DNA of 64,000 nucleotides, taken from NCBI GenBank assembly GCA_003576905.1, contig QEVG01000002.1:62001-126000 (forward strand), given 5' to 3'. The DNA comes from Planctomycetota bacterium. Lineage in GTDB: Bacteria > Planctomycetota > Phycisphaerae > UBA1845 > UTPLA1. Position 1 is the first letter of the stretch. Every line of letters begins with the position of its first letter. The translations under genes and the position numbers were made by a program. The notes beneath the pieces were generated by a model. That model had not been told where the DNA came from. It saw nothing but the letters and a program-made list of their open reading frames with translations, and did not search any database. Below, piece after piece: positions 1-64,000 of this stretch.

Positions 1-420
1 AACGGCATTCTCATCGTGCACCAGACGCTCAATTTCATGAGCTACGGCCTGGCCCGCGAAGATGCCATCTACGAGTCCGTCCGAACGCGCATCCGTCCGA
101 TCCTCATGACCGTGCTGACGACGCTGTTCGGGCTGATTCCGCTCGTTGTTCGCCCCGGATCCGGTGCGGAACTGTATCGCGGGCTTGGCGCCGTCGTGCT
201 GGGCGGACTTTTCATGTCAACCCTGTTCACGCTGGTCGTGGTGCCGGCCATGCTCTCGCTGTTCATGGGAGCGCGGGCACACCTGTCGCGCTGGCTCTTC
301 AGCGGCGGCGCACGGGCTCGCGGCGCGGAGGGGCGCGAAGCGCCGGTTCCCGCGCCCGTTGTCCCGCCCGCGGTCGCCGCGCGGGAGAGCCAGCCCAAGG
401 CCACGTCGGGAGTCGCATAG
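1..420 (+). CDS. RND-family efflux transporter, C-terminal end only
   Basis: The frame is open from the first base, so the gene starts upstream of the window. About 139 residues are visible. They begin with an NGILIV segment, continue with the RTRIRPILMT stretch and end in two hydrophobic helices (TVLTTLFGLIPLVV and LGGLFMSTLFTLVVVPAMLSLF), the usual layout of TM10-12 in AcrB/HAE1 or CzcA-type proton-driven inner-membrane pumps. A proline/alanine-rich tail of about 40 residues follows the last helix. The stop abuts the GTG start of the next gene. The substrate cannot be told from this end; drug versus metal export is open. Confidence 0.85.
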   Translation, partial: NGILIVHQTLNFMSYGLAREDAIYESVRTRIRPILMTVLTTLFGLIPLVVRPGSGAELYRGLGAVVLGGLFMSTLFTLVVVPAMLSLFMGARAHLSRWLFSGGARARGAEGREAPVPAPVVPPAVAARESQPKATSGVA

Positions 421-1215
421 GTGCGCGTCATTCGTTTTATGGACGACGCCGGCGCCGTCCGGTGGGGCAGGCCCGTCGATGCGAACTCGGCGCAGCCGCT
501 GATCCCGGGCCTGTTTTCGGCGTGGCATTTCGAGTCGACGCCGGTTCCCGTCTCGCGCCGCCTCGCGCCGGTTGCCCCGCCGAACATCATCGCCATCGGC
601 CGAAACTACCGCGAACACGCCCGGGAGATGAAGGCTGAGACGCTGGACGCCGAGCCGCTGATTTTTCTTAAGGCGACCACCTCCGTCATCGGGCCGGATG
701 AGCCGATTGTCCTGCCCAGATCCGCGCCGGATGAGGTGGACTTCGAGGCGGAGCTTGCCGTAACCATCGGCCGCCGGGCCAGGAACGTATCCGAGTCCGA
801 GGCGATGAAGCACGTGCTGGGCTTCACCTGTGCCAATGATGTATCCGCGCGCGATTGTCAGAAGCGCCGTGACAAGCAGTGGGCGCGCGGAAAGAGCTTC
901 GACACCTTCTGCCCCCTTGGCCCGTCGATCGTCACGCCCGACGAGCTGGATTGGGGGCGGCTTGGGATTCGCTCGCGTTTGAACGGCGAGGTAATGCAGG
1001 ACTCCGGTACCGCCGAAATGCTCTTCTCCGTGCCCGCCCTGGTCAGCTACATTTCGCACCAGTTCACGCTCCTGCCCGGAACGGTCATCCTCACCGGTAC
1101 GCCGGCGGGCGTCGGGGCGGCCCGAACGCCGCCGGTCTTCCTGCGGCCGGGCGATGAGATCAGCGTCGAGGTTGACGGGATCGGCGTGCTGACAAACCGC
1201 GTCGTGTCCGAATAA
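421..1215 (+). CDS. Fumarylacetoacetate hydrolase (FAH) family protein
   Basis: A 264-residue protein with the FAH-fold catalytic domain from about residue 55. The motif around DFEAELAV carries the metal-binding acidic residues, followed by NDVSARD, GKSFDTFCPLGP and ILTGTPAGVG near the end. Known family members hydrolyse or isomerise C-C bonds in beta-diketo acids (FAH, homoprotocatechuate isomerase/decarboxylase, oxaloacetate decarboxylase). The length fits the single-domain bacterial form. The start is a GTG directly after the previous stop codon, so the pair is probably cotranscribed. The actual substrate is unknown, and no aromatic degradation genes lie next to it. Confidence 0.9.
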   Translation: MRVIRFMDDAGAVRWGRPVDANSAQPLIPGLFSAWHFESTPVPVSRRLAPVAPPNIIAIGRNYREHAREMKAETLDAEPLIFLKATTSVIGPDEPIVLPRSAPDEVDFEAELAVTIGRRARNVSESEAMKHVLGFTCANDVSARDCQKRRDKQWARGKSFDTFCPLGPSIVTPDELDWGRLGIRSRLNGEVMQDSGTAEMLFSVPALVSYISHQFTLLPGTVILTGTPAGVGAARTPPVFLRPGDEISVEVDGIGVLTNRVVSE

Positions 1216-1292
1216 CCAAGCATTGTTCTCGGGCGTGACGCTTCCAGGGCGATCTCAACTCGCGCGATTGCCTCCCCGATATCTGAGCCGAG

Positions 1293-1736
1293 ATGCCCAG
1301 CACCGACACAGTATCCGCGCCCTCGCGGCTGTTCGTGCGCCATGAGACGCGCTACGAAGCCTCGGTCGAAGTGCATCCCGACCAGGCGGACCAGTTTCGC
1401 ATGAGCTTTCCCGACGCACTGTCGGACTTCAAGGTCGTGGACGTCAGCAAGGGGGGGCTCGGGCTGCGTTCGAGCGTGTTTCTCCCGCGAAATCTCCGAA
1501 TGATCCTGACAGTAACGGGGAGAAACGAAGAGGGCGTTGAGCTGCCCCGACCGTTGACGATCCGCGTGATCGTGCGGCGTTGCAGCCTCATGGACCACAA
1601 GCCCAGCTACCTCGTCGGCCTCCAGTTTGTCGACGCGGCAGGACGGGACGAGCAGCAGCTCGTCAAGGCGGCAGCGCGAGCCGAAGAATCAACGGGCCGG
1701 ACGATGGATTCGGGAGGAACGACCCGTGGCGCTTAG
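1293..1736 (+). CDS. PilZ domain protein (predicted c-di-GMP receptor)
   Basis: A 147-residue soluble protein. The two binding motifs of PilZ domains are visible: RHETR (RxxxR) near residue 14 and DVSKGG (D-x-S-x-x-G) near residue 50, followed by a beta-rich stretch ending in YLVGLQFV. Such domains bind cyclic di-GMP and often control pilus motors. The gene opens the pilus/secretion cluster, and its last 11 bases overlap the start of the assembly ATPase, so it probably adjusts pilus or secretion activity to c-di-GMP. The role is inferred; the fold assignment is firm. Confidence 0.85.
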   Translation: MPSTDTVSAPSRLFVRHETRYEASVEVHPDQADQFRMSFPDALSDFKVVDVSKGGLGLRSSVFLPRNLRMILTVTGRNEEGVELPRPLTIRVIVRRCSLMDHKPSYLVGLQFVDAAGRDEQQLVKAAARAEESTGRTMDSGGTTRGA

Positions 1737-3393
1737 CCCCAGCGAGGAACTTCGCGACCAGCTCCTGGCCGTCGGTGCGATTCCCCCGGCGCAGATTCAG
1801 GAGTTCGAGGCCGAGGCCCGCGAGTCGGACACGGACCTCGAAACGGTAATCCGCAAGCGGCGCGTGCTCAGCGAGACGAACTTGCACGCGCTGCGCGCCA
1901 TGCGCCTCGGCGCGCCGTATTGCAACCTGTCCGATTTCATCCCCCGGTTGCAGAACGCGGAACTGATCGACGAGGCGCTCGCCCGGCGGCATACGATGTT
2001 TCCGCTTTTCGTGCTGGACGGCATGATTACGATGGTCGTTGAGGATCCCAATGACCTCGCGGGCATCGACCAGGTGCGCCGCCTCACCAAGCAGGAAGTG
2101 GATGTCTGCGTGGGGAGCCGCAGCGAGATCGTCGGCCTGATCGAGCGGGCCTACGGGGCGAGTCGCTATCTTGAGCAGTCCTCCGTTGCCGATTCGCTGC
2201 TGGAGGTTGCGGAAGCGGTCGACGGCGACGAGACGCGGCCCGTCATCCGCCTGGTGGATGATCTGGTCAACGAGGCGCTTCGCCAGAGCGCGTCGGATAT
2301 TCACATCGAACCGGGAGAAAAGGACCTGCGGATTCGCATTCGCGTCGACGGCGTGCTGCGCGAGGTCGCCGCGCCGCCGCTTGGGCTGCACCGGGCGCTC
2401 GTTTCGCGCATCAAGGTCATCAGCAAGCTGGACATCTCCCGGACGCGATCGCCGCAGGACGGGGCGTTTCAATACCGCAACGGCGAGACGGAGGTCATGA
2501 TCCGCGTCTCCGTGCTGCCCTCCGTGTACGGCGAATCCGTCGTGATGCGCCTTCTTCGAAACGCGTCCGACGCGATCGGGCTCCACGACTTGGGCATGGA
2601 GCCCGACATGTTCGAGCGATTCAAGGGGATCATCACCAATGCGCACGGCATGATTCTCGTCTCCGGTCCGACAGGCTCCGGAAAATCCACCACGCTCTAT
2701 GCGGTCATGAAGGCGATCACCTCGCCCCAGAAGAACATCGTCACCATCGAGGACCCGGTCGAGTATCGCACGAGCCGCATTCGGCAGGTTCAGGTAAACC
2801 CGGAGGCCGACCTCACCTTTGCCAGTGGGCTGCGGTCGATCCTACGGCAGGATCCCGACGTCATCATGGTCGGTGAAATACGCGATCGGGAGACGGCGCA
2901 GATCGCCGTCCAGTCGGCGCTGACCGGACACCTGCTGCTGTCAACCGTGCACACCAACGATGCGATCGGGTCAATCGCCCGGCTCCGCGATCTGGGCGTT
3001 CCCGAATTCCTTATTTCATCTTCGCTTCTGGCGGTGCTCGCCCAGCGACTGTGCCGGCGGATATGCCCGGACTGCAAGGCGCCGGACGATCCGCCGGAGT
3101 ACATGCTCAGCGCGCTGGGCCTGACGGCGGGAAACCTGGATTTTCAGCCGATGCGCGGCAAGGGCTGCCGGCGCTGCATCGGCAGCGGATACCTCGGCCG
3201 GTGCGGGATATACGAGTTGTTCGAAGTCACGGAGGAATTCAGCGCCATGATCGTCAGGCTTGAACCGACCGAGACGATCCGCGCGGCCGCCCGGTCGAAG
3301 GGTATTCACTTTCTCGTCGACGACGGCATTGCAAAGGTCCGCGCCGGGATCACCTCCGTCGAGGAAGTCGCACGCGTGGCGGGCAGATGCTGA
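1726..3393 (+). CDS. Type II secretion / type IV pilus assembly ATPase (GspE/PilB)
   Basis: A 555-residue cytoplasmic hexameric ATPase that drives pseudopilus or pilus extension. The N-terminal MshEN-like region (about 1-150) precedes RIRVDGVLREV, Walker A GPTGSGKSTT at about 314, the Asp box VTIEDPVEY, the Walker B region DPDVIMVGEIRD and the His box LLSTVHTNDA. Two CxxC pairs (CRRICPDC near 443 and GCRRC near 480) form the zinc-binding tetracysteine motif of GspE/PilB. I chose the GTG at 1726 because GGGAGGAA lies just upstream; earlier in-frame codons lie inside the PilZ gene in another frame. The product works with the platform protein encoded next. Confidence 0.95.
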   Translation: MALSPSEELRDQLLAVGAIPPAQIQEFEAEARESDTDLETVIRKRRVLSETNLHALRAMRLGAPYCNLSDFIPRLQNAELIDEALARRHTMFPLFVLDGMITMVVEDPNDLAGIDQVRRLTKQEVDVCVGSRSEIVGLIERAYGASRYLEQSSVADSLLEVAEAVDGDETRPVIRLVDDLVNEALRQSASDIHIEPGEKDLRIRIRVDGVLREVAAPPLGLHRALVSRIKVISKLDISRTRSPQDGAFQYRNGETEVMIRVSVLPSVYGESVVMRLLRNASDAIGLHDLGMEPDMFERFKGIITNAHGMILVSGPTGSGKSTTLYAVMKAITSPQKNIVTIEDPVEYRTSRIRQVQVNPEADLTFASGLRSILRQDPDVIMVGEIRDRETAQIAVQSALTGHLLLSTVHTNDAIGSIARLRDLGVPEFLISSSLLAVLAQRLCRRICPDCKAPDDPPEYMLSALGLTAGNLDFQPMRGKGCRRCIGSGYLGRCGIYELFEVTEEFSAMIVRLEPTETIRAAARSKGIHFLVDDGIAKVRAGITSVEEVARVAGRC

Positions 3394-3474
3394 AGCGTGA
3401 GGGTTTCGCCGGCCGTCGCGGCGCGCTGAAGACGGCGCGACAGCCGATGCGAAAACAGGTCCGAGAGAGAGAAC

Positions 3475-4731
3475 ATGCCGCGATTCATTGTGCAATTCGC
3501 CGACGCGACGGGAAAGCTCGGCAGCCAGGTTCTCGAGGCGCCGTCCGAACGGGCCGCGATCGCCCGGCTCGAATCGGGCGGGAAAACGCCGGTCAGCGTC
3601 AAGGTTGAAAGTGCCGGCCGGAAGGGAGGTGCTGCGAGGGTGCCCGGCGCGCCGGCCGCGAAGGGCGATCGCGGACGAAAGCGCGGTGGCGGGGCCAGGC
3701 GGCGAGCCATTCTCGATTTCACGCACCAGCTCGTGGCAATCGCTGAAAGCGGCATTCCCATCATCTCCGGCCTCAAGGCCGTGGCCGAGCAGACGCGCAT
3801 GCCCGAACTGCGGAGCGCGATACTGCGTATTGCCGGTCGCGTGGAGGGCGGGCGGTCGCTCGCTGACGCGCTCGACGCCGAGCCGGAGTTCTTTTCGCCA
3901 CTGTACACAAGGACCGTGGCGGCCGGCGAGGCGGCGGGCAAGGTGCCGGAAGTCCTCCTGGCTCTGGCGCGGTATCAGGAGGAGGAAGCCGAGACGCGCG
4001 GGCAGATTCGTTCGGCACTTCTGTATCCCGCCATGGTCGTCGGCGCTCTGATCGTCGCGACCGTTTTCATGCTTGTTTTTGTGGTGCCGCAGTTCGCGGC
4101 ATTGTTCGAAAAGTTCTCCGGCCAGTTGCCGCTCCCGACGCGCGTCCTGCTCGCCGTCAGCGGAGCCGTTACGCATCACTACTGGATCGTGTTGAGCGCT
4201 CTGGTCGCGCTTGTGCTGTCCATGCGTCGGATTCTGGCCCTTCCGCGCGCAAGGGCCTGGCTGGATCACCGCCTGCTGAGGCTCCCCGTATTCGGAAACC
4301 TCCTTCTGGGCGTTTACATGGTCCGGTTTATCGAGTTGCTCGATCTGCTCATGCAGGCCGCGCTGCCGATCACGCAATCTCTTCGGGTCGCCGCCGACAG
4401 CATGACAAACTCCGCCGTTCAGAAGGACATCCGCGGCATGCTGCACGCCGTCGAAGGGGGGCGGTCGCTGACCGAGGCCTTCGCCGAGGCCCAATGGTTT
4501 ACGCCGCTTGTAAAGCGGATGCTCGCCATCGGCGAGTATGCGGGGCGGACGGACCAGATCTTCGCCTATCTCCGGAAATATTATGCGACGCAGACGACGC
4601 GAAGCGTGAAGTTGTTATCGACCCTCGTGGAGCCGGTGCTCGTCACCGGTCTTGCCGCCGTTGTTCTTTTCTTTGCGCTGGCGATCTTTTTACCGATGTG
4701 GAAGCTGCTGAAACTCGTCGGCACGGCATGA
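3475..4731 (+). CDS. Type II secretion / type IV pilus inner-membrane platform protein (GspF/PilC)
   Basis: A 418-residue polytopic membrane protein with two copies of the T2SSF domain. The first contains FTHQLVAIAESGIPIISGLK, the second VRFIELLDLLMQAALPITQSL; each is followed by long hydrophobic helices (around LLYPAMVVGALIVATVFMLVF, and near the C-terminus VLVTGLAAVVLFFALAIFLP). A basic, low-complexity linker of about 40 residues sits between the N-terminal beta region and the first domain. It anchors the assembly ATPase to the membrane. An 81-base gap separates it from the ATPase gene. Confidence 0.95.
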   Translation: MPRFIVQFADATGKLGSQVLEAPSERAAIARLESGGKTPVSVKVESAGRKGGAARVPGAPAAKGDRGRKRGGGARRRAILDFTHQLVAIAESGIPIISGLKAVAEQTRMPELRSAILRIAGRVEGGRSLADALDAEPEFFSPLYTRTVAAGEAAGKVPEVLLALARYQEEEAETRGQIRSALLYPAMVVGALIVATVFMLVFVVPQFAALFEKFSGQLPLPTRVLLAVSGAVTHHYWIVLSALVALVLSMRRILALPRARAWLDHRLLRLPVFGNLLLGVYMVRFIELLDLLMQAALPITQSLRVAADSMTNSAVQKDIRGMLHAVEGGRSLTEAFAEAQWFTPLVKRMLAIGEYAGRTDQIFAYLRKYYATQTTRSVKLLSTLVEPVLVTGLAAVVLFFALAIFLPMWKLLKLVGTA

Positions 4732-4817
4732 CGCCGGCCCGGAAAAGGCTCTCATGCCCGCAGCGGCATGGGGCGGATAACCGACGGATACCTGAAACTC
4801 AGACAGGAGTGATGAAA

Positions 4818-5261
4818 ATGAGACGGAATCAAATGGCAACGGCGCGGGCGGGCTTTACGCTGATCGAACTGGTCACGGTCATCGTGATACTCGGTATCCT
4901 GTCCGCCGTCGCTCTGCCGGTCTATCTGGACTATCGCCAGGATGCGAAGATCGCGGCGTGCAAGGGCATGCTGGGCGCCGTCCGGGCGGCCATCGCCAAT
5001 TACTATGCATACTCGGCGACCAATAGCGGCGGGGGCGTGCTTCGCTATCCGGCTCTGACGGACCTCACCGCCACCGGCGTCGTCATGCAGGATGTCGTCG
5101 GTGACAATCCCTTCGACACCGACGCGACCAAGAACAACGTCGTCGCCGGCACGACGAAGGGTACCGTAGTCGGCAATACCGGCGGCTGGGCCTACAACGC
5201 GACCACCGGTCAGTTCTGGGCCAACACGAACACAACGGGCATCGGCGAAAACGGCTTCTAG
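4818..5261 (+). CDS. Major pseudopilin / type IV pilin (GspG-like)
   Basis: A 147-residue prepilin. The class III signal AGFTLIELVTVIVILGIL is cleaved after the Gly and methylated on Phe by a prepilin peptidase, which is not encoded in this window. The body carries conserved-looking N-terminal helix residues (YLDYRQDAKIAACKGML) and a Gly/Thr/Asn-rich C-terminal half like GspG major pseudopilins. Two ATGs are possible, 4812 and 4818; AGGAG at 4805-4809 is correctly spaced only for 4818. It is the likely main subunit of the filament built by this cluster. Confidence 0.88.
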   Translation: MRRNQMATARAGFTLIELVTVIVILGILSAVALPVYLDYRQDAKIAACKGMLGAVRAAIANYYAYSATNSGGGVLRYPALTDLTATGVVMQDVVGDNPFDTDATKNNVVAGTTKGTVVGNTGGWAYNATTGQFWANTNTTGIGENGF

Positions 5262-5417
5262 GTCCTAATCGACCGAGCCATGGTCCGCCCTCGGACCCGC
5301 CGCGGGAAAGACTGCACACATTCAGATCGCACGGTCGGGCGCCGCCCGGCCGTGCTTTTTTTCGCGCAGGTGAAGGAACGTCCGGCCGGGTCCGATCAGA
5401 ATGAGGGGGTCTTCGCC

Positions 5418-5948
5418 ATGACAAGCCGAACGACTTCAAGCAGTCGGCGCGCGTTCACCCTGATTGAGTTGATCACCGTCGTCGCGGTGCTCGGCATCGT
5501 GGCCGTGGCCGTGGGAGGTCCTACGCTCGGGTACATGGACTCCGTTCGTGCCCGCGCGGCATCGGCAAGAACCGCCGCGGATATTCGCTTCGCCCAGCGA
5601 ACGGCGATGGCCTCGGGACTGCGAACCTGGGTCGTCTTCAGCACCGGCGCCCAGAGCTACCAGATCTTCATCGAGAACAGCGCGAACCCCGGCAAGGCCG
5701 GCCGAGTGCCGCTCGTTCGGCCCTACGACCAGTCATCGGCCCCGGTTGACTACGGCACGGGGCCGTTTGCAAACGTGAGCCTGATCGGTGTCGACGTTCA
5801 CGGCGGAACGGAAATTGAGTTCGACTCCTGGGGAAAGCCCTACGACACCGCGGGAGCGCCGCTTGCTGCGACCGGGGTCATCAGCCTGAGTAACGGCGTT
5901 GTCATCAGGGTTCATCCGGTCGGCGGCTGCGTGGAGCGAACGGGATGA
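5418..5948 (+). CDS. Minor pseudopilin, GspH/FimT-like
   Basis: A 176-residue protein with prepilin signal RRAFTLIELITVVAVLGIV, where Ala replaces the usual Gly before the cleavage site. Behind it is the arrangement typical of GspH/FimT: ARTAADIRFAQRTAMASG then a beta-rich domain. It would be a minor, probably tip or priming, subunit. Its stop overlaps the next start as ATGA, so the two are translationally coupled. A 156-base gap separates it from the major pseudopilin gene; the gap contains a C/G-rich inverted stretch but no recognised gene. Confidence 0.85.
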   Translation: MTSRTTSSSRRAFTLIELITVVAVLGIVAVAVGGPTLGYMDSVRARAASARTAADIRFAQRTAMASGLRTWVVFSTGAQSYQIFIENSANPGKAGRVPLVRPYDQSSAPVDYGTGPFANVSLIGVDVHGGTEIEFDSWGKPYDTAGAPLAATGVISLSNGVVIRVHPVGGCVERTG

Positions 5949-6370
5949 CGCGGCGCGCGCGAAAACAGGGTGTGACCATCATCGAGGTCGTCATGGCGAT
6001 CGTGATCCTGTCGATCGCCCTGCCTCCGATGATCGTCGCTTTCGCCGAGGCGGCGGTGCAGAGCATCCAGCCCGCCGACATGACCGTTGCCTCGTTTCTC
6101 GCGATCGATCGAATGGAGGAGGTCATTGCGCGGCGATTTCGCGATACCGAGGGCTATGAGGAGTTGACTGTGCCGACGATTGCCGGGTTTCCTGACGAGG
6201 ACCCGGTCAGCGGGTTCCCGCGCTTCCGTCGCACGGTTCGAGTCGCGTACGTCGACCGCGAGCTGAGCCCGGCCGCTGCGGACGAAGGGTACAAGAAGGT
6301 CGTCGTTACCGTGGCGTGGGACGCCGAGTCCCTGGAAATCGAACGCGTATTCGCGGATTTCCAGCCGTGA
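5945..6370 (+). CDS. Minor pseudopilin, GspI/PilV-like
   Basis: A 141-residue protein with a short basic leader and prepilin-type helix (KQGVTIIEVVMAIVILSIAL), followed by a compact domain. Its gene position between the GspH-like and GspJ-like genes and its size match GspI/PilV. The Gly-Val-Thr-Ile-Ile-Glu signal keeps the key Glu at +5. The ATG overlaps the preceding stop by four bases. The pseudopilin assignment is firm, the exact subtype less so. Confidence 0.8.
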   Translation: MTRRARKQGVTIIEVVMAIVILSIALPPMIVAFAEAAVQSIQPADMTVASFLAIDRMEEVIARRFRDTEGYEELTVPTIAGFPDEDPVSGFPRFRRTVRVAYVDRELSPAAADEGYKKVVVTVAWDAESLEIERVFADFQP

Positions 6371-6378
6371 GGAAGCTC

Positions 6379-6978
6379 ATGTGGAGTTCCACACAACCTG
6401 GGCGACACGTGTACCGGACACGGCCGGCGCGAGGCGGATTCACCCTTGTTGAGTTGATCGTGTCGCTCTCGGTCGGCGTGATTATCAGCGGGATCGCGGG
6501 CTCCCTGGTCTGGAATGCGTCAAAGATTCGCGGCGATCTTGCGGCGCGGAGCGAACTCGTCGACGTGGCGGCGGGCGCGATGGAGCTGATGGTCCGCCAC
6601 GTGCGCGAGATTCCGCAGGACGAGTGCCCGGGGCAGCCGTCGCCCTGCCTGAACGGCAAGGCCCAGATCGACGTGGCCGGGGCGAGCGAGCTGCGCTTCG
6701 GCGAGACGGGGTTTCGGAGGCAGGGCGATGAACTTCAGATGAGCCAGGACGGGGGCAGCGCGTGGCACCTTGTCGTCGACGACGTCGCGGCGCTTGCGTT
6801 CACGTACTTTGATCGCGAGGGGACGGCACTCGCGTCTCTGCCGCTGTCGCAGAGTGATCGCGAGAACGTACGGCTGATCCGCATCGAGCTGCACCTGTCG
6901 CGCGGCGGCCAGTCTGCCGTGCTTCGAACGGCCACCTACCTTCGGAGCTTCATGAATGAAGTCGAAACGGCCCCATGA
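6379..6978 (+). CDS. Minor pseudopilin, GspJ/PilW-like
   Basis: A 199-residue protein. The prepilin signal is ARGGFTLVELIVSLSVGVII, preceded by a basic leader. The C-terminal domain has a Cys pair (DECPGQPSPC) and a beta-rich fold of the length expected for GspJ. I chose ATG 6379, which has GAGGAAG just upstream; a GTG at 6367 overlapping the previous stop is an alternative. The last 23 bases overlap the next gene. Confidence 0.8.
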   Translation: MWSSTQPGRHVYRTRPARGGFTLVELIVSLSVGVIISGIAGSLVWNASKIRGDLAARSELVDVAAGAMELMVRHVREIPQDECPGQPSPCLNGKAQIDVAGASELRFGETGFRRQGDELQMSQDGGSAWHLVVDDVAALAFTYFDREGTALASLPLSQSDRENVRLIRIELHLSRGGQSAVLRTATYLRSFMNEVETAP

Positions 6979-7375
6979 CATGCAGCGGCGCGGCGCGGCG
7001 CTTGTGGCGTTCGTAGCCGCGCTCCTTGTTATCGGAACGCTGGTCCTCTGGCTGTTCCAGGTGACATCGGCCGCTTCGACCGCTTCATTGTCGCATTACA
7101 TCAGCACCGGCGCACTTTATGCCGCCGAGAGCGGGGTCGAGATGGCCGCCCGGGAGATCGGCTTCGGCCAGGACTTTGATAACGAAGGTACTGGGACGCT
7201 CGGGACGATATCGAACAACGGAAATGCGGCGGACGATCCCGCACTCTCCACGGGTGCTTTCGCGGTCGAGCAGGTCAGCGCCAGCCCGGCGGTCTATCGG
7301 GCCATCGGCCGACCCAGCCAGACGGCGGAACCGTGGACGGGTTTTCGCAGGATTATCGAGTTTCGCACGCAATAA
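6956..7375 (+). CDS. PilX/GspK-like membrane-anchored pilus accessory protein
   Basis: A 139-residue protein with one N-terminal helix (RRGAALVAFVAALLVIGTLV) and the AAESGVEMAAREI motif typical of PilX/GspK-type minor pilins. It lacks the Glu-5 prepilin consensus and is far shorter than a full GspK (about 300 residues), so it resembles the PilX_N type more. It overlaps the GspJ-like gene by 23 bases, again suggesting coupled translation, and probably completes the minor-subunit complex. Confidence 0.75.
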   Translation: MKSKRPHDMQRRGAALVAFVAALLVIGTLVLWLFQVTSAASTASLSHYISTGALYAAESGVEMAAREIGFGQDFDNEGTGTLGTISNNGNAADDPALSTGAFAVEQVSASPAVYRAIGRPSQTAEPWTGFRRIIEFRTQ

Positions 7376-7460
7376 GTATGCACGAGTGCCAGCTGTTGGT
7401 CCCGGGCCTGACTGACGCCGGCGTCGAATTCGCGGCGGCCAGATCGCCGCAGAGACACGG

Positions 7461-9125
7461 ATGTCAAAGAGAAACAGGATTCTCATTCTTCAGGCGGGCG
7501 CGGAGGAACTCCGCGTCGTTTGCGCAGCGCCCCGATCGGACACGATCGTCCTGACCGACGCCTGTACCTTCTGGTCCCGCAAAAAGGACAAGGAGGATTC
7601 GTGTCTTCGCGATCCAACGGTAATTGACGCGCTGCTCGAACACGTCAAAGCCGCGCGCCGGGGCGGCGCCGAGATTCTCTTCGTCCTCGGCGGTTCCTGG
7701 GTCACCTGCAACATGCTCGAAATGCCGCCCCTCTCGGGAAAGGCGCTGCGCCAGGCCGTGCACCTCAAACTGGGACAGCAACTTCACTTTCCCATCGAAG
7801 AATCGGTCGTTGCCATTCGAACGCGCGATTCGGGAACCGGCGCATCGGGCGGGCCGGTGCGCGTTCAGGCCACGGCGGCCCAGTCGGGCGTCATTGATGC
7901 GGCACTGGACGTCGCCGACCGGCTGCGTCTGAAAGTACGGGGGATCTGCGCCGCGCCGGATATCCTCGGAGCGGCCGCCGCGGCCCAGGCCACCGGTGCA
8001 GGGGGCAGCCGCGCCGTCCTGCACGTTGACGAAAAAGGCAGCACGCTGGTCGTCCTCAGCGGCCGGAACATCTGCGTCAGCGCGGAGATTCCGGTCGGAT
8101 TGGCCGACATCACAACCGCGCTGATGCGGCCCATCCTCTCCGGCGAAGCGGTCATTCAACTCGACGAAGAAAAGGCCGCCCGGCTGCGCCAGGAAGTCGG
8201 CATCCCGGATCCGTCGGAGGAAATCGCATCGCTCGGCGTTCGGGGCGACCGCGTCCTCCCGCTGCTCGAGCCCTTCCTACAGAAGTTCCTCAAGCAGCTT
8301 ACGCAGTGGCTCAGCTTCGCGGCCACGACGACGGGTCAAACGGTGACGCGCCTCGAACTTGTCGGACCTGGAGCGGCGACACGCGGGCTGGCTGCGGCCT
8401 TCGCGGCCCGGACATCTCTAAAGGTCGATGCCTCGCAGTGGCTGGCGGCCCTCGGCACGGATCGAGACGGCTCGATGGAGTCGCAGAGTGCGGCCCTGGG
8501 CCTGGCCGCCGCCGCCGCGCGATACCACCAGGAAGCCCCGGACCTTGTGCCGGTGCAGGTGCGGCGGGAGCAGCGAATGGCCCGAATTCGCCGCGCGGTT
8601 GCCATGGGCGGCCCGGTGGTTGCGGCAGCCGTGGTGGCGTTTTCGCTGAGTGTTGATCGGATGGCACGCCAGGTCGACGGCGCAACGCCGGCCTGTCAGC
8701 GGCAGCTCTCGCAGGTGCAGACGTCCGTCTCGAGATTAAGCCACGAATCGCAGCGCGTTCACAAAATCCAAGAGCTGGAGCGGGCTTTTTCCGAATTCGG
8801 CGCGGCCTCGCCGCACTGGATAGCGATCTTCAAGGAACTGTCCCTGCTGCTGCCCAGCGAGCTACAGGCCACGGAATACGCCGCCGAGTCCACCGAGGCC
8901 GGACCCGTTCTGACCATTCGCGCCTCGGTCGTCGCAGGTCGCGGCGGCCGGAGCTTTGACGAGGTCGTGCGCCAGACCCTGCTCCTGCTCCAACGAAGCG
9001 CTTTTTTCAAGCGCGTGGAGCTCGTCTCGGCCAACCGCGAATCGTCCGGCGCGACGCCGGAAACGTCCGGCAGCCTGTCCGTGCGTCTCGATTTGCACGC
9101 GTCCGGGCTCAAGAGGGGGGCGTAA
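7461..9125 (+). CDS. Fused PilM-PilN-like pilus assembly protein
   Basis: A 554-residue protein that joins two functions usually encoded separately. Residues about 1-365 look like the actin-fold PilM/GspL cytoplasmic domain (ILILQAGAEELRVVCA at the start, later VTRLELVGPGAATRGLAAAF and AALGLAAAAARY). A single transmembrane helix (GGPVVAAAVVAFSLSV) follows, then a PilN-like periplasmic part with coiled coil and a ferredoxin-like domain (LSLLLPSELQATEYAAEST). It would link the ATPase and platform to the PilO/P/secretin complex. The order PilMN-O-P-Q in the next genes supports this. Confidence 0.75.
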   Translation: MSKRNRILILQAGAEELRVVCAAPRSDTIVLTDACTFWSRKKDKEDSCLRDPTVIDALLEHVKAARRGGAEILFVLGGSWVTCNMLEMPPLSGKALRQAVHLKLGQQLHFPIEESVVAIRTRDSGTGASGGPVRVQATAAQSGVIDAALDVADRLRLKVRGICAAPDILGAAAAAQATGAGGSRAVLHVDEKGSTLVVLSGRNICVSAEIPVGLADITTALMRPILSGEAVIQLDEEKAARLRQEVGIPDPSEEIASLGVRGDRVLPLLEPFLQKFLKQLTQWLSFAATTTGQTVTRLELVGPGAATRGLAAAFAARTSLKVDASQWLAALGTDRDGSMESQSAALGLAAAAARYHQEAPDLVPVQVRREQRMARIRRAVAMGGPVVAAAVVAFSLSVDRMARQVDGATPACQRQLSQVQTSVSRLSHESQRVHKIQELERAFSEFGAASPHWIAIFKELSLLLPSELQATEYAAESTEAGPVLTIRASVVAGRGGRSFDEVVRQTLLLLQRSAFFKRVELVSANRESSGATPETSGSLSVRLDLHASGLKRGA

Positions 9126-9128
9126 GCC

Positions 9129-9722
9129 ATGCGCAATCTGCGAATCCAGGATTCCCTCAGGCGTTGGCTGCCCGCAGCGGCCGGCATAGCCGCGGTTGCC
9201 GGCGCTGCCGCGCTCGCGGTGGATCGCAGCCGGTCGACGGAAAGAAGGATCGCCGAGGTCGTGACGCTGGCGGACCGGCTCAACGACGCGGCCTCGATCG
9301 TGTGCGCATCGACCGCACCGCCCGACGAATCACGCAAGGACCTCGCCCTTCAGGACGACCTGCGCCGGCGGATTCGCGAGGCCTGCATGCCCGGCCTCGT
9401 TCAGGCGGAACTGATGAGCACGGCACGCAAGGCGGCGCTCGACGTGAAGGAGATTCAGCCGGTCGCGCCGGCAATGGGCCTTCGCGGCGCGGAGAATCAG
9501 GCGACGAATCCGGCGTATCGCGTTCAGGTGATCGGCTCCTACCGACAGATCGCGGACTACATGGAACTGTGCAAGAGACAGCGCCTGCCGGCGCGCGTGA
9601 TCGGTTTTCGGATCAGCAGAATGAACGGCGAAGACGGCCGGCCCCTGCCGGCGCTGACGGCGGATATCACCCTGGAGGCGTATCTGCCGCCCGCCGACGC
9701 CGTCGAACTGGCGAAGGGATGA
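9129..9722 (+). CDS. PilO-like inner-membrane alignment protein
   Basis: A 197-residue protein with one N-terminal transmembrane helix (LPAAAGIAAVAGAAALAV), a helical stretch and a C-terminal ferredoxin-like domain (AYRVQVIGSYRQIADYMELC then ADITLEAYLP), which is the PilO/GspM architecture. PilO partners PilN in the periplasm and connects the inner membrane to the lipoprotein/secretin side. It starts three bases after the PilMN fusion and overlaps the next gene as ATGA. Sequence similarity in this family is always low, so the call rests on architecture and position. Confidence 0.7.
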   Translation: MRNLRIQDSLRRWLPAAAGIAAVAGAAALAVDRSRSTERRIAEVVTLADRLNDAASIVCASTAPPDESRKDLALQDDLRRRIREACMPGLVQAELMSTARKAALDVKEIQPVAPAMGLRGAENQATNPAYRVQVIGSYRQIADYMELCKRQRLPARVIGFRISRMNGEDGRPLPALTADITLEAYLPPADAVELAKG

Positions 9723-10264
9723 TGCACGAGAGACGAAAGAAAATCCTGATGATCCTGGCGATGGCCGTGCCCGTGCTGGTCTGGCGCGTAGCCGCCCTGA
9801 CGCGCAATATGCCCTCCGCCGCGCAGGCATCTGCGCCTGTCGCTTCCGAGTCGGCGCCGATCGCCGCGCCGACGGGAACGGCGGGCAGGGTCGCGCCGGA
9901 GGACCTTAAGGCTCTGCTCGTCGCACAGGCCGCGATCGAAAACCAGCCCTGGGGGCGCGATCCATTCGCTTCCCTTCAGGCCGGGGAACCCGAACCGCCG
10001 GCTCCCGAAGCAACTCCGGTGGCCGCCGATGTCACGCCCCCGTCTGCTCCGAAGCTTCGCTTCAGCGCGGTGTCGAAGAGCGGCGACCGATGGATGGCAA
10101 TGGTCGACGGCCAATTCCTGGGAGTGGGTGACGAAATCGAGAAGGGACTGCGCGTGACGGCGATCCGCAAGGGGTCCGTCACGCTTGAAAGCGGCGGATG
10201 GCGATTTGTCTACGAGCTGGGCAACGACATGCCGACGGTCCGTCATGCGGAAGGGGCGCCATGA
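9719..10264 (+). CDS. PilP/GspC-like periplasmic connector
   Basis: A 181-residue protein with one N-terminal membrane helix (KILMILAMAVPVLVWRVAAL), an Ala/Pro-rich linker, then NQPWGRDPFASL, the usual entry to the homology-region domain shared by PilP and GspC, and a small beta domain (KLRFSAVSKSGDRWMAMVDG, later VTLESGGWRFVYEL). In these systems the domain docks on the secretin N-terminal region. Unlike true PilP it has no lipobox and is anchored by a helix, which is closer to GspC. ATGA overlaps on both sides tie it to its neighbours. Confidence 0.7.
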   Translation: MMHERRKKILMILAMAVPVLVWRVAALTRNMPSAAQASAPVASESAPIAAPTGTAGRVAPEDLKALLVAQAAIENQPWGRDPFASLQAGEPEPPAPEATPVAADVTPPSAPKLRFSAVSKSGDRWMAMVDGQFLGVGDEIEKGLRVTAIRKGSVTLESGGWRFVYELGNDMPTVRHAEGAP

Positions 10265-12039
10265 ACACCGGCTTCAGAAACCTGCTCTGTGTCCTTTCAG
10301 TGGCACTCGCGGTCCCCGGATCGGCCCTGGCCCAGGACGTGATGGCGCCGGCGGCCCGAACTCCCAAGCGCATCACCCTCCAGGCCGCAAAGGGCGAGAT
10401 CGGCGAGGTCCTGCGCATGGTGGCCGCACAGGGTGGCCTGAACCTTGTCATCGGCCCGGAGGTCAAGGGCGAGGTCTCGGTCTACCTGGAAGATGTGGAC
10501 GTCCACACCGCCTTGAAGGCCATCGCGGTCAACAACGGATTCACGTACAGCCTCTCCGACGGTGTTATCTCGGTGTCCAGGCCTCCGGAGAATGCGGGTC
10601 CGCCCGAGGCGCCGCCGGTGGTGACACGGGTCTTCAACCTGCGCTCTCAGGATGCCGAGCGGGTGCGCGATGCGCTCGAGTTCGCCCTAACCAAGCACGG
10701 AAAGATGAAGGTCCTCAACGAGAACAGTGACGCGGGCTACGGGGTGCAGAGCCTCAGCAGCCTGTCCGGCAACTTTTCAGAGAACGGAGCCGCAGGAACG
10801 GCAACGTCCAGCTTCGCGAGCCAGCAGACGCAGCAGGGGAGAAACGGCGGATTGCTGTCCGGCCCCATGCAGAATGCCAATGCGTCACAGCCGCGCAATT
10901 CGCGCAAGCTGGTCGTGACCGACGTGAGGGAAAACGTCGAGCGGATTGCGAACCTCATCGCCGATCTCGACCGCCTCCCGCCCCAGGTGCTGATCGAGGC
11001 CCGCATTGTCGAGATGAGCACCGACCTCCAGCGGCAACTGGGAATCGACTGGAACATCAGCGCCCTGGCCAACGGGCCGCTCATCAATCACCAGTGGCCG
11101 CTCAACAACCGCGCCGGTTTCGCGAGCGGAAACCAGATCATGCGGAACATCAGCGGCGACGCGCAGGTCAGCGCGGGGCTTGCCCTGGGGACAATCGACC
11201 TTTCCCAACTGACGGCCCTTGTGCAGGCCAACCAGAGCGACAACGCCATTCGCCTGCTCGCCAACCCGCGCCTGCTTGTCTACAACAATCACAGCGCCAG
11301 CATTCTCGTCGGTGAGCGCTATCCGATCCTCCAGGCCACCATCACCGACTTCGGTACGGTCACCGAGGCCTTCAGCGAGTACATCCCGGTCGGCGTGCAG
11401 CTCGAAGTGACGCCCACGATCATGATGGACGGGCGTATCAGCATGCTGGTTCACCCGTCGACCAGCGCGCTGGGCGACGACGTGGTCGGCACCACCGGAC
11501 TGCGCGTCGCGCGGATTCGCACCCGCGAACTGGACACGCGCGTCATCATGAACGACTCACAGACGATCGTTCTGGGCGGGCTCATCAGCGACCGGAAGAT
11601 TCATCAGGCCAACAAGGTGCCCGGCCTGGGCGATCTTCCCGGCCTCGACATCTTCTTTCGGCAGGAGAATCCAAGTAGCGAACGGGTCGATCTGCTGGTC
11701 TTCCTGACGGCCCACGTCGAATCGGCGACGGAAGTGAGCGACCGCGACCGTGAGGTGTTCGATTCATACAAGCCGCACTTCAAGCACATAGAACGGCTCC
11801 AGGATGTCCCGCTGCATTTTGAAGTGCCCACGGAGTATGAGCCCCCCAAGCCGATGTTCAGCGACCCCCCGGTGGCCGAGGTGACGGACGAGCGCAACGT
11901 TCCGCCCGAGCCCGAGCTGCCTGATCGGTTTGCGGCGCCGAAGCCGGCCCCCGCGCCGGCGGACACGGAAACGATGAAGATGCGATCGGTCGAGGCGGAT
12001 CGCGCGGCGGGGCGGGTGGCGTCCGGTTCGGGAGAGTGA
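10261..12039 (+). CDS. Type II/IV secretion secretin (GspD/PilQ)
   Basis: A 592-residue outer-membrane channel protein. A signal peptide ending in GSALAQ is followed by an STN-like N-terminal domain (about 35-110), a secretin-type N domain (SRKLVVTDVRENVERIANLI) and the secretin barrel domain (PQVLIEARIVEMSTDLQRQL to the end). The C-terminal hallmark VPGLGDLPGLDIFFR and DLLVFLTAHV is present. A Ser/Gly/Gln-rich linker lies between the N domains. The acidic, Pro-rich tail after the barrel may bind a pilotin. Coupled to the PilP-like gene by ATGA. Confidence 0.93.
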   Translation: MNTGFRNLLCVLSVALAVPGSALAQDVMAPAARTPKRITLQAAKGEIGEVLRMVAAQGGLNLVIGPEVKGEVSVYLEDVDVHTALKAIAVNNGFTYSLSDGVISVSRPPENAGPPEAPPVVTRVFNLRSQDAERVRDALEFALTKHGKMKVLNENSDAGYGVQSLSSLSGNFSENGAAGTATSSFASQQTQQGRNGGLLSGPMQNANASQPRNSRKLVVTDVRENVERIANLIADLDRLPPQVLIEARIVEMSTDLQRQLGIDWNISALANGPLINHQWPLNNRAGFASGNQIMRNISGDAQVSAGLALGTIDLSQLTALVQANQSDNAIRLLANPRLLVYNNHSASILVGERYPILQATITDFGTVTEAFSEYIPVGVQLEVTPTIMMDGRISMLVHPSTSALGDDVVGTTGLRVARIRTRELDTRVIMNDSQTIVLGGLISDRKIHQANKVPGLGDLPGLDIFFRQENPSSERVDLLVFLTAHVESATEVSDRDREVFDSYKPHFKHIERLQDVPLHFEVPTEYEPPKPMFSDPPVAEVTDERNVPPEPELPDRFAAPKPAPAPADTETMKMRSVEADRAAGRVASGSGE

Positions 12040-12043
12040 CGTG

Positions 12044-12610
12044 ATGAAGATGCGACGGACTCCATTCTTTGCGTTGCCCGTGTGCGTTGCCGGCTTGTCC
12101 GCGTTCGCCGCCGGGTGCCAGGGATTGCCCCGGTGGGGCTCCGTGTTCGGGAGCGGGCCGGAAGCCTCGGGCGGTTCCGAAGTCGTCGTCGAACGATACG
12201 ATGATGCCGAAACGATGACACCCGCCGAGCGCGACCGGAGATTCCGCGAAGTGTACGCCCGCGGCGTCGAGCTTGCCGTGACCGGGCAGTACGGCCTGGC
12301 CCTCGGGTCTTTCGAACAGGCCGTCAAGCTGCGGCCCGACAGCACTGAGGCGCTCTTTAATCTCGCCGCATGCCACGACGCGATCGGCGATCCGATGAAA
12401 GCGATCGGCATCTACCGCCAACTGCTGCGGATCACCCCCGACGACGCCGACTGCTATGCAAACCTGGGCACCAGCTTTATCAAGATGTACCACCGCGAGC
12501 AGAGTCCGGCCTGGCGCAAGATGGCCTGGGAAGCATGGAACACGAGCCTTCGGATTAAGCCCGATCAGCCGATGATCCGGGAGTACCTTGCCCGATCGCA
12601 GGAGGAGTGA
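12044..12610 (+). CDS. TPR lipoprotein at the end of the pilus/secretion cluster
   Basis: A 188-residue lipoprotein: the signal ends in a lipobox-like FAAGC, so the Cys near residue 22 is probably lipidated. At least two TPR units follow (YGLALGSFEQAVKLRPDSTE and PMKAIGIYRQLLRITPDDAD). By position it may be a pilotin-like factor that helps secretin assembly, as PilF/PilW does, but this is inference. A GTG at 12041 is also in frame; ATG 12044 fits the upstream GGAGAG better. Confidence 0.8.
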   Translation: MKMRRTPFFALPVCVAGLSAFAAGCQGLPRWGSVFGSGPEASGGSEVVVERYDDAETMTPAERDRRFREVYARGVELAVTGQYGLALGSFEQAVKLRPDSTEALFNLAACHDAIGDPMKAIGIYRQLLRITPDDADCYANLGTSFIKMYHREQSPAWRKMAWEAWNTSLRIKPDQPMIREYLARSQEE

Positions 12611-12614
12611 CGCC

Positions 12615-12637
12615 GGCGCGGCCCGAGAGACCGCGCC
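12615..12637 (+). terminator. Possible terminator hairpin after the pilus/secretion cluster
   Basis: A perfect 7-bp stem (GGCGCGG / CCGCGCC) with a 9-base loop, five bases after the TPR lipoprotein stop. No T tract follows directly; one of seven T occurs about 50 bases later, so this could be a Rho-linked or weak terminator. Confidence 0.3.
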
Positions 12638-12723
12638 GCTGAGCCGGTCGGGGGCGGTCCCCGGACTGTGTGTCAATTGTCCTGCGAGCTTGCTTTTTTT
12701 CGTCCTGTCGATAGGGCCCGGAC

Positions 12724-13695
12724 ATGCCATCCGCCGAACAGATCCTTCAATCGGTGAGAAAGTCGCCAAGGATTCCCGCCCCTTCGCATGTGGTGTCCCG
12801 CGTGCTTGCGCTGTCGCGCGATCCGAATTGCAATTTCCAGATGATCGCCGACGCGATTCAGCGCGACGCGGCATTGACCGGGGAGGTTCTTCGACAGGCA
12901 AACAGTGCGCTCTATGCCGGTGCCAAGCCTACGTCATCCGTCAAGGAAGCCTGTGTCCGGCTCGGCGTGAAACGCGTGCGCGCGGTTGCCATCAACGATC
13001 ACGTCATCAGCGGGCTCGGGAAGGCGTGCCCGAAGGGGTTTGAACCAGTCCGATACTGGCAGGGAGCACTGGCCACGAGCGTGGCCGCAAGGGACCTGGC
13101 GAGTAAACTCGTTCCAGAACTCGCGGAAGACGCCGGGACTGCCGGACTCCTGGTTGACGTAGGCATCGGTCTCCTGGCCTATGGAGCCCGGGAAGCCTAT
13201 GCGCCGGCACTTAAGAAGATAGGCAACGTGCTTACTTCCGACATTGAAGCACTGGAACGCCAGACGTTGGGCCTGACTCATTCAGAAGTCGGCTTCGCAG
13301 TCCTGAGCGACTGGAAACTCGACGCGCATATCTGCGAAGCCGTCCGATATCACCACGCCTGTGAATTCCCGCAGCCGGCAAGTACTGAACGGTTTGCACG
13401 AATCATCGCAACGGCCGTTACCTGTTCCAGGATCGCACTTTGCGGCTCGGACATGGATAGTGTTGGGCAGCTATTCGAACATGCCGGGGCCCTGACTTCG
13501 AACCCGGATGAGCTGGTCGCGCATCTTGTTGATCGACTCGTAGCCCACATCCAGATGGCGGCGGACGAACTGCGAATCGAGCTTGGCGAGACGGGTTGCC
13601 TCGCGAGAAACATTGGTGAACTCGCAGAAAACCTGCCCGATTTCGATCTGAAAATGAGCTTCCGCCCGATGGAGCGGCACCCTTGCTTGGACTGA
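12724..13695 (+). CDS. HDOD domain protein
   Basis: A 323-residue soluble protein whose N-terminal two thirds match the HDOD fold: PAPSHVVSRVLALSRDPN, AALTGEVLRQANSALYAG and the helix SSVKEACVRLGVKRVRAVAI. A diverged HD-type helix region follows (TAGLLVDVGIGLLAYGAREAY, HHACEFPQP). HDOD proteins are signalling or regulatory proteins, often connected with c-di-GMP and motility, but their biochemical role is poorly defined. The gene lies 113 bases after the pilus cluster on the same strand, so it may be a regulator of it. Confidence 0.85.
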   Translation: MPSAEQILQSVRKSPRIPAPSHVVSRVLALSRDPNCNFQMIADAIQRDAALTGEVLRQANSALYAGAKPTSSVKEACVRLGVKRVRAVAINDHVISGLGKACPKGFEPVRYWQGALATSVAARDLASKLVPELAEDAGTAGLLVDVGIGLLAYGAREAYAPALKKIGNVLTSDIEALERQTLGLTHSEVGFAVLSDWKLDAHICEAVRYHHACEFPQPASTERFARIIATAVTCSRIALCGSDMDSVGQLFEHAGALTSNPDELVAHLVDRLVAHIQMAADELRIELGETGCLARNIGELAENLPDFDLKMSFRPMERHPCLD

Positions 13696-14208
13696 CGTCG
13701 CCACGTAGAGCGCCCGGCTCTCGACCTGCGGCGACCGCTCCAGATTGCCAAATTACTTACGCACCACTGTCGCGCGGGCAAGCCGTGCGTCATTCGCTAA
13801 ATCAATTTACCGCGCGCAGCTGTCTGGGGACCCTGTCGTTATGGTCAGGTGCGGCCGAATTATTATTCGCTTTGGTTATCGCTAAACCTTGACTTTTGTG
13901 ATCGTTTTCAGGATACTCGGCGGTGAGTGGCCCGAAATCCGTTCGGGCAAGGAGAGGGTTTGGCCGCTGTCGGACATGGGTCTGTCGCAGATGCGACAGG
14001 AATCCGCAGCCGGCCAGTGCGTCTGAGAAAACCGGAGGAAGGGAAACACTTCTACGAGCCTGCGTCCCGCGCCATCAGAAATTCCCACACCGGCGCCGGC
14101 GTTATCTGCAAGACTTCTCGCTGGATATTCCTGTATCGCGGCGGCGGATAAGTGCTCAATGAAGTTTCCCCTCGAAACCAGCAAGCTGAGTATGAAAGGG
14201 AGATGACT
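13696..14208 (+). other. Gene-free upstream region and long leader of the giant secreted protein
   Basis: No convincing gene in about 500 bases. The part around 13800-13920 is more AT-rich than the surroundings and holds a sigma70-type promoter (13889-13917). The remaining leader of roughly 285 bases has two clear hairpins, CCGAA/TTCGG near 13933-13947 and an 8-base inverted repeat CTGTCGCA/TGCGACAG near 13982-13999. No known riboswitch consensus was recognised. AAGGGAG stands ahead of the ATG at 14209. Confidence 0.5.
13889..13917 (+). promoter_or_regulatory. Sigma70-type promoter for the giant secreted protein gene
   Basis: TTGACT at 13889-13894 (5 of 6 match to the -35 consensus), a 17-base spacer, and GATACT at 13912-13917 (4 of 6). 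It lies in a locally AT-rich stretch, which supports it. Transcription would start near 13924 and give a leader of about 285 bases. Confidence 0.55.
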
Positions 14209-17200
14209 ATGCACGGCCGCAAGTCAGGGATCGCTTGGAAGACCACATGTTGTTGTCTTGTCAGCGTACTCGTCGCCGCCAGTTCCGCCTTCGCCGTCGA
14301 TAAGACGGTCAAGGTTGTACTGACCGGTGCAAACACCGACACCGCTTCCGTCGCGTTCAGCACGGCGGCCGGTCTCGTAAAGCTGCAGCCCGCAGCCGAT
14401 GGGAATCGATACCTCATCACTGCCGGTGAAAAGGTTACCTTCAACGTCGACATCCCGGGATTGGGCGAGTCGCAGGTGGATGTGGTCCTGCCCGACAATC
14501 CGGCGATTACTGTCCAGCTCGATCTGGGCAGTAAGCTCGGCGCCCGCGTCGTCGAGAACAGCAAGAGCGCGTTTCGGCCGATGCCGGCCGTCACGTCGCA
14601 CAGCCTGACCGACGTGGCCGGCAGCGCGCCCGCGGCCGTTCCGACGGCACAGAATCACTCGATCTCCGCACTCCTTCAGAGCGGATCGATTCAGAAGTGG
14701 GCCCCGACCGGGCAGAAGGGCGAGAGCAATCCCGTCGTGGATCCGCGCGGCGGCCCGGCCAATGACGACTGTGCCAACGCCCAGGCAGTGGGCGACGGCT
14801 CATTCCCGTTCAACACGACCGGCGCTTCGACCGACGGCCCGGCCCTTCCGGCCGGCTGCGACGAGGGCTTCGGTCTCGCGTTCGGCCAGGACATCTGGTT
14901 CTGCTACACCGCCACCTGCGACGGTACAGCGACGGCCAGCCTTTGCGGCAGCGGTTATGACACTCGCATGGCAGTCTACGACGGCTGCGCCTGCCCGGCG
15001 ACGACGCTCGTCGTCTGCAACGACGACTTCGCCGGCTGCGGCGGCAACGGACTCCAGTCCCAGGCAAGCTGGACCGCGACGTCCGGCAACACGTACCTGA
15101 TCCGCGTCGGCGGCTTCAGCACGGCGGTTGGCGCCGGAACGCTCACGATCTCGTGCGGCGGCGGCGGTGGCGGCGGCGGCGGCAACGGCGGCGATGACGC
15201 CTGCTCCGCGGCCGAGGCAATCTCCGGCGTCGGCGTGTACACCTTTGACACGTCCGCCGCATCGACGGACGGTAACGCTCATGGCGCCTGCCTCGCCTTC
15301 GGCGAAGACCAGATTGAGAACGACGTCTGGTATTGCTGGACTTCGGATTGCGATGGTACCGTTCGCGTCGAAACCTGTGGACTTACATCCGTTGATACCC
15401 GCATCGCGGTGTACAACGGCTGCGGCGTTTGTCCCCCGACGGACGCTGAGCTGATCGTTTGCAATGATGACTCGTGCAGCCTCCAGTCGCGCGTTCAGTT
15501 CGCGGCGACCAATGGCGCAACCTACCTGATCCGCATCGGAAACTACCCCGGCGCGGGCGGCGGCACCGGCGACATCCGCATCGAGTGCCTGCCTCCGGCC
15601 CAGGAAGTCTGCACGCAGTCCGCGGCGAATTGCCAGGGTCGCGATCAGAGCGACGCCCGCAACAGCACTCGCGGCATCTTCATCGTCGCCGACGACTTCA
15701 CTCCGGCCGCGAGCGGCTCGGTCACCGGCCTGTGCTGGTGGGGAACCTACTTCGATGGCGGCGGTGATTGCAGCGGCTCCGGTCCGGATGCGTTCCAGGT
15801 CAAGTACTACGCCGACAGCGGCAATGTTCCGGGTGCTCTCCTGGCAACCTTCACGCAGGGAACGAACCTGACCGTGACGCGCGCCGCGACGGGCAACCTG
15901 ATCGCAGGCTTCATTCCCGAGTACGGCTATTCGGCGACCCACCCGGCAGTCGCAGTGGCTGCGGGTTCCTGCTACTGGGTCGAGATTACCAACGCGAACG
16001 CCCCCGGCTGTTCGTTCTTCTGGGAAATCTCGCCTCCGGGCAACGGCCGCGCGATTCAGGACGCGACCCCCGCCACGCCGGCAGGCCCCGGCGACATCAT
16101 TCTCGCCGATCTTGCCTTCTGTCTTGATATTGCCCTTGGTAACCCCGCCACCTGTGCTCCTCCGCCCGCCGGCAATGACAACTGCGGCGACTGCGAGGCG
16201 ATCTCCGGTGAGGGTACCTTCGGCTTCGACAACAGTGCGGCTTCGACGGACGGCCCGGCGCACGGTCTGTGCCTGTCCTTCGGCGAAGACCAGATTGAAA
16301 ACGACGTCTGGTTCTGCTGGACCGCCAACTGCGACGGTCTGGTAAGTGTGACGACGTGCGGTCTGACCGCCGTTGACACGCGAATCGCGGTTTACAACGG
16401 TCTGGCTTGTCCGACCGATGACTCGACGATCCTGGCCTGTAACGACGATGCCTGCGGTCTCCAGTCGCGCCTGAGCTTCTCGGCGACGAGCGGCTCGCAG
16501 TACCTGATCCGCATCGGGAACTACCCGGGTGCGGGCGGTGGCATCGGCGCGTTCACGATTGAGTGCCTTGGCGCCTCGCCGTGCACGCAACCCAGCGCGA
16601 ACTGCCACACGCGAAATGTCGCCGATGCCCGCAACAGCACGGCCGGCATTTTCGCCTCGGCCGATGACTTCACGGTTGCCGCGGACGGTTCGATCACCGG
16701 CCTGTGCTGGTGGGGAACCTACTTCGACGGCTTTGGTGACTGCAGCGGCTCGGGCGCGGGCAGCTTCACGGTTCGCTACTATGCCGACTCCGGCAATCTG
16801 CCGGGCGCGGTCATCGCGACCTTTACCGGCGCGGGCCTGACGGTCAGCGCTCCGTTCCCGACCGGCAATTCGATCGCCGGCCTTGTTCCTGAGTTCGAGT
16901 ACAGCGCGACCCATGCCCCGGTGCCCGTCACCGCAGGAACCTGCTACTGGGTCGAGATCGTCAATGCCACGGCCCCCGGCTGCTCCTGGTTCTGGGAGAT
17001 TGACGGCGCCGGCGCGAACGGTCGGCTCGTTCAGGACGGTACGCCCCCGAACGGCTATGACGCGGGCGATGCCGAAAACGGCAACGACCTGGCCTTCTGC
17101 CTGAACCTCGCCCTCGGCGATGACTCGATCTGCGCTCCACCGCCGCCGGATAACGACGACTGCGCGGACGCCGAGCCGATCGCCTGCAACAGCACGGCGA

Positions 17201-19728
17201 CGGGTGACACCACGTCGGCCACGACCGATCCGGGTGACCCGCTGTTCAGCTGTGCCTTCTTCGGTCCGATGCAGGGTGTCGGCACCCTGTGGTACACCTT
17301 CGTGGCCACCGACACGTCGGCCCAGGTCAACCTCTGCGACAGCGCTTCGACGGATACCCTGCTGGCGGTTTACAGCGGGACCTGTGGCGCGCTGACCGAG
17401 CTTGCCTGCAACGACGACTTCAGCTGTGGCCCGATCGGCCTCGGATCGCAGCTCTGTGTAACCGGCCTGACCGTCGGTCAGACCTACTACATCCAGGTCG
17501 CCTCTTTCAGCGCGGCCGACACCGGCCCGATCGAGCTCGATCTGGTCTGTCCGTGTCCGCCGGCGCCTCCGGGCGACAACTGCGATGACCCGGTCGGCCC
17601 GCTGGCGATCCCGTCGGTCACGATGGGTTCGACGGTTGGCACCTCGATCGACACCGCGCCGCTCTGCGGCACGAGCATCAGCGCCCCCGGCGTCTGGTAC
17701 ACCGTGATCGGCACCGGCAACACGATTACCGCGTCGATGTGCACCGGCACGCCGTACGACGCAAAGCTCAACGTGTACTGCGGTCCGTGCAACAACCTGA
17801 CCTGTGTCACCGGCATCGATGACTTCTGCGGCCTCCAGCCGCAGGTCTCGTGGTGCTCGCAGGCGGGCGCCCTCTACCGAATCCTGGTTCAGGGTTTCAG
17901 CGGCGCGACCGGCTCGTTCACACTGACGCTGAGCGATAACGGCGTCCCCTGCACCGCGACGGTTCTCTGTGCCGCGGTCGGTGGCTGCTGTATCGATGGC
18001 GAATGCATCATCCGCACCGAGGACGATTGTGCCGCTCTCGGCGGTGACTACCTCGGCGACGAGACCGATTGCTCGCCGGTCGGCGGTTCGAACATGCAGT
18101 ACGTCGGTAACCCGAACACCGCGATTCCGGACAACAACGCGGCCGGGGTTTCGCACACCATCAACGTCCCCGACTCCTTCACGATCGAGGACCTCAATGT
18201 TGATCTGACCATCAACCACACGTGGGTGGGTGACCTCTGCGTGACGCTGACTCACGGCGCCACATCCGTCAGCCTCATCCGCAAGCCGGGCGATGGTCTA
18301 AACGATTGCCACATTGGCAGCCCGTTCGGCTGCAGTGCGGACAATTACAACAACATCATTCTCGACGATCAGGCAGGCCTGACGATCGAGAGCCAGTGCA
18401 CGACCGGTCTGACTTCGCCGCCGAACTACATCCCGGATCAGCTGCTCAGCGCGTTTGCCGGGCAGGATGCGGCGGGACCGTGGATCATGACCGTCGCAGA
18501 CACCGCGGGCTCCGACCTCGGAACGTTTGTCTCGTGGTCGCTGCACTTCAGCGGTGGCGGATCGTCGCCCTGTGTCCAGGAAGAGTGCGACACCTGCCCG
18601 CCGGGCACCATTGCCATCACCGATGGCGGTGGCGAGTTCTCCGGCTGGTGCGCCAGTGTGTCTCACCCGGCCAACGTCGTGATTAACACGCTCGACGTGA
18701 ACCAGGGTACGGATACGACGAACATCTCGATCGAGAAAAACTTCAAGGAAGGCCCCGGCTTCGGCGGCCAGATTCCGGCTATCTTGATCGACTTCGTCCA
18801 GGTCTGTCCGGACAACCAGACGACCAACATCATCAACATCGCCGGTGAGACGATCCTCAACAACACCGGCGTTGATTGGCGAGACTTCCACTGGGTCCTG
18901 TTCGACGGCGATGAGGCATGGTTCAACGTCGATGCCTCGGGCTTCGCGGTCGCTCCGTTCGCCAGCAGGCTGTTCAGCGGCTTTGCCACGACTGGTTCGA
19001 TGAACAACGCCAAGGCCCTTGCCGCCTACGACGGCATCGTCGCCAACGGCGCGGTCTTCGCTCCGGGCGGTGGCGCGGCCCCGCTCCAGATCGCGGTTGA
19101 TCTCCTGGCCAACGATCGGGCCTCCTTCACGCTGAAGGAGTTTCCGACGCGGGACGGCGCGGTCACCTCGGGCGCCTGCTGCTTCGGCTTGACCTGCCAG
19201 CAGACGACGGCTGCCGACTGTGCCGCTCTGAGCGGTCAGTACCGCGGCGACGGAACGGTCTGCACACCGGCGACCTGTCTGCCGGCGAACGACCTGTGCG
19301 AAAACTGCACGCCGGTTCAGTCGGGCGTGCCGTACGCGGGTTCGTCGGAGGGTGCCACCGGCACGGACATCTCGAGTTGTGCCTTCAGTGACACGATTGA
19401 CGTCTGGCACTGCTGGACGGCGGACTGCACCGGCACGGCCACGATCAGTCTGTGCGGTAGCGCCTTCGACACGACTCTGTCGGTGTTCAACACCTGCACG
19501 GGCGGTGGCCAGCTGGCCTGCAATGACGACTTCGCCGGTTGCGGCGGAGACGGCCTGCAGTCGCAGTTGACCCTCGCGGTCACGGCCGGCAACACCTACT
19601 ACATCCGCGTCTCCGGCTTCAACGGAGCGTCGGGCGCGTACCTGCTGAATGTCACCTGCCAGTCGCAGTCCTCGGGCGGCCCGAACGGCCGGCCGTCGGG
19701 ACGCGTGGGCGGCGTGTCGCGGCAGTAA
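14209..19728 (+). CDS. Giant Cys-rich secreted repeat protein with P-domain
   Basis: A 1,839-residue exported protein with signal peptide ending near SSAFA. It has about six PPC-like beta domains (near residues 184-317, 330-463, 658-787, 980-1117, 1121-1242 and 1691-1817), recognisable by NDDC...STDG, W-C/W-T and NDDF-or-NDD-x-C motifs. Between them are two copies of a module containing LCWWGTYFDG, an eight-Gly linker, a proprotein-convertase P-type domain (about 1297-1450) and two small Cys-rich units (GGCCIDGECI, GACCFGLTC). Residues about 1467-1652 resemble the PEP-CTERM protein encoded next. No enzyme domain is visible; an adhesive or surface-coat role is likely. ATG 14209 has AGGGAG six bases upstream. 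Confidence 0.8.
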   Translation: MHGRKSGIAWKTTCCCLVSVLVAASSAFAVDKTVKVVLTGANTDTASVAFSTAAGLVKLQPAADGNRYLITAGEKVTFNVDIPGLGESQVDVVLPDNPAITVQLDLGSKLGARVVENSKSAFRPMPAVTSHSLTDVAGSAPAAVPTAQNHSISALLQSGSIQKWAPTGQKGESNPVVDPRGGPANDDCANAQAVGDGSFPFNTTGASTDGPALPAGCDEGFGLAFGQDIWFCYTATCDGTATASLCGSGYDTRMAVYDGCACPATTLVVCNDDFAGCGGNGLQSQASWTATSGNTYLIRVGGFSTAVGAGTLTISCGGGGGGGGGNGGDDACSAAEAISGVGVYTFDTSAASTDGNAHGACLAFGEDQIENDVWYCWTSDCDGTVRVETCGLTSVDTRIAVYNGCGVCPPTDAELIVCNDDSCSLQSRVQFAATNGATYLIRIGNYPGAGGGTGDIRIECLPPAQEVCTQSAANCQGRDQSDARNSTRGIFIVADDFTPAASGSVTGLCWWGTYFDGGGDCSGSGPDAFQVKYYADSGNVPGALLATFTQGTNLTVTRAATGNLIAGFIPEYGYSATHPAVAVAAGSCYWVEITNANAPGCSFFWEISPPGNGRAIQDATPATPAGPGDIILADLAFCLDIALGNPATCAPPPAGNDNCGDCEAISGEGTFGFDNSAASTDGPAHGLCLSFGEDQIENDVWFCWTANCDGLVSVTTCGLTAVDTRIAVYNGLACPTDDSTILACNDDACGLQSRLSFSATSGSQYLIRIGNYPGAGGGIGAFTIECLGASPCTQPSANCHTRNVADARNSTAGIFASADDFTVAADGSITGLCWWGTYFDGFGDCSGSGAGSFTVRYYADSGNLPGAVIATFTGAGLTVSAPFPTGNSIAGLVPEFEYSATHAPVPVTAGTCYWVEIVNATAPGCSWFWEIDGAGANGRLVQDGTPPNGYDAGDAENGNDLAFCLNLALGDDSICAPPPPDNDDCADAEPIACNSTATGDTTSATTDPGDPLFSCAFFGPMQGVGTLWYTFVATDTSAQVNLCDSASTDTLLAVYSGTCGALTELACNDDFSCGPIGLGSQLCVTGLTVGQTYYIQVASFSAADTGPIELDLVCPCPPAPPGDNCDDPVGPLAIPSVTMGSTVGTSIDTAPLCGTSISAPGVWYTVIGTGNTITASMCTGTPYDAKLNVYCGPCNNLTCVTGIDDFCGLQPQVSWCSQAGALYRILVQGFSGATGSFTLTLSDNGVPCTATVLCAAVGGCCIDGECIIRTEDDCAALGGDYLGDETDCSPVGGSNMQYVGNPNTAIPDNNAAGVSHTINVPDSFTIEDLNVDLTINHTWVGDLCVTLTHGATSVSLIRKPGDGLNDCHIGSPFGCSADNYNNIILDDQAGLTIESQCTTGLTSPPNYIPDQLLSAFAGQDAAGPWIMTVADTAGSDLGTFVSWSLHFSGGGSSPCVQEECDTCPPGTIAITDGGGEFSGWCASVSHPANVVINTLDVNQGTDTTNISIEKNFKEGPGFGGQIPAILIDFVQVCPDNQTTNIINIAGETILNNTGVDWRDFHWVLFDGDEAWFNVDASGFAVAPFASRLFSGFATTGSMNNAKALAAYDGIVANGAVFAPGGGAAPLQIAVDLLANDRASFTLKEFPTRDGAVTSGACCFGLTCQQTTAADCAALSGQYRGDGTVCTPATCLPANDLCENCTPVQSGVPYAGSSEGATGTDISSCAFSDTIDVWHCWTADCTGTATISLCGSAFDTTLSVFNTCTGGGQLACNDDFAGCGGDGLQSQLTLAVTAGNTYYIRVSGFNGASGAYLLNVTCQSQSSGGPNGRPSGRVGGVSRQ
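15196..17145 (+). repeat. Tandem duplication of a two-domain module inside the giant protein gene
   Basis: The segment 15196-16170 (one PPC-like domain plus one ARNST/LCWWGTYFDG module) is repeated at 16180-17145 in the same order. Shared protein stretches include FGEDQIENDVW, YLIRIGNYPGAGGG, LCWWGTYFDG, YYADSGN and CYWVEI. The DNA is clearly diverged in third positions, so the duplication is not recent. Confidence 0.85.
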
Positions 19729-19746
19729 ATTCGAGTAAACGTCGAT

Positions 19747-19779
19747 CCTGTCCCGACCGTTAAATGCGGTCGGGACAGG
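19747..19779 (+). terminator. Terminator-like hairpin between giant protein and PEP-CTERM genes
   Basis: A perfect 13-bp stem (CCTGTCCCGACCG / CGGTCGGGACAGG) with a 7-base AT-rich loop, 18 bases after the giant protein stop. The trailing TCGGCTCTGTTTG is only weakly T-rich. It could stop or attenuate transcription before the PEP-CTERM gene, or protect the 3' end of the transcript. Confidence 0.6.
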
Positions 19780-19927
19780 TCGGCTCTGTTTGAGGAACTG
19801 TTCGGTGGGGAGCTGAAACTTCCCGGCAGCCGATTGTAGGGAAACCGGCAAACGGCGGCTAAAACCTGAATCTGAAGCAATACGATTGTATTTGCCAAAA
19901 AACTGCAAGAAGCCAGGAGAAGGAAGA

Positions 19928-20596
19928 ATGAAGACTTTCCGATTCATCACAGCCTGTGTGGCCGTCGGTCTTATCGCGAATGCCGCGCAGGCCGGCGTTT
20001 CCGTCAACCTTGGAGGCGGCTGGCAGGCCAGCTTCGCCGACGAGACGCTGGTGAGCGTCGTTGTCGATTCAATCGGCTCCGACTACATCGCCATCGAGAT
20101 TTCCAAGGACTTCACTCAGCCGCCCAACGAGGCCGGCATCTTCCCGGGGATTGACATCACGTTCACGCAGGTCGCCGGCGACGCCGTCACCGTGCCAAAC
20201 ATCGTCATTCTCGACGAGTCGGTGACGAACCTGACCGGCACGGACTGGACGGACTATCACATGAACCTGCTGAGCGACGGCATCGCCTGGTTCGATGTCG
20301 CCGATTCGGCCGGCTTCTCGATGCTTCCGTTCGCCTTCTCGTCCTTCTCGGATCCCGGCAATGTCTTCGGTGATCCGAACAAGGCGACCGCCCTCGACGC
20401 AGTTGGCGGCGTCGTGTTCAACAATGCGTCGTTTTTCCCGGGCGCCGGGAACGGCGAGCTGGTCATCAGCGTTGACCTTGCCTCGGGCAAGGACGGCGCT
20501 TCGTTCGTCCTCGAGCAGATCCCCACGCCCGAGCCCGCGACACTGGCTCTCCTGGCGATGGGCGGCCTGCTCCTTCGCCGCCGCCGGACCGCCTGA
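19928..20596 (+). CDS. PEP-CTERM sorting-domain protein
   Basis: A 222-residue exported protein: signal peptide ending in NAAQA, a beta-rich middle and a C-terminal sorting signal of the PEP-CTERM type (TPEPATLALLAMGGLLLRRR), i.e. PEP motif, hydrophobic helix and Arg cluster. Such signals direct proteins to exosortase-mediated processing and release or anchoring at the surface. The middle (about residues 35-200) resembles residues 1467-1652 of the giant protein: DWTDYH / DWRDFH, IAWFDVADSAGF / EAWFNVDASGF and ending DGASFVLEQIPT / DRASFTLKEFPT. The start has a strong AGGAGAAGGAAG. The exosortase is not in this window. Confidence 0.88.
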   Translation: MKTFRFITACVAVGLIANAAQAGVSVNLGGGWQASFADETLVSVVVDSIGSDYIAIEISKDFTQPPNEAGIFPGIDITFTQVAGDAVTVPNIVILDESVTNLTGTDWTDYHMNLLSDGIAWFDVADSAGFSMLPFAFSSFSDPGNVFGDPNKATALDAVGGVVFNNASFFPGAGNGELVISVDLASGKDGASFVLEQIPTPEPATLALLAMGGLLLRRRRTA

Positions 20597-20694
20597 CGCT
20601 TTTTCGCGTCGGGCTTGAGAATTCCGCGGTCGCTCGGAGCGTTTCACACGCCCGGTTCGGCAAGCGGAGACTCCTGGTTTCCATGTCTTCCTGC

Positions 20695-20728
20695 GAGCTC
20701 CGCGTGGCATCCCAGCCGCGCGGAGCTC
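20695..20728 (+). terminator. Terminator after the PEP-CTERM gene
   Basis: A 10-bp perfect stem (GAGCTCCGCG / CGCGGAGCTC) with a 14-base loop followed by GTTCTTTTCCC. It lies about 100 bases after the stop, at the boundary to a minus-strand gene. Confidence 0.6.
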
Positions 20729-20782
20729 GTTCTTTTCCCGGGGGAGAATGACCCGCCCTCTGGCGGTTGACCCCCTCTCCTC

Positions 20783-21763
20783 TCAATACACGCCAAGGTC
20801 CCGCCCCGAATTGACCGTCCCGGCATAGCCGGCCTCCACTTCGGCGACGAGTTCTGCATCGCTGGCGCCCCAGTAGAGCTGATGGGTCAGGATCAGCAGC
20901 GACGGCCGGATGCGCGACGCCAGCTCGGCCAGCTCGGTCGTCGAAGTATGAAACGCGCGGTGGTATCTCTGCCATTCCGGCGGGATCGTGGCGAATCGTT
21001 TCGCGCTGTACACCTCGTGCACAAGGACGTCGCACCCTTTCGCCGCGCCGATAAGCCGCTCGCTCGGCCGGGTGTCGCCCGAAACGACGACCGTGCGGTC
21101 GGGCCCTTCGAATCGAAACCCGAATGCGTGTTCCCAGCCTCCGTGATCAACCGGGAAAGCGGTGACAGTCAGGTTGGCATCTCGATAGACCTCGCCTTCA
21201 CCGATCTCGTGGACGATGACGTGATGCCCTGTGTGGTTGGCGGGCTGCAATCCGTCGAGGCGGACCTGCACGTCTTCGGCCCACGCGTCAGTAATGTGGT
21301 TAACCATTCGTCGCGTGCCCGGCGGGCCGAATACGTGCAGAGGGCCGGTCCGCTCGAGCACCCACGGCGTGAAGATGAGATCGGGCAGGCCGAGCGTATG
21401 GTCCGAATGAAGGTGCGTGATGAACACACGCTCGAGGCGTGAAACGGCCAGGGCCTTGACTCCTCGCTCATGAGCCGCAGCGGCACGCCGCACGATTCCG
21501 GGCCCGCAGTCCACGAGATAGGCCTGTTCGTCGATGACGATTGCGAGGGCGGGACCCATGCGCTCGGGGTCGGCGTTCGGCGTGCCTGTCCCGAGCAGTA
21601 CGACCTTCGTGCGGGTTAGGACCGGCGCGCTGGAGGGGGGCATACCGTGGGCATCGATACCGGGAGCGATTTCGGATCGGCTCGGATTGCACGAAATGAT
21701 CGCAGCCGGCAAACATGCGGCGACCGCCAGGAGCCGGCGCTGCGGCTTTGATGTGCGGTTCAT
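20783..21763 (-). CDS. Metallo-beta-lactamase-fold hydrolase (RNase Z/arylsulfatase-like), exported
   Basis: A 326-residue protein with an N-terminal export signal, possibly a lipoprotein signal (AAIISC, Cys near 25). The core is an MBL fold: LLGTGTP near 57, metal motif THLHSDH near 116-122, VVVSGDTRPSE and a C-terminal LILTHQLYWG. The TGTP/HLHSDH pattern matches the RNase Z-like group, which also contains arylsulfatases and phosphodiesterases. The export signal argues against tRNA processing. Substrate unknown. It faces the acyl-CoA synthetase gene divergently. Confidence 0.85.
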   Translation of the reverse strand: MNRTSKPQRRLLAVAACLPAAIISCNPSRSEIAPGIDAHGMPPSSAPVLTRTKVVLLGTGTPNADPERMGPALAIVIDEQAYLVDCGPGIVRRAAAAHERGVKALAVSRLERVFITHLHSDHTLGLPDLIFTPWVLERTGPLHVFGPPGTRRMVNHITDAWAEDVQVRLDGLQPANHTGHHVIVHEIGEGEVYRDANLTVTAFPVDHGGWEHAFGFRFEGPDRTVVVSGDTRPSERLIGAAKGCDVLVHEVYSAKRFATIPPEWQRYHRAFHTSTTELAELASRIRPSLLILTHQLYWGASDAELVAEVEAGYAGTVNSGRDLGVY

Positions 21764-21854
21764 TCGGTGCGTTCCTCCATCTGCCCGGTGCTATCATATT
21801 CCATCGGCGCGGAGCGATGCGCCGCTTGCATCAGCCGAGAAGGAACAGGCACCT

Positions 21855-24017
21855 GTGGACCTCGCGCGACGAACCAACGGCATTGATCACATTCTCTGTC
21901 CCGCCTCCGTGGCTGTCGTCGGTGCGTCGCGAAAGCTCAATTCGATCGGCGGCTCAATCCTCTCAAACCTCCTTCAGGACGGCTTCACCGGGCGGATCTA
22001 CCCGATCAATCCGACCGCCGAAGAGGTACAGGGTCTCAAGGCCTATCCGTCCGTGACTGCGGTGGGAGAATCCGTCGACCTGGCGGTGATCGCCGTGCCG
22101 GTCAAGGCTGTCGAGCAGGTCGTGGATGACTGCGTGCGTGCCCGGGTGAAGGGCCTGGTAATCATCACCGCCGGGTTCGCGGAATCGTCGGCGGAGGGCC
22201 GCGCCCTGGAACGGCGAATTCTCGAAAAGGTCCGTGCGGCGGGAATCCGCATGGTCGGACCGAACTGCATGGGCGTCCTGAACACCGACAGGAAATACCG
22301 CCTGAATGCCACGTTCACGCCGATCTACCCGCCCGAGGGCAACATCGCCATCCTCTCTCAGAGCGGGGCGCTGGGCCTGACGATTCTTGACCACGTGAAG
22401 GCCCTCAACCTCGGAATCTCCTCCTTCGTCTCGGTCGGTAACAAGGCGGACGTCTCGGGAAACGACCTGTTGATCTACTGGGCGTCGGATCCGAACACGG
22501 ACGTCATCCTGCTGTACCTGGAGAGTTTTGGTAATCCGCGAAAGTTCGCCCGAATCGCCCCCGAAGTCGTCCGGCAAAAGCCCGTGATTGCCGTGAAGGC
22601 GGGGCGTTCGGCCGCCGGCAGCCGGGCGGCGTCGAGCCATTCCGCGGCAATGGCGAGTCTCGACGTCGCCGTGGGCGCCCTTTTCGAGCAGGCGGGCGTC
22701 ATACGCACCGAAACCCTCGAAGATATGTTTGATCTGGCCGCGCTACTGGCGACGCAGCCCGTCCCCGAAGGGCCGTGCGTCGGTGTCGTAACAAATGCAG
22801 GCGGACCGGGCATTCTTCTCGCCGATGCCTGCGAGGCGCGGGGCCTGAGTCTGCCGCAACTGGCGCCGGATACGGTCGACGCGCTTCGCGCCTTCCTGCC
22901 GCCGCATGCCGGCATGGCCAACCCGATCGATCTCGTCGGTTCCGACGACCCGGCCCTTATCGAGCGGGCCATGACACTCGTCGGAAACGACCCGAACATC
23001 GACGCCGTCGTCGTGATCTTCATTCCGCCGCTGCTCACGACGCGGCCGGAGGACGTCGCCGCGGGGATCGGCCGCGGCGCTGCGGCGATCCCGCGCTATA
23101 AGCCGGTCCAGGGCGTATTCATGTCGGCGTTGAGCAAGCCCGAGCTGCTCAGCACGGGTGAACGGGGTCGCATACCTTCCTACGCGTTTCCGGAGAACGC
23201 GGCGATGGCCCTTGCGGCGGCGTATCAATACGGGCAGTGGCGCAAACGCCCGGTCGGCCGCGCCTGCACGCTTGACCCCGTGGTCACGGCCACAATTCGG
23301 CAGATCATCGACGCGGAAGTCGAAAACGCGACGAAGCCCTTCTGGCTGCCGGCGACCGACGTAGGGGTCATTCTCGACACGGTTGGGATTTCATACGCCC
23401 GGTCCATTGAGGTGGCGATCGATGAAGTATCAAGCGCGTCCGAGCAGGTGGGTTTTCCGGTGGTGCTGAAGGCGATCGCCCCGGGCCTGGTTCACAAGAG
23501 CGACGTCGGAGGTGTCGTACTGGGTCTGGAGACGCCGCAGGAAGTCCGCGATGCGGCGATCCGCATGCGCGAGCAGCTGGCGAAAATCGGCATTCAGCTC
23601 GAAAAAGTGCTGGTCCAGCGCGAAGTCCGCAACGGCATCGAGATGATGATCGGGCTGACCACGGACCCGGTCTTCGGCCCTCTGCTCGTCTGCGGCATGG
23701 GAGGCGTGCATGTCGAGCTGATCAAGGATGTCGCGTTTCGCCTCACTCCGGTGCACGACCGTGATGCGGAGGAGATGATCGCTCAGTTGAAGTCCGCTCC
23801 GCTGTTGAGGGGGTATCGCGGGGGGCCGCCGGGCGACCGGCACGCTTTGATACAGACGATTCTTCGTATTTCGGCGCTTGCCGAGGCCGTGCCCGAGCTA
23901 CTCGAGCTTGACCTCAACCCGGTCAAGGTGCTTCCGCCGGGCCAGGGCCTTGTCGCGGTTGACGCCAGGATGCGCATTTGCCCGCCCGGGGCCGTTGAGG
24001 CCCGGCGCACGCGATAA
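21855..24017 (+). CDS. ADP-forming acyl-CoA synthetase (acetyl-CoA synthetase, fused alpha-beta)
   Basis: A 720-residue fusion. Order: CoA-binding Rossmann domain (SVAVVGASRKLNSIGGSILSN near 20), ligase-CoA domain with the phosphorylated His in SSHSAAMAS (His near 262), and C-terminal ATP-grasp_5 domain (GFPVVLKAIAPGLVHKSDVG; LVCGMGGVHVEL). The enzyme makes acyl-CoA from an organic acid with ATP hydrolysis to ADP and Pi, or makes ATP in reverse during fermentation. There is no extra acetyltransferase domain, so it is the catalytic form rather than the protein acetyltransferase. GTG 21855 gives the family start; upstream codons run into the opposite gene. Confidence 0.92.
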   Translation: MDLARRTNGIDHILCPASVAVVGASRKLNSIGGSILSNLLQDGFTGRIYPINPTAEEVQGLKAYPSVTAVGESVDLAVIAVPVKAVEQVVDDCVRARVKGLVIITAGFAESSAEGRALERRILEKVRAAGIRMVGPNCMGVLNTDRKYRLNATFTPIYPPEGNIAILSQSGALGLTILDHVKALNLGISSFVSVGNKADVSGNDLLIYWASDPNTDVILLYLESFGNPRKFARIAPEVVRQKPVIAVKAGRSAAGSRAASSHSAAMASLDVAVGALFEQAGVIRTETLEDMFDLAALLATQPVPEGPCVGVVTNAGGPGILLADACEARGLSLPQLAPDTVDALRAFLPPHAGMANPIDLVGSDDPALIERAMTLVGNDPNIDAVVVIFIPPLLTTRPEDVAAGIGRGAAAIPRYKPVQGVFMSALSKPELLSTGERGRIPSYAFPENAAMALAAAYQYGQWRKRPVGRACTLDPVVTATIRQIIDAEVENATKPFWLPATDVGVILDTVGISYARSIEVAIDEVSSASEQVGFPVVLKAIAPGLVHKSDVGGVVLGLETPQEVRDAAIRMREQLAKIGIQLEKVLVQREVRNGIEMMIGLTTDPVFGPLLVCGMGGVHVELIKDVAFRLTPVHDRDAEEMIAQLKSAPLLRGYRGGPPGDRHALIQTILRISALAEAVPELLELDLNPVKVLPPGQGLVAVDARMRICPPGAVEARRTR

Positions 24018-24063
24018 CGCGCACGATTCGGGGCGACGCGCGACTCATATTCACGCAAAAAAA

Positions 24064-24098
24064 GAGGCGGTCGAACGCATCTCGCATCCGACCGCCTC
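24064..24098 (-). terminator. Rho-independent terminator of the prepilin-like gene
   Basis: A 10-bp stem (GAGGCGGTCG / CGACCGCCTC) with a 15-base loop. Read on the minus strand it is followed by seven T, a textbook intrinsic terminator for the gene ending at 24134. It may also help end the convergent acyl-CoA synthetase transcript. Confidence 0.85.
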
Positions 24099-24133
24099 CA
24101 GGGTGAGTTACCAAACCGCCCGATCCGTAAACT

Positions 24134-24970
24134 TTACGGAACGAGGCAGGCGTCCGATCGCGTGCCGAGCTGGCACTGGGTGCTCGTCGGGGGGTTGTTG
24201 CCCGGATCGACGAAGACCTGGCCGGTGGCGGCATGGACCGTGTACGCATTGTCGCGGCCGCGGCCGACCGCACCTGCGTTGTGCAGGCCGGAGAGACCAA
24301 CGTCCGGACCCTTCTCAAACGAAACGTGCGAGTCCTGGAACAGGATGTTCTGACCTTCGCGGTTGGTGTGGTTGTTGCTGTTCCCGCGGAAGGCACCGGT
24401 GCGATCGATGTTGATCGGCGTCGTCACCTTGCCCTTGAGGTACGGGTTGGCATCGGCCATGACCGGGAAGATCGGCTCCGAGCTGGTGCCGATGGGCTGC
24501 CGGTTCGGGCTGTGCTGATACTGATAGGCGTAGCTCAGATTCCGCTCCGACTCGAAGTCATAGTAGGCCAGCGAGTCCTGGGCAGGATCGGGTACGTCCG
24601 TCGTGCTGGGGCAGATGAACTGCTTGGGCGTGGTGTTGTTCTGGCGGACCAGGGCCCACAGGTCAACCGTCGGCGAGGGAATACCCGTCGTCGGCGGAGG
24701 TGTGGTGCGGTCTGCCGGGCGGAAGAGCACCATGTTGTTGCCCGTGCCGGTGAAGATCTCGGCGATGGCCGGGAAGACACCGGGCTCGTCCTGGGCATAG
24801 ATGTACATGGCCTGGCCGATACCGCGGAGGTTGGCCGAGCACACGGTGCGCTTAGAGAGCTCTCGCGCACGGGAGAGGCTGGGCAGAAGAATCGAGATCA
24901 ACAGCGCAATGATCGCGATTACGACCAGCAGTTCGATCAATGTAAACGCCTTACTCTTTTTCACGTTCAT
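24134..24970 (-). CDS. Prepilin-type N-terminal cleavage/methylation protein (planctomycete type)
   Basis: A 278-residue protein with prepilin signal KAFTLIELLVVIAIIALLIS, then PSLSRARELSKRTVCSANLRGIGQAMYIYAQ, the typical stem of the very abundant planctomycete prepilin-like proteins. The C-terminal region HTNREGQNILFQDSHV resembles the H-X9-DG tail motif, but with wider spacing and Ser instead of Gly. The function of this family is not established; filament-like surface structures or secretion are guesses. AAGGAG lies ahead of the ATG. The gene has its own promoter, a leader over 500 bases long and a strong terminator, so it is monocistronic. Confidence 0.85.
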   Translation of the reverse strand: MNVKKSKAFTLIELLVVIAIIALLISILLPSLSRARELSKRTVCSANLRGIGQAMYIYAQDEPGVFPAIAEIFTGTGNNMVLFRPADRTTPPPTTGIPSPTVDLWALVRQNNTTPKQFICPSTTDVPDPAQDSLAYYDFESERNLSYAYQYQHSPNRQPIGTSSEPIFPVMADANPYLKGKVTTPINIDRTGAFRGNSNNHTNREGQNILFQDSHVSFEKGPDVGLSGLHNAGAVGRGRDNAYTVHAATGQVFVDPGNNPPTSTQCQLGTRSDACLVP

Positions 24971-25878
24971 GCTCCTTCCTGGCAGTCACCTGTCACCCGA
25001 CCCGTACCCGCGAGGCAGGCCGAGGCGAACAAAACAAGCAATAAATGAATCCTCATGTCTCACGGCGGCTCTCGCTTGCGAGCAGGATGCCGTCGATCGA
25101 CCAGCCTGCCGGTCTGCCCTTGGGAGGCACCGGTCGTCGGATCCCGGGGCGCGCTGCCAGACAGCGAACCGGGACCATCTGTTCTGACGCTCAGGAAAGT
25201 TCCCTCGCCCCAAGGCGAGGGGCCTGGCCGTCAATTCTGCACTTGCGAATGTGTTTCGCGGGGCTTGTTTTTCAACCGACTCCGACACCGCCACGGTGGA
25301 CTCCTTGCGGAATCAGCCGCGAAGCGCGGAAGCCGTTTGCTCACTCGGTTTGCGGAGGCTTGAATGTCGTATCAGCGGCGTGCTAGCGGAAGGAATGACT
25401 CGCGGGCTCTTCTACCCCCGCGCGGGCATGGAAAAAAGAAGGTATGATAACGCTTTCGCCTTGGGCCGCTTCCGACAACTCACGCTTCCCTCGACACCGA
25501 GGACAAGCCTTCGGAACGCACTAACTCTCTAGCTATATCGTACCATAGGAACCGCCGCTGTCAACGAATATCGCCTCGTTTATGGGGTTGATTCTCGGTC
25601 CATCATTCTCCTGTGTTGTGAATTGGACGCAGTGCAACCGTATTTGATGGCGGACTCGCATATTAGCGATAAATTATGTCCAATTAAGGGGTGCCTTCAC
25701 TTCGATAGCGTAAGCTTAGGGGTCTTTATAAGTGCTTGAATTCCCGAGTCTTATGAATTGCGCCCCCGCGGTTACCAACAAGCTGGACGTGATTATGCCT
25801 GGCCTTGTAATTTCGAATGGCACCGGGACCCATGAACATTCGACTCTATCCGCCCCCTGGCCGCCCAAACGGATTACG
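24971..25878 (-). other. Gene-poor region with long leader and AT-rich segment
   Basis: Of about 900 bases, 25537-24971 would be the leader of the prepilin-like gene (promoter at 25537-25564). It contains a perfect 8-bp hairpin with tetraloop (25202-25221). A 102-residue frame (25294-24986) starts at GTG with AAGGAG six bases upstream; its protein is Arg-rich with no recognisable domain, so I do not call it a gene. The part from about 25530 to 25760 is clearly more AT-rich than the rest of the window. It holds an inverted repeat (AATTGGAC near 25620 / GTCCAATT near 25678). No mobile element was recognised. Confidence 0.4.
25537..25564 (-). promoter_or_regulatory. Sigma70-type promoter for the prepilin-like gene
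   Basis: On the minus strand a perfect TTGACA (25564-25559), a 16-base spacer and TACGAT (25542-25537). Transcription would start near 25530, about 560 bases before the ATG. The location in the AT-rich segment supports it. Confidence 0.6.
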
Positions 25879-26901
25879 TCACAACCGTGTTGTGAAAACC
25901 TTGATCCGCTCGGCATCCGCGAACCCGACCCCCAGCCGCTCGGCGGATTGAAGCTGCCGTGGCAGGGCAGCCTTGGGCAGCAGCGGAGGCAGGCCCCGCA
26001 CCGAGCGAACCTCATTGAGAATCCCATAGCCGACCGAGTCACACGCCACCGGGTCCGTCCCGAGGAGCAGGGTACCAGGTGCGTCGATCCATTTTGGATC
26101 GGCATCAGACCCGCCCTCAAAGACGACGCGCAGACCGTTCACAATGTTCAGCCGGAGTTTCCGCCGAATCTCTGGCGATGCGTTGATCTCGGCGATGGCC
26201 GGATCGCAGCCGCCGGCGTGGAATCGCGCCGGGTGTCGAATGAGCCCGTGCGAGAGATTCTTGAGGCAACCGGTCATGGTGGCGAGGCTGTGCGTCTTGA
26301 TGAAGGGGACATTGATGATCGCGGTGGCCTGATCGAGTGCCGCGAGGAAGACATCTTCGCCCGACGAGCCGAACTTTACCGCCGACCCCTGCCAGCGCAT
26401 GTCCGCCCCGCGGGTGCGACGCTGCGTAGCGCCTTCCCAGTCGGGAACCTCCAAGAGCATCAGTCTTTCCGGCGCGAAACCCGAAGCCGTGAGCGATTCG
26501 ACCAGCACCTCCGCGAGCGCGGGAGAAGTTCCCAGCCGATCCGCCGCCGATTGATTGAATTTCAGCAGAATGACGTCCTTCGGCTCAAAAAGAGAATTCC
26601 ACGCGTCCGCCACTCGTTCGTGTCCGGTCAGTATGCGAAGCCCTTCCGCGAGCGTATCCCTGAGAATCGTGCGGTGAACGACCTGTGCGGTGATTATTCC
26701 CTCGGAGACGGTTCGTACCACGCGGCTTAGCCCGGCGGGCGCGACAAGCCGGGCGGGGCTGTTTGCTCCCGCCAGCGCCCGTGGCAGCCCGGAAATCCCG
26801 GCCGCCGCCGCGCCCGCCGCGAGCTTTCCAAGAAAGCCCCTCCGTGTCGTCGTGTCGCGGCACGCGAGGTTCATCGGGTTTTCGCTTTCCGATTCAGGCA
26901 C
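25879..26901 (-). CDS. DUF362 family protein with Tat signal
   Basis: A 340-residue protein with twin-arginine signal TTRRGFLGKLAAGAAAAGIS. The body shows DUF362 features: LLKFNQSAADRLGTSPALAE, AIINVPFIKTHSLATMTGCLKN and, near the end, LLLGTDPVACDSVGYGILNE. DUF362 proteins are often associated with iron-sulfur proteins, but this copy shows no ferredoxin Cys motif. Export by Tat implies folding with a cofactor before transport. The function is unknown. An alternative ATG lies nine codons downstream, directly ahead of the Tat signal. Confidence 0.85.
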   Translation of the reverse strand: MPESESENPMNLACRDTTTRRGFLGKLAAGAAAAGISGLPRALAGANSPARLVAPAGLSRVVRTVSEGIITAQVVHRTILRDTLAEGLRILTGHERVADAWNSLFEPKDVILLKFNQSAADRLGTSPALAEVLVESLTASGFAPERLMLLEVPDWEGATQRRTRGADMRWQGSAVKFGSSGEDVFLAALDQATAIINVPFIKTHSLATMTGCLKNLSHGLIRHPARFHAGGCDPAIAEINASPEIRRKLRLNIVNGLRVVFEGGSDADPKWIDAPGTLLLGTDPVACDSVGYGILNEVRSVRGLPPLLPKAALPRQLQSAERLGVGFADAERIKVFTTRL

Positions 26902-27064
26902 GTTTTCGGTCCGGCAGGAGACATTCGCGTTACAAGGAGTCGGGCCGCCGTTCTCGCCCTGTCAGCAAGGCGGAGCCCGTTCATTCGACTTATCGCGGTC
27001 GTTCGCCCACAATGACATATCGACGAGTTTTGCTGATAAGGAATGCCGCCAACGGCCAGGGATC

Positions 27065-28486
27065 ATGACTCAATTATCCGATTCACGACCAGAGGAACTT
27101 CGACGGACCTTTGAAAGTGCAGGCCAGGGCCACGTTTTTGCCTTCTGGGACGGTCTCAGCGCGACTCAGAGGCAGGAATTGCTCGCCGACCTCGCACAGA
27201 TCAACGGCGCCCAGTTGCCCCGGCTTGCCCGGCTTGCGGCGGGCCATGACGCGGCCCACACGATCCCGCAGGACCTAGAGCCGAGCCCGGTCTTTCCACG
27301 CGCCGCAGTTTCGAAAGACATCGTGGAGCGCGGCCGCCGCCTGATTTCGGGGGGGAAGGTCGCCGCGTTTACCGTCGCCGGGGGACAGGGCACGCGATTG
27401 GGGTACGACGGCCCCAAGGGGTGTTTTCGGATTTCGCCCGTTCGCGGCAAGCCGCTGTTTCAACTGTTCGCGGAATCCATCCTGGCGACGCGGCGCAAAT
27501 TCAATGCAGACGTGCCGTGGTACATCATGACCAGTCCGGCGAACGACGCCGCAACCCGTGCGTTTTTCGACGCCAACGGCTGCTTCGGCCTGCCGCGCGA
27601 GGACGTCTTGTTCTTTCAGCAGGGCGTCATGCCCGCCTTCGACGCTGCCGGGAAGATTCTGCTCGATCAGCCGCATCGGGTCGCGCTGTCCCCTGACGGC
27701 CACGGTGGCTCCCTGCTGGCACTCGCCACGACGGGAATGCTGGCCGATATGGCCCGGCGCGGTATCGTCCATATCAGCTATTTCCAGGTTGATAATCCGC
27801 TCGTGTATTGCGTGGATCCCGTCTTCATCGGCCTGCACGACGCCCGTGGGTCGGACATGTCGAGCAAGACGCTTCCAAAGGCCGACGATCTTGAAAGGGT
27901 CGGCAATTTCGCCATGACCGGAGGCCGCGTCGTTGTCATCGAATACTCCGACCTCCCCGAACACCTGGCCCGCGCGCGAAACCCCGACGGCTCGCGCCGG
28001 TTCAACGCCGCGAACATCGCGATCCACGTGCTTTCGCGGGCCTTCGTCGAACGCCTTACCGCCGACCGGGCGAGTTTTGCCCTTCCGTGGCACATGGCCA
28101 ACAAGAAAGTGCCGTTTGTGGATCCTGACACCCGCCGCCGCGTCGAGCCGGAAAAGCCCAACGCGGTCAAGCTGGAGTCCTTCGTCTTTGACGCCCTGCC
28201 GCTCGCCGAGAATCCCGTGGTAATGGAAACGTCTCGGGACGAGGAGTTCAGCCCGGTCAAGAATGCCACGGGGGTCGACTCGGTCGAGTCGGCGCGGCGA
28301 GACATGAGCCATCGCGCGGCCCGGTGGTTGTCCGCGGCGGGCTTTTCGATACCGATGAAGGCTGCGGAAGATCCCGACGGGCTGTTTGAAGTTTCGCCCC
28401 TCGTCGCCCTGGAGGCGGAAGACCTGATCGCGCGGCGAATGACTGTCTTTCCCATCGCGCGCGGCGAATCGGTGTACCTCGAATAA
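27065..28486 (+). CDS. UDP-sugar pyrophosphorylase (UDPGP family, UAP1-like)
   Basis: A 473-residue nucleotidyltransferase. The nucleotide-binding motif FTVAGGQGTRLGYDGPKG is near residue 100; SPDGHGG, YFQVDNPLV and a Lys-containing stretch MANKKVPFVDP follow. This is the pattern of eukaryote-type UDP-N-acetylhexosamine pyrophosphorylases rather than bacterial GlmU or GalU. It would make UDP-GlcNAc, UDP-GalNAc or UDP-Glc from UTP and the sugar 1-phosphate, for envelope polysaccharides. ATG 27065 is in good position. It converges on the glycosyltransferase gene with a three-base gap. Confidence 0.88.
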   Translation: MTQLSDSRPEELRRTFESAGQGHVFAFWDGLSATQRQELLADLAQINGAQLPRLARLAAGHDAAHTIPQDLEPSPVFPRAAVSKDIVERGRRLISGGKVAAFTVAGGQGTRLGYDGPKGCFRISPVRGKPLFQLFAESILATRRKFNADVPWYIMTSPANDAATRAFFDANGCFGLPREDVLFFQQGVMPAFDAAGKILLDQPHRVALSPDGHGGSLLALATTGMLADMARRGIVHISYFQVDNPLVYCVDPVFIGLHDARGSDMSSKTLPKADDLERVGNFAMTGGRVVVIEYSDLPEHLARARNPDGSRRFNAANIAIHVLSRAFVERLTADRASFALPWHMANKKVPFVDPDTRRRVEPEKPNAVKLESFVFDALPLAENPVVMETSRDEEFSPVKNATGVDSVESARRDMSHRAARWLSAAGFSIPMKAAEDPDGLFEVSPLVALEAEDLIARRMTVFPIARGESVYLE

Positions 28487-28489
28487 TCC

Positions 28490-30172
28490 TCACTCCGCGG
28501 GTCTGTTTGCCGGGTCATCCGACAGCCGCCGGCCCAATAGGGCGATTCCCTCAATCGTCCTCGCGGGCAGGGGGGTGTAGTCTTTGAGAAGGACCTTCGC
28601 CGCCTCGGCCGTGGATGGGTTGCCAGTGGTCGCATGGGCCGAAAGCCCGCGCAACGATTCGGTGCGAATTACGATATAGCTCGGCGCGGCCGCCCGCAGG
28701 GCGCTTGCGAATTCATCGGGCGTGGCCACGCCCGCCGCGGCGGCCCACTCCGCCCGCAGGTGATCGGGGAAACGCGACGCCGTCAATCTCTTGGCGGCAA
28801 GACTCACGCCGGGCATGTAGTCCCAGCATTGAATGCACTCCTCGGGCTCGGTGTCGGCGTTCAGGTCCGCGCCAGCACGCTCCGCCGCCGTGGGCTCGAT
28901 GACGAGTCGTGCGCCCTCGAAACGAGGTTGTCGTGCCCACCATACGACACTCGCCCTCTGAAGCTGCGCCATGACGGCGTCGCCGGCGAAGTACGCGCCG
29001 ATGACAAGCAGCGCGGTAGCGAGCGCCCGCCGCCGGATGGTTTCGAGTAATCCGCCTTCGAGGATGATTGCGTTGATAATGGAACCGCCGATCAGAAGCA
29101 GCGGCGGTAGTACAGGCACGACGTAGTGCGCGCTGGGAAGGGGAGCCGCAATCGCGCAAAGGACCTCCAGCACCAGCCACGTACCAAGTAGCGTCATCGG
29201 TAGCGGCATGCCTTCGGCCGCGCCGGGCGGATGTGTCCGTGCCGCCTGCCTTGAAGCACCGGCGATCGAAGCGATGTGCCGTGCCACGGCTGCAACGGCG
29301 AGCAGGAGCGGGAGCTTCAAGAGCGGAAGGCCCGACCGCTCAAGACGCATCCACCACCAGGATGCGTCGGCTGCCCCGGTCGGCTCGATGGCCAGGTAGA
29401 CCCGATTAGCCGTGACGATGGCATTCCAGGCCTCGCCCGCAAGTCCCTGGGCAACGAGCACGATGCCTGTAATCAGCACGATTACGGCAAACCCCGCCAT
29501 TATCTGCACGGCGCGGCCGAGGGCTTGCCTCGCTTCGATCCGTCCGCACGTTCCGGCCGCCAGCAGGTGAATCAGTATCGCGGCAAGTGCGCTGACGCCG
29601 TTCTGCTTCATCAGAAACGCCGCGCCGCCCAGGACGCCCGCGCCAAGCCAGTGCCACGCGCGGCGCCGCCGCCAACCGCGTAGGTACAGGAACGCCGCGC
29701 CCAACTGGCATGCGACAAGATACGTTTCGCTGCGATTGCCGCCGCCGAAGAACTGGCTGTGTGCCAGGTAAACGGCGCCAAGCACGGTCACGACGCCGGT
29801 GGCGCTCGGACGAAACAACTGCCGCGCGACGCAATAAAGAATGCCAAGTGTTGCCACCTGCGTCGCCGCGCAGATTGCGATCACGCCGCTGTAGGCGCCG
29901 CCGCTCATCCAAAAGCCCGCGGCATTGATCCAGAACGTCCCCGGCGGCTTGTGATCCCAGACGTCGCGATAGAGCCTCGCCCCTTCCGAAATCCGCCATC
30001 CGTAGTATCCAAAGAGGTGGTCGTCGAGGACGCCGTCGCTCAGATGCGCGATGAACTGGGAGACCGTCACGAGCGGCAGACCGACAATCGCCGCGACCGC
30101 CACCGCCGGCCACTCGCGGCCAGCCGGCTGGCCCGCGATCCTTTCAATTTCACCTCGATCATTCGTCCGCAT
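28490..30172 (-). CDS. ArnT/PMT-like membrane glycosyltransferase
   Basis: A 560-residue polytopic protein with about ten hydrophobic segments. The N-terminal loop YYGWRISEGARLYRDVWDHKPPGTFWIN is the typical GT-C signature of PMT/ArnT-like transferases: acidic residues in the first periplasmic loop and a conserved HKPPG-type motif. Members use lipid-linked sugars to modify proteins or lipids outside the membrane. I start at the ATG at 30172, since upstream in-frame codons would run into the opposite lnt gene. The acceptor is unknown. Confidence 0.82.
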   Translation of the reverse strand: MRTNDRGEIERIAGQPAGREWPAVAVAAIVGLPLVTVSQFIAHLSDGVLDDHLFGYYGWRISEGARLYRDVWDHKPPGTFWINAAGFWMSGGAYSGVIAICAATQVATLGILYCVARQLFRPSATGVVTVLGAVYLAHSQFFGGGNRSETYLVACQLGAAFLYLRGWRRRRAWHWLGAGVLGGAAFLMKQNGVSALAAILIHLLAAGTCGRIEARQALGRAVQIMAGFAVIVLITGIVLVAQGLAGEAWNAIVTANRVYLAIEPTGAADASWWWMRLERSGLPLLKLPLLLAVAAVARHIASIAGASRQAARTHPPGAAEGMPLPMTLLGTWLVLEVLCAIAAPLPSAHYVVPVLPPLLLIGGSIINAIILEGGLLETIRRRALATALLVIGAYFAGDAVMAQLQRASVVWWARQPRFEGARLVIEPTAAERAGADLNADTEPEECIQCWDYMPGVSLAAKRLTASRFPDHLRAEWAAAAGVATPDEFASALRAAAPSYIVIRTESLRGLSAHATTGNPSTAEAAKVLLKDYTPLPARTIEGIALLGRRLSDDPANRPAE

Positions 30173-30257
30173 GTCACTCACGATACACTCCCGTGTCCGC
30201 ATTTTGCCAATCGCGATTTGCAGGCCATGGCCGCTCCGCCTTATCCTCCCACGCCGC

Positions 30258-31901
30258 ATGGCCCGAAAGAATCGAAGCCGAGCCCGTGGAAGGGGAGACG
30301 TCGAGCGATCCACGATCGCCCCGAAGTCTCGCTTTGCGTCCTTTGGGGCGTTGGCGATCTGCGCCGTGACGGGCCTTCTCCTTGCGCTGCCGTGGCTCTG
30401 GACCCCCTTGGGATGGCTGACCTGGCCTGTCATCGCCGCGATTTCGGCGATTGTCGATCGCAGCACGCCGCGCCAGGCCTTTGCCCGGCTGTGGCTCATC
30501 GGGTTTGTCACGCAGGTCACGGGCTTCTATTGGCTGCCCGAAGTCCTGACGCGCTTCGCGGGGCATCCCGCGCCGCTCGCGTGGTTTCTCTGCCTTGCCC
30601 TGCATGCCCTCGGGGCCGTCCGTTTCGGACTGGTCGGTTGGCTGGTAGCCCGATTCGGCGGCGGCGCGCCGATCGCACTGCCGGTCGCCTGGACGGCGCT
30701 CGAATTTGTCTGGCCAAGCCTGTTTCCCTGGCGTCTCGGTCAGTCGCAGTTCGTCTGGCCGGCGATTGTTCAGATCGCCGAGTTCACCGGAGCCTATGGT
30801 GTCACGTTTCTGGTTGCGTGGGGAGGCGCGATCCTGAACAGTGGACAGGCGGCACTGCGTTCCCCGGCAAGAGCCGAAGTCGGGAGGCCGCTTGTCCGTC
30901 ACGCGGTCCCCTTCGCACTGGTCCTCGGCCCGATCCTCGCGTTCGGGCACTGGCGCATGGCCGTTATCGACGAGGATCATGCGCGGCGAGATGCCATTCG
31001 CGTTGCACTGATACAGCCCGGCAACCGAGGGTTTCCCCGCGCGGCGGCATGCGGCGAGCTTTCCCGCGCATTGCCCGCTGACGTAGATCTTATCATCTGG
31101 CCGGAGACGGCAGTCGGCCCGCTGTCGATCGGCTTTACCGACTTCGGTTCCCCCGCGCAGCTCGAAGCCGAAGGCCGCCCGCCGCAGTCTCCGCTGACCG
31201 GCCCGCGCTGCTACTGGCTGGTGGGCGCGGACAGCGTTCAGCGCGATCCCGAGGCATACTACAACAGCGCCATCCTTGTCGGCCCCGACCAGAGGGTCCT
31301 TTCGCGCTACCACAAGCGCATGCTCATTCCCTTTGGCGAGTACATACCGGGCGAGCACTGGTTTCCGTCGCTGCGAAGATTCTCGCCCTGGGAGGTCGCC
31401 TTCAGCAGCGGGTCATCCGCCGAGCCTCTCGTGATGGGTGAACGGGCGAAGCTGGGCATCTGCATCTGTTACGAAGACCTTCTGCCCGATCTTGCTCGGG
31501 AGTCGGTCGCGAATGGAGCGAACCTGCTGGTAAACCTGACCAACGACGCGTGGTTCGGCGACAGCCACGCCCTCATGCAGCACCAGCAGCTCGCGGCGTT
31601 TCGCACGATAGAGAACCGCCGGACCTTGATCCGCTGCACGACGACGGGTTCGACCTCGGTGATCGCGCCGACCGGGCGGGTCGAGCGGCAGGCTCCGGTG
31701 AACCAGCCTGCGGCCCTGATCTGCGACGTGAAGACGTGCGACCGTGCGACGTTCTACACACGATTCGGAGACGTGTTTGCGTGGGGCTGCCTTCTCATCC
31801 TGCTTGCTCGACCGGCATCTGCCTTGCTCCGGGGGAGGTCCGCCGGCAATCGTTCACGAGAGGCCGGGTCCCGTCTCGACAGCCGGACCCCCGGTTCCTA
31901 G
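30258..31901 (+). CDS. lnt: Apolipoprotein N-acyltransferase
   Basis: A 547-residue inner-membrane enzyme that adds the third acyl chain to lipoproteins. The N-terminal part holds about six membrane helices; the C-terminal part is a nitrilase-like periplasmic domain. The catalytic triad is visible as Glu283 (WPETA), Lys353 (YHKRMLIPFGEYIP) and Cys404 (CICYED), with spacings close to those of the E. coli enzyme. ATG 30258 follows the divergent glycosyltransferase start by 85 bases. Several predicted lipoproteins in this window would be substrates. Confidence 0.92.
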   Translation: MARKNRSRARGRGDVERSTIAPKSRFASFGALAICAVTGLLLALPWLWTPLGWLTWPVIAAISAIVDRSTPRQAFARLWLIGFVTQVTGFYWLPEVLTRFAGHPAPLAWFLCLALHALGAVRFGLVGWLVARFGGGAPIALPVAWTALEFVWPSLFPWRLGQSQFVWPAIVQIAEFTGAYGVTFLVAWGGAILNSGQAALRSPARAEVGRPLVRHAVPFALVLGPILAFGHWRMAVIDEDHARRDAIRVALIQPGNRGFPRAAACGELSRALPADVDLIIWPETAVGPLSIGFTDFGSPAQLEAEGRPPQSPLTGPRCYWLVGADSVQRDPEAYYNSAILVGPDQRVLSRYHKRMLIPFGEYIPGEHWFPSLRRFSPWEVAFSSGSSAEPLVMGERAKLGICICYEDLLPDLARESVANGANLLVNLTNDAWFGDSHALMQHQQLAAFRTIENRRTLIRCTTTGSTSVIAPTGRVERQAPVNQPAALICDVKTCDRATFYTRFGDVFAWGCLLILLARPASALLRGRSAGNRSREAGSRLDSRTPGS

Positions 31902-31966
31902 AACGGGCGTTCGTTCGAATCACCGATATTTGCCCGGCGAGGCGACCGCAACTATCCTCTTTCCCT

Positions 31967-32581
31967 ATGTGGCGAGAGTACACAAGGGAAACGCCCGCCC
32001 GGCCTGGATTGGCCATTGTCATGGCAGCCGTGGCCCTGTTGGGGACCACGGCCCTGGCGTGGATGATTACGCAGCGCGTCAATCCGCAGACCATGCGCTC
32101 GCTCGACTACTGGCCGATTCGCTTCAGCCTGCCGGAGCGGTTCATTCTGGCATTCAAAGAACACGAAAACATCTTGAGTGAGTGGATCGACGGCTCGCGC
32201 GACGCAGCAATCTTTCTGACGGACGGACGCTCGGAGCTCGCGGCGGAAGTCGCGGTCGTGTATCAGATCTTTGGAGAAAGTGACGACCTCGACGATGTCG
32301 CATTCGAATTGCTGGATGAGAGTGTGGCCGACGCGACTCCTATCCCGATGGGGCCGGTGGAAGGGCGGCTCATCAAGCTGCTCACGCGAGATGAGATCAT
32401 CCGGCTGATCGCCGTCGGAATGACGCCGGGCGGTCTGGCGATTCTGGTCGAGTACCGCACCGCGCACTACAGCGAGGTGGACTTCGCCCGGTTCCAGAAG
32501 ATCTGCGAGTCGATCCAGTTTCAGGACTGGTCGGTTCCGCCTCCGCCCTGGAAGGCCGCTTCTCGCAAGGGCCTTTTGTAG
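31967..32581 (+). CDS. Unknown protein with one N-terminal membrane helix
   Basis: A 204-residue protein, function not recognised. An N-terminal helix (LAIVMAAVALLGTTALAWMI) suggests a membrane anchor with the rest outside. The segment WPIRFSLPERF followed by alternating beta strands (AAIFLTDGRSELAAEVAVVY) resembles small PsbP/LpqN-like or DUF1795-like domains, and similar wording (HGFSIRPPKDW) opens the protein encoded next. The two genes are only 14 bases apart and probably act together. Confidence 0.65.
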   Translation: MWREYTRETPARPGLAIVMAAVALLGTTALAWMITQRVNPQTMRSLDYWPIRFSLPERFILAFKEHENILSEWIDGSRDAAIFLTDGRSELAAEVAVVYQIFGESDDLDDVAFELLDESVADATPIPMGPVEGRLIKLLTRDEIIRLIAVGMTPGGLAILVEYRTAHYSEVDFARFQKICESIQFQDWSVPPPPWKAASRKGLL

Positions 32582-32595
32582 CTACGATCCTGCCG

Positions 32596-33975
32596 ATGCC
32601 TGGCCTCCTCTTGAGCATCCTTCTCGCCGTGGGGCAGACCTCCGCCCCCGCCGCCGATCCCTTGTCCGCGCTGGCCGATCCGATCGTCGACACGGCCCAC
32701 GGCTTTTCCATCCGCCCGCCGAAGGATTGGCAGTATCTCCGCCAGCGCGTGCCCGAACGCCGCGGAAGCACGCTGGTACGCATGGTCAACCCGCTCGCTG
32801 CCGCCGAGCCGGAAGAGATCGTGCTCAAGCACTCGAACACGACGCGGGCCGTTTCGATGGGCGCGATGCTCCGGAGCATCGCCGCGAATATCGAGCTGGA
32901 GCACGGCGATGTGGCGTTTCTCTCCCAGCAGGAACAGCAGATTGCGGGCCGGCCGGGCGGAATCCTGGCCGCGACGTTTGCGCGCGAAGGACGCTCCCGC
33001 GTCCGGCTGCAAGCCATCATCGAGGCCCAGCCGCGCAATTACTTTGTCCTGATTTACGAGGGACCGGCCGCCCGCCGGGAGAACTGTGAACTGCTTTTTA
33101 ATCACGTGTTGAGTTCATTTGAACTGCAATCCGCTCTGGCGGATCGCGAAACCCTGGCAACGGCCGCGCACGAGGGACGCGCGCTGCTCGACGCGATAAC
33201 CCCGGATTCGCTGCGCAAGGCGATCATCCCGGAACAGGTCTTGAAGTTCGTCCTCGATGGCACGACCGTCGGCTACGTGGTCGTTCGGCAGGCCGAGATG
33301 AGGCGGGACGACCGGCCCGGAGTTTCCGTCTCGGAAAGCGGGTGGATTTTCGAGGCCGACGGCGGCGCACGGCGGCTGCGCTCCGAAATGTGGGTCAGCC
33401 TCGATGTCCGCGAGGAGAAGTGGGAAACGCACGTCACAAACCTTCTGCCCGCCTCGCGCGGACAGAAACCCCGGCTCGATAGCGCAATCGAGAAGGGGCA
33501 ACTGGCCGACGGCATATTGCTCACCAGTCAGAAGGATCCCGCCAATCAGCGCGTGACCGAGAACCCGCCTGTCAGGGTCGCGCGGAACTACCTCCCGCGG
33601 GCCCTGGTGCGCATGCTCCCGGCGCTCGTTTCCGCTCCGGAGAATCCGCGCACCCTCGCATTTGTCTCGTTCGATCACGCCCGTGCCGAGCTTGTTCCGC
33701 GGATTATCGATCTCAAGGGGGCCGCGCGGCTGCCCGGCGCGACGGCCGATGAAACCGCGTTCCGGCTGGATGATCGCGAGGGCACGGCGGCGCCGCCCTC
33801 GGCCCTGTACTTCGACAAGGATGGAAAAACCCTCCTCGTCGAAGCCCGGAGTCTCCGAATGCTTCCCGCGACCATCCGGGAAATGGAGAATTGCTTTGCC
33901 GCCCGAATTACCGAGGCCGGCGTAATAATGGATGACCTTGAGAGGAACGCGCGATTCGAGGGGCGGAATCCATAG
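32596..33975 (+). CDS. Unknown secreted protein, PsbP/DUF1795-like N-terminus
   Basis: A 459-residue protein with a signal peptide (LLLSILLAVGQTSAPAA). The part after it (HGFSIRPPKDWQYLRQRVPE, later YFVLIYEGPAARRENC) looks like a PsbP/DUF1795-type alpha-beta domain. The remaining 300 residues are beta-rich (VGYVVVRQAEMRRDD, WIFEADGGARRLRSEMWVSLD) and unassigned. No catalytic motif is seen. Cotranscribed with the preceding unknown gene, which shares the N-terminal flavour. Confidence 0.65.
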   Translation: MPGLLLSILLAVGQTSAPAADPLSALADPIVDTAHGFSIRPPKDWQYLRQRVPERRGSTLVRMVNPLAAAEPEEIVLKHSNTTRAVSMGAMLRSIAANIELEHGDVAFLSQQEQQIAGRPGGILAATFAREGRSRVRLQAIIEAQPRNYFVLIYEGPAARRENCELLFNHVLSSFELQSALADRETLATAAHEGRALLDAITPDSLRKAIIPEQVLKFVLDGTTVGYVVVRQAEMRRDDRPGVSVSESGWIFEADGGARRLRSEMWVSLDVREEKWETHVTNLLPASRGQKPRLDSAIEKGQLADGILLTSQKDPANQRVTENPPVRVARNYLPRALVRMLPALVSAPENPRTLAFVSFDHARAELVPRIIDLKGAARLPGATADETAFRLDDREGTAAPPSALYFDKDGKTLLVEARSLRMLPATIREMENCFAARITEAGVIMDDLERNARFEGRNP

Positions 33976-33998
33976 CCGCGCGGCGGCGGGAGCGATGC

Positions 33999-34250
33999 CT
34001 ATACGCAGATTACTTCGGTGATCTCCGGCAGGTGATCCTTCAGCGTCTGCTCGACGCCCAATTTGAGCGTGATGCCGGACGAAGGGCACCCGATGCACGC
34101 GCCGTGGAGCCGGACGCTCACGATGCCGCGGTCGTTCACATCCACCAGCTCGATGTCGCCGCCGTCGCCCTGAACGGCCGGACGCAGTTCGCTGATAATC
34201 CGCGCGACCTCGCGACGCAGGCGGTCATCGGATTTCGTTGCCGGGGTCAT
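33999..34250 (-). CDS. NifU C-terminal domain protein (Fe-S scaffold)
   Basis: An 83-residue protein consisting of a stand-alone NifU C-terminal (Nfu-like) domain: REVARIISELRPAVQGDGGDIELV, then VSVRLHGACIGCPSSGITLKLGVEQTLK with the CxxC pair that holds a bridging 4Fe-4S cluster, and a final DHLPEITEV. Such proteins deliver Fe-S clusters to target enzymes, for example radical SAM proteins such as MiaB encoded in this window. I start at the internal ATG at 34250; the upstream frame has no domain character. Confidence 0.88.
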   Translation of the reverse strand: MTPATKSDDRLRREVARIISELRPAVQGDGGDIELVDVNDRGIVSVRLHGACIGCPSSGITLKLGVEQTLKDHLPEITEVICV

Positions 34251-34361
34251 GTGGGGTCCCTTGGGGCCGACGTCCTGGAGCCGGCTTGCCTCATAAATCA
34301 TTATAGCAACAAGGGATGGGCCGTGGCAATCGAAATCGCAGCGGGCGTGCGGCCCCATGAG

Positions 34362-35333
34362 TCAGTCTGCCGGAGCCCTCCTCTGCGGCTGCTGTGCCAT
34401 AACTTTCGACGGCTGGGACGAGTCCGAAGTCGGCATGTCCCGGCAGAATGTCCGGGCGAGAAAGTCCACGATAACCGGCAGCGTGCGCTGGTTCTCGACG
34501 GAGTTAAAGTGCAAGCCCCACGCGTGCTTTCCGCCGGTGACTTTCACGAGCCGGGACTTAGTCCCGGCCTTCTCTAACGCCTCCGCCAGCGCGACCGCCT
34601 GCGCGTACACGACAACGCTGTCGCGGTCGCCGTGCAGGATCAGTACGGGCGGCGCGTCCGGGCGGACATGACTGATCGGCGACGCTTCGCGCCATGATTC
34701 CGGACTCTCCGGCGCCTTGCACCCCATGAACCCTTCGCAAAGGTAATGAACCACGGGGCCGCCACCTTCGCAGACGCTCACCAGGTCGGTCGGGCCGTAG
34801 ATGTCGATGACTGCCTGGATATCCGACCGCACGCCGGGATAGCTGTCGTCCTTGAAGACGGCGTGATCGCGCGCAAGACCGACCATGAGGGCCAGGTGCC
34901 CGCCGGCGGATTCGCCCCCCGCGGCGATCCGGTCCGGGTCAATGCCATATTCGCGGCACTTCGAACGCAGGAACTTGACCGAGGCGAGGGCGTCCTGCAC
35001 GGCGGCGGGGTAGGTCGCGCCATCCGTCCAGAGCCGGTAGCTGGCGGTTGCCGTGACATACCCCATCGAGGCAAGGAAACGGGCCAGGTCGCGCTCAAGA
35101 CTCCGGTCGCCATAGCCCCATCCTCCCCCGTGCCACAGCACGACGGCGGGGCGGCTCTGGCGGCCGTCCAGCGGAACAAATATGTCCATTTCCAACGGCT
35201 TCCCGCTGCGCCGCACGTATTCGACGGCCTCAAAGGATGCCGTCTCATAAAGCCCGACAGGCGGTCTGCTGCACGCGGAGAGGCTCAGAAGCAGGGCGAC
35301 GGTCGCAAAACACGGCCGGAAGCGGGATTTCAT
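34362..35333 (-). CDS. Alpha/beta-hydrolase esterase lipoprotein
   Basis: A 323-residue predicted lipoprotein (LLSLSAC, Cys near 20). The hydrolase core has oxyanion-hole motif WHGGGWGYGDRS, nucleophile elbow GGESAGGHLAL, acid LILHGDRDSVV and His in TGGKHAWGL, as in hormone-sensitive-lipase / feruloyl-esterase-like BD-FAE enzymes. These cleave short acyl or acetyl esters, often on polysaccharides. ATG 35333 precedes a normal signal peptide; the frame continues upstream without meaning. Confidence 0.88.
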   Translation of the reverse strand: MKSRFRPCFATVALLLSLSACSRPPVGLYETASFEAVEYVRRSGKPLEMDIFVPLDGRQSRPAVVLWHGGGWGYGDRSLERDLARFLASMGYVTATASYRLWTDGATYPAAVQDALASVKFLRSKCREYGIDPDRIAAGGESAGGHLALMVGLARDHAVFKDDSYPGVRSDIQAVIDIYGPTDLVSVCEGGGPVVHYLCEGFMGCKAPESPESWREASPISHVRPDAPPVLILHGDRDSVVVYAQAVALAEALEKAGTKSRLVKVTGGKHAWGLHFNSVENQRTLPVIVDFLARTFCRDMPTSDSSQPSKVMAQQPQRRAPAD

Positions 35334-35418
35334 GGGCGGGCAATCCAGGCGGGGAGAACACGGTGGCCGGGCGTTTGCATCGCCGGCTTGGCGGCCGCGT
35401 GACTTCCCCGGAGGGATT

Positions 35419-36339
35419 TCAAGCCCCGGCGGCGACTCTGGCAAGCCGCAGGCGACCGAGGCAGTAATTCGCAAGGACGCGCCATGGATTGGCAAGGGTC
35501 GGTTGAAGAAGGGCCGCGCGGAAAAGCTCCCGTCCGGCACGAGCCAGGTCGCCGTTTTCCAGATAGTGCATCCCCGTCCGCTCATGGACACGGGCCCGTG
35601 CCCGCCGCTTAAGTCGCCCCGTCGGGTCCGCCAGTTCGTAGAGCGCGGCATAGTCATGGATAAACCTGAGCATTTCGCGGCGATGTCGCTCCGGGTCTGT
35701 CCAGTGGGCCGGCCCCGGACGCTGCCGTACCAGCGGCTGTGGAAGAAGAAGCCCCTGAAACCGGGCGAGAAGCTCCACGGCGAGCCGCCGATCCTCCGCG
35801 GCCGCGCCCGCTGCGAATCCATTGACACTCAGAATCGCCTCGCGCCGGATAAGCAGCGAGGAACAGATCCCGGTAAAGATGTTCTTCACGAGGAGTTCCC
35901 GGCGCAGGATTGCCGGGTCGAGCGATCCCTCCCAGAAATGGTAGTGATAAGCCTGTTCTCGTTCGGACCAGGCCTGGACCGCCGTCACCGCGAAATCGGC
36001 CTCGGATTGCTGTTGAAGGGCGGCGAGCTGGGTCTCCAGCTTCGACGGTTCCCAGAGATCGTCCGCATCGAGGAAAGCCAGCCAGTCGCCATGCGACGAG
36101 GCAATGCCCGTGTTGCGCGCGGCGGACGCGCCCGCGTTCTCCTGGCGGAGGTATCGAACGGCCCTGCCAATCGTCCGGCAGACGTCCGCGGTTTGATCGC
36201 GGCTGCCGTCGTCGACGACAATGATTTCATCCGGCGGGACCGTCTGAGCCCGCACCGAGGCGATGGCATCGCCGAGGGTCGATGCCGAGTTGTAGCTCGG
36301 GATAATGACCGAAACGTATGCCCCGGAGAGGTCGCGCAT
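35419..36339 (-). CDS. Family 2 glycosyltransferase
   Basis: A 306-residue GT-A enzyme. SVIIPSYNSASTLGDAIASV opens the domain, followed by DEIIVVDDGSRD, NAGASAARNTGI and the DxD-type motif LAFLDADDLWEPSK. The C-terminal quarter is helical with a TPR-like stretch (LENGDLARAGRELFRAALLQP). It probably transfers a sugar from a nucleotide donor in surface polysaccharide synthesis. I start at the ATG (36339) just ahead of the first strand; earlier in-frame codons give a basic, unrelated extension. Confidence 0.88.
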   Translation of the reverse strand: MRDLSGAYVSVIIPSYNSASTLGDAIASVRAQTVPPDEIIVVDDGSRDQTADVCRTIGRAVRYLRQENAGASAARNTGIASSHGDWLAFLDADDLWEPSKLETQLAALQQQSEADFAVTAVQAWSEREQAYHYHFWEGSLDPAILRRELLVKNIFTGICSSLLIRREAILSVNGFAAGAAAEDRRLAVELLARFQGLLLPQPLVRQRPGPAHWTDPERHRREMLRFIHDYAALYELADPTGRLKRRARARVHERTGMHYLENGDLARAGRELFRAALLQPTLANPWRVLANYCLGRLRLARVAAGA

Positions 36340-36627
36340 ACAGATACATCGACGCGGCGAGGGGGCGGGTTCACTACGGCGTGATTTGCGCGAAAAAAGA
36401 GCGGCCTGCGCCCCAAAGATCCATCTTCGGAGCGGCAAGACCGCCGAAAAAACATCGGCGCGAATGCTCTTCCAGATGCAATCCTTGCGGGAACCCGACG
36501 CGTTCGCACGGCCGCGCCGCCTGAGCGAACGTCCGCACCCCTCCGTAGGCGTCGGTAAAGAGAAAAATGCTGCTGATGAGGGCGATCGACCGTTTGCGCT
36601 CCGAAGGCGTCAGCCGCGACCCGTGAA

Positions 36628-37606
36628 CCCGCCGTGTTGCCACCGGCGGGCCAATCCCTCATGGGCTTGCGATCTCGTTCAGAGTCCGATGCGGTCGATT
36701 GGTATCACGGATTGTGGTTTCGCGATCCCACTTCGCCGTTACCATTTGGCCCGGCCGGGTGGTCTTCCCAACCGACCGTCGCGTGCGGATGGGTTTAATA
36801 TCCGCCTGCGCACCTCTCGTCGAGTTTCGCCGCCCTCCAGGGCCTTTCCGGGTCGAGCTCAGCCGCATCCTCTCGGATCCGGCACCTTCCCTGCGCTTTT
36901 GTTCCCTTTGGCACATGCGGCCCGCGAGGTCCGGTTCACACGGGCTTTGCCTGCCCGCCACCTTCCGCCCTCAGGGTTTGGATACCCTCTCGACGGTTTG
37001 CTCCCTCGCGTGCCTTGCCCACCGTGTTTCAGGCCGGCAGCACCTGTGGGATTCTCCCCTCGGAGCCTTCTCCTCCAGACAGGTCGCTCCGGCGTTACCA
37101 CCGCAGCACGCCCCGCTTGCCGTTACACACGAGACCCTCATCGCCGCGCCGAAGCACGGCCAAGCCGAATCCCGCAGCCCGGTTGCCGGGTACTTCCTGC
37201 CAAGAGTCCCTCGCAAGAACGCGGGTGTTTAGCCTGCGTCTTGCCGGATGCTCCCTTGGGCTTTGCCCTCCCAGGGGTCTTGGGCGGCGACCTTGGCCGG
37301 GATTTCGCCCAGCCTCCTCCCACGCGCTTCTGAGTGATACCGGGTTGCCCCGAATCACCCGTCCGCGCCTCGGAGTCTCAATCAGCCGACGCTTAGGTCC
37401 GGCCCGGTGGGCCGGACACCCCTCTCAGGGTTTTCGCGCCTCAACGTCCCTGGCATTCAACCGCATCGCCGGCCCGGGCTATGTGTTCACCTTGCGGGTC
37501 GCTCCGCGGTGCCGCGAAGCCGCCGCCCGTTCCTTGGGCCGACCTGGGTTTACCGAGGTTGTCAGGGCCGCTGATCGGCGCCGATCAAGCGCCACTCATC
37601 AGTAGC
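36628..37606 (-). ncRNA. Candidate large structured non-coding RNA (about 1 kb), class unknown
   Basis: No reading frame here looks like protein: the frames give Arg/Pro/Ser-rich sequence with no domain. On the minus strand the region is dense in hairpins with A-rich, GNRA-like loops: CGGG-GCAA-CCCG (37341-37352) flanked by GTGAT/ATCAC; a GCAA hairpin with 9 bp and one bulge (36628-36650); C-UUCG-G (37144-37159); 9-bp GTCCGGCCC/GGGCCGGAC (37397-37417); CCCGG/CCGGG (37178-37190); GGGC/GCCC (37258-37268); CGGGC/GCCCG (36941-36957); AGGGT/ACCCT (36973-36988); and a 16-base palindrome near the 5' end (37572-37587). A promoter lies just upstream. Both ends are approximate. RNase P, tmRNA, SRP and group II intron signatures were not found. 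Confidence 0.6.
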
Positions 37607-37612
37607 AATTCG

Positions 37613-37640
37613 AACATACCCCATGATTCCCCTGCGTCAA
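37613..37640 (-). promoter_or_regulatory. Sigma70-type promoter of the candidate RNA
   Basis: On the minus strand TTGACG (37640-37635), a 16-base spacer and TATGTT (37618-37613). Transcription would start near 37606, exactly where the hairpin-rich region begins. It points away from rnpA, whose start lies 265 bases to the right. Confidence 0.5.
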
Positions 37641-37904
37641 CGAAAAACGGTCGAACGGCGAGATTCACAGGGGGGCTGCCCCGACTTACGGCAAGGGCGC
37701 GGCGCGCAAGTGCCGTTCTCCGGGAACCAAACTGCGCCGGCACGCGCCGCAAATTTTTCAAGCAATCTTCGCGGTTTTTTGTTCTTCACAGGCTGCGAGT
37801 CCCACGCCGTCGGCACATTTCGCATCTTTTCCACGAAAACTCACCGTAACTCACACCTTTTGCACATTTTCCTTTCCGCGGGTATTCATCCCTCGGAGCG
37901 ACCC

Positions 37905-38297
37905 GTGAGCAACACGAAGCAGACGCGATACAAGTTTCCTCGCACCTGCCGCCTGGCGGGCCGGCGCAACTTCGCACGCGTCTTCGCCGCGAAGTGCAGC
38001 GCGTCCAACCGGCTTCTGGTCATTTACGCCGCGGCGAATGACCTGCCGCACCCGCGTCTGGGGCTGTCCGTGGGCCGTCGGCTTGGCACCGCCGTTCAGC
38101 GCAATCGCATCAAGCGCCTGCTGCGCGAGGCCTTTCGGCTGGAGCTTCGCCGGCTGCCGGGAGGGTACGATTTGGTCTGCATTCCGCGGGGAGACGAGGG
38201 CGCCACTTTGGACGCCTTTCGCTCGGCGCTGGTGAATGTGTCGCAAAAAGCGATTACGCGTTACGAGGCATGGGCCCGCGCGCGAGAATCACCGTAA
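37905..38297 (+). CDS. rnpA: Ribonuclease P protein component
   Basis: A 130-residue basic protein that assists RNase P RNA in tRNA 5' processing. FPRTCRLAGRRNFARVFA at the start and the RNR signature in GRRLGTAVQRNRIKRLLREAFR are diagnostic. GTG 37905 is preceded by GGAG at proper distance; the frame extends upstream but without family similarity. I do not see rpmH (ribosomal protein L34), which usually precedes rnpA, in the 300 bases upstream, nor yidD/yidC downstream. So this rnpA is outside its usual context. Confidence 0.93.
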   Translation: MSNTKQTRYKFPRTCRLAGRRNFARVFAAKCSASNRLLVIYAAANDLPHPRLGLSVGRRLGTAVQRNRIKRLLREAFRLELRRLPGGYDLVCIPRGDEGATLDAFRSALVNVSQKAITRYEAWARARESP

Positions 38298-38353
38298 GCG
38301 CGAATGGGCCGCGTCGCCTGCATTGCAAACAGCGTGGGTGACGGGTCCGAAGA

Positions 38354-38851
38354 CTAGGGATTCGCCGGGACGCGAATCTCCGCCGGTCGCGGGGCCTGCC
38401 GGACCATCCCGCCGGGCGGGCCGGACGGTGACATACGGGAGACATCCGGCGAGACCGCGGGGGCCGGCGTGTGGGATTCAATCGACGGCATGGGCCGGCG
38501 CTGGGCGGCCTCGGCCGCGGCCTGCCCGACGATGACGTTTCCGACGAAGATGGCGCCGTCGTTGATCTCCAGCCGCGTGGTGCGCAGGTCGCCCTCGACT
38601 TTGGCCGTGGCAAGTAGGTGCAGCTTTTCGCTGACGATCAGGTTGCCCTTGCACTCGCCTTCGACCTTTACGTTTGAAGCCTCGACGTTGGCCGAGACTT
38701 TCGCGCCCTCGGCGACGTGGAGCGTCCCCTTCGACTTGATATGGCCGTCGAACGCACCCTCGATCCGCACTCCTTTTTCAAAGCTGAGTTCCCCCTTGAA
38801 TCGTGCGTCCGAACCTATGATGGTGGGAAACTCCCCGTTCATTTCGGCCAT
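38354..38851 (-). CDS. Bactofilin family protein
   Basis: A 165-residue protein with the bactofilin (DUF583) beta-helix: TIIGSDARFKGELSFEKGVRIEG, HIKSKGTLHVAEGAKVSANVE, VEGECKGNLIVSEKLHLLATA. It is followed by a Pro-rich disordered tail of about 45 residues. Bactofilins form filaments at the cytoplasmic membrane that organise cell shape and wall enzymes. ATG 38851 has CGGAGGT in front. It converges with rnpA. Confidence 0.9.
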   Translation of the reverse strand: MAEMNGEFPTIIGSDARFKGELSFEKGVRIEGAFDGHIKSKGTLHVAEGAKVSANVEASNVKVEGECKGNLIVSEKLHLLATAKVEGDLRTTRLEINDGAIFVGNVIVGQAAAEAAQRRPMPSIESHTPAPAVSPDVSRMSPSGPPGGMVRQAPRPAEIRVPANP

Positions 38852-39221
38852 ACCTCCGAGACCTCCTCGCGTGCGCCGCGACAGCGCGGCGGGTGATACT
38901 ATCGTCTGAACTTTCCGACCGACCTTGGCCGTGGACCCCCATCCGTGGAGAGGGGGCAGTATATCCGAGGCGGCCCGCAAAAACAAACGAGCGGTCGACG
39001 TGTCCTTACGTGCACCCTTGTAATATCGCCGCAACTTGCACAACGAAAATCCGCAGCCGGCCTTGCTCTACGTCGATATCCTGTGAATTGTTCGCCGGGG
39101 AAGCGCAGAAGCTGTGATTTTCCGTCCTCGACGTGAGAAAACCGGTGCATTCCCGCTTTCGCGGCGCGCCGTTCCGCCGCGGCTTGCGGTTCCGGTTCCC
39201 GGCGCGCCCCGGAGCAGCCCG
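38852..39221 (-). other. Intergenic region upstream of the bactofilin gene
   Basis: About 370 bases with no gene I can support. A possible minus-strand promoter is TTGTTT, 17-base spacer, TATACT (38986-38958): a good -10 and a poor -35. It would drive the bactofilin gene with a leader of about 100 bases. The rest, toward 39221, is GC-rich with small inverted repeats only. Confidence 0.35.
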
Positions 39222-39770
39222 TTAGCGGCCCCAGTTTTCGGGGGGCTCGCTCTGCTGCCACGACCGCTCCCGCGCGGGCGGGGCATTGGCGAACTCCGCG
39301 ACGTTGAGGTCGCAACGGGGAATGACCGCGATGCAGTACGGACTGGCCATTACCGTCGGCACACCCGGAGCGGGAGCCGTCACAACGGTCTCCACCCGGA
39401 GCACGCCGCCGTCACGCCAGACTCGGCGAATATCGATGGAGTATTGATCTGAAATAACTCGGCCCAGAGTGACTACAAGAAGCATTTCGCTGCTGAAGTC
39501 GACGGGGACATCCGCCAGCGGAATCTGGGCCAGCGTCGCCAGATCTCGTACCGCTACTTGCATCGCCCGCGTTTCATGAGAATGGGTGCCGTGCATCTTG
39601 TGAAGAATCGGTACGTCCTCTCCCGGTGCCGGCAGAATACCCGTCGTTTGTCGTGGTTTGTGACAGCCCGCGAGGCCGCAAAGAACAATCATAACCAGCC
39701 GGCCTCGAACATCGCGGGTTCGGAGACAGGTCCGCGCGACTCCGCCGGAAGAATAGACGCCTGATAACAT
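39222..39770 (-). CDS. PrcB-like C-terminal domain protein, probable lipoprotein
   Basis: A 182-residue protein. The hydrophobic start LVMIVLCGLAGCHK looks like a lipoprotein signal with the Cys after LAG, though the stretch ahead of it is unusually long. The C-terminal half (DFSSEMLLVVTLGRVISDQYSIDIRRVWRDGG ... SPYCIAVIPR) fits the PrcB_C domain, which was first seen in a protease-complex subunit of spirochaetes. The true start is uncertain; ATG 39770 is used because no better one is found. Function unknown. Confidence 0.65.
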   Translation of the reverse strand: MLSGVYSSGGVARTCLRTRDVRGRLVMIVLCGLAGCHKPRQTTGILPAPGEDVPILHKMHGTHSHETRAMQVAVRDLATLAQIPLADVPVDFSSEMLLVVTLGRVISDQYSIDIRRVWRDGGVLRVETVVTAPAPGVPTVMASPYCIAVIPRCDLNVAEFANAPPARERSWQQSEPPENWGR

Positions 39771-39882
39771 GCAGTTCGTTCTCTGGAGCTTGGGTTGCAT
39801 ATTCAGATATTACAAGCATTTAGTGCCGTCCGGGCAACGGCCGGCGTTGACCTTTCCCGTCGCCGCAGGTTACCATCGAGGG

Positions 39883-40485
39883 GTGAAGTCCTGCGCTGTT
39901 TTCATTCTGTTTACCGGGCTGGTCTGGGCACGACAGGGGTTGCCCCCGTCGGGCGGACTGCCCGTTCGCGAGGGGGGCCGGTTTGCAATGAACGGCGGGG
40001 TGGCCGGGTCGCAGAGCGGACCAAGCCAGGGTCGGCGGAGCCGTGCCTCGGGAGACGGTCGCCTGCGCGCCCGCGACTTGCCCGACGCGGCCCAGCAGGT
40101 CAGGGCAGCGCTGGCCGCCGGAGACATTGAGAAGGCGACACGGCTGGTCGATCGTGCCCGAGGCGTGTTTGAGTCCACGCGGCCCTCGATCAAGTCCGAG
40201 GACATCGCCGACTGGCGGATCCTCGACGCGAAGATTCAGTTGCAACTGAAGCGCTATGAGGCCGCGGGCCTCGCCGCCATGAAAGTGGTGATTCTCCAGC
40301 CGGACAGCCCGCGTGTCGCGGAGGGATTGTGCCTGACCGGCGAAGCCTACGAGGGCCTGGGCCGGCCGGAGAAGGCGGCGAGTCTCTTCCGCGAATGCAT
40401 GAACACAAAGCGGGTGGATCCGGAAGTGCGTCGCCGCGCCGAGGCGGGTCTGGCGCGCCTCAAGGGGAAGGTGCCTTCAAAATGA
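39883..40485 (+). CDS. Secreted TPR-containing protein
   Basis: A 200-residue protein with an N-terminal hydrophobic export segment (CAVFILFTGLVWARQG), a low-complexity linker and a C-terminal helical region with TPR-like repeats (AAQQVRAALAAGDIEKATRLVDRA; VAEGLCLTGEAYEGLGRPEKAASLFREC). It likely serves as a protein-binding module. Its stop overlaps the miaB start as ATGA. GTG 39883 is the best start because the signal segment follows at once. Confidence 0.7.
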   Translation: MKSCAVFILFTGLVWARQGLPPSGGLPVREGGRFAMNGGVAGSQSGPSQGRRSRASGDGRLRARDLPDAAQQVRAALAAGDIEKATRLVDRARGVFESTRPSIKSEDIADWRILDAKIQLQLKRYEAAGLAAMKVVILQPDSPRVAEGLCLTGEAYEGLGRPEKAASLFRECMNTKRVDPEVRRRAEAGLARLKGKVPSK

Positions 40486-42020
40486 CACTCCCCCGCACGG
40501 TCTATCTCGAAACAATGGGATGCCAGATGAACGCCCTCGACAGCGAGCTGGTCATGGGCGAGTTGCTGTCCCGCGGATTCCGCCCGACCGACGACCTGGA
40601 TGCCGCCGAGCTGGTCATCCTGAACACCTGCAGCGTCCGCCAGCACGCCGAGGACAAGGTCTATTCCCGTCTCGGCCACCTCAAAAGCGTCCGGGGACGA
40701 CGCCCGGACCAGGTCGTCGCCGTCATCGGCTGCATGGCCGAGCGCGATGGCGACGGACTCCTGGCGAAGATGCCGCACGTCGACATTCTCTGCGGGCCCG
40801 GCGAGCTGCATCGCCTACCGGGTCTCCTCGACGATGTCCGCGATCGGCGCGGCCCGGCGGTCGCCCTTTCCGGCCGCCTGCGCGCCCACAGCACGCCCGT
40901 TCGTCATGCCGGAGCGCACGAAGACCTCGAGGCGCTGGACAGTGGACGGGTTTTCAACCTCTCGTCCCACGTGGACACGCCGAAAATCTTCGGCCGTCAC
41001 CAGGCCTACGTCCGCATCACCCGGGGCTGCAACAAGTACTGCTCCTTCTGTGTCGTGCCTTACACGCGCGGGCCCGAAGCGCATCGGCCGCCGGAACAGA
41101 TCGTGGCGGAAGTCCGCCGGCTGGCCCAGGCGGGTGTCATGGAAGTGACTCTGCTCGGGCAGACCGTTAACCATTATCATTACCGGGAGCCGGGCCGCCC
41201 GTCGACGAGCTTTGCGGAACTCTTGCGCCGCGTTCACGACGAAGTGCCCGAACTGCCCCGGCTCCGCTTCGTGACGAGTTACCCGCGCGATTTCACCGAC
41301 GAAGCCCTCGCCGTCATGGCGGAATCGCCGCGCATCTGCCGCTACCTGCATATCCCGGCACAGAGCGGGAGCAACGCCGTCCTGAAGCGGATGAACCGCG
41401 GATACACCGTCGAGGAATACCGCCGCCTGCTCGACCGCGCCCGGGCCATGATGCCGGACATCTGTATCGCGGGCGACATGATCGTCGGCTTCTGCGGAGA
41501 AACGGAGGCGGACTTCCGGCAGAGCCTCGATCTGCTCCGATATGCCCGGTACAAGAACTGTTTCATCTTCAAATACTCGCCCCGCCCCGGCACGCACGCC
41601 GACGAGCGCCTCTCCGACGATGTGCCCGAGGAGGTCAAGCGCCGCCGCAACAACGACATGCTGGCCGTGCAGGCCGAGATCAACCTGGCCGGCCATCGCG
41701 CGATGATGGATAGCGTCATCGACGTGCTCGTCGAGGGCAGGAGCAAGCGCGCTCTTAAGATGCAGGAATCAGAGCAGTCGCGCGGTGAGGAAGTCGATCC
41801 GACGGTCCGCGGGCCGGGCCAGCTGGTCGGCCGCACGTCGGGCGATCAGATCGTCGTGTTCGACGGCGATTCCGAACTGATTGGTCGATTCGCCCGCGTC
41901 CGGATCGTCGCTGCGACGCCTTACACGCTGCACGGCACGCTGGAGGGCCCGGCGTCCGAGCCGGTGTCGGCCGCGCTGGCTCGTCAGCGCGGCATTCCGC
42001 TCGCGGTACTCGGCGCATAA
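40482..42020 (+). CDS. miaB: tRNA-2-methylthio-N6-dimethylallyladenosine synthase
   Basis: A 512-residue radical SAM methylthiotransferase. The N-terminal UPF0004 domain has three cluster Cys (ETMGCQMN, LNTCSV, IGCMAE). The radical SAM motif CNKYCSFC lies in ITRGCNKYCSFCVVPYTRG. A TRAM domain closes the protein (LVGRTSGDQIVVFDGD). It modifies A37 of tRNAs reading UNN codons. GCNKYCSFCVVPYTRGPE and the QMN spacing match MiaB rather than RimO or MtaB. Confidence 0.93.
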   Translation: MTLPRTVYLETMGCQMNALDSELVMGELLSRGFRPTDDLDAAELVILNTCSVRQHAEDKVYSRLGHLKSVRGRRPDQVVAVIGCMAERDGDGLLAKMPHVDILCGPGELHRLPGLLDDVRDRRGPAVALSGRLRAHSTPVRHAGAHEDLEALDSGRVFNLSSHVDTPKIFGRHQAYVRITRGCNKYCSFCVVPYTRGPEAHRPPEQIVAEVRRLAQAGVMEVTLLGQTVNHYHYREPGRPSTSFAELLRRVHDEVPELPRLRFVTSYPRDFTDEALAVMAESPRICRYLHIPAQSGSNAVLKRMNRGYTVEEYRRLLDRARAMMPDICIAGDMIVGFCGETEADFRQSLDLLRYARYKNCFIFKYSPRPGTHADERLSDDVPEEVKRRRNNDMLAVQAEINLAGHRAMMDSVIDVLVEGRSKRALKMQESEQSRGEEVDPTVRGPGQLVGRTSGDQIVVFDGDSELIGRFARVRIVAATPYTLHGTLEGPASEPVSAALARQRGIPLAVLGA

Positions 42021-42079
42021 CTGGTGAACCTCCCGCCGGCCCGGAGCCGGTCGAACGGGCTAAAATGCACAGGGATCCC

Positions 42080-43192
42080 ATGGCAGGCAGTCTTTCGATT
42101 CAGCAGTTTCTGGCGGCGATGAAAACGCACGGCGCGTCCGACCTGCACCTTAAGGCCGGGCTGCCGCCGACCTACCGCGTCGGCGGACACCTGCGCTCCA
42201 TCAATATCCCCGCGCTCTCCGGCGACGACATCGAACGGATCATCAACCCGATCATCCCGGCCGGCCGTCGCGAATTTTACGATCAATACGGAGACCTGGA
42301 CTTTGCCACCGAACTGCCCGACGGCGACCGCTTCCGCGTAAACATCTTTCGCGCCGGCGGAAAGATGAACTCCGCCATCCGCCGGGTGAATTCAAAAATC
42401 CCCTCGTTTGAGGAACTGCTCCTTCCCCCGGTCTATCGCAAGCTGATTGACAACACCAACGAGGGGATCATCATCGTCTGCGGCGTGACCGGCTCGGGCA
42501 AGAGCACCACGCTCGCCTCGATGATCGAGCACATAAACGAGACGCGCCACGAGAACATCGTGACCATCGAAGACCCGGTGGAGTACCTGTTTCGCCCGCG
42601 CAAGTGCATCATCAGCCAGCGCGAAATCGGCATCGACATCCCGGACTACGCCGAGGGGCTGAAGTACGTCGTCCGCCAGGACCCGGACACGCTCTTCATC
42701 GGCGAGATGCGCGACAAGTTCACCATGACCGCCGCCCTTCAGGCCGCAGAGACCGGCCACCTGGTCTTCGGGAGCCTTCACAGCGCCGACGCCATGCAGG
42801 CATTCGCCCGCATTCTCGAGTTCTTCCCGCGCACCGAGCACGAATTCGTCCGCGGCTCGCTCGCGAACAGCCTTCGCGCGATCTGCGCCCAGCGCCTCCT
42901 GCCGGGGGCGCACGAGGACAAGCCACTCGTTCCGGCGACGGAGGTGCTCGTGAACACGCCGACCTGCAGGGAGCTGATCCGCAAGGAACAGGACCAGGAC
43001 ATCCCGGCGCTTATCGCCTCCAGTGAAAAGGACGGCATGTGCAGCTTCACCTCGTCACTGGCCCGGCTGGTCGAGGAGGACATGGTCTTCATGGACGTGG
43101 CGCTCCAGTTCGCCCCCAACGCCGAGGCCCTCTCCAGCCGCCTCCGCGGGATCACGACGGCCGCGAGCACCATGGTTCACCGTACGCGGTAA
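42080..43192 (+). CDS. pilT: Twitching motility / pilus retraction ATPase
   Basis: A 370-residue hexameric ATPase. An N-terminal PAS-like domain (HGASDLHLKAGLPPTYRVGG) precedes Walker A GVTGSGKSTT, Asp box VTIEDPVEYLF, Walker B DTLFIGEMRD and the His-box region GSLHSADAMQAF. It depolymerises pili and so powers retraction. It lacks the tetracysteine motif of the assembly ATPase. It lies 29 kb from the pilus cluster. An ATG at 42065 is possible; CAGGGA fits 42080 better. The AIRNLIRE-type C-terminal motif of classic PilT is not obvious, so PilU is an alternative. Confidence 0.88.
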   Translation: MAGSLSIQQFLAAMKTHGASDLHLKAGLPPTYRVGGHLRSINIPALSGDDIERIINPIIPAGRREFYDQYGDLDFATELPDGDRFRVNIFRAGGKMNSAIRRVNSKIPSFEELLLPPVYRKLIDNTNEGIIIVCGVTGSGKSTTLASMIEHINETRHENIVTIEDPVEYLFRPRKCIISQREIGIDIPDYAEGLKYVVRQDPDTLFIGEMRDKFTMTAALQAAETGHLVFGSLHSADAMQAFARILEFFPRTEHEFVRGSLANSLRAICAQRLLPGAHEDKPLVPATEVLVNTPTCRELIRKEQDQDIPALIASSEKDGMCSFTSSLARLVEEDMVFMDVALQFAPNAEALSSRLRGITTAASTMVHRTR

Positions 43193-43231
43193 GGACCTCC
43201 GCGCCGTCTCTGCAATGACCGAGGGTTACAG

Positions 43232-43492
43232 ATGACCGATCCTGATGTTCACCGCGACCGGCTGGAGGATCTTGAGTTCAAGCACGGGCGGACAAAGGGC
43301 CGCCTCGTGGGGGCGATGGACATTCTCAGCGATGTGCAGATCACCATCGGCACGCACGCCGCCTATTGCAAACAGCCGCGAAACCCGGACCGTCCGACCC
43401 GGGACATCGAAGAAGCGATCCGACTCATCGACCGCGCCAAGCAGCTCGTAGCCGAACTGATCACGGACTTTGACCGGCCGCGTCAGCAATGA
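43232..43492 (+). CDS. Small unknown protein downstream of pilT
   Basis: An 86-residue, charged, probably helical protein (EDLEFKHGRTKGRLVGAMDILS; IEEAIRLIDRAKQLVAELITDF) with no signal or membrane segment. Not recognised. It starts 40 bases after pilT and overlaps the next gene as ATGA, so it is translated together with it and perhaps with pilT. Confidence 0.6.
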   Translation: MTDPDVHRDRLEDLEFKHGRTKGRLVGAMDILSDVQITIGTHAAYCKQPRNPDRPTRDIEEAIRLIDRAKQLVAELITDFDRPRQQ

Positions 43493-44016
43493 GCCAGAGA
43501 CTTCAGTCCATCCGGTTCCGCACATCCGCCGCCCACGGCGACACGCTCCTGCTCTCCCTCGACGCGATCCTGAGGGCATTCGGCGCGGACGTGGAGCTTG
43601 ATTCCCTGGCGGAGGCGCTGCACACACCGGGCGCGAATTCCGATGACGCGCGAACGCCCGCCCCGGATGCTGTTCCCCGCCGCGCGCGGGCGGATCGCAT
43701 CGTCGAGGCCGCCCGGAAGTGGGGACTGGAACTGCGCGACCTGCACCCGCCCGAGGCCGCGCCGATTCCCGTCGCGCCGCCGGAGTTCGAGCAGCATTTC
43801 CGCGACAGCTATATGCCCTTCATCCGCTCGGCGTTGGACCGTGGCGATCCCGTTCTCGCCTGGATGGGCTGGCCTCCGCCCGATGACAAGGCGTGGGGAA
43901 TCGTCACCGGGATCGACAAGTACACCGGCCGTTGCGTCGGACGCACGCCTACATCCCCCGATTCCGATCTGGTAATGATCGGTCCGGCGGTGCAGGTTTA
44001 TTCAATTGAGCGGTAA
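43489..44016 (+). CDS. Unknown protein, possibly papain-like/BtrH-like
   Basis: A 175-residue soluble protein. GDTLLLSLDAILRAFGADVEL at the N-terminus, a central Pro-rich linker and DPVLAWMGWPPPDDKAWGIVTGID resemble the layout of cysteine-peptidase-like or BtrH_N domains, which begin with a Cys helix and later have a Gly-rich His strand. Here the position of the catalytic Cys is occupied by other residues, so an enzymatic role is doubtful. Coupled by ATGA to the small gene upstream. Function unknown. Confidence 0.55.
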   Translation: MSQRLQSIRFRTSAAHGDTLLLSLDAILRAFGADVELDSLAEALHTPGANSDDARTPAPDAVPRRARADRIVEAARKWGLELRDLHPPEAAPIPVAPPEFEQHFRDSYMPFIRSALDRGDPVLAWMGWPPPDDKAWGIVTGIDKYTGRCVGRTPTSPDSDLVMIGPAVQVYSIER

Positions 44017-44116
44017 CGCGAACGCAATGGCCGGCTCCGCGGGCGTCCCTCCCGCGTCATGCATCGCTTGTCCGCGGCCGGTCAGTATTCCCAGTGTACG
44101 AGGAAGGCGACGTGAG

Positions 44117-47100
44117 CTAGGAAGGCGACGTCGTCGGTTGTGCCCGGGCGACTGAGGTAGTCGTGATTCTGGAATGGACTTCGCGCCAGCGCCGTGCCGA
44201 TCCCTCGTGGTTCCCGCCAGGCTCCAGCTGCTCCCAGGTCTCGTAGAGTAGTGCGAGCCGCTCGGCTGCGTCGCGGAGTCGCGCGCCCCTGAACGTGGGC
44301 GGTACGCGGTCGCCCGCCGCTACGAGGCCTTCGTATGCTTCGAGAAGGAGCTTTTCGGATTCGCGAAGCCTGGGCTGTGGCTCTTCCCCGCGGTCCGCCG
44401 CGTTCTTGCCCGACGCGAGAATCGCTTCGCCAAGAACGCTCTTTGTGTTTAGGAGAACCCAGTCATCGGGACTCAGCGTACGAGCGCGGATTTCGTACAC
44501 CCTGCGGGCGATCTCCTCCGCCTCGGCGCCTTTTCCCAACCGCGCCAGCGCCGCTCCATACCCGGTCATGACCCCCAACACCATCGGGTGCTCCTCTCCC
44601 AGAATTTTCCTCAGAATCTCGTATGCCTCCCGGTGATACTGTTCGGCTTCGCCCGCGCGCCCCAGCGACCTGAAGAGTTCGGCGAGGTAGGCCATTGTCA
44701 GCGCGACGTCCGGGTGCGTATCGCCGAGCATCTTGCGGTTGATCCGTAAGGCCTCTCGAAAGGCCGATTCTGCGCCTTTGGAATCGCCCTTGTCGCGCAG
44801 GAGACACGCCAGATTGTTGATCGTGATGGTGACGTCCAAATGTTCGGATCCGAGGAGATTTCTTCGAATTTCGAGGGACTCGCGGAAGAGCCTTTCCGCT
44901 TCGTCAAGATCCCCCGTATCGCTGAGCTGCGTCGCCAGATTGGCAACGGCGCGCGCAAGTTCGGCGGGGGACGATTCCTGCTTACGGCGTATTGCGACAA
45001 TCCTTCGCGAGATCCGCACGCTTTCAGCCGCGTTTCCGCGTTCATAGTGAAGCGTCGCGAGATTTCCCATTGTGGCGAGCGCGTCCTCGGACTCCGGACC
45101 GAGAGTCCTTTCACGGACTTGCAGTGCCTCATGGAAGCGAGCTTCAGCCTGCGAGAGCTTCCCGAGATTGAGCGCGACGAGTCCAAGGGAATTGAGGGCC
45201 GTCCCGAGGTACGCCGCGCGCTGTTCAGGGTCCCGTCGCGCGAACTCAAGCATCTCGGTGTACATTGACTCAGCTTCAACATAGTTTCCCTGTCTCAAGT
45301 AAGCGCTCCCAAGATAGTCAAGCGTGTCCGCGATCAGCGGATCGTCTTTTCCAAGATACTTCCGGCGAGTTGCCAGGGCCGCCTTCAATTCATTCTCCGC
45401 CTTGTCCCAGACCCCAATCCCCGAATAGGCGCGACCCACAGCTTCCCGGATGGTCGCCCAGATAAGCGGCTCTTCGCTGAACTCGCGAAGCGCGGTCGTC
45501 GATGTGCGCGTGAGGAGGTGCCTGTCGATGACGGACCGCGCCAGATCGGTCCCGTTGGTGGCCGAGAGCAGATCGTCAAGGACGGCAGCTCTGGCTCCCG
45601 CTGTTTCGTCCTCGCCGCTCTTCTTTGTGGTTGCGCCGCCCTTTGTCGCAAGAACGTCAATCGCGGACGCCTGGCGGCGCATCTCTTCGAGCAGGCTCCG
45701 CCCCATTGCCTGAAGATCAAGGTCGGCCAGCATCCGGGCCTCGAACTCCGCGACCTTGCGGGTCTCCTTCTCCCGCCGCTCTGCGAGAAGCAAGTTGCGC
45801 CGGGCCGCGATCGCCATCCAACTCGTGCCGATGACTCCCAGGATCAGCGCCATTGCGATTGCGCCGCCCGCCGCGACCCCGAATCGGTGCCGGCGGATGA
45901 ACTTCCGAATCCGATATCCGGTGCTCGGCGGGCTGGCCAGGACTACCTCATGGTCCAGATAGCGCTGTATGTCCGCCGCGAATTCTGACGCCGACTGATA
46001 TCGCCGCGCCGGGTCCTTCTCCAGCGCCTTCATGGTGATCCAGTCCAAGTCCGGAGGGATCGTCTGCGCTGCCGTGCCGCGGCGCACGTCGGGCGAAAAA
46101 AGGGAACTTCCCGAGGCGACGCGCGAGCCCGGCCTCGGTGGGTCGTCCTCTCGAATGATTCGCAGCATCTCCGCATGGCCCAGCATGCGAAGCGCCTTCG
46201 AATCGAAGGGTAGCGCGCCCGTGAGAAGCTCGTACAGCACGGCGCCCAGCGAGTAGATGTCGGTGCGCGTATCGACGGCGCCGCCGCCGGCCTGTTCCGG
46301 GCTCATGTACTCCGGCGTGCCGACGAAATGCCCCTCCAGGGTATGCGACGTCGCGTCTGTAAGCGGCTGTTCGATGGCTTTGGCGATGCCGAAGTCGATG
46401 ACCTTCGGCAGGGCGGTTTCGCCGCTTTGCGTCACAAGAATGTTGGATGGCTTGAGGTCGCGATGGATGATTCCCTTCTGATGGGCATGCTGGACCGCCG
46501 CGCACACGCGCACGAACAGATGGAGCCGCCGGCCGAGGCCCAGCCCGGTGTCGTTGCAATATGCGGTGATCGGCGAGCCCGCGACATATTCCATCACGAA
46601 GTAGGGCCGCCCGGCCGGGGTCGTCCCGGCATCGATCACGCGGGCCACGCTTGGATGATCCATCAGCGCCAGCGCCTGCCGCTCGGCCTCGAAACGGCCG
46701 ACGATCTGTCGCGAGTCCATTCCGGGCTTGAGGAGCTTGAGCGCGACCCGGCGGCGAAGCGGGTTCTCCTGTTCAGCGAGATAGACGACGCCGAAGCCAC
46801 CCTCGCCGAGAACCTCCGAAAGGCGATAGGGACCGATCCACTCACCAATCGCCGCGTCCGCGAACCCTCGCCCCGGCGTGGTCGTCGCGGCCGTGTGCGT
46901 CATCTTGCCCGACGCGCGGTCCACCATTCCGCCGTCGTCCAGCAAACCACGAATCCCCCGAACGCGCTGGAGCAGGCCGTCATGTCTGGCCAGGATCGAG
47001 GCGCTGCGGCGGGCGCAGTCCGGACAACGGTCGACATGCGCGCTGAATCGTGCGACAACTTCAGCTGCCAGTTCGCCGGAATGCAGTTTTTCGATCTCGG

Positions 47101-47131
47101 CGATCGTGAGACACTGGATTCCTTTCGGCAT
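44117..47131 (-). CDS. Ser/Thr protein kinase with N-terminal zinc finger and TPR sensor
   Basis: A 1,004-residue membrane kinase. An anti-sigma-like zinc finger (HVDRCPDC, H-x3-C-x2-C) sits near residues 32-39. The kinase domain runs from about 100 to 380: G-loop GEGGFGVVY, VALKLLKPGMD, IIHRDLKPSN, VIDFGIAKA. One membrane helix (near 420-440, MALILGVIGTSWMAI) is followed by about ten TPR units with the consensus seen in ALNSLGLVALNLGKLSQAEARFHEAL. The TPRs face the other side of the membrane and may sense or bind partners. It ends the minus-strand signalling block. ATG 47131 fits the upstream GGAG. Confidence 0.9.
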   Translation of the reverse strand: MPKGIQCLTIAEIEKLHSGELAAEVVARFSAHVDRCPDCARRSASILARHDGLLQRVRGIRGLLDDGGMVDRASGKMTHTAATTTPGRGFADAAIGEWIGPYRLSEVLGEGGFGVVYLAEQENPLRRRVALKLLKPGMDSRQIVGRFEAERQALALMDHPSVARVIDAGTTPAGRPYFVMEYVAGSPITAYCNDTGLGLGRRLHLFVRVCAAVQHAHQKGIIHRDLKPSNILVTQSGETALPKVIDFGIAKAIEQPLTDATSHTLEGHFVGTPEYMSPEQAGGGAVDTRTDIYSLGAVLYELLTGALPFDSKALRMLGHAEMLRIIREDDPPRPGSRVASGSSLFSPDVRRGTAAQTIPPDLDWITMKALEKDPARRYQSASEFAADIQRYLDHEVVLASPPSTGYRIRKFIRRHRFGVAAGGAIAMALILGVIGTSWMAIAARRNLLLAERREKETRKVAEFEARMLADLDLQAMGRSLLEEMRRQASAIDVLATKGGATTKKSGEDETAGARAAVLDDLLSATNGTDLARSVIDRHLLTRTSTTALREFSEEPLIWATIREAVGRAYSGIGVWDKAENELKAALATRRKYLGKDDPLIADTLDYLGSAYLRQGNYVEAESMYTEMLEFARRDPEQRAAYLGTALNSLGLVALNLGKLSQAEARFHEALQVRERTLGPESEDALATMGNLATLHYERGNAAESVRISRRIVAIRRKQESSPAELARAVANLATQLSDTGDLDEAERLFRESLEIRRNLLGSEHLDVTITINNLACLLRDKGDSKGAESAFREALRINRKMLGDTHPDVALTMAYLAELFRSLGRAGEAEQYHREAYEILRKILGEEHPMVLGVMTGYGAALARLGKGAEAEEIARRVYEIRARTLSPDDWVLLNTKSVLGEAILASGKNAADRGEEPQPRLRESEKLLLEAYEGLVAAGDRVPPTFRGARLRDAAERLALLYETWEQLEPGGNHEGSARRWREVHSRITTTSVARAQPTTSPS

Positions 47132-47306
47132 GACCATCTCCGTGCCGGAGGTTGTGGTGTCGGTCGTTGTCCCAGCCTGTCGCCTACCGACCGTCAGTCC
47201 TCGTCAGGCTGGCAGTCAGGCAATCCGGACAGGAAGTGTACACGTCAGCGACGGGTATCTTCCCGTTGCGACAGCCCGCGATTGCCATGAAGGATAAGCG
47301 CGAACA

Positions 47307-50300
47307 TCACCATCCGGCTAAGATTCGAGTCATGTAGTAAACATCAATCGCGTTGATCAGGCCATCGCCGTTCAAGTCCGCACTGGAAAGGCACGAAGGG
47401 CTGCATGAGTCTCCAAGAAGTATCGCAATCAACAGGTCGGCGTCCGCCGTATCCGTGAGTGAGTTCCCGTCCAGATCGCCGGCGGTCGTGCTCATGAGGA
47501 CGGCGCCTTCCTCCATCATGATTGTCGCGCCGGGTTCCACGATGAGCGATTCATAGTACACGGCGCAGCCGTTGATCCGCAGGGTGCATCCTGCCCCAAG
47601 GCTCAGGCTGGTCAGGTAGAGCACTTCGCAGCCTGGACCATCGCCGAGATTATCGAATGAATTCACGATATCGACCGTCCGACCGGGCTCGATCCGGAGC
47701 ATGCCGAGGGCATGATTGTCCACGAAGCCGGCCGGATTGTGCGGGCCGTGGTCGGTACCGGCCGCCTCGAAGGTCTGGGGTTCAGTTCCCTCCATCCAGA
47801 TTGTGCCCATCGTCATGTCGACGAGGAACTCGTCAGTTGCGTGGTTGTCGAAATCGCCCTCAAGATGTGCCGGTTCGTTGGAGGTGAGTTCAAACTGTGC
47901 GTCGCCTTCCACAAGGAAATCGCCGGCGACAAACAGTGTGGCGGATTCGGCGATCCTCAGCACGGGCGGAATGATCCCGCGAAACATGGATGGAGGCGCC
48001 GCCACACGAACGCGGCCGGTCGTCATTACCGCCATGCTGCCTGAAATACTGAGCTCTCCGAGCGAGGATTCTCCCGTGATCTCGATGCTTCCCGCGGTAA
48101 TTGCGCCGCTTGGCGTTGAGATGCCGACCAGTGAGCCCCCGTCGAGGAGCAGTTCGCCGCTCAGCGAGATCGAAGCGTCGGCGAGCAGCTCGATCGATCC
48201 CCCATTCACGACTCGGGCGGACAGCCCTCCGATTGACGTGCCGGGACCACGCTCGAGCGGGGACGCGGGATCAAGACGAATCGTTCCGCCATCCGCCACA
48301 TACTGACCGGCGGAGTTTCCTGAGTTGTCTTCGATCTGCGCGTCCTGGATGAGCAGGATGCCTCCGGAGTCAGCTTGGAAGACTCCCTCATTGTTCTTTG
48401 CCGGACCTGTGACGATCAGTGCTTCTCCCGTCACATTCGCCCGAACCGTCCCGTGATTTTCAAGCGATGCATCGATGGCGCCGCGCCCGGAGAGTGTTCC
48501 CAGATTCGTCACGACGTCTGCGATCGACGCGGAAGAGAGGCTTGCGGTCGTGGCGTCGAGGCGCACCGGAGCAGCACCGCTGAGTGTGAAGCTGGTCGCC
48601 GCTACCACGCTGCGCCCGGGGCCGATGGTCATCGTACCGTTGTTGAGGATGCCACCGGGCGCGTCAATGGTCAGGTTGCCGCCGCTCACCTCCAGATTCT
48701 GGCCGGGATCGACGCGGACGGAATCAATCGTGACAGGAATATCGAGGGTCACCGTGGGCGCAGGGCAGGTGATGTTCACGTTGTATCGGCTTCCCGGCGG
48801 CGTGCCGTTATCCGGCACGGCCGTGCAGCTCCAGGTCATCGAGTCGCTCCAGACGCCGGCCGCGGCGCAGAAGCAGCACGAGTCGGGAATGCCGTCAGTG
48901 GGATTGATGTCGATGGAAGGATCGGCAAGGATATCGTCCGCGTCGTCGATGTTGTTGTTATTGCAGTCTGGAAAGTACTCATAGGCGCCCATATCGACGA
49001 CCGGCGAGCCCGGCACGCCGGTGTCGGCCGTCCAGGGATCGTCTACAAATCGCTTGTTGCCGCCAAGGTCGTAGGGCGCCTGCTCGTTCGTATTGCTGTC
49101 GGCATCGAGGTCAGTGTGGTCAATGGAGACGTCGGGCGTGCTGGCGGAATCGACGCAGGGTGAGCCCGGCAGCAGGCGGAGGTCGCCGTAGTCGTCGTCG
49201 GGCGTTCCCCACTGGGCATCGAGGCCGGGGTGCGGCAGTCGATACAGGAGTGGATCGAGATCGATGTTGCCTGTGCCGGGGTAGCCATCCTGAATGAGAC
49301 AATAGGTCGCGTTGACGCTGGAGGCGACATTCACGATGGAGAGTTGCGCGGTCGCACCGCCGCTGGAGTCCGTGTTGGCAAAAAGGATGCAGTTTGCAGT
49401 TGTGATCATCTGACCCGGTTCTGCGTCGTAATCGATGCCTCCTCCAGTGATCATCGCGCGATTGGCAATCAGTGCAGAGTTCACAAGCCGGCGATTACCG
49501 CCGGACCCGGCATAGATCGCGCCGCCCCTCTCAGCTATGTTTCCTGCGAATGTAATATTCGTGAGTGTGAGAATGCCGTTGTGATAGAGCAGAGCGCCGC
49601 CCCGGCCGTCGACTCCGTTGATCGCTCGATTCCCTTCAAACCGGCAGTTGGCAATCCGGGCCGACAACGAAGCATTCGCCAACGCGAGGCCTCCGCCAAA
49701 GCAGAAAGGGGACGGACCGTTCGCCGAATTCCGCAAGAAAGTGCAATAGCTCACGAGCATCGTGCCGCCGGCTGCCAGGCCCATCCCGCCTCCACGCGCG
49801 CCAGCGTTGGATTCGAAATGACAACCGGTAATGGTTGCGTTTGCATTGCCAATCGAGGCGCCGCCTGCCCCGCCCGCGGCGGCTGAAGAGGCCGTGTTGC
49901 GAACAAACCGGCAATCGCGAATTACCGGTGAGCCGTAAGGCCCACCGTTGATTCCCGACATCCGCATGCCGCCGCCGTTTTCCACGAATGCGGTGTTCTC
50001 CTCAAATAGGTTGGACTCAAATATCGCACTTGTGACGCCCTCGATCCCGACCCCGCCGCCGCTCCGGGCGCGGTTGCGGCGGAATGTGCAGTTGCGAATC
50101 GTCGGGCTGCCTTCGCTGGCATAGAGGCCGCCGCCCGTGCTGTCGGCGCCTGAGCCGGCGTTGGCATTGCCGGCTCGAATCTCGAAGCCGTCGAGAATTG
50201 CCGTCGCGTCCGTGCCGCTCGCCGTCACGACGTGGTAAGAGTTCTCGCCATAATTCGTAAAGTCGACACCGTCATTTTGCGACAGGTCGCCACTGAGAAT

Positions 50301-50873
50301 GCAGATGTTCCCCGCCATATCTCGCTGAGATAGCAGTGTCTCGCCGCCGGAAAAGCCCCCGTACACGGCGACGTTGTTGAGCAACTGGAATGCGGGCGTC
50401 CGGTCCAAAGAGTTCGAAGGTCGATAGACACCATCGGCAACCCAGATCTCCGTGACGGAACCGCTGGAGCAGGCGGTACGATCCAGGGCGACGCGCAACT
50501 CAGTCAGGGCATCAATCCACGTACTGCCATCGTTGGCCCCGGTGGCGTTCTGATCAACATAGAGCCGCGATGGAATCGGCGCATCGCACGCATCGCCAAC
50601 GCCGTCCTGATCACAATCCTCCTGCCCGGGATTGGCATCGCCAGGACAATTGTCCTCGGCATCCGCGACGCCATCGCCGTCAGTGTCCGGTCCGCCTCGA
50701 TGATTGCGCGATTCAAGCGAGGCTCCGGAAGGCGCGGGGCTTACCCCTTGTGCGAGGACCGTGTCGCCGTCGGGCGCGATCGAAAGGGTAACAGCCCACA
50801 GTAGGACCGTGGCTATCACCACCGGCAAGCGATTCCTGCGCCGAGTTCTTGTTGTTCTTCGTTTTGCAGTCAC
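47307..50873 (-). CDS. Secreted beta-helix protein with dockerin domain
   Basis: A 1,188-residue exported protein. Signal peptide, then thrombospondin type-3-like calcium repeats (GPDTDGDGVADAEDNCPGDA, DCDQDGVGDACD), a right-handed beta-helix built from GGG-rich rungs (IRNCTFRRNRARSGGGV, ITGCHFESNAGARGGGM), a second region of beta-solenoid strands and a C-terminal type I dockerin (AGDLDGNSLTDTADADLLI; ADLNGDGLINAIDVYYMTRI). Dockerin binds cohesins, none of which is in this window. It is probably a surface or matrix protein. It lies between two kinase genes on the same strand. Confidence 0.88.
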   Translation of the reverse strand: MTAKRRTTRTRRRNRLPVVIATVLLWAVTLSIAPDGDTVLAQGVSPAPSGASLESRNHRGGPDTDGDGVADAEDNCPGDANPGQEDCDQDGVGDACDAPIPSRLYVDQNATGANDGSTWIDALTELRVALDRTACSSGSVTEIWVADGVYRPSNSLDRTPAFQLLNNVAVYGGFSGGETLLSQRDMAGNICILSGDLSQNDGVDFTNYGENSYHVVTASGTDATAILDGFEIRAGNANAGSGADSTGGGLYASEGSPTIRNCTFRRNRARSGGGVGIEGVTSAIFESNLFEENTAFVENGGGMRMSGINGGPYGSPVIRDCRFVRNTASSAAAGGAGGASIGNANATITGCHFESNAGARGGGMGLAAGGTMLVSYCTFLRNSANGPSPFCFGGGLALANASLSARIANCRFEGNRAINGVDGRGGALLYHNGILTLTNITFAGNIAERGGAIYAGSGGNRRLVNSALIANRAMITGGGIDYDAEPGQMITTANCILFANTDSSGGATAQLSIVNVASSVNATYCLIQDGYPGTGNIDLDPLLYRLPHPGLDAQWGTPDDDYGDLRLLPGSPCVDSASTPDVSIDHTDLDADSNTNEQAPYDLGGNKRFVDDPWTADTGVPGSPVVDMGAYEYFPDCNNNNIDDADDILADPSIDINPTDGIPDSCCFCAAAGVWSDSMTWSCTAVPDNGTPPGSRYNVNITCPAPTVTLDIPVTIDSVRVDPGQNLEVSGGNLTIDAPGGILNNGTMTIGPGRSVVAATSFTLSGAAPVRLDATTASLSSASIADVVTNLGTLSGRGAIDASLENHGTVRANVTGEALIVTGPAKNNEGVFQADSGGILLIQDAQIEDNSGNSAGQYVADGGTIRLDPASPLERGPGTSIGGLSARVVNGGSIELLADASISLSGELLLDGGSLVGISTPSGAITAGSIEITGESSLGELSISGSMAVMTTGRVRVAAPPSMFRGIIPPVLRIAESATLFVAGDFLVEGDAQFELTSNEPAHLEGDFDNHATDEFLVDMTMGTIWMEGTEPQTFEAAGTDHGPHNPAGFVDNHALGMLRIEPGRTVDIVNSFDNLGDGPGCEVLYLTSLSLGAGCTLRINGCAVYYESLIVEPGATIMMEEGAVLMSTTAGDLDGNSLTDTADADLLIAILLGDSCSPSCLSSADLNGDGLINAIDVYYMTRILAGW

Positions 50874-50945
50874 GCCCGGCCCCTTTCCTCACTGTAACAT
50901 TCTATTGAATCGCAATATCACGAAGCAATACTGCTACGGCGAGCC

Positions 50946-53342
50946 TCACGGCATCGGCCGGCCGCCCTTCGAGTTGCCGTCTCGATGAATGGAGGAGTCA
51001 CCCCTCGCGGAATCGGCCCTTTCCAGCAGTGCCTCAGCTTCTGCCCTTGCATCAAACCAAAGGAGGCCCTGCTCGATTCGAACGACTTTTGTGGAATCAC
51101 CAAACTGAATGGGCAATGCTTTTCGGACCGCTTCCACGTGCAGCATTGATTCCTCCGTGTTTCCCATCTGCCCTTCCGCTATGGCCATTGCCACGCGTGG
51201 CCACACTGGATCATCGCCAGCCTCCAATGCGCGTTGGGCGGCGGCGCGTGCTTCGCCCCATTCTCCATTGGCCAACTCGGCAAACGCGAGCAACCGAGCG
51301 ACGCGAGGGTTTTTGCTTGGTCCGGTGTCCAGCCCGTCCGCCGTGATTGCAGCACGAAGGGCTTGTCGGGCATCATCCCTCGTTTGTCGTGCAAGAAGTG
51401 CGCGAACCTGAAGGAGAATCGTCGCAAGGTCGCTTGGCTTGATCGACTTCGCGCGGCTGATGCTCGCCAGTGCTTCGTCCGTCTTTCCCAGTTGAAGTTG
51501 AACGGCCGCGAGATTGTGCCACGGCATGCTGTCGGTCGACGCTCCCTCGAGTGCACAGGCGCTTGCCAGGTGCTTCTCCGCCTCGACCAGCTGGTCACGC
51601 AACGCATACACGGAAGCCAGACTAGCCCAGTTGGCATAGAAGTTCTCGTTTACTTCAATACCGCGGCGATGTGATTCGATCGCGTCGTCGTATTTTCCGC
51701 TCATGCGCAGAATCACTCCCCGGGCGTTCCATGCCTCCGCGCGGCCGGGATCAACCTGCAGCGCACGATCGAGCAGCGAGACGCATTCATCAACCACGGC
51801 GGCCGGCAGCTTGTCCTCATATCGAAATCGCTGAATTGCCACCAGGTTTACAATCGCTCGATAGCAATTGGCGTCTTCCGAAAGGGCGCTGCGAAACATT
51901 TTCTCCGCCCCATCCCACTCTCTCTTCGCCCGGTGGTCCACGCCTTGTCGGATGAATCCTTCGATGCGCAGGGCCTTCGCCTCTTCGTCCTTTGCACGCG
52001 CCTTTCGAAACGATTGAGTGGCAATGACTGAGGCGACTGAAAGCATCAGGATAGCGAAAGCGGCAACACAAGCCGTTCGATTTCTGCGAATGAACTTCCT
52101 TGCCCGATACGAAACGCTCGGCGGCCCGGCCAGTACCGGTTCGTTGTTCAGAAACCGCCTGATTTCCAGCGCCAGTCCGTTGGCTGTCTCGTAGCGTCGA
52201 GTGCGGTCTTTCTCCAGGCACTTCATCACGATCCAGTCCAGATCGCCGCGAAGCTGGCGAAGCAGCGTTCGCGTGTCCGTGCTGCGCAGTTCGGCAATCT
52301 CGACGGTGGACTTCGGCGGTTGAACGCCCTGGGTGACTTCTTGAACGTCGGCCTGCTGAATCGAGGACAGCTTCGTGCTGGGGCGCGGCGGTTCCACTTC
52401 GCGGATAATCCGCTGAACCTCGGCGTAACCCGCGCGGCGGAGAATCTGGGAATCATACGGAAGCGACCCTGTCAGCAGTTCATAGAGCAGTACACCCAGC
52501 GAGTAGATGTCCGCACGGGTATCGACGTCGGTCGCCGACATCTCCGCCTGCTCCGGGCTCATGTACTCCGGCGTGCCGATGAGCAGGCCCTGTTGCGTGT
52601 AGATGGTCTGCTCAGTCAATCGCTGATTCATCGCCTTGGCCACGCCGAAGTCGATTACTTTCGGCGCAGCATTGCCATCCTTTACGCTCACCAGCACATT
52701 TGAGGGCTTAATGTCCCGGTGGATGATCCCTTTCTGATGGGCATGCTGCACCGCTTCGCAAACCCCGATGAACAGAGCCAGGCGCTCCGGCACGCCCAGC
52801 TTGTTTCGGTCGCAATAACGGGTGATGGGTTCCCCGGCGACGAACTCCATGACGAAGTAGGGCCGACCCTGGACTGTGGCGCCGCCGTCGAGGACTTTTG
52901 CGACATAGGGGTGATCCATGACTGCCAAGGCCTGCCGCTCAGCCTCGAATCGTCGGACGACCTCCTTCGTATCCATGCCGGCCTTGATAACCTTCAGCGC
53001 GACCCGCCGACGCACCGGTTGCTCCTGCTGGGCGAGCCAGACCGTTCCGAGCCCTCCTTCGCCCAGGACTTCAAGGAGTTTATACGGGCCGATCTGTTCC
53101 GATGCCCCGACACGCTGCCCTTCGGGTTTCGGGGGGGGAGCCACGGCCGTAGACAGGGGTGGCTGGCGCCTCAGTTCGCGGGCATGGAGGAGCAGTCGAT
53201 CCTGCTCGGCAATAAGCGCCGCGCTGCGGCTGCAACATTGCGCGCATGAGTCGAGGTGCTGGCGCGCCGCCTCAAGAACACGAGGTGGGACATCGCCCGA
53301 GTGATAACGGTGCAGATCTTCGTCGCTCAGGCATCCGGCCAT
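50946..53342 (-). CDS. Ser/Thr protein kinase with N-terminal zinc finger and TPRs, paired with ECF-type sigma factor
   Basis: A 798-residue membrane kinase closely related to the one at 44117-47131. A zinc-finger-like segment HLDSCAQCC (29-37) opens it. Kinase landmarks: G-loop GEGGLGTVW (94-102), HRDIKPSN (208-215), DFG (231-233), APE-like [10 protein letters not shown] membrane helix lies at about 423-443. Seven or so TPRs follow. It begins 23 bases after the ECF-type sigma factor gene and is probably cotranscribed. The in-frame extension upstream of the ATG at 53342 runs through the sigma gene in another frame and is not real. Confidence 0.9.
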
Positions 53343-53365
53343 GATTGAACGCCGCTCCACCGAAC

Positions 53366-53941
53366 CTAGTCCTCGTCGCCCAGCAATTCCTTCAACATTT
53401 CGGAGAGCCGTTGCGTGAGACGCCACTTGAGTTTGTAGAGTTGGTTGGCGGTCAGATCGAATTGTTTGCAGACTTCCTCGACCGGCTTGCCGTCGATGGC
53501 GTAGGCCGTGTAGGCCGCGTAGGCCGCGTCGCCCGCTTCCTTGCGAAGCAGCTGCATGGCATGGCGAAGGTGTTCCTCCATCCATACTCTCTCGAATGCC
53601 TCGTCCGGCGCAAGCTCCCGCTCCTGGTCGCGCCGGAAGTCCTGCGTCCGCGCCTCGTCCTCGTGGCGGTTGCGATGAAGATTGCGGACTCGGTTGTTCA
53701 CAAGGGTGCGCAGCCATCCCTTGAATCGCCCCTTCTTGGGGTCGTATTCGAAACCGCGAATGTGTTCGTAAACCGCCACCATGCAGTGCTGAACCACATC
53801 CTCCGCCGCCGCATGCTCGAGTCCGCGCATCGTCGCGAATCGTTTCAGCATCGGCCGGTAAATGGCGTCGAAATCCCGCCACGCCGTTGCGTCGGCCGGG
53901 TCCTTGATGCGAAGCAGCAGACTGGCCCGAGTGGTATCCAT
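53366..53941 (-). CDS. ECF-type RNA polymerase sigma factor
   Basis: A 191-residue sigma factor. Region 2 contains the helix [33 protein letters not shown]; region 4 (about 135-190) has the helix-turn-helix [27 protein letters not shown]. These two regions without 1 and 3 are typical of ECF factors. It is encoded just ahead of a kinase with a zinc-finger N-terminus. In planctomycetes such sigma-kinase pairs are common, and a kinase may replace an anti-sigma factor; that link is inference here. Confidence 0.9.
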
Positions 53942-54285
53942 AGTGTGTTTGCTCGGGCTGCATCATAACGCATTCGCCTTTTGGATTCAGCGGATCCGGA
54001 ATAGCCGTCTTCCTTGGCTCGTGGAGGGACAACGGCTCAACGCGTGCCTGGGTCGGTCGGGTCACCGTGCCCTGCCGGCGCAGCTCCATTTCCTGCCATC
54101 CGTACCCCCTCAAGAGGCCCATCTTCCCGCGAATTCGCAGGAACAGATGCCGATTTGAGCCACCCAGAAAAAACTGGAATTCATGGCAGATCACCCTCCC
54201 GTTGGTGTACCCCCTGCGACGGCGATGCCGTGTGGCCCGCCGCAGTGAAGCGAAACGGTCTTCAAGCACATACGAGAGGTGAATC
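53942..54285. other. Divergent intergenic region between the ECF-type sigma and caspase-like genes
   Basis: About 345 bases without a gene. A possible minus-strand -10 (TATGAT, 53967-53962) lies 20 bases before the sigma start; its -35 is poor, which would fit autoregulation by an alternative sigma factor. On the plus side GAGAGGTGA precedes the caspase-like start. Nothing else was recognised. Confidence 0.4.
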
Positions 54286-55440
54286 ATGAACGCGAACCGA
54301 AATGCCAATGGCAGAATGGGTGCCCGGAACAGCGAGCGACGCGCCGGAGCCGCGATTCTCGCGGTGGTCGTCGGCCTGGGCTTGTCGGCCTCGGCGGCCT
54401 TCGGTCAGTACTACACCGATCCAAACTACCCCGGCTGGATCTATGACCCGTACTACGGCTGGATCTACATCGGCGAAGGCGAGACGGGCACGCCGACCGA
54501 TGACACGACGACAATCGACACGACCAGCACAACGCAGGTGTCCGGCACCGGCACGCACCGGATGGTGGCCGTTGGCATCGATCAATACATGCAGGCCAGC
54601 CCGCTTCCGTCGTGCATCAGCGACGTAAACGGCTTCATCGAGGCGACGACAGCCGACTCGTCGCGGTGGAGTAGCGCGAACATCACCAAGCTGACCGATT
54701 CGTCGGCGACGACGAACGGCATCCGCACGGCGCTGTACAACATGGGGCAGATGGCGCAGGCCGGCGACGTGTGCGTGTTCTTCCAATCCAGCCACGGCGG
54801 GCAGATCTCCGGCACGAGCATGGCGTTGTCGACCTACGATGGCGACTACATGGACACGCAATTCGGCACCGACCTGGCCAACTGGTTTCCGAACGGCGTG
54901 AAGATCGTGGTGATCATCGACGCGTGCTACTCCGCCGGCCTCTTCAAGGATGGGGCGGGCAAAGCGTCGGCGGCGCGGTCGCTGAACGTGTTCACGCAGA
55001 ACGTGGCGTTGAGCTTTGCTGCAGGTCGGGTCGCCAAGGGCGGCGCGGCGCTGGACAAGGCATCGAGCAGCGAGATCGGCTTCATCACGGCGAGCGACTT
55101 CAACGAGACATCAGCCGCGGGCAACCCCTACAGCCTGTTTGCCGGCAAGTTGATCGACGCGTTTCGGGCGGCGGACAGCGACACGAACGGCGACGGGGAA
55201 CTGAGCTTCCTCGAGCTGTTCCAGTGGGCGGCCCCGCGTTCCGGCTCGGAGCAGTCGCCGCAGGCGTCTAACGAGTCGCTTCTGGGTGGGACCATCGCGG
55301 CCAGGAAGACCGCAAACAGCGTGGTCCCGGACTGCGGTGGACTCTGCGGCGTCGGTTGTGCTTCACCGATGATGGCCTGTGTCGCCGCGATTGGGGCGAT
55401 GGGTATGGGCTTGCGGCGCAGAACCCGACGCGGCCGGTGA
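54286..55440 (+). CDS. Secreted caspase-family (C14) protease with C-terminal sorting tail
   Basis: A 384-residue protein. A long basic leader plus hydrophobic core ([20 protein letters not shown]) directs export. The caspase fold follows: [18 protein letters not shown], then His170 in FFQSSHGGQ and Cys214 in [12 protein letters not shown], the His-Cys dyad of metacaspases and orthocaspases. An EF-hand-like loop ([12 protein letters not shown]) near 300 suggests calcium control. The C-terminus ([23 protein letters not shown] plus RRRTRRGR) has Cys, a hydrophobic stretch and Arg cluster like a CTERM sorting signal. It diverges from the sigma/kinase block. Confidence 0.85.
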
Positions 55441-55490
55441 ATGACGACGCGTGGCTGTGTACGAATGACCAATTGATAGAAAAAGAATGG

Positions 55491-55522
55491 ACGAGGGTTG
55501 CGCGATCATGTGCAACCCTCGT
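55491..55522. terminator. Bidirectional terminator
   Basis: A perfect 11-bp stem (ACGAGGGTTGC / GCAACCCTCGT) with a 10-base loop between the converging caspase-like and PQQ-propeller genes. The minus-strand side ends in CATTCTTTTTCTATC; the plus-strand side has TCGCTTCTTG. It is best placed for both genes. Confidence 0.8.
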
Positions 55523-55545
55523 TCGCTTCTTGACGGGCCGCGTAT

Positions 55546-56937
55546 CTATTCGGCGGCAATGCAGTACAGGTGCTTGCGTCCGCGGAGAAACAGTTCATCG
55601 CCGGCGATGGCCGGCGAGGCGTCGAATCCGTCGTCCAGCGTGTTCGTCGCCAGTACCTGGAACTTCGCCCCGTGTCGCAGGACGATCGTCTTCCCGTTGC
55701 GACCCGCGATATACACGCGATTCGAAGCGCCGACCGGCGAAGCGTAGATCATGTCCAGCCCCTCCAGGCGCTGCTTGCCGTACAGGGCCTCGCCGCTCCT
55801 GGCGTCAAACGCGGAGAGAATCGCGCGGTTGTTGTCGAGGAAATAAAGCACATCGTTGTACAGCAGTGCGGACGGCACATAGGGCGTATCCTTGTCGTGC
55901 TTCCAGGCAATGGCGTCGGTGTCGGTGATGTCGCCCTTCGCCGCGCCGTACCGGATCGCCAGCAGGGCGTTGCCGCGAAAGCCCGAAATGCAGTACACGA
56001 GGCCCTTTCCGGCCACCGGCGAAGGAATCGTGTTCATGGTCATGCCCTTGCAGCGCCAGATTTCCTTGCCGTTCTTCAGGTCGTAGGCCCGGATGAAGTT
56101 CGTGGCGGAAGTGATTACCTGCGGCTTGCCGTTGACTTCGAGAACCAGCGGCGTGCACCAGCTCGTCGGCTCGTCGCGCTCCACCTTCCACAGTTCATCG
56201 CCCGTCCGCTTGTCGAGGGCGATCACGAAATCATCCCCCTCGTGGTCCCAGCTGACGACCAGCACGTCGCCGTAGAGTGCCGGCGAGCTGCCTTCGCCGA
56301 ACTCGTTTCGCGTCTGCATCTGGCCGAAGTCCTTCTTCCACTTCACCTTGCCCTTCGTGTCAAGACAGTACAGCCCGCGCGAACCGAAGTATGCGTAGAT
56401 GTGCTTCCCGTCCGTCACCGGGCTGTTCGACGCCTGGGTGCTGTCGCCGTGGCCGGCCTCGTGGGGCACTTCCTCGCAGACGGTCGTCGTCCAGACGGTC
56501 TTACCGGTCGTGCGGTCCAGCGCGAGCACCTGAAACTCGTGGATCTCGCGCGGCTTCTCCTGCTGCCGGTTGAAGCCGCCGCCGGGTCTGCGTCGCCGGC
56601 CGGGCTGAGGCTGAAAGAAGCCCGCCGATTCGTCCTTCTTGCCGGCATGGTCGGCGGTCTTCTCCGTCTTGACGGCGGTCTGGATATAGACCCGGTCGCC
56701 CCAGATGATCGGCGTGGCATGCCCCGCGCCGGGGATCTCGACCTTCCAGCGGATGTTCTTCTCCTCGCTCCACTCCGTGGGCGGGTTCGCCTTTAGGGCC
56801 ACGCCGTTGCAGTTCGGCCCTCGCCATTGGGGCCAGTATCGATCCGCGTTCTTCGCGGGCGGCGCCGCGACGGCGGACGACGCAAGGGCCAGGAACGTGA
56901 CGAGTTGAAGCGCCGATGAATGCTTGAACGGAACCAT
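55546..56937 (-). CDS. PQQ-like beta-propeller repeat protein, exported
   Basis: A 463-residue exported protein. After the signal (LVTFLALASSAVA) come propeller blades with the usual WxxxT/G endings: ALDRTTGKTVWTTTV, CLDTKGKVKWKKDF, ALDKRTGDELWKV, YDLKNGKEIWRC, FDARSGEALYG. It starts with NADRYWPQWRGPNCNGVA, a hallmark of a widespread planctomycete family whose function is unknown. No cofactor site can be named. An internal Arg/Pro-rich, Gln-rich insert lies near residue 95. ATG 56937 has GAGGGA at the right distance. Confidence 0.88.
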   Translation of the reverse strand: MVPFKHSSALQLVTFLALASSAVAAPPAKNADRYWPQWRGPNCNGVALKANPPTEWSEEKNIRWKVEIPGAGHATPIIWGDRVYIQTAVKTEKTADHAGKKDESAGFFQPQPGRRRRPGGGFNRQQEKPREIHEFQVLALDRTTGKTVWTTTVCEEVPHEAGHGDSTQASNSPVTDGKHIYAYFGSRGLYCLDTKGKVKWKKDFGQMQTRNEFGEGSSPALYGDVLVVSWDHEGDDFVIALDKRTGDELWKVERDEPTSWCTPLVLEVNGKPQVITSATNFIRAYDLKNGKEIWRCKGMTMNTIPSPVAGKGLVYCISGFRGNALLAIRYGAAKGDITDTDAIAWKHDKDTPYVPSALLYNDVLYFLDNNRAILSAFDARSGEALYGKQRLEGLDMIYASPVGASNRVYIAGRNGKTIVLRHGAKFQVLATNTLDDGFDASPAIAGDELFLRGRKHLYCIAAE

Positions 56938-56992
56938 GAGAGTGTCCCTCGCAGTTGTCATGTTGATCGTGCAAATGACAGGCGGGCGCCGA

Positions 56993-57268
56993 TCATTCGT
57001 CGCGGATGACCCGGCGGCGCTTCATGCGCTCGTCGCATGGCGTCGCGCTGTCATTTCCGATCCAGCGGTCCCACGCGCCGTGGTCGCTGATGTCCACGCC
57101 GTCGGCCTTCGCCCGGCGCTGAAGGTGATTCTGAAGCTCGATGAGAAAGTCGGTGTCCATGAGCTCGGGATGCTCGGCAAGATGCTGATGGAGGACGCGG
57201 TAGATCAGCTTCAGCTCTTCGCCGTCGAGGGCGGCCACCACCGCATCGGCACGTTCTTCGAAGCTCAT
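56993..57268 (-). CDS. Small unknown acidic helical protein
   Basis: A 91-residue soluble protein (MSFEERADAVVAALDGEELK, then IYRVLHQHLAEHPELMDTDFLIELQNHLQ). It appears to be mostly helix and has no known domain. It precedes the PQQ-propeller gene by 55 bases on the same strand, so it may be its partner. GGAG stands nine bases ahead of the ATG. Confidence 0.6.
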   Translation of the reverse strand: MSFEERADAVVAALDGEELKLIYRVLHQHLAEHPELMDTDFLIELQNHLQRRAKADGVDISDHGAWDRWIGNDSATPCDERMKRRRVIRDE

Positions 57269-58187
57269 GGGCGGTTTCTCCGGAAATCCCGGCGGCATTA
57301 TAGCCGAACCGGCCGACCTGTGGACTCCCGCCCCCGGTGTCCCTTGGCCGCAGGTCTCCCGACTTCTTCCGCGCGGCATCGCCGCCTTCCCGCGCGCGCG
57401 GAGCAAATATAAGCAATCGAAGGCGAAGACGGCCCTCCCTGTTTGCTCCACATCCGCGCGGCGGCGGCGATTCAGGACGTTTCAGGCGGATTTGGTTTTC
57501 TTTTTATTTTTCGCGCGCTCTGCCCGCGCCGCCTCTCGGGCGCGACCTTGATCAAAAAAAATACCCGGTGATTCTCTTGCGAGTGCTCCGCGACGTTCGA
57601 CGCCGCGCCGCAGGGGGGTTGGACAAGCAGGCGCTCCGGGCGGGGGGTCGGCCAGTCGGCTTCGCCTCGGACCGTGACGGGCCTGGGCGGCCGAACGACA
57701 CGTCGGGCACTCGGGCAGTATGAATCAACCCCCTCGGTCCCGAGAAAAAGGAACATGGCAGCCTCCGGTTTCGACGGAGGCTGCCACGAACGCCCGCCCA
57801 AGGGTGGAGTGGGAGTGGTCTATTGGGGGGCGTAAGCCTGTTTCGGCGGGCGCCCGCGGGTGCCGGGCGCCGCGCCGGTCGGTGGGTCGGAAAAGGCGTG
57901 TTCGGCCTATGGCATGCACCCGCCTTGATCGGGCGGGCGATTGCAGCATCAAAAAAAGAGAAGCGCCTTACCCAGGGGACCGGTGGGCGAGCCAATCACC
58001 TTTAGTTTTTTTCCGGTCACCGCAGGTAACGGCGCTCTCTTGTAAAGACAATACCCCGGCCGGGGCGGGCAGACTTCCGTAATCTTGCTCATTTGCGAAG
58101 GCGCCGGTAAGCCGAAGCGAAGTCGGCCGCAGGACGGTTGTCAGCGGCGGAGGGAGGGCGGAGGGCGAAACGCCACGGGCGATAGGG
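57269..58187. other. Long gene-free region with hairpins and A/T tracts
   Basis: About 920 bases with no gene I can support. It contains short runs of A or T (57550-57560, 57951-57957, 58005-58012), unlike the rest of the window. A perfect 11-bp hairpin GGCAGCCTCCG/CGGAGGCTGCC lies at 57757-57785 with T5 about eight bases after it on the minus strand; this may be a second terminator or an RNA 3' end. The element at 57951-58040 is listed separately. Between them no tRNA or other known RNA was recognised. Confidence 0.4.
57951..58040 (-). terminator. Extended terminator-like hairpin after the RidA operon
   Basis: On the minus strand an almost continuous stem: GAGAGCGCC pairs with GGCGCTTCTC (one bulge), TTACC with GGTAA, and GGTGACCGG with CCGGTCCCC (one mismatch), about 23 bp in all. 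The 29-base apical part has an A7 tract. The stem ends in seven T at 57957-57951, as in an intrinsic terminator. It is much longer than usual, so a regulatory or small RNA is possible. Confidence 0.6.
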
Positions 58188-58613
58188 TCACGGCATCGTC
58201 GCAATGACCTTCAGTTCGATCGCGATGGGCGTCGGAAGGGCGGTCACCTCGACCGTCGTGCGCGTGGGATTGGGCTTGCCCGGACCGGCGAAGTGTTCGG
58301 CGTAGAGGCGGTTGAACGCGGCGAAGTCACCCTTCATGTTTGTAAGGAAGACGGTCACATCGACGATCCGCTCCCAGCTCGAGCCGGCATCCTCCAGCAC
58401 GGAGCGGATGTTCTCGAAGACCGACCGGCACTGGGCCTCGATGTCATACGCGACGACACCACCGCCCGCGTCGATTGTTACGCCCGGAATCTCCTTGCTT
58501 CCGCGCTTCCGCGGACCCATGCCGGATACAAAAAGGAGGTTCCCCACGCGCTTTGCGTGCGGATACGCGCCCACCGGCTCCGGCGCACGACTGCTTTGAA
58601 TGTCGTCTGGCAT
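58188..58613 (-). CDS. RidA-family deaminase, likely 2-aminomuconate deaminase
   Basis: A 141-residue RidA/YjgF/YER057c-type protein. PVGAYPHAKRVGNLLFVSGM, then CRSVFENIRSVLEDAGSSWE, VDVTVFLTNMKGDF and PTRTTVEVTALP contain the active-site Arg. The long form with AQCR..FENIR and PHAKR resembles 2-aminomuconate deaminases (NbaF/AmnD) more than housekeeping RidA. The neighbouring aldehyde dehydrogenase supports the same pathway. The specific reaction is inferred from recall of family sequences, not an alignment. Confidence 0.75.
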   Translation of the reverse strand: MPDDIQSSRAPEPVGAYPHAKRVGNLLFVSGMGPRKRGSKEIPGVTIDAGGGVVAYDIEAQCRSVFENIRSVLEDAGSSWERIVDVTVFLTNMKGDFAAFNRLYAEHFAGPGKPNPTRTTVEVTALPTPIAIELKVIATMP

Positions 58614-58702
58614 GAAAGGACCCTTTTGGGTGTTGCTTGAGGGGCGGGCGAAATGGCATCACGACCCAGTCAATTGTTCCCCCCAAATGGCACGCCCCGA
58701 CG

Positions 58703-59395
58703 CTACGCGGCTTTGAGCTTGTCCCTCGATTCGGAAAAGAGAATGACCTTGTCGGAATGCCCGGAAACGCCGATCCATCCGTACAACTTCAGCCAGCACA
58801 ACACCGGGATGAGATCGACTCGGCTCTCGCCCTTGTGGCAGAGTTCGCCCAGCGATTTGGCCTGGGAGGAAGCCATGAGCTGCGAAAGCAGCTGCGATAC
58901 CCGATCGAGGCGGACGTTCTTGAGAACTCTCAATTGATCAAAGTGGCGTTTGCCGTTCAGAACCATGCGCGGCCCCGCGAGAAAGATTTCGGTGACGCCC
59001 GATGCGGCCATTCGCGGATTCGCAAGCGTTGTCGCGCCGACTCCCGCAAGCGTCCCCAACCCAAGGTGTGCGGCGACGGCCAGCATCTCGCCGCCGGGGA
59101 CCGATGGCCCGGGATCGCGAGCCACATTGCCGAGGTAGTCGCCATTGGTCCTCACCTCAAGCCTGAACAACAGGGGAATTGTGACGATCGCGGTAATCCA
59201 GAAGTACCAGGTCCAGTCGCCCCAGTGTCCGAACAGGTTCGAACCGGCGAACCAGAACATCGTGCCGAGGACGAGTGCAGGGACAAAGCAAAGAGGTACG
59301 CCGAAGGCGATACGCGCCCAGGCGATGGCCTGCATCAGGCTCGCGCGTGTTTTCAGTTTCTCTAAAATCGGATTGTTCGCGGGGCCCTCGGCCAT
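58703..59395 (-). CDS. Unknown membrane protein
   Basis: A 230-residue protein with two clear membrane helices near residues 28-52 (RIAFGVPLCFVPALVLGTMF) and 60-78 (WTWYFWITAIVTIPLLF). A soluble C-terminal part of about 150 residues holds RVSQLLSQLMASSQAKSLGEL, possibly helical. Not recognised. It sits inside the presumed aminomuconate operon: 14 bases after the aldehyde dehydrogenase and 89 before the deaminase gene. A role in that pathway is uncertain. Confidence 0.7.
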   Translation of the reverse strand: MAEGPANNPILEKLKTRASLMQAIAWARIAFGVPLCFVPALVLGTMFWFAGSNLFGHWGDWTWYFWITAIVTIPLLFRLEVRTNGDYLGNVARDPGPSVPGGEMLAVAAHLGLGTLAGVGATTLANPRMAASGVTEIFLAGPRMVLNGKRHFDQLRVLKNVRLDRVSQLLSQLMASSQAKSLGELCHKGESRVDLIPVLCWLKLYGWIGVSGHSDKVILFSESRDKLKAA

Positions 59396-59409
59396 CGCCG
59401 ACTCTCCGG

Positions 59410-60864
59410 TTACACCTGTGGCACTTGCACGCACACGTTCTTCGGCTCCGTGAAAAACCGCATCGCCTCGTCGCCGCCCTCGCGGCCGACGCCGCTTTGC
59501 TTCATTCCTCCGAAGGGCACGCGCAGGTCGCGGACCAGCCAGCAGTTCACCCAGACCGTGCCGCTCTGGATCTTCTCCGCGAGCCGGTGCGCCCTCGGCA
59601 GGCTCTGCGTCCACACGCTCGCCGCCAGCCCGTACTCGGTGCCATTGGCGTGCGCAACGACGTCCTCCTCGGTCGAGAAGGGCATGATCGTCACGACCGG
59701 GCCGAAGATCTCCTCCCGGTTCACCCGGCAGGTGTCGTCCAGCCCGGTGATCACCGTGGGCTGGAAGAAGTACCCGTCGCGGCAGCGCTCGTTGAGCCCG
59801 GTCGGCGGCGCGCCGCCGCAGAGGATCGTGCCGCCCTCCTTCCGGGCAAGGTCGACATAGAACATGGACTTGTCGAGCTGGGCCTTCGAAACCATCGCTC
59901 CCTGGTCGCTCGTCGGCTCAAGCGGGTCGCCGACGCGCAGCTTCTTCGCCGCCTCCACGAAGCGCGAGACAAACGGCTCATACGCGGGCTTCTCAACGTA
60001 AATGCGCGAGCCGCACAGGCACACCTGGCCCTGGTTGGCGAAGGCCGCCCGAACCGTGCCCGGTATCGTCAACGCCATGTCGGCGTCGGCGAACACGATC
60101 GTCGGGTTCTTGCCGCCGAGTTCCAGCGAGACTTTCTTGAACAGCGGCGCGCAGGTCCTCGCGACCTCGCGCCCGGTCACCGTTCCGCCGGTGAAGGAGA
60201 CGGTCGTGATTTTCGGGTGGGCTGTAATTGCGCTGCCGACCTTGGCGCCGAGCCCATGCACGATATTGAGCACGCCCGGCGGCAGGCCGGCATCCATGCA
60301 GATCTGCGAGAGAAGATAGGCGGTCATCGGCGTGATTTCGGAAGGCTTGGCGACGGCCGTGTTGCCCACGGCGATGGCCGGCGCGACCTTCCACGTGAGA
60401 AGGTAGAGCGGGAGGTTCCACGGAGAGATAAGCCCGCACACGCCGCGCGGCTGCCGGAGCGTGTAGTTCAGCGCGACCCCCTCCGTGACGTGCGTTTCGG
60501 AGTGTGTGTGCAGTATGGCCGTCGCGAAGTGTCGGAAGTTCGTCGCCGCCCGCGGGATATCCAGCGACCGGGAGAGCGTGAGCGGCTTGCCGTTGTCGAT
60601 CGTCTCGGCACGGGCCAGTTCATCGGCGCGGGCGTCGATGAGATCGGCGATCTTCATAAGCAGGCGGAATCGCTCGGCGGCCGGGGTCCGGGACCACTTT
60701 GGGAAGGCCGCGTCCGCCGCGGCGACCGCGGCCTCGACGTCGCGCTCGTCACCGTCGGGGACCTGGGAATACACCTTTCCCGTGGCGGGCTCGAAATTGT
60801 CGAGATATGTCCCCCCCATGGGCTCGACGAGCCGGCCGTTGATGTAATTGAGAATCCTCAGCAT
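59410..60864 (-). CDS. Aldehyde dehydrogenase, likely 2-aminomuconic semialdehyde dehydrogenase
   Basis: A 484-residue NAD-dependent ALDH. PWNLPLYLLTWKVAPAIAVGN, Lys in AVAKPSE, SFTGGTVTG, catalytic Glu in LELGGKNP and catalytic Cys in NQGQVCLCGSRIYV are all there. The C-terminal NCWLVRDLRVPFGGMKQSG and GREGG...FFTEPKNV match the 2-aminomuconic / 2-hydroxymuconic semialdehyde dehydrogenase group (ALDH8A1-like). It oxidises the ring-cleavage product in tryptophan (kynurenine) or catechol degradation. The neighbouring RidA-type deaminase favours the 2-aminomuconate route. Confidence 0.88.
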   Translation of the reverse strand: MLRILNYINGRLVEPMGGTYLDNFEPATGKVYSQVPDGDERDVEAAVAAADAAFPKWSRTPAAERFRLLMKIADLIDARADELARAETIDNGKPLTLSRSLDIPRAATNFRHFATAILHTHSETHVTEGVALNYTLRQPRGVCGLISPWNLPLYLLTWKVAPAIAVGNTAVAKPSEITPMTAYLLSQICMDAGLPPGVLNIVHGLGAKVGSAITAHPKITTVSFTGGTVTGREVARTCAPLFKKVSLELGGKNPTIVFADADMALTIPGTVRAAFANQGQVCLCGSRIYVEKPAYEPFVSRFVEAAKKLRVGDPLEPTSDQGAMVSKAQLDKSMFYVDLARKEGGTILCGGAPPTGLNERCRDGYFFQPTVITGLDDTCRVNREEIFGPVVTIMPFSTEEDVVAHANGTEYGLAASVWTQSLPRAHRLAEKIQSGTVWVNCWLVRDLRVPFGGMKQSGVGREGGDEAMRFFTEPKNVCVQVPQV

Positions 60865-60943
60865 GGAATTGCACCATCATTCAAGATCTGGTCGCCACCG
60901 CTGAATCATATCGCGGGCCACCCTCAGGAGACATGACAGACCG

Positions 60944-61744
60944 TCACATTGAACCCGTCCGTCCGCCGTCCACCGTAAGGTTCGTGCCCGTGACATAGCT
61001 TGCGGCCGGCGAAGCGAGAAACCCGGCCGCCGCGGCGATTTCCTCGGGCTTGCCCAGCCGGCCCACCGGTATTCGCGCGATCAGGTCCTGTGTCACCGCC
61101 TCTTCGCTTGTTCCGCCCGCCTGCGCCTTGGATTGAATCAACGAGCCGAGTCGCGCCGTGTCCGTGTAGCCGGGCAGCACGTTGTTGACCGTGACTCCGA
61201 ACTTCGCAACTTCCCCGGCCGTGGTCTTCGCCCATGCGGCGACGGCCCATCGCGTCGTGTTTGAAACGCCGAGGCCGGGAATCGGCTCCTTTACCGACGT
61301 CGAGATGATATTGATGATGCGCCCATAGCCCATCGACTTCATGCCCGGCAGGACGGCCTGCGTGAGCAGGTGATTGCAGACGAGCAGCCGGTTCATGGCC
61401 TTGAGGAAGTCCTCCGGCTTGGCCTCGGTGATGGGCCCGTGCGGAGGCCCGCCGCTGTTGTTCAAAAGGACGTGTACCGGGCCGGTCTCTCCGAGGAACG
61501 CGCGCACGCGGTCGGCCAGCGCCGGCGGGTCGTCGAAGTCCGCGACGATGATGCGATGCTGCTGGCCTTCGCCGGCGGGCAGTTCATCGCGCACCTTGCG
61601 CAGCGCCGCCTCATCGCGAGCGACGAGCGTGACCTCGGCTCCCAGGGCCGCGAACTGCATGGCACAGGCGCGGCCGATGCCTTGCGTGCTGCCGCAGGCG
61701 ATGGCTCGCTTTCCAGCGAGGCCGTAGATCTGAATGAGGTCCAC
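60944..61744 (-). CDS. Short-chain dehydrogenase/reductase (SDR) with altered active site
   Basis: A 266-residue Rossmann-fold protein. The NAD(P) motif is GSTQGIG (18-24), the NNSGGP motif is near 95, and the C-terminus ends in VTGTNLTVDGGR. The catalytic segment is unusual: after IINIISTSVKEPI, where YxxxK should stand, there is VSNTTRWAVAAWAK, so the Tyr and Lys are replaced. Close relatives of this SDR subgroup have a similar substitution. It may still bind cofactor but act otherwise. GTG start with GGAGGTG five bases upstream. First gene of the presumed operon. Confidence 0.88.
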   Translation of the reverse strand: MDLIQIYGLAGKRAIACGSTQGIGRACAMQFAALGAEVTLVARDEAALRKVRDELPAGEGQQHRIIVADFDDPPALADRVRAFLGETGPVHVLLNNSGGPPHGPITEAKPEDFLKAMNRLLVCNHLLTQAVLPGMKSMGYGRIINIISTSVKEPIPGLGVSNTTRWAVAAWAKTTAGEVAKFGVTVNNVLPGYTDTARLGSLIQSKAQAGGTSEEAVTQDLIARIPVGRLGKPEEIAAAAGFLASPAASYVTGTNLTVDGGRTGSM

Positions 61745-61975
61745 GTTTCACCTCCGAACTGATTGTCGGCACCGCGAGCACCGGAACAGCGAAACGAGCG
61801 GCGCCGCCGGGCATGGAAACCGGAGACCCGAAGTTCCAAATCCGGCGATTGTAATCGCATTCGCCGCGTTTGTCAGTCTGACGCGATCTCCGCTCGGTTC
61901 GGGAATCGCTGCGAAAGGGAAACCAACAGCCGGCCGCGATTACCAAAGGGCACGCGGCATGATATCCTTACGGGG

Positions 61976-64000
61976 ATGTCGACCGCGGAGCCGTCCATCG
62001 GGTCGCCCAGCGCGATCCTTCACGCCGTCTGGTGGGATGCGAAGCTGCACCTATTCGCACTTCCGTTGCCGGATTCGACGCGCGATGACTCCCGGGAGGC
62101 ATCAGCGGCGCACGCGCCGCCGGCGATTCCGTGTTCCATTTCGGAGCTGCGAGCCGCCATCGAAGAGCTTTCGCCTGAAAGCCTGATCGCTGCCGCGGCG
62201 CAGGAGTCTTCGCTCACGCTCTGGCTGCCGCGGAGCGCAGCGGACACACGCGGCGACACCGGCGACAGCGCCCAGCCTGACCTTCGAACGACAGACGTCC
62301 AGGCTCTGGCCCTCGGTCCGGCCGACGCCGTTGACTTTCTCGCCGGGCTCGCACCGGAAAGGGCACCTTCGGTGTCCGATTCGCTTCGCTACTGGGCAAT
62401 CCTGGCCCGGTTCCTGCTCTCGCAGCTCGCGCGGCAGAAGTTCTGCCCGGATATCAGCGAAGCGCGCGAGGAGGAGTATGTCGCGCGGTGGCGGCTCTTC
62501 GTGCTGGATCGAAGCGAGCTGACATGGCTGGAACGATTCGTCGCGGCGATGCCGCCCGTGTGCCGCGCAGTCGCCGCCGCGCCGGGTACGCCGTCGGACG
62601 CCACATCGCTGGTCGAGAGCTTTCTCGCGGAGGCGGCGGACTGCGTGATTCGCCGGACGCTGGCCGATGACGAGTTCTATCAGCAGATCCCGCGCAAGGC
62701 CGAGGAGTTCGGCAACTGGGACCTCAAATGGCTGGCGGCGCTCGTCGGTGACCGACGGGGGGTGGTCGCCGAGGCGGAGGAGAATGCCTCCGGCGCGGCA
62801 CAGGTCCGCTCCTGGATCGCCCAGGCCGAGGGCGACGACGGTCCGTCGCCGAAATTACGCTTCATCCTTCGGGAACCTGCCGACGGGCACGAACCGTCCT
62901 CCGCGCCGTGGACGCTTGAGTTTGAACTGCGCGCCGCCGATACCGGCGAAACACTTGACATCGTGCAGGTCTGGGCCGAGCGCGGCGATCAGCCCACCCT
63001 TCTCGGTTCCCACTTTATGAGCCGCCGCCAGCATCTCGCCGCGATGCTCGCCCGCGCGGCGGAGCTCTTTCCGGAGGTGGGGCGGGCCCTGGCCCGCGCC
63101 CGGTCGTCGGAGATTCGCCTGACGACGGCCGAGGCCCACGCCTTTCTGCGCGAGCGCGCGCCGCTCCTGGAAGCCGAAGGCTTCGAGATTGATCTTCCGG
63201 ACTGGGCGGTTCAGGCCGACCAGCAGCTCGGCCTCCAGCTTCACGTGGAGCCGCGCGATCAAGCCGGCGGCGGTGAAGTCAGCCTGAGCCGCCTCGGCCT
63301 GTCATCGCTGCTCGATTTCAACTGGCGGATCGCGGTCGGCGGCGACCGGCTCACAATGGAGGAGTTCGAGCAGCTTGCACGGCAAAAGGCTCCGCTGGTC
63401 AAGCTGCGCGGCCGGTGGATCGGCCTGGACCACAATGCCGCTGACAGGGCACTGGCCTTCCTCAAGCGGCAGCCGAAGGGGCCGATCACCTTGATGCAGG
63501 CGATCCGCCTTGCCGGCGGGGCCGACGAGGCCGACAGCGGGCTGCCGATCATCGGCCTTTCCGGGACCGACTGGCTGGAGAACTTCCTGCGCGAGTCGCC
63601 CGAAATGCAGGTCGAGGCCTTCGATCCGCCGCACGGCTTCATGGGGACGCTTCGGCCATACCAGCTTCGCGGCGTGCACTGGCTCGCGTTTCTCGACCGC
63701 ATCGGCATCGGCGCGTGCCTTGCCGATGACATGGGACTGGGCAAGACCATTCAACTCATTGCCCTGCTCCTGCACGAGCGCAGCGATGGAAACGCCCCCG
63801 GGCCGACGCTTCTTTTCTCGCCCATGTCGGTGGTCGGAAACTGGGAACGCGAGTTGCAGCGCTTTGCCCCGTCGCTCCGTGTGCTCGTTCATCACGGGCC
63901 GCTGCGGCTCGGGGGTGACGCATTCGTCGACGCCGCGCGGAACTGCGACGTTGTACTGACCACCTACGGCCTGGCGGGCCGCGAGAGCCGGGATTTCTCC
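61976..64000 (+). CDS. SNF2-family DEAD-like helicase, 3' end outside window
   Basis: The frame is open from ATG 61976 to the window end (at least 675 residues) without a stop. The N-terminal 550 residues match the SNF2 helicase-associated domain (HAVWWDAKLHLFA at the start; PLVKLRGRWIGLD near 475). The SNF2 ATPase domain begins with GTLRPYQLRGVHWLAFLDRI and Walker A ADDMGLGKTIQ, then LLFSPMSVVGNWERELQRF. It probably acts in DNA repair or transcription through DNA translocation. It is divergent from the SDR operon with 231 bases between, which likely hold both promoters. Confidence 0.9.
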   Translation, partial: MSTAEPSIGSPSAILHAVWWDAKLHLFALPLPDSTRDDSREASAAHAPPAIPCSISELRAAIEELSPESLIAAAAQESSLTLWLPRSAADTRGDTGDSAQPDLRTTDVQALALGPADAVDFLAGLAPERAPSVSDSLRYWAILARFLLSQLARQKFCPDISEAREEEYVARWRLFVLDRSELTWLERFVAAMPPVCRAVAAAPGTPSDATSLVESFLAEAADCVIRRTLADDEFYQQIPRKAEEFGNWDLKWLAALVGDRRGVVAEAEENASGAAQVRSWIAQAEGDDGPSPKLRFILREPADGHEPSSAPWTLEFELRAADTGETLDIVQVWAERGDQPTLLGSHFMSRRQHLAAMLARAAELFPEVGRALARARSSEIRLTTAEAHAFLRERAPLLEAEGFEIDLPDWAVQADQQLGLQLHVEPRDQAGGGEVSLSRLGLSSLLDFNWRIAVGGDRLTMEEFEQLARQKAPLVKLRGRWIGLDHNAADRALAFLKRQPKGPITLMQAIRLAGGADEADSGLPIIGLSGTDWLENFLRESPEMQVEAFDPPHGFMGTLRPYQLRGVHWLAFLDRIGIGACLADDMGLGKTIQLIALLLHERSDGNAPGPTLLFSPMSVVGNWERELQRFAPSLRVLVHHGPLRLGGDAFVDAARNCDVVLTTYGLAGRESRDFS

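Follow-up and report, generated by a model that had tools for sequence, protein, structure and literature searches.

To our knowledge, few bacterial RNAs outside the ribosome are of the size and complexity considered here, and those that have been studied are catalysts or RNA-only assemblies. The closest described systems, the OLE, ROOL and GOLLD RNAs, assemble as RNA-only homo-oligomers (PMC12286853). The RNA described here resembles these three in being large, ornate and stand-alone, with extensive covarying stems, A-rich loops and a poorly known function. It also departs from them in several respects. GOLLD and ROOL are linked to phages or tRNA islands and OLE is an RNA of Gram-positive extremophiles, whereas this RNA is a mostly inherited chromosomal gene of Planctomycetota; OLE measures ~600 nt and many GOLLD RNAs exceed 800 nt, against 1,044 nt here; and its predicted fold contains five modules of one topology, unlike any of the three, to which its sequence is unrelated.

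Comparison with known RNA classes

All coordinates refer to the window, that is, the whole 64,000-nt stretch of DNA analysed. The original prediction had proposed a structured RNA of unknown class rivalling GOLLD, ROOL and OLE in size. The length is indeed comparable, and the proposed Rfam check left the class unknown: Rfam 15 gave no family at the gathering threshold in the whole window and, at 16 homologous loci, no match apart from an unrelated one that lies outside the RNA, which rules out a known Rfam class. The GOLLD, ROOL and OLE models gave no match at E-values up to 5 in 33000-41000, and a tRNA search of the window found none; the setting is not the phage or tRNA-island one of GOLLD and ROOL. 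A phage or plasmid RNA was also rejected, as searches of viral contigs, phages and plasmids returned no match. Such an RNA was not reported in the papers searched, few of them from subscription journals.

Because rnpA is adjacent, RNase P RNA was suspected. Both RNAs are structured and stand-alone, and this one adjoins rnpA in this genus, but it is three times as long, no RNase P model matches at the locus, and the RF00010 match of the host genome lies elsewhere (G000:C57:5421-5883, L031, 236 bits). With 463 bases against a model of 367 positions, that match probably carries insertions. Similarly, tmRNA was rejected: the RF00023 match is elsewhere (G000:C35:108224-108578, 174.5 bits) and ARAGORN finds none in the window. 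Group II introns are of similar size and also have several domains around a centre. However, this RNA has no domain V and no reverse transcriptase, the Rfam models for group II introns (domains V-VI) match neither the window nor the 16 homologs, and the gene has a promoter of its own and is single-copy in the host.

Extent of the gene and its non-coding nature

The gene and its ends comprise the following predicted features:

37613-37640, minus strand: promoter, with −35 TTGACG (37640-37635), a 16-nt spacer and −10 TATGTT (37618-37613); from the sequence and 43 homologs
36563-37606, minus strand: RNA gene, 1,044 nt; from the fold z-score, full-length homologs, covariation, and the conserved promoter and T-run (43 homologs)
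37595-37606, minus strand: 5′ strand of P1, the molecule-closing helix, pairing with 36579-36569; from covarying pairs
36563-36579, minus strand: 3′ strand of P1 (36579-36569), one A and the U-run 36567-36563; from covariation and the T-run in homologs

The region had originally been placed at 36628-37606. Its 5′ edge stands, with the 5′ end of the RNA near 37606, but the 3′ end lies ~65 nt further, at the end of the U-run, because the two ends of the molecule, 36579-36569 (3′) and 37606-37595 (5′), pair with each other. The TTGACG-16-TATGTT promoter is found exactly as predicted, ending 7 bases upstream of the RNA 5′ end, and most of the 43 homologs carry a comparable −35/−10 pair, with the −35 box at about −34 to −36 and mostly 16-17 nt spacing (mean score 8.4, against 7.2, sd 0.86, in shuffles). 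Judged by its sequence, this promoter is of the sigma-70 type. In the 43 homologs examined a T-run directly follows the 3′ strand of P1, and the length of the RNA body ranges from 1,016 to 1,119 nt; P1 and the U-run probably act as terminator. From the conserved promoter and ends, we infer that the gene is transcribed. Past the expected transcript end, most homologs of the order also have a conserved TGCGC after the T-run, a motif that is not obvious in the window itself (below 36563).

The claim that this ~1 kb holds no protein gene was borne out, and a protein gene or pseudogene can be ruled out: the open reading frames of the region matched no Pfam family, mismatches to three close homologs showed no three-base periodicity by codon position (65/79/73, 69/87/80 and 97/104/95), and indels relative to close homologs are mostly not multiples of three. 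Opposite the RNA, the plus strand contains open frames of up to 342 aa (36305-37333, 36699-37232 and 37015-37605), none of which matched a family; automatic annotation would probably label them hypothetical proteins.

A fold conserved across the phylum

The minus strand had been proposed to be the RNA, and folding agrees: it folds at −475.6 kcal/mol against −433.0 kcal/mol for shuffled sequence (z −6.7), whereas the plus strand reaches a z of only −2.0. RNAalifold predicted 304 pairs from 43 sequences, and among the 50 strongest covarying column pairs of this alignment 78% were complementary, against 9% in the background. By home-made nulls (not R-scape), 14 pairs exceeded the maximum of eight tree-based nulls, all 14 of them in or adjacent to predicted pairs, and a comparison with background column pairs from that alignment gave p < 1e-3 for 112 of the 304 pairs (0.3 expected), with 75 passing Bonferroni correction. 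A separately made alignment of 29 sequences gave the same picture, the structure derivation and the pair counts having used overlapping sequence sets: in 186 of 294 pairs both partners change, standard pairs make up 89% of the 8,358 pair cells, none of 500 shuffles reached any of these values, and pairing falls to 37-45% when partners are slid by 1-3 columns. In the core with distant homologs from across the phylum, compensatory changes are seen in 33 of 36 pairs. We therefore regard the large structured non-coding RNA as real, and its gene and modular fold as computationally established.

The hairpins named in the original prediction are present, with UUCG at 37153-37150, GCAA near 36640-36637 and the hairpin at 37417-37396. 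The GCAA at 37345-37348 exists as well, but it sits in a variable hairpin outside the conserved core. That prediction had not included the true 3′ end, the architecture of repeated modules or the occurrence across the phylum.

Repeated modules

From the 5′ end the predicted order is P1, P2 (37587-37582 with 36592-36587, inside P1), domain A and modules B, C, D and E, with E′ in the inner arm of E:

37436-37581, minus strand: domain A, the first arm; covarying helices, not counted among the repeated modules
37266-37430, minus strand: module B; helices, two 3x3 loops, matched by the D and E′ models in other species
37055-37261, minus strand: module C; helices, two 3x3 loops, partial D-model matches
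36903-37051, minus strand: module D, the most conserved core and the basis of covariance models R1 and R2; covariation
36596-36896, minus strand: module E (outer part), whose inner arm carries E′; helices and a topology like that of the other modules
36674-36824, minus strand: module E′, nested in E and the basis of model R3; D-model match, two 3x3 loops

B, C, D, E and E′ share one plan, which begins with 4 bp, a 3x3 loop, 4-5 bp, a hairpin (H1) and a long stem (S2), beyond which an inner arm follows in all five with 4-5 bp, a 3x3 loop, 4-5 bp and a second hairpin (H2). The model contains nine clean 3x3 loops, all at equivalent places of the modules, and a tenth, at the base of E, with a tentative central pair. 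In their base loops, C, D, E and E′ agree on a consensus of ANG facing GAA, or nearly so, and B diverges more. Module D has 98% of its cells paired, and 17 of its 40 pairs changed on both sides.

The modules also recognize one another in covariance searches. With E-values that are rough by the tool's own statement, R2, trained only on D, gave 16 secondary matches below 0.01 at 12 loci, all on the RNA strand, all inside the RNA and all at B, C or E′ (the best being B in L120, 5.6e-10, and E′ in L125, 1.1e-9); in the window the D model matches E′ at 36839-36658 (1.7e-5); and R3, trained only on E′, reciprocally finds D (best 4.1e-8) and B (best 1.3e-7). These models indicate that B, D and E′ are homologous. 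The D-model matches to C are partial only, and C and the outer E would belong to the set mainly by topology.

Kissing loops, pseudoknots and loop-loop covariation were sought and nothing convincing was found. Two positions of the same H2 loop of module D, 36951 and 36949, two bases apart, do covary; this signal could reflect a loop that kisses itself between molecules or an alignment artefact.

Could the modules support an active site? A ribozyme or other catalytic RNA, in which conserved unpaired blocks would form the site and the modules the supporting architecture, would fit the long near-invariant unpaired stretches (for example GAAACAAA and the AACCAA loops of module D) and a size comparable with group II introns and RNase P. 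We consider it quite unlikely, as the Rfam ribozymes gave only a chance hairpin match (E 3) and the conserved positions are distributed over similar modules and not gathered at one site. A multivalent regulator or decoy, whose modules would all bind one and the same RNA-binding protein or small RNA, thereby titrating it, as CsrB does with CsrA, is unlikely too. Repeated elements in one RNA are the point of likeness, and ten equivalent 3x3 loops, a stand-alone gene with its own promoter and the accessory distribution described below are what such a decoy might show; but CsrB-type decoys carry short GGA hairpins, while the modules here are large two-junction structures, whose size and constraint go far beyond what a protein-binding hairpin requires, and conservation also extends to sequence outside the loops. 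Nor was a partner found for it: Ro60 alone was checked, and the Y RNA/Ro60 pairing was rejected on the absence of a TROVE-domain protein from the host genome (3 of 101 relatives have one).

Distribution, inheritance and genomic context

By blastn, the RNA sequence was found in 45 of 101 relatives, aligned over ~1.1 kb. In the host genome it is single-copy, and a genome repeat family was rejected on this ground. R1 detected it in 40 of 397 genomes from the class, those 40 all belonging to the same order, and in 30 of 392 genomes sampled across the phylum; R2, trained on a wider set, raised the latter to 42 of 392, most below 1e-10. A profile of the full RNA based on sequence alone likewise picks up these distant loci, the best of them (L125) over profile positions 49-1067, nearly the full length. 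The expectation of homologs with covarying stems was thus confirmed phylum-wide: several families outside the host's class, across Planctomycetota, carry homologs, mostly one per genome. Two matches to the RNA core each occur in G449, G548, G575, G587 and G487. An exact-pattern scan of 84,980 species, tuned to close relatives and the sole test applied to phyla other than Planctomycetota, returned 22 contigs, each with Planctomycetota, planctomycete or Phycisphaerae/Phycisphaerales in its title.

Many near-complete relatives are without the gene, and when 28 genomes were rechecked at higher sensitivity there was one clear match (G022, already in the blastn set) and one marginal (E 0.014). Since close relatives lack it, the RNA appears to be accessory and not essential. 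In a tree of 43 RNAs the family labels require 9 changes and shuffled labels at least 16, so inheritance is mostly vertical, with losses and perhaps a few transfers. Two RNAs of family f1, L011 (G008) and L013 (G004), are placed inside the clade of family f4, which suggests rare horizontal transfer.

The patchy presence, the few misplaced RNAs and the two copies in some genomes could be taken as marks of a mobile-element remnant or core, for example a group II intron that has degenerated, or a GOLLD- or ROOL-like RNA of phage origin. This origin is largely contradicted and seems highly improbable, given the lack of any group II intron or other Rfam match and of any phage, plasmid or viral match, the single copy in the host, the gene's own promoter and ends, and the mostly family-wise inheritance.

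The immediate neighbours in the window, a divergent rnpA (37905-38297) and a same-strand family 2 glycosyltransferase, are of a type kept only within families. No neighbour gene is recurrent across the phylum. A PIN-PhoH (PhoH2-like) gene lies directly upstream of the RNA, in the same orientation, in 6 of 20 relatives (L098, L099, L102, L105, L106 and L109); this looks like local synteny and was not accepted as a conserved operon partner, of which none was found, though a functional link could exist. In view of the lack of a conserved neighbour, the RNA is most likely a stand-alone, trans-acting gene.

Discussion

What might such an RNA do? We lean, with somewhat less than even confidence, towards an architectural RNA, that is, a modular, pseudo-symmetric scaffold or self-assembling particle encoded by an independent, trans-acting gene. 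A structural RNA of 1,044 nt would be transcribed from its own sigma-70-type promoter, end in a U-run after the helix that joins its ends, and fold as arms around a central junction. Its modules, each with a purine-rich 3x3 loop between short helices, a hairpin, a long stem and an inner arm bearing a second 3x3 loop and hairpin, would together make a pseudo-symmetric body, which may either display repeated binding sites for a protein or pack against itself or other copies through conserved A-rich loops to give a stable particle. That it works like OLE, ROOL or GOLLD is a guess from its size, independence, ornate structure and repeated modules.

In favour of this architectural reading are the covariation along the whole length and across the phylum, the five-fold topology, the cross-matching of modules, the gene's own promoter and ends, and the lack of a conserved neighbour; against it are the absence of TROVE (Ro60) from the host genome and of convincing loop-loop covariation for a quaternary contact. 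As the fold is conserved across distant lineages and built from a repeated module, the RNA is probably the core of an RNA machine or particle of a new kind. More speculatively, internal duplication of a ~150-190-nt module may have produced, in uncultured Planctomycetota, a five-module pseudo-symmetric RNA that forms a defined particle, either alone or together with protein; we regard this fuller scenario as possible but doubtful.

What is new here is an RNA previously uncatalogued and absent from Rfam 15, with a phylum-wide occurrence and a length beyond OLE and the 800-nt mark of GOLLD. Its conserved ends and module borders define a construct that could be taken directly into in vitro transcription and cryo-EM, and the repeated modules would illustrate how domain duplication can build up a large RNA.
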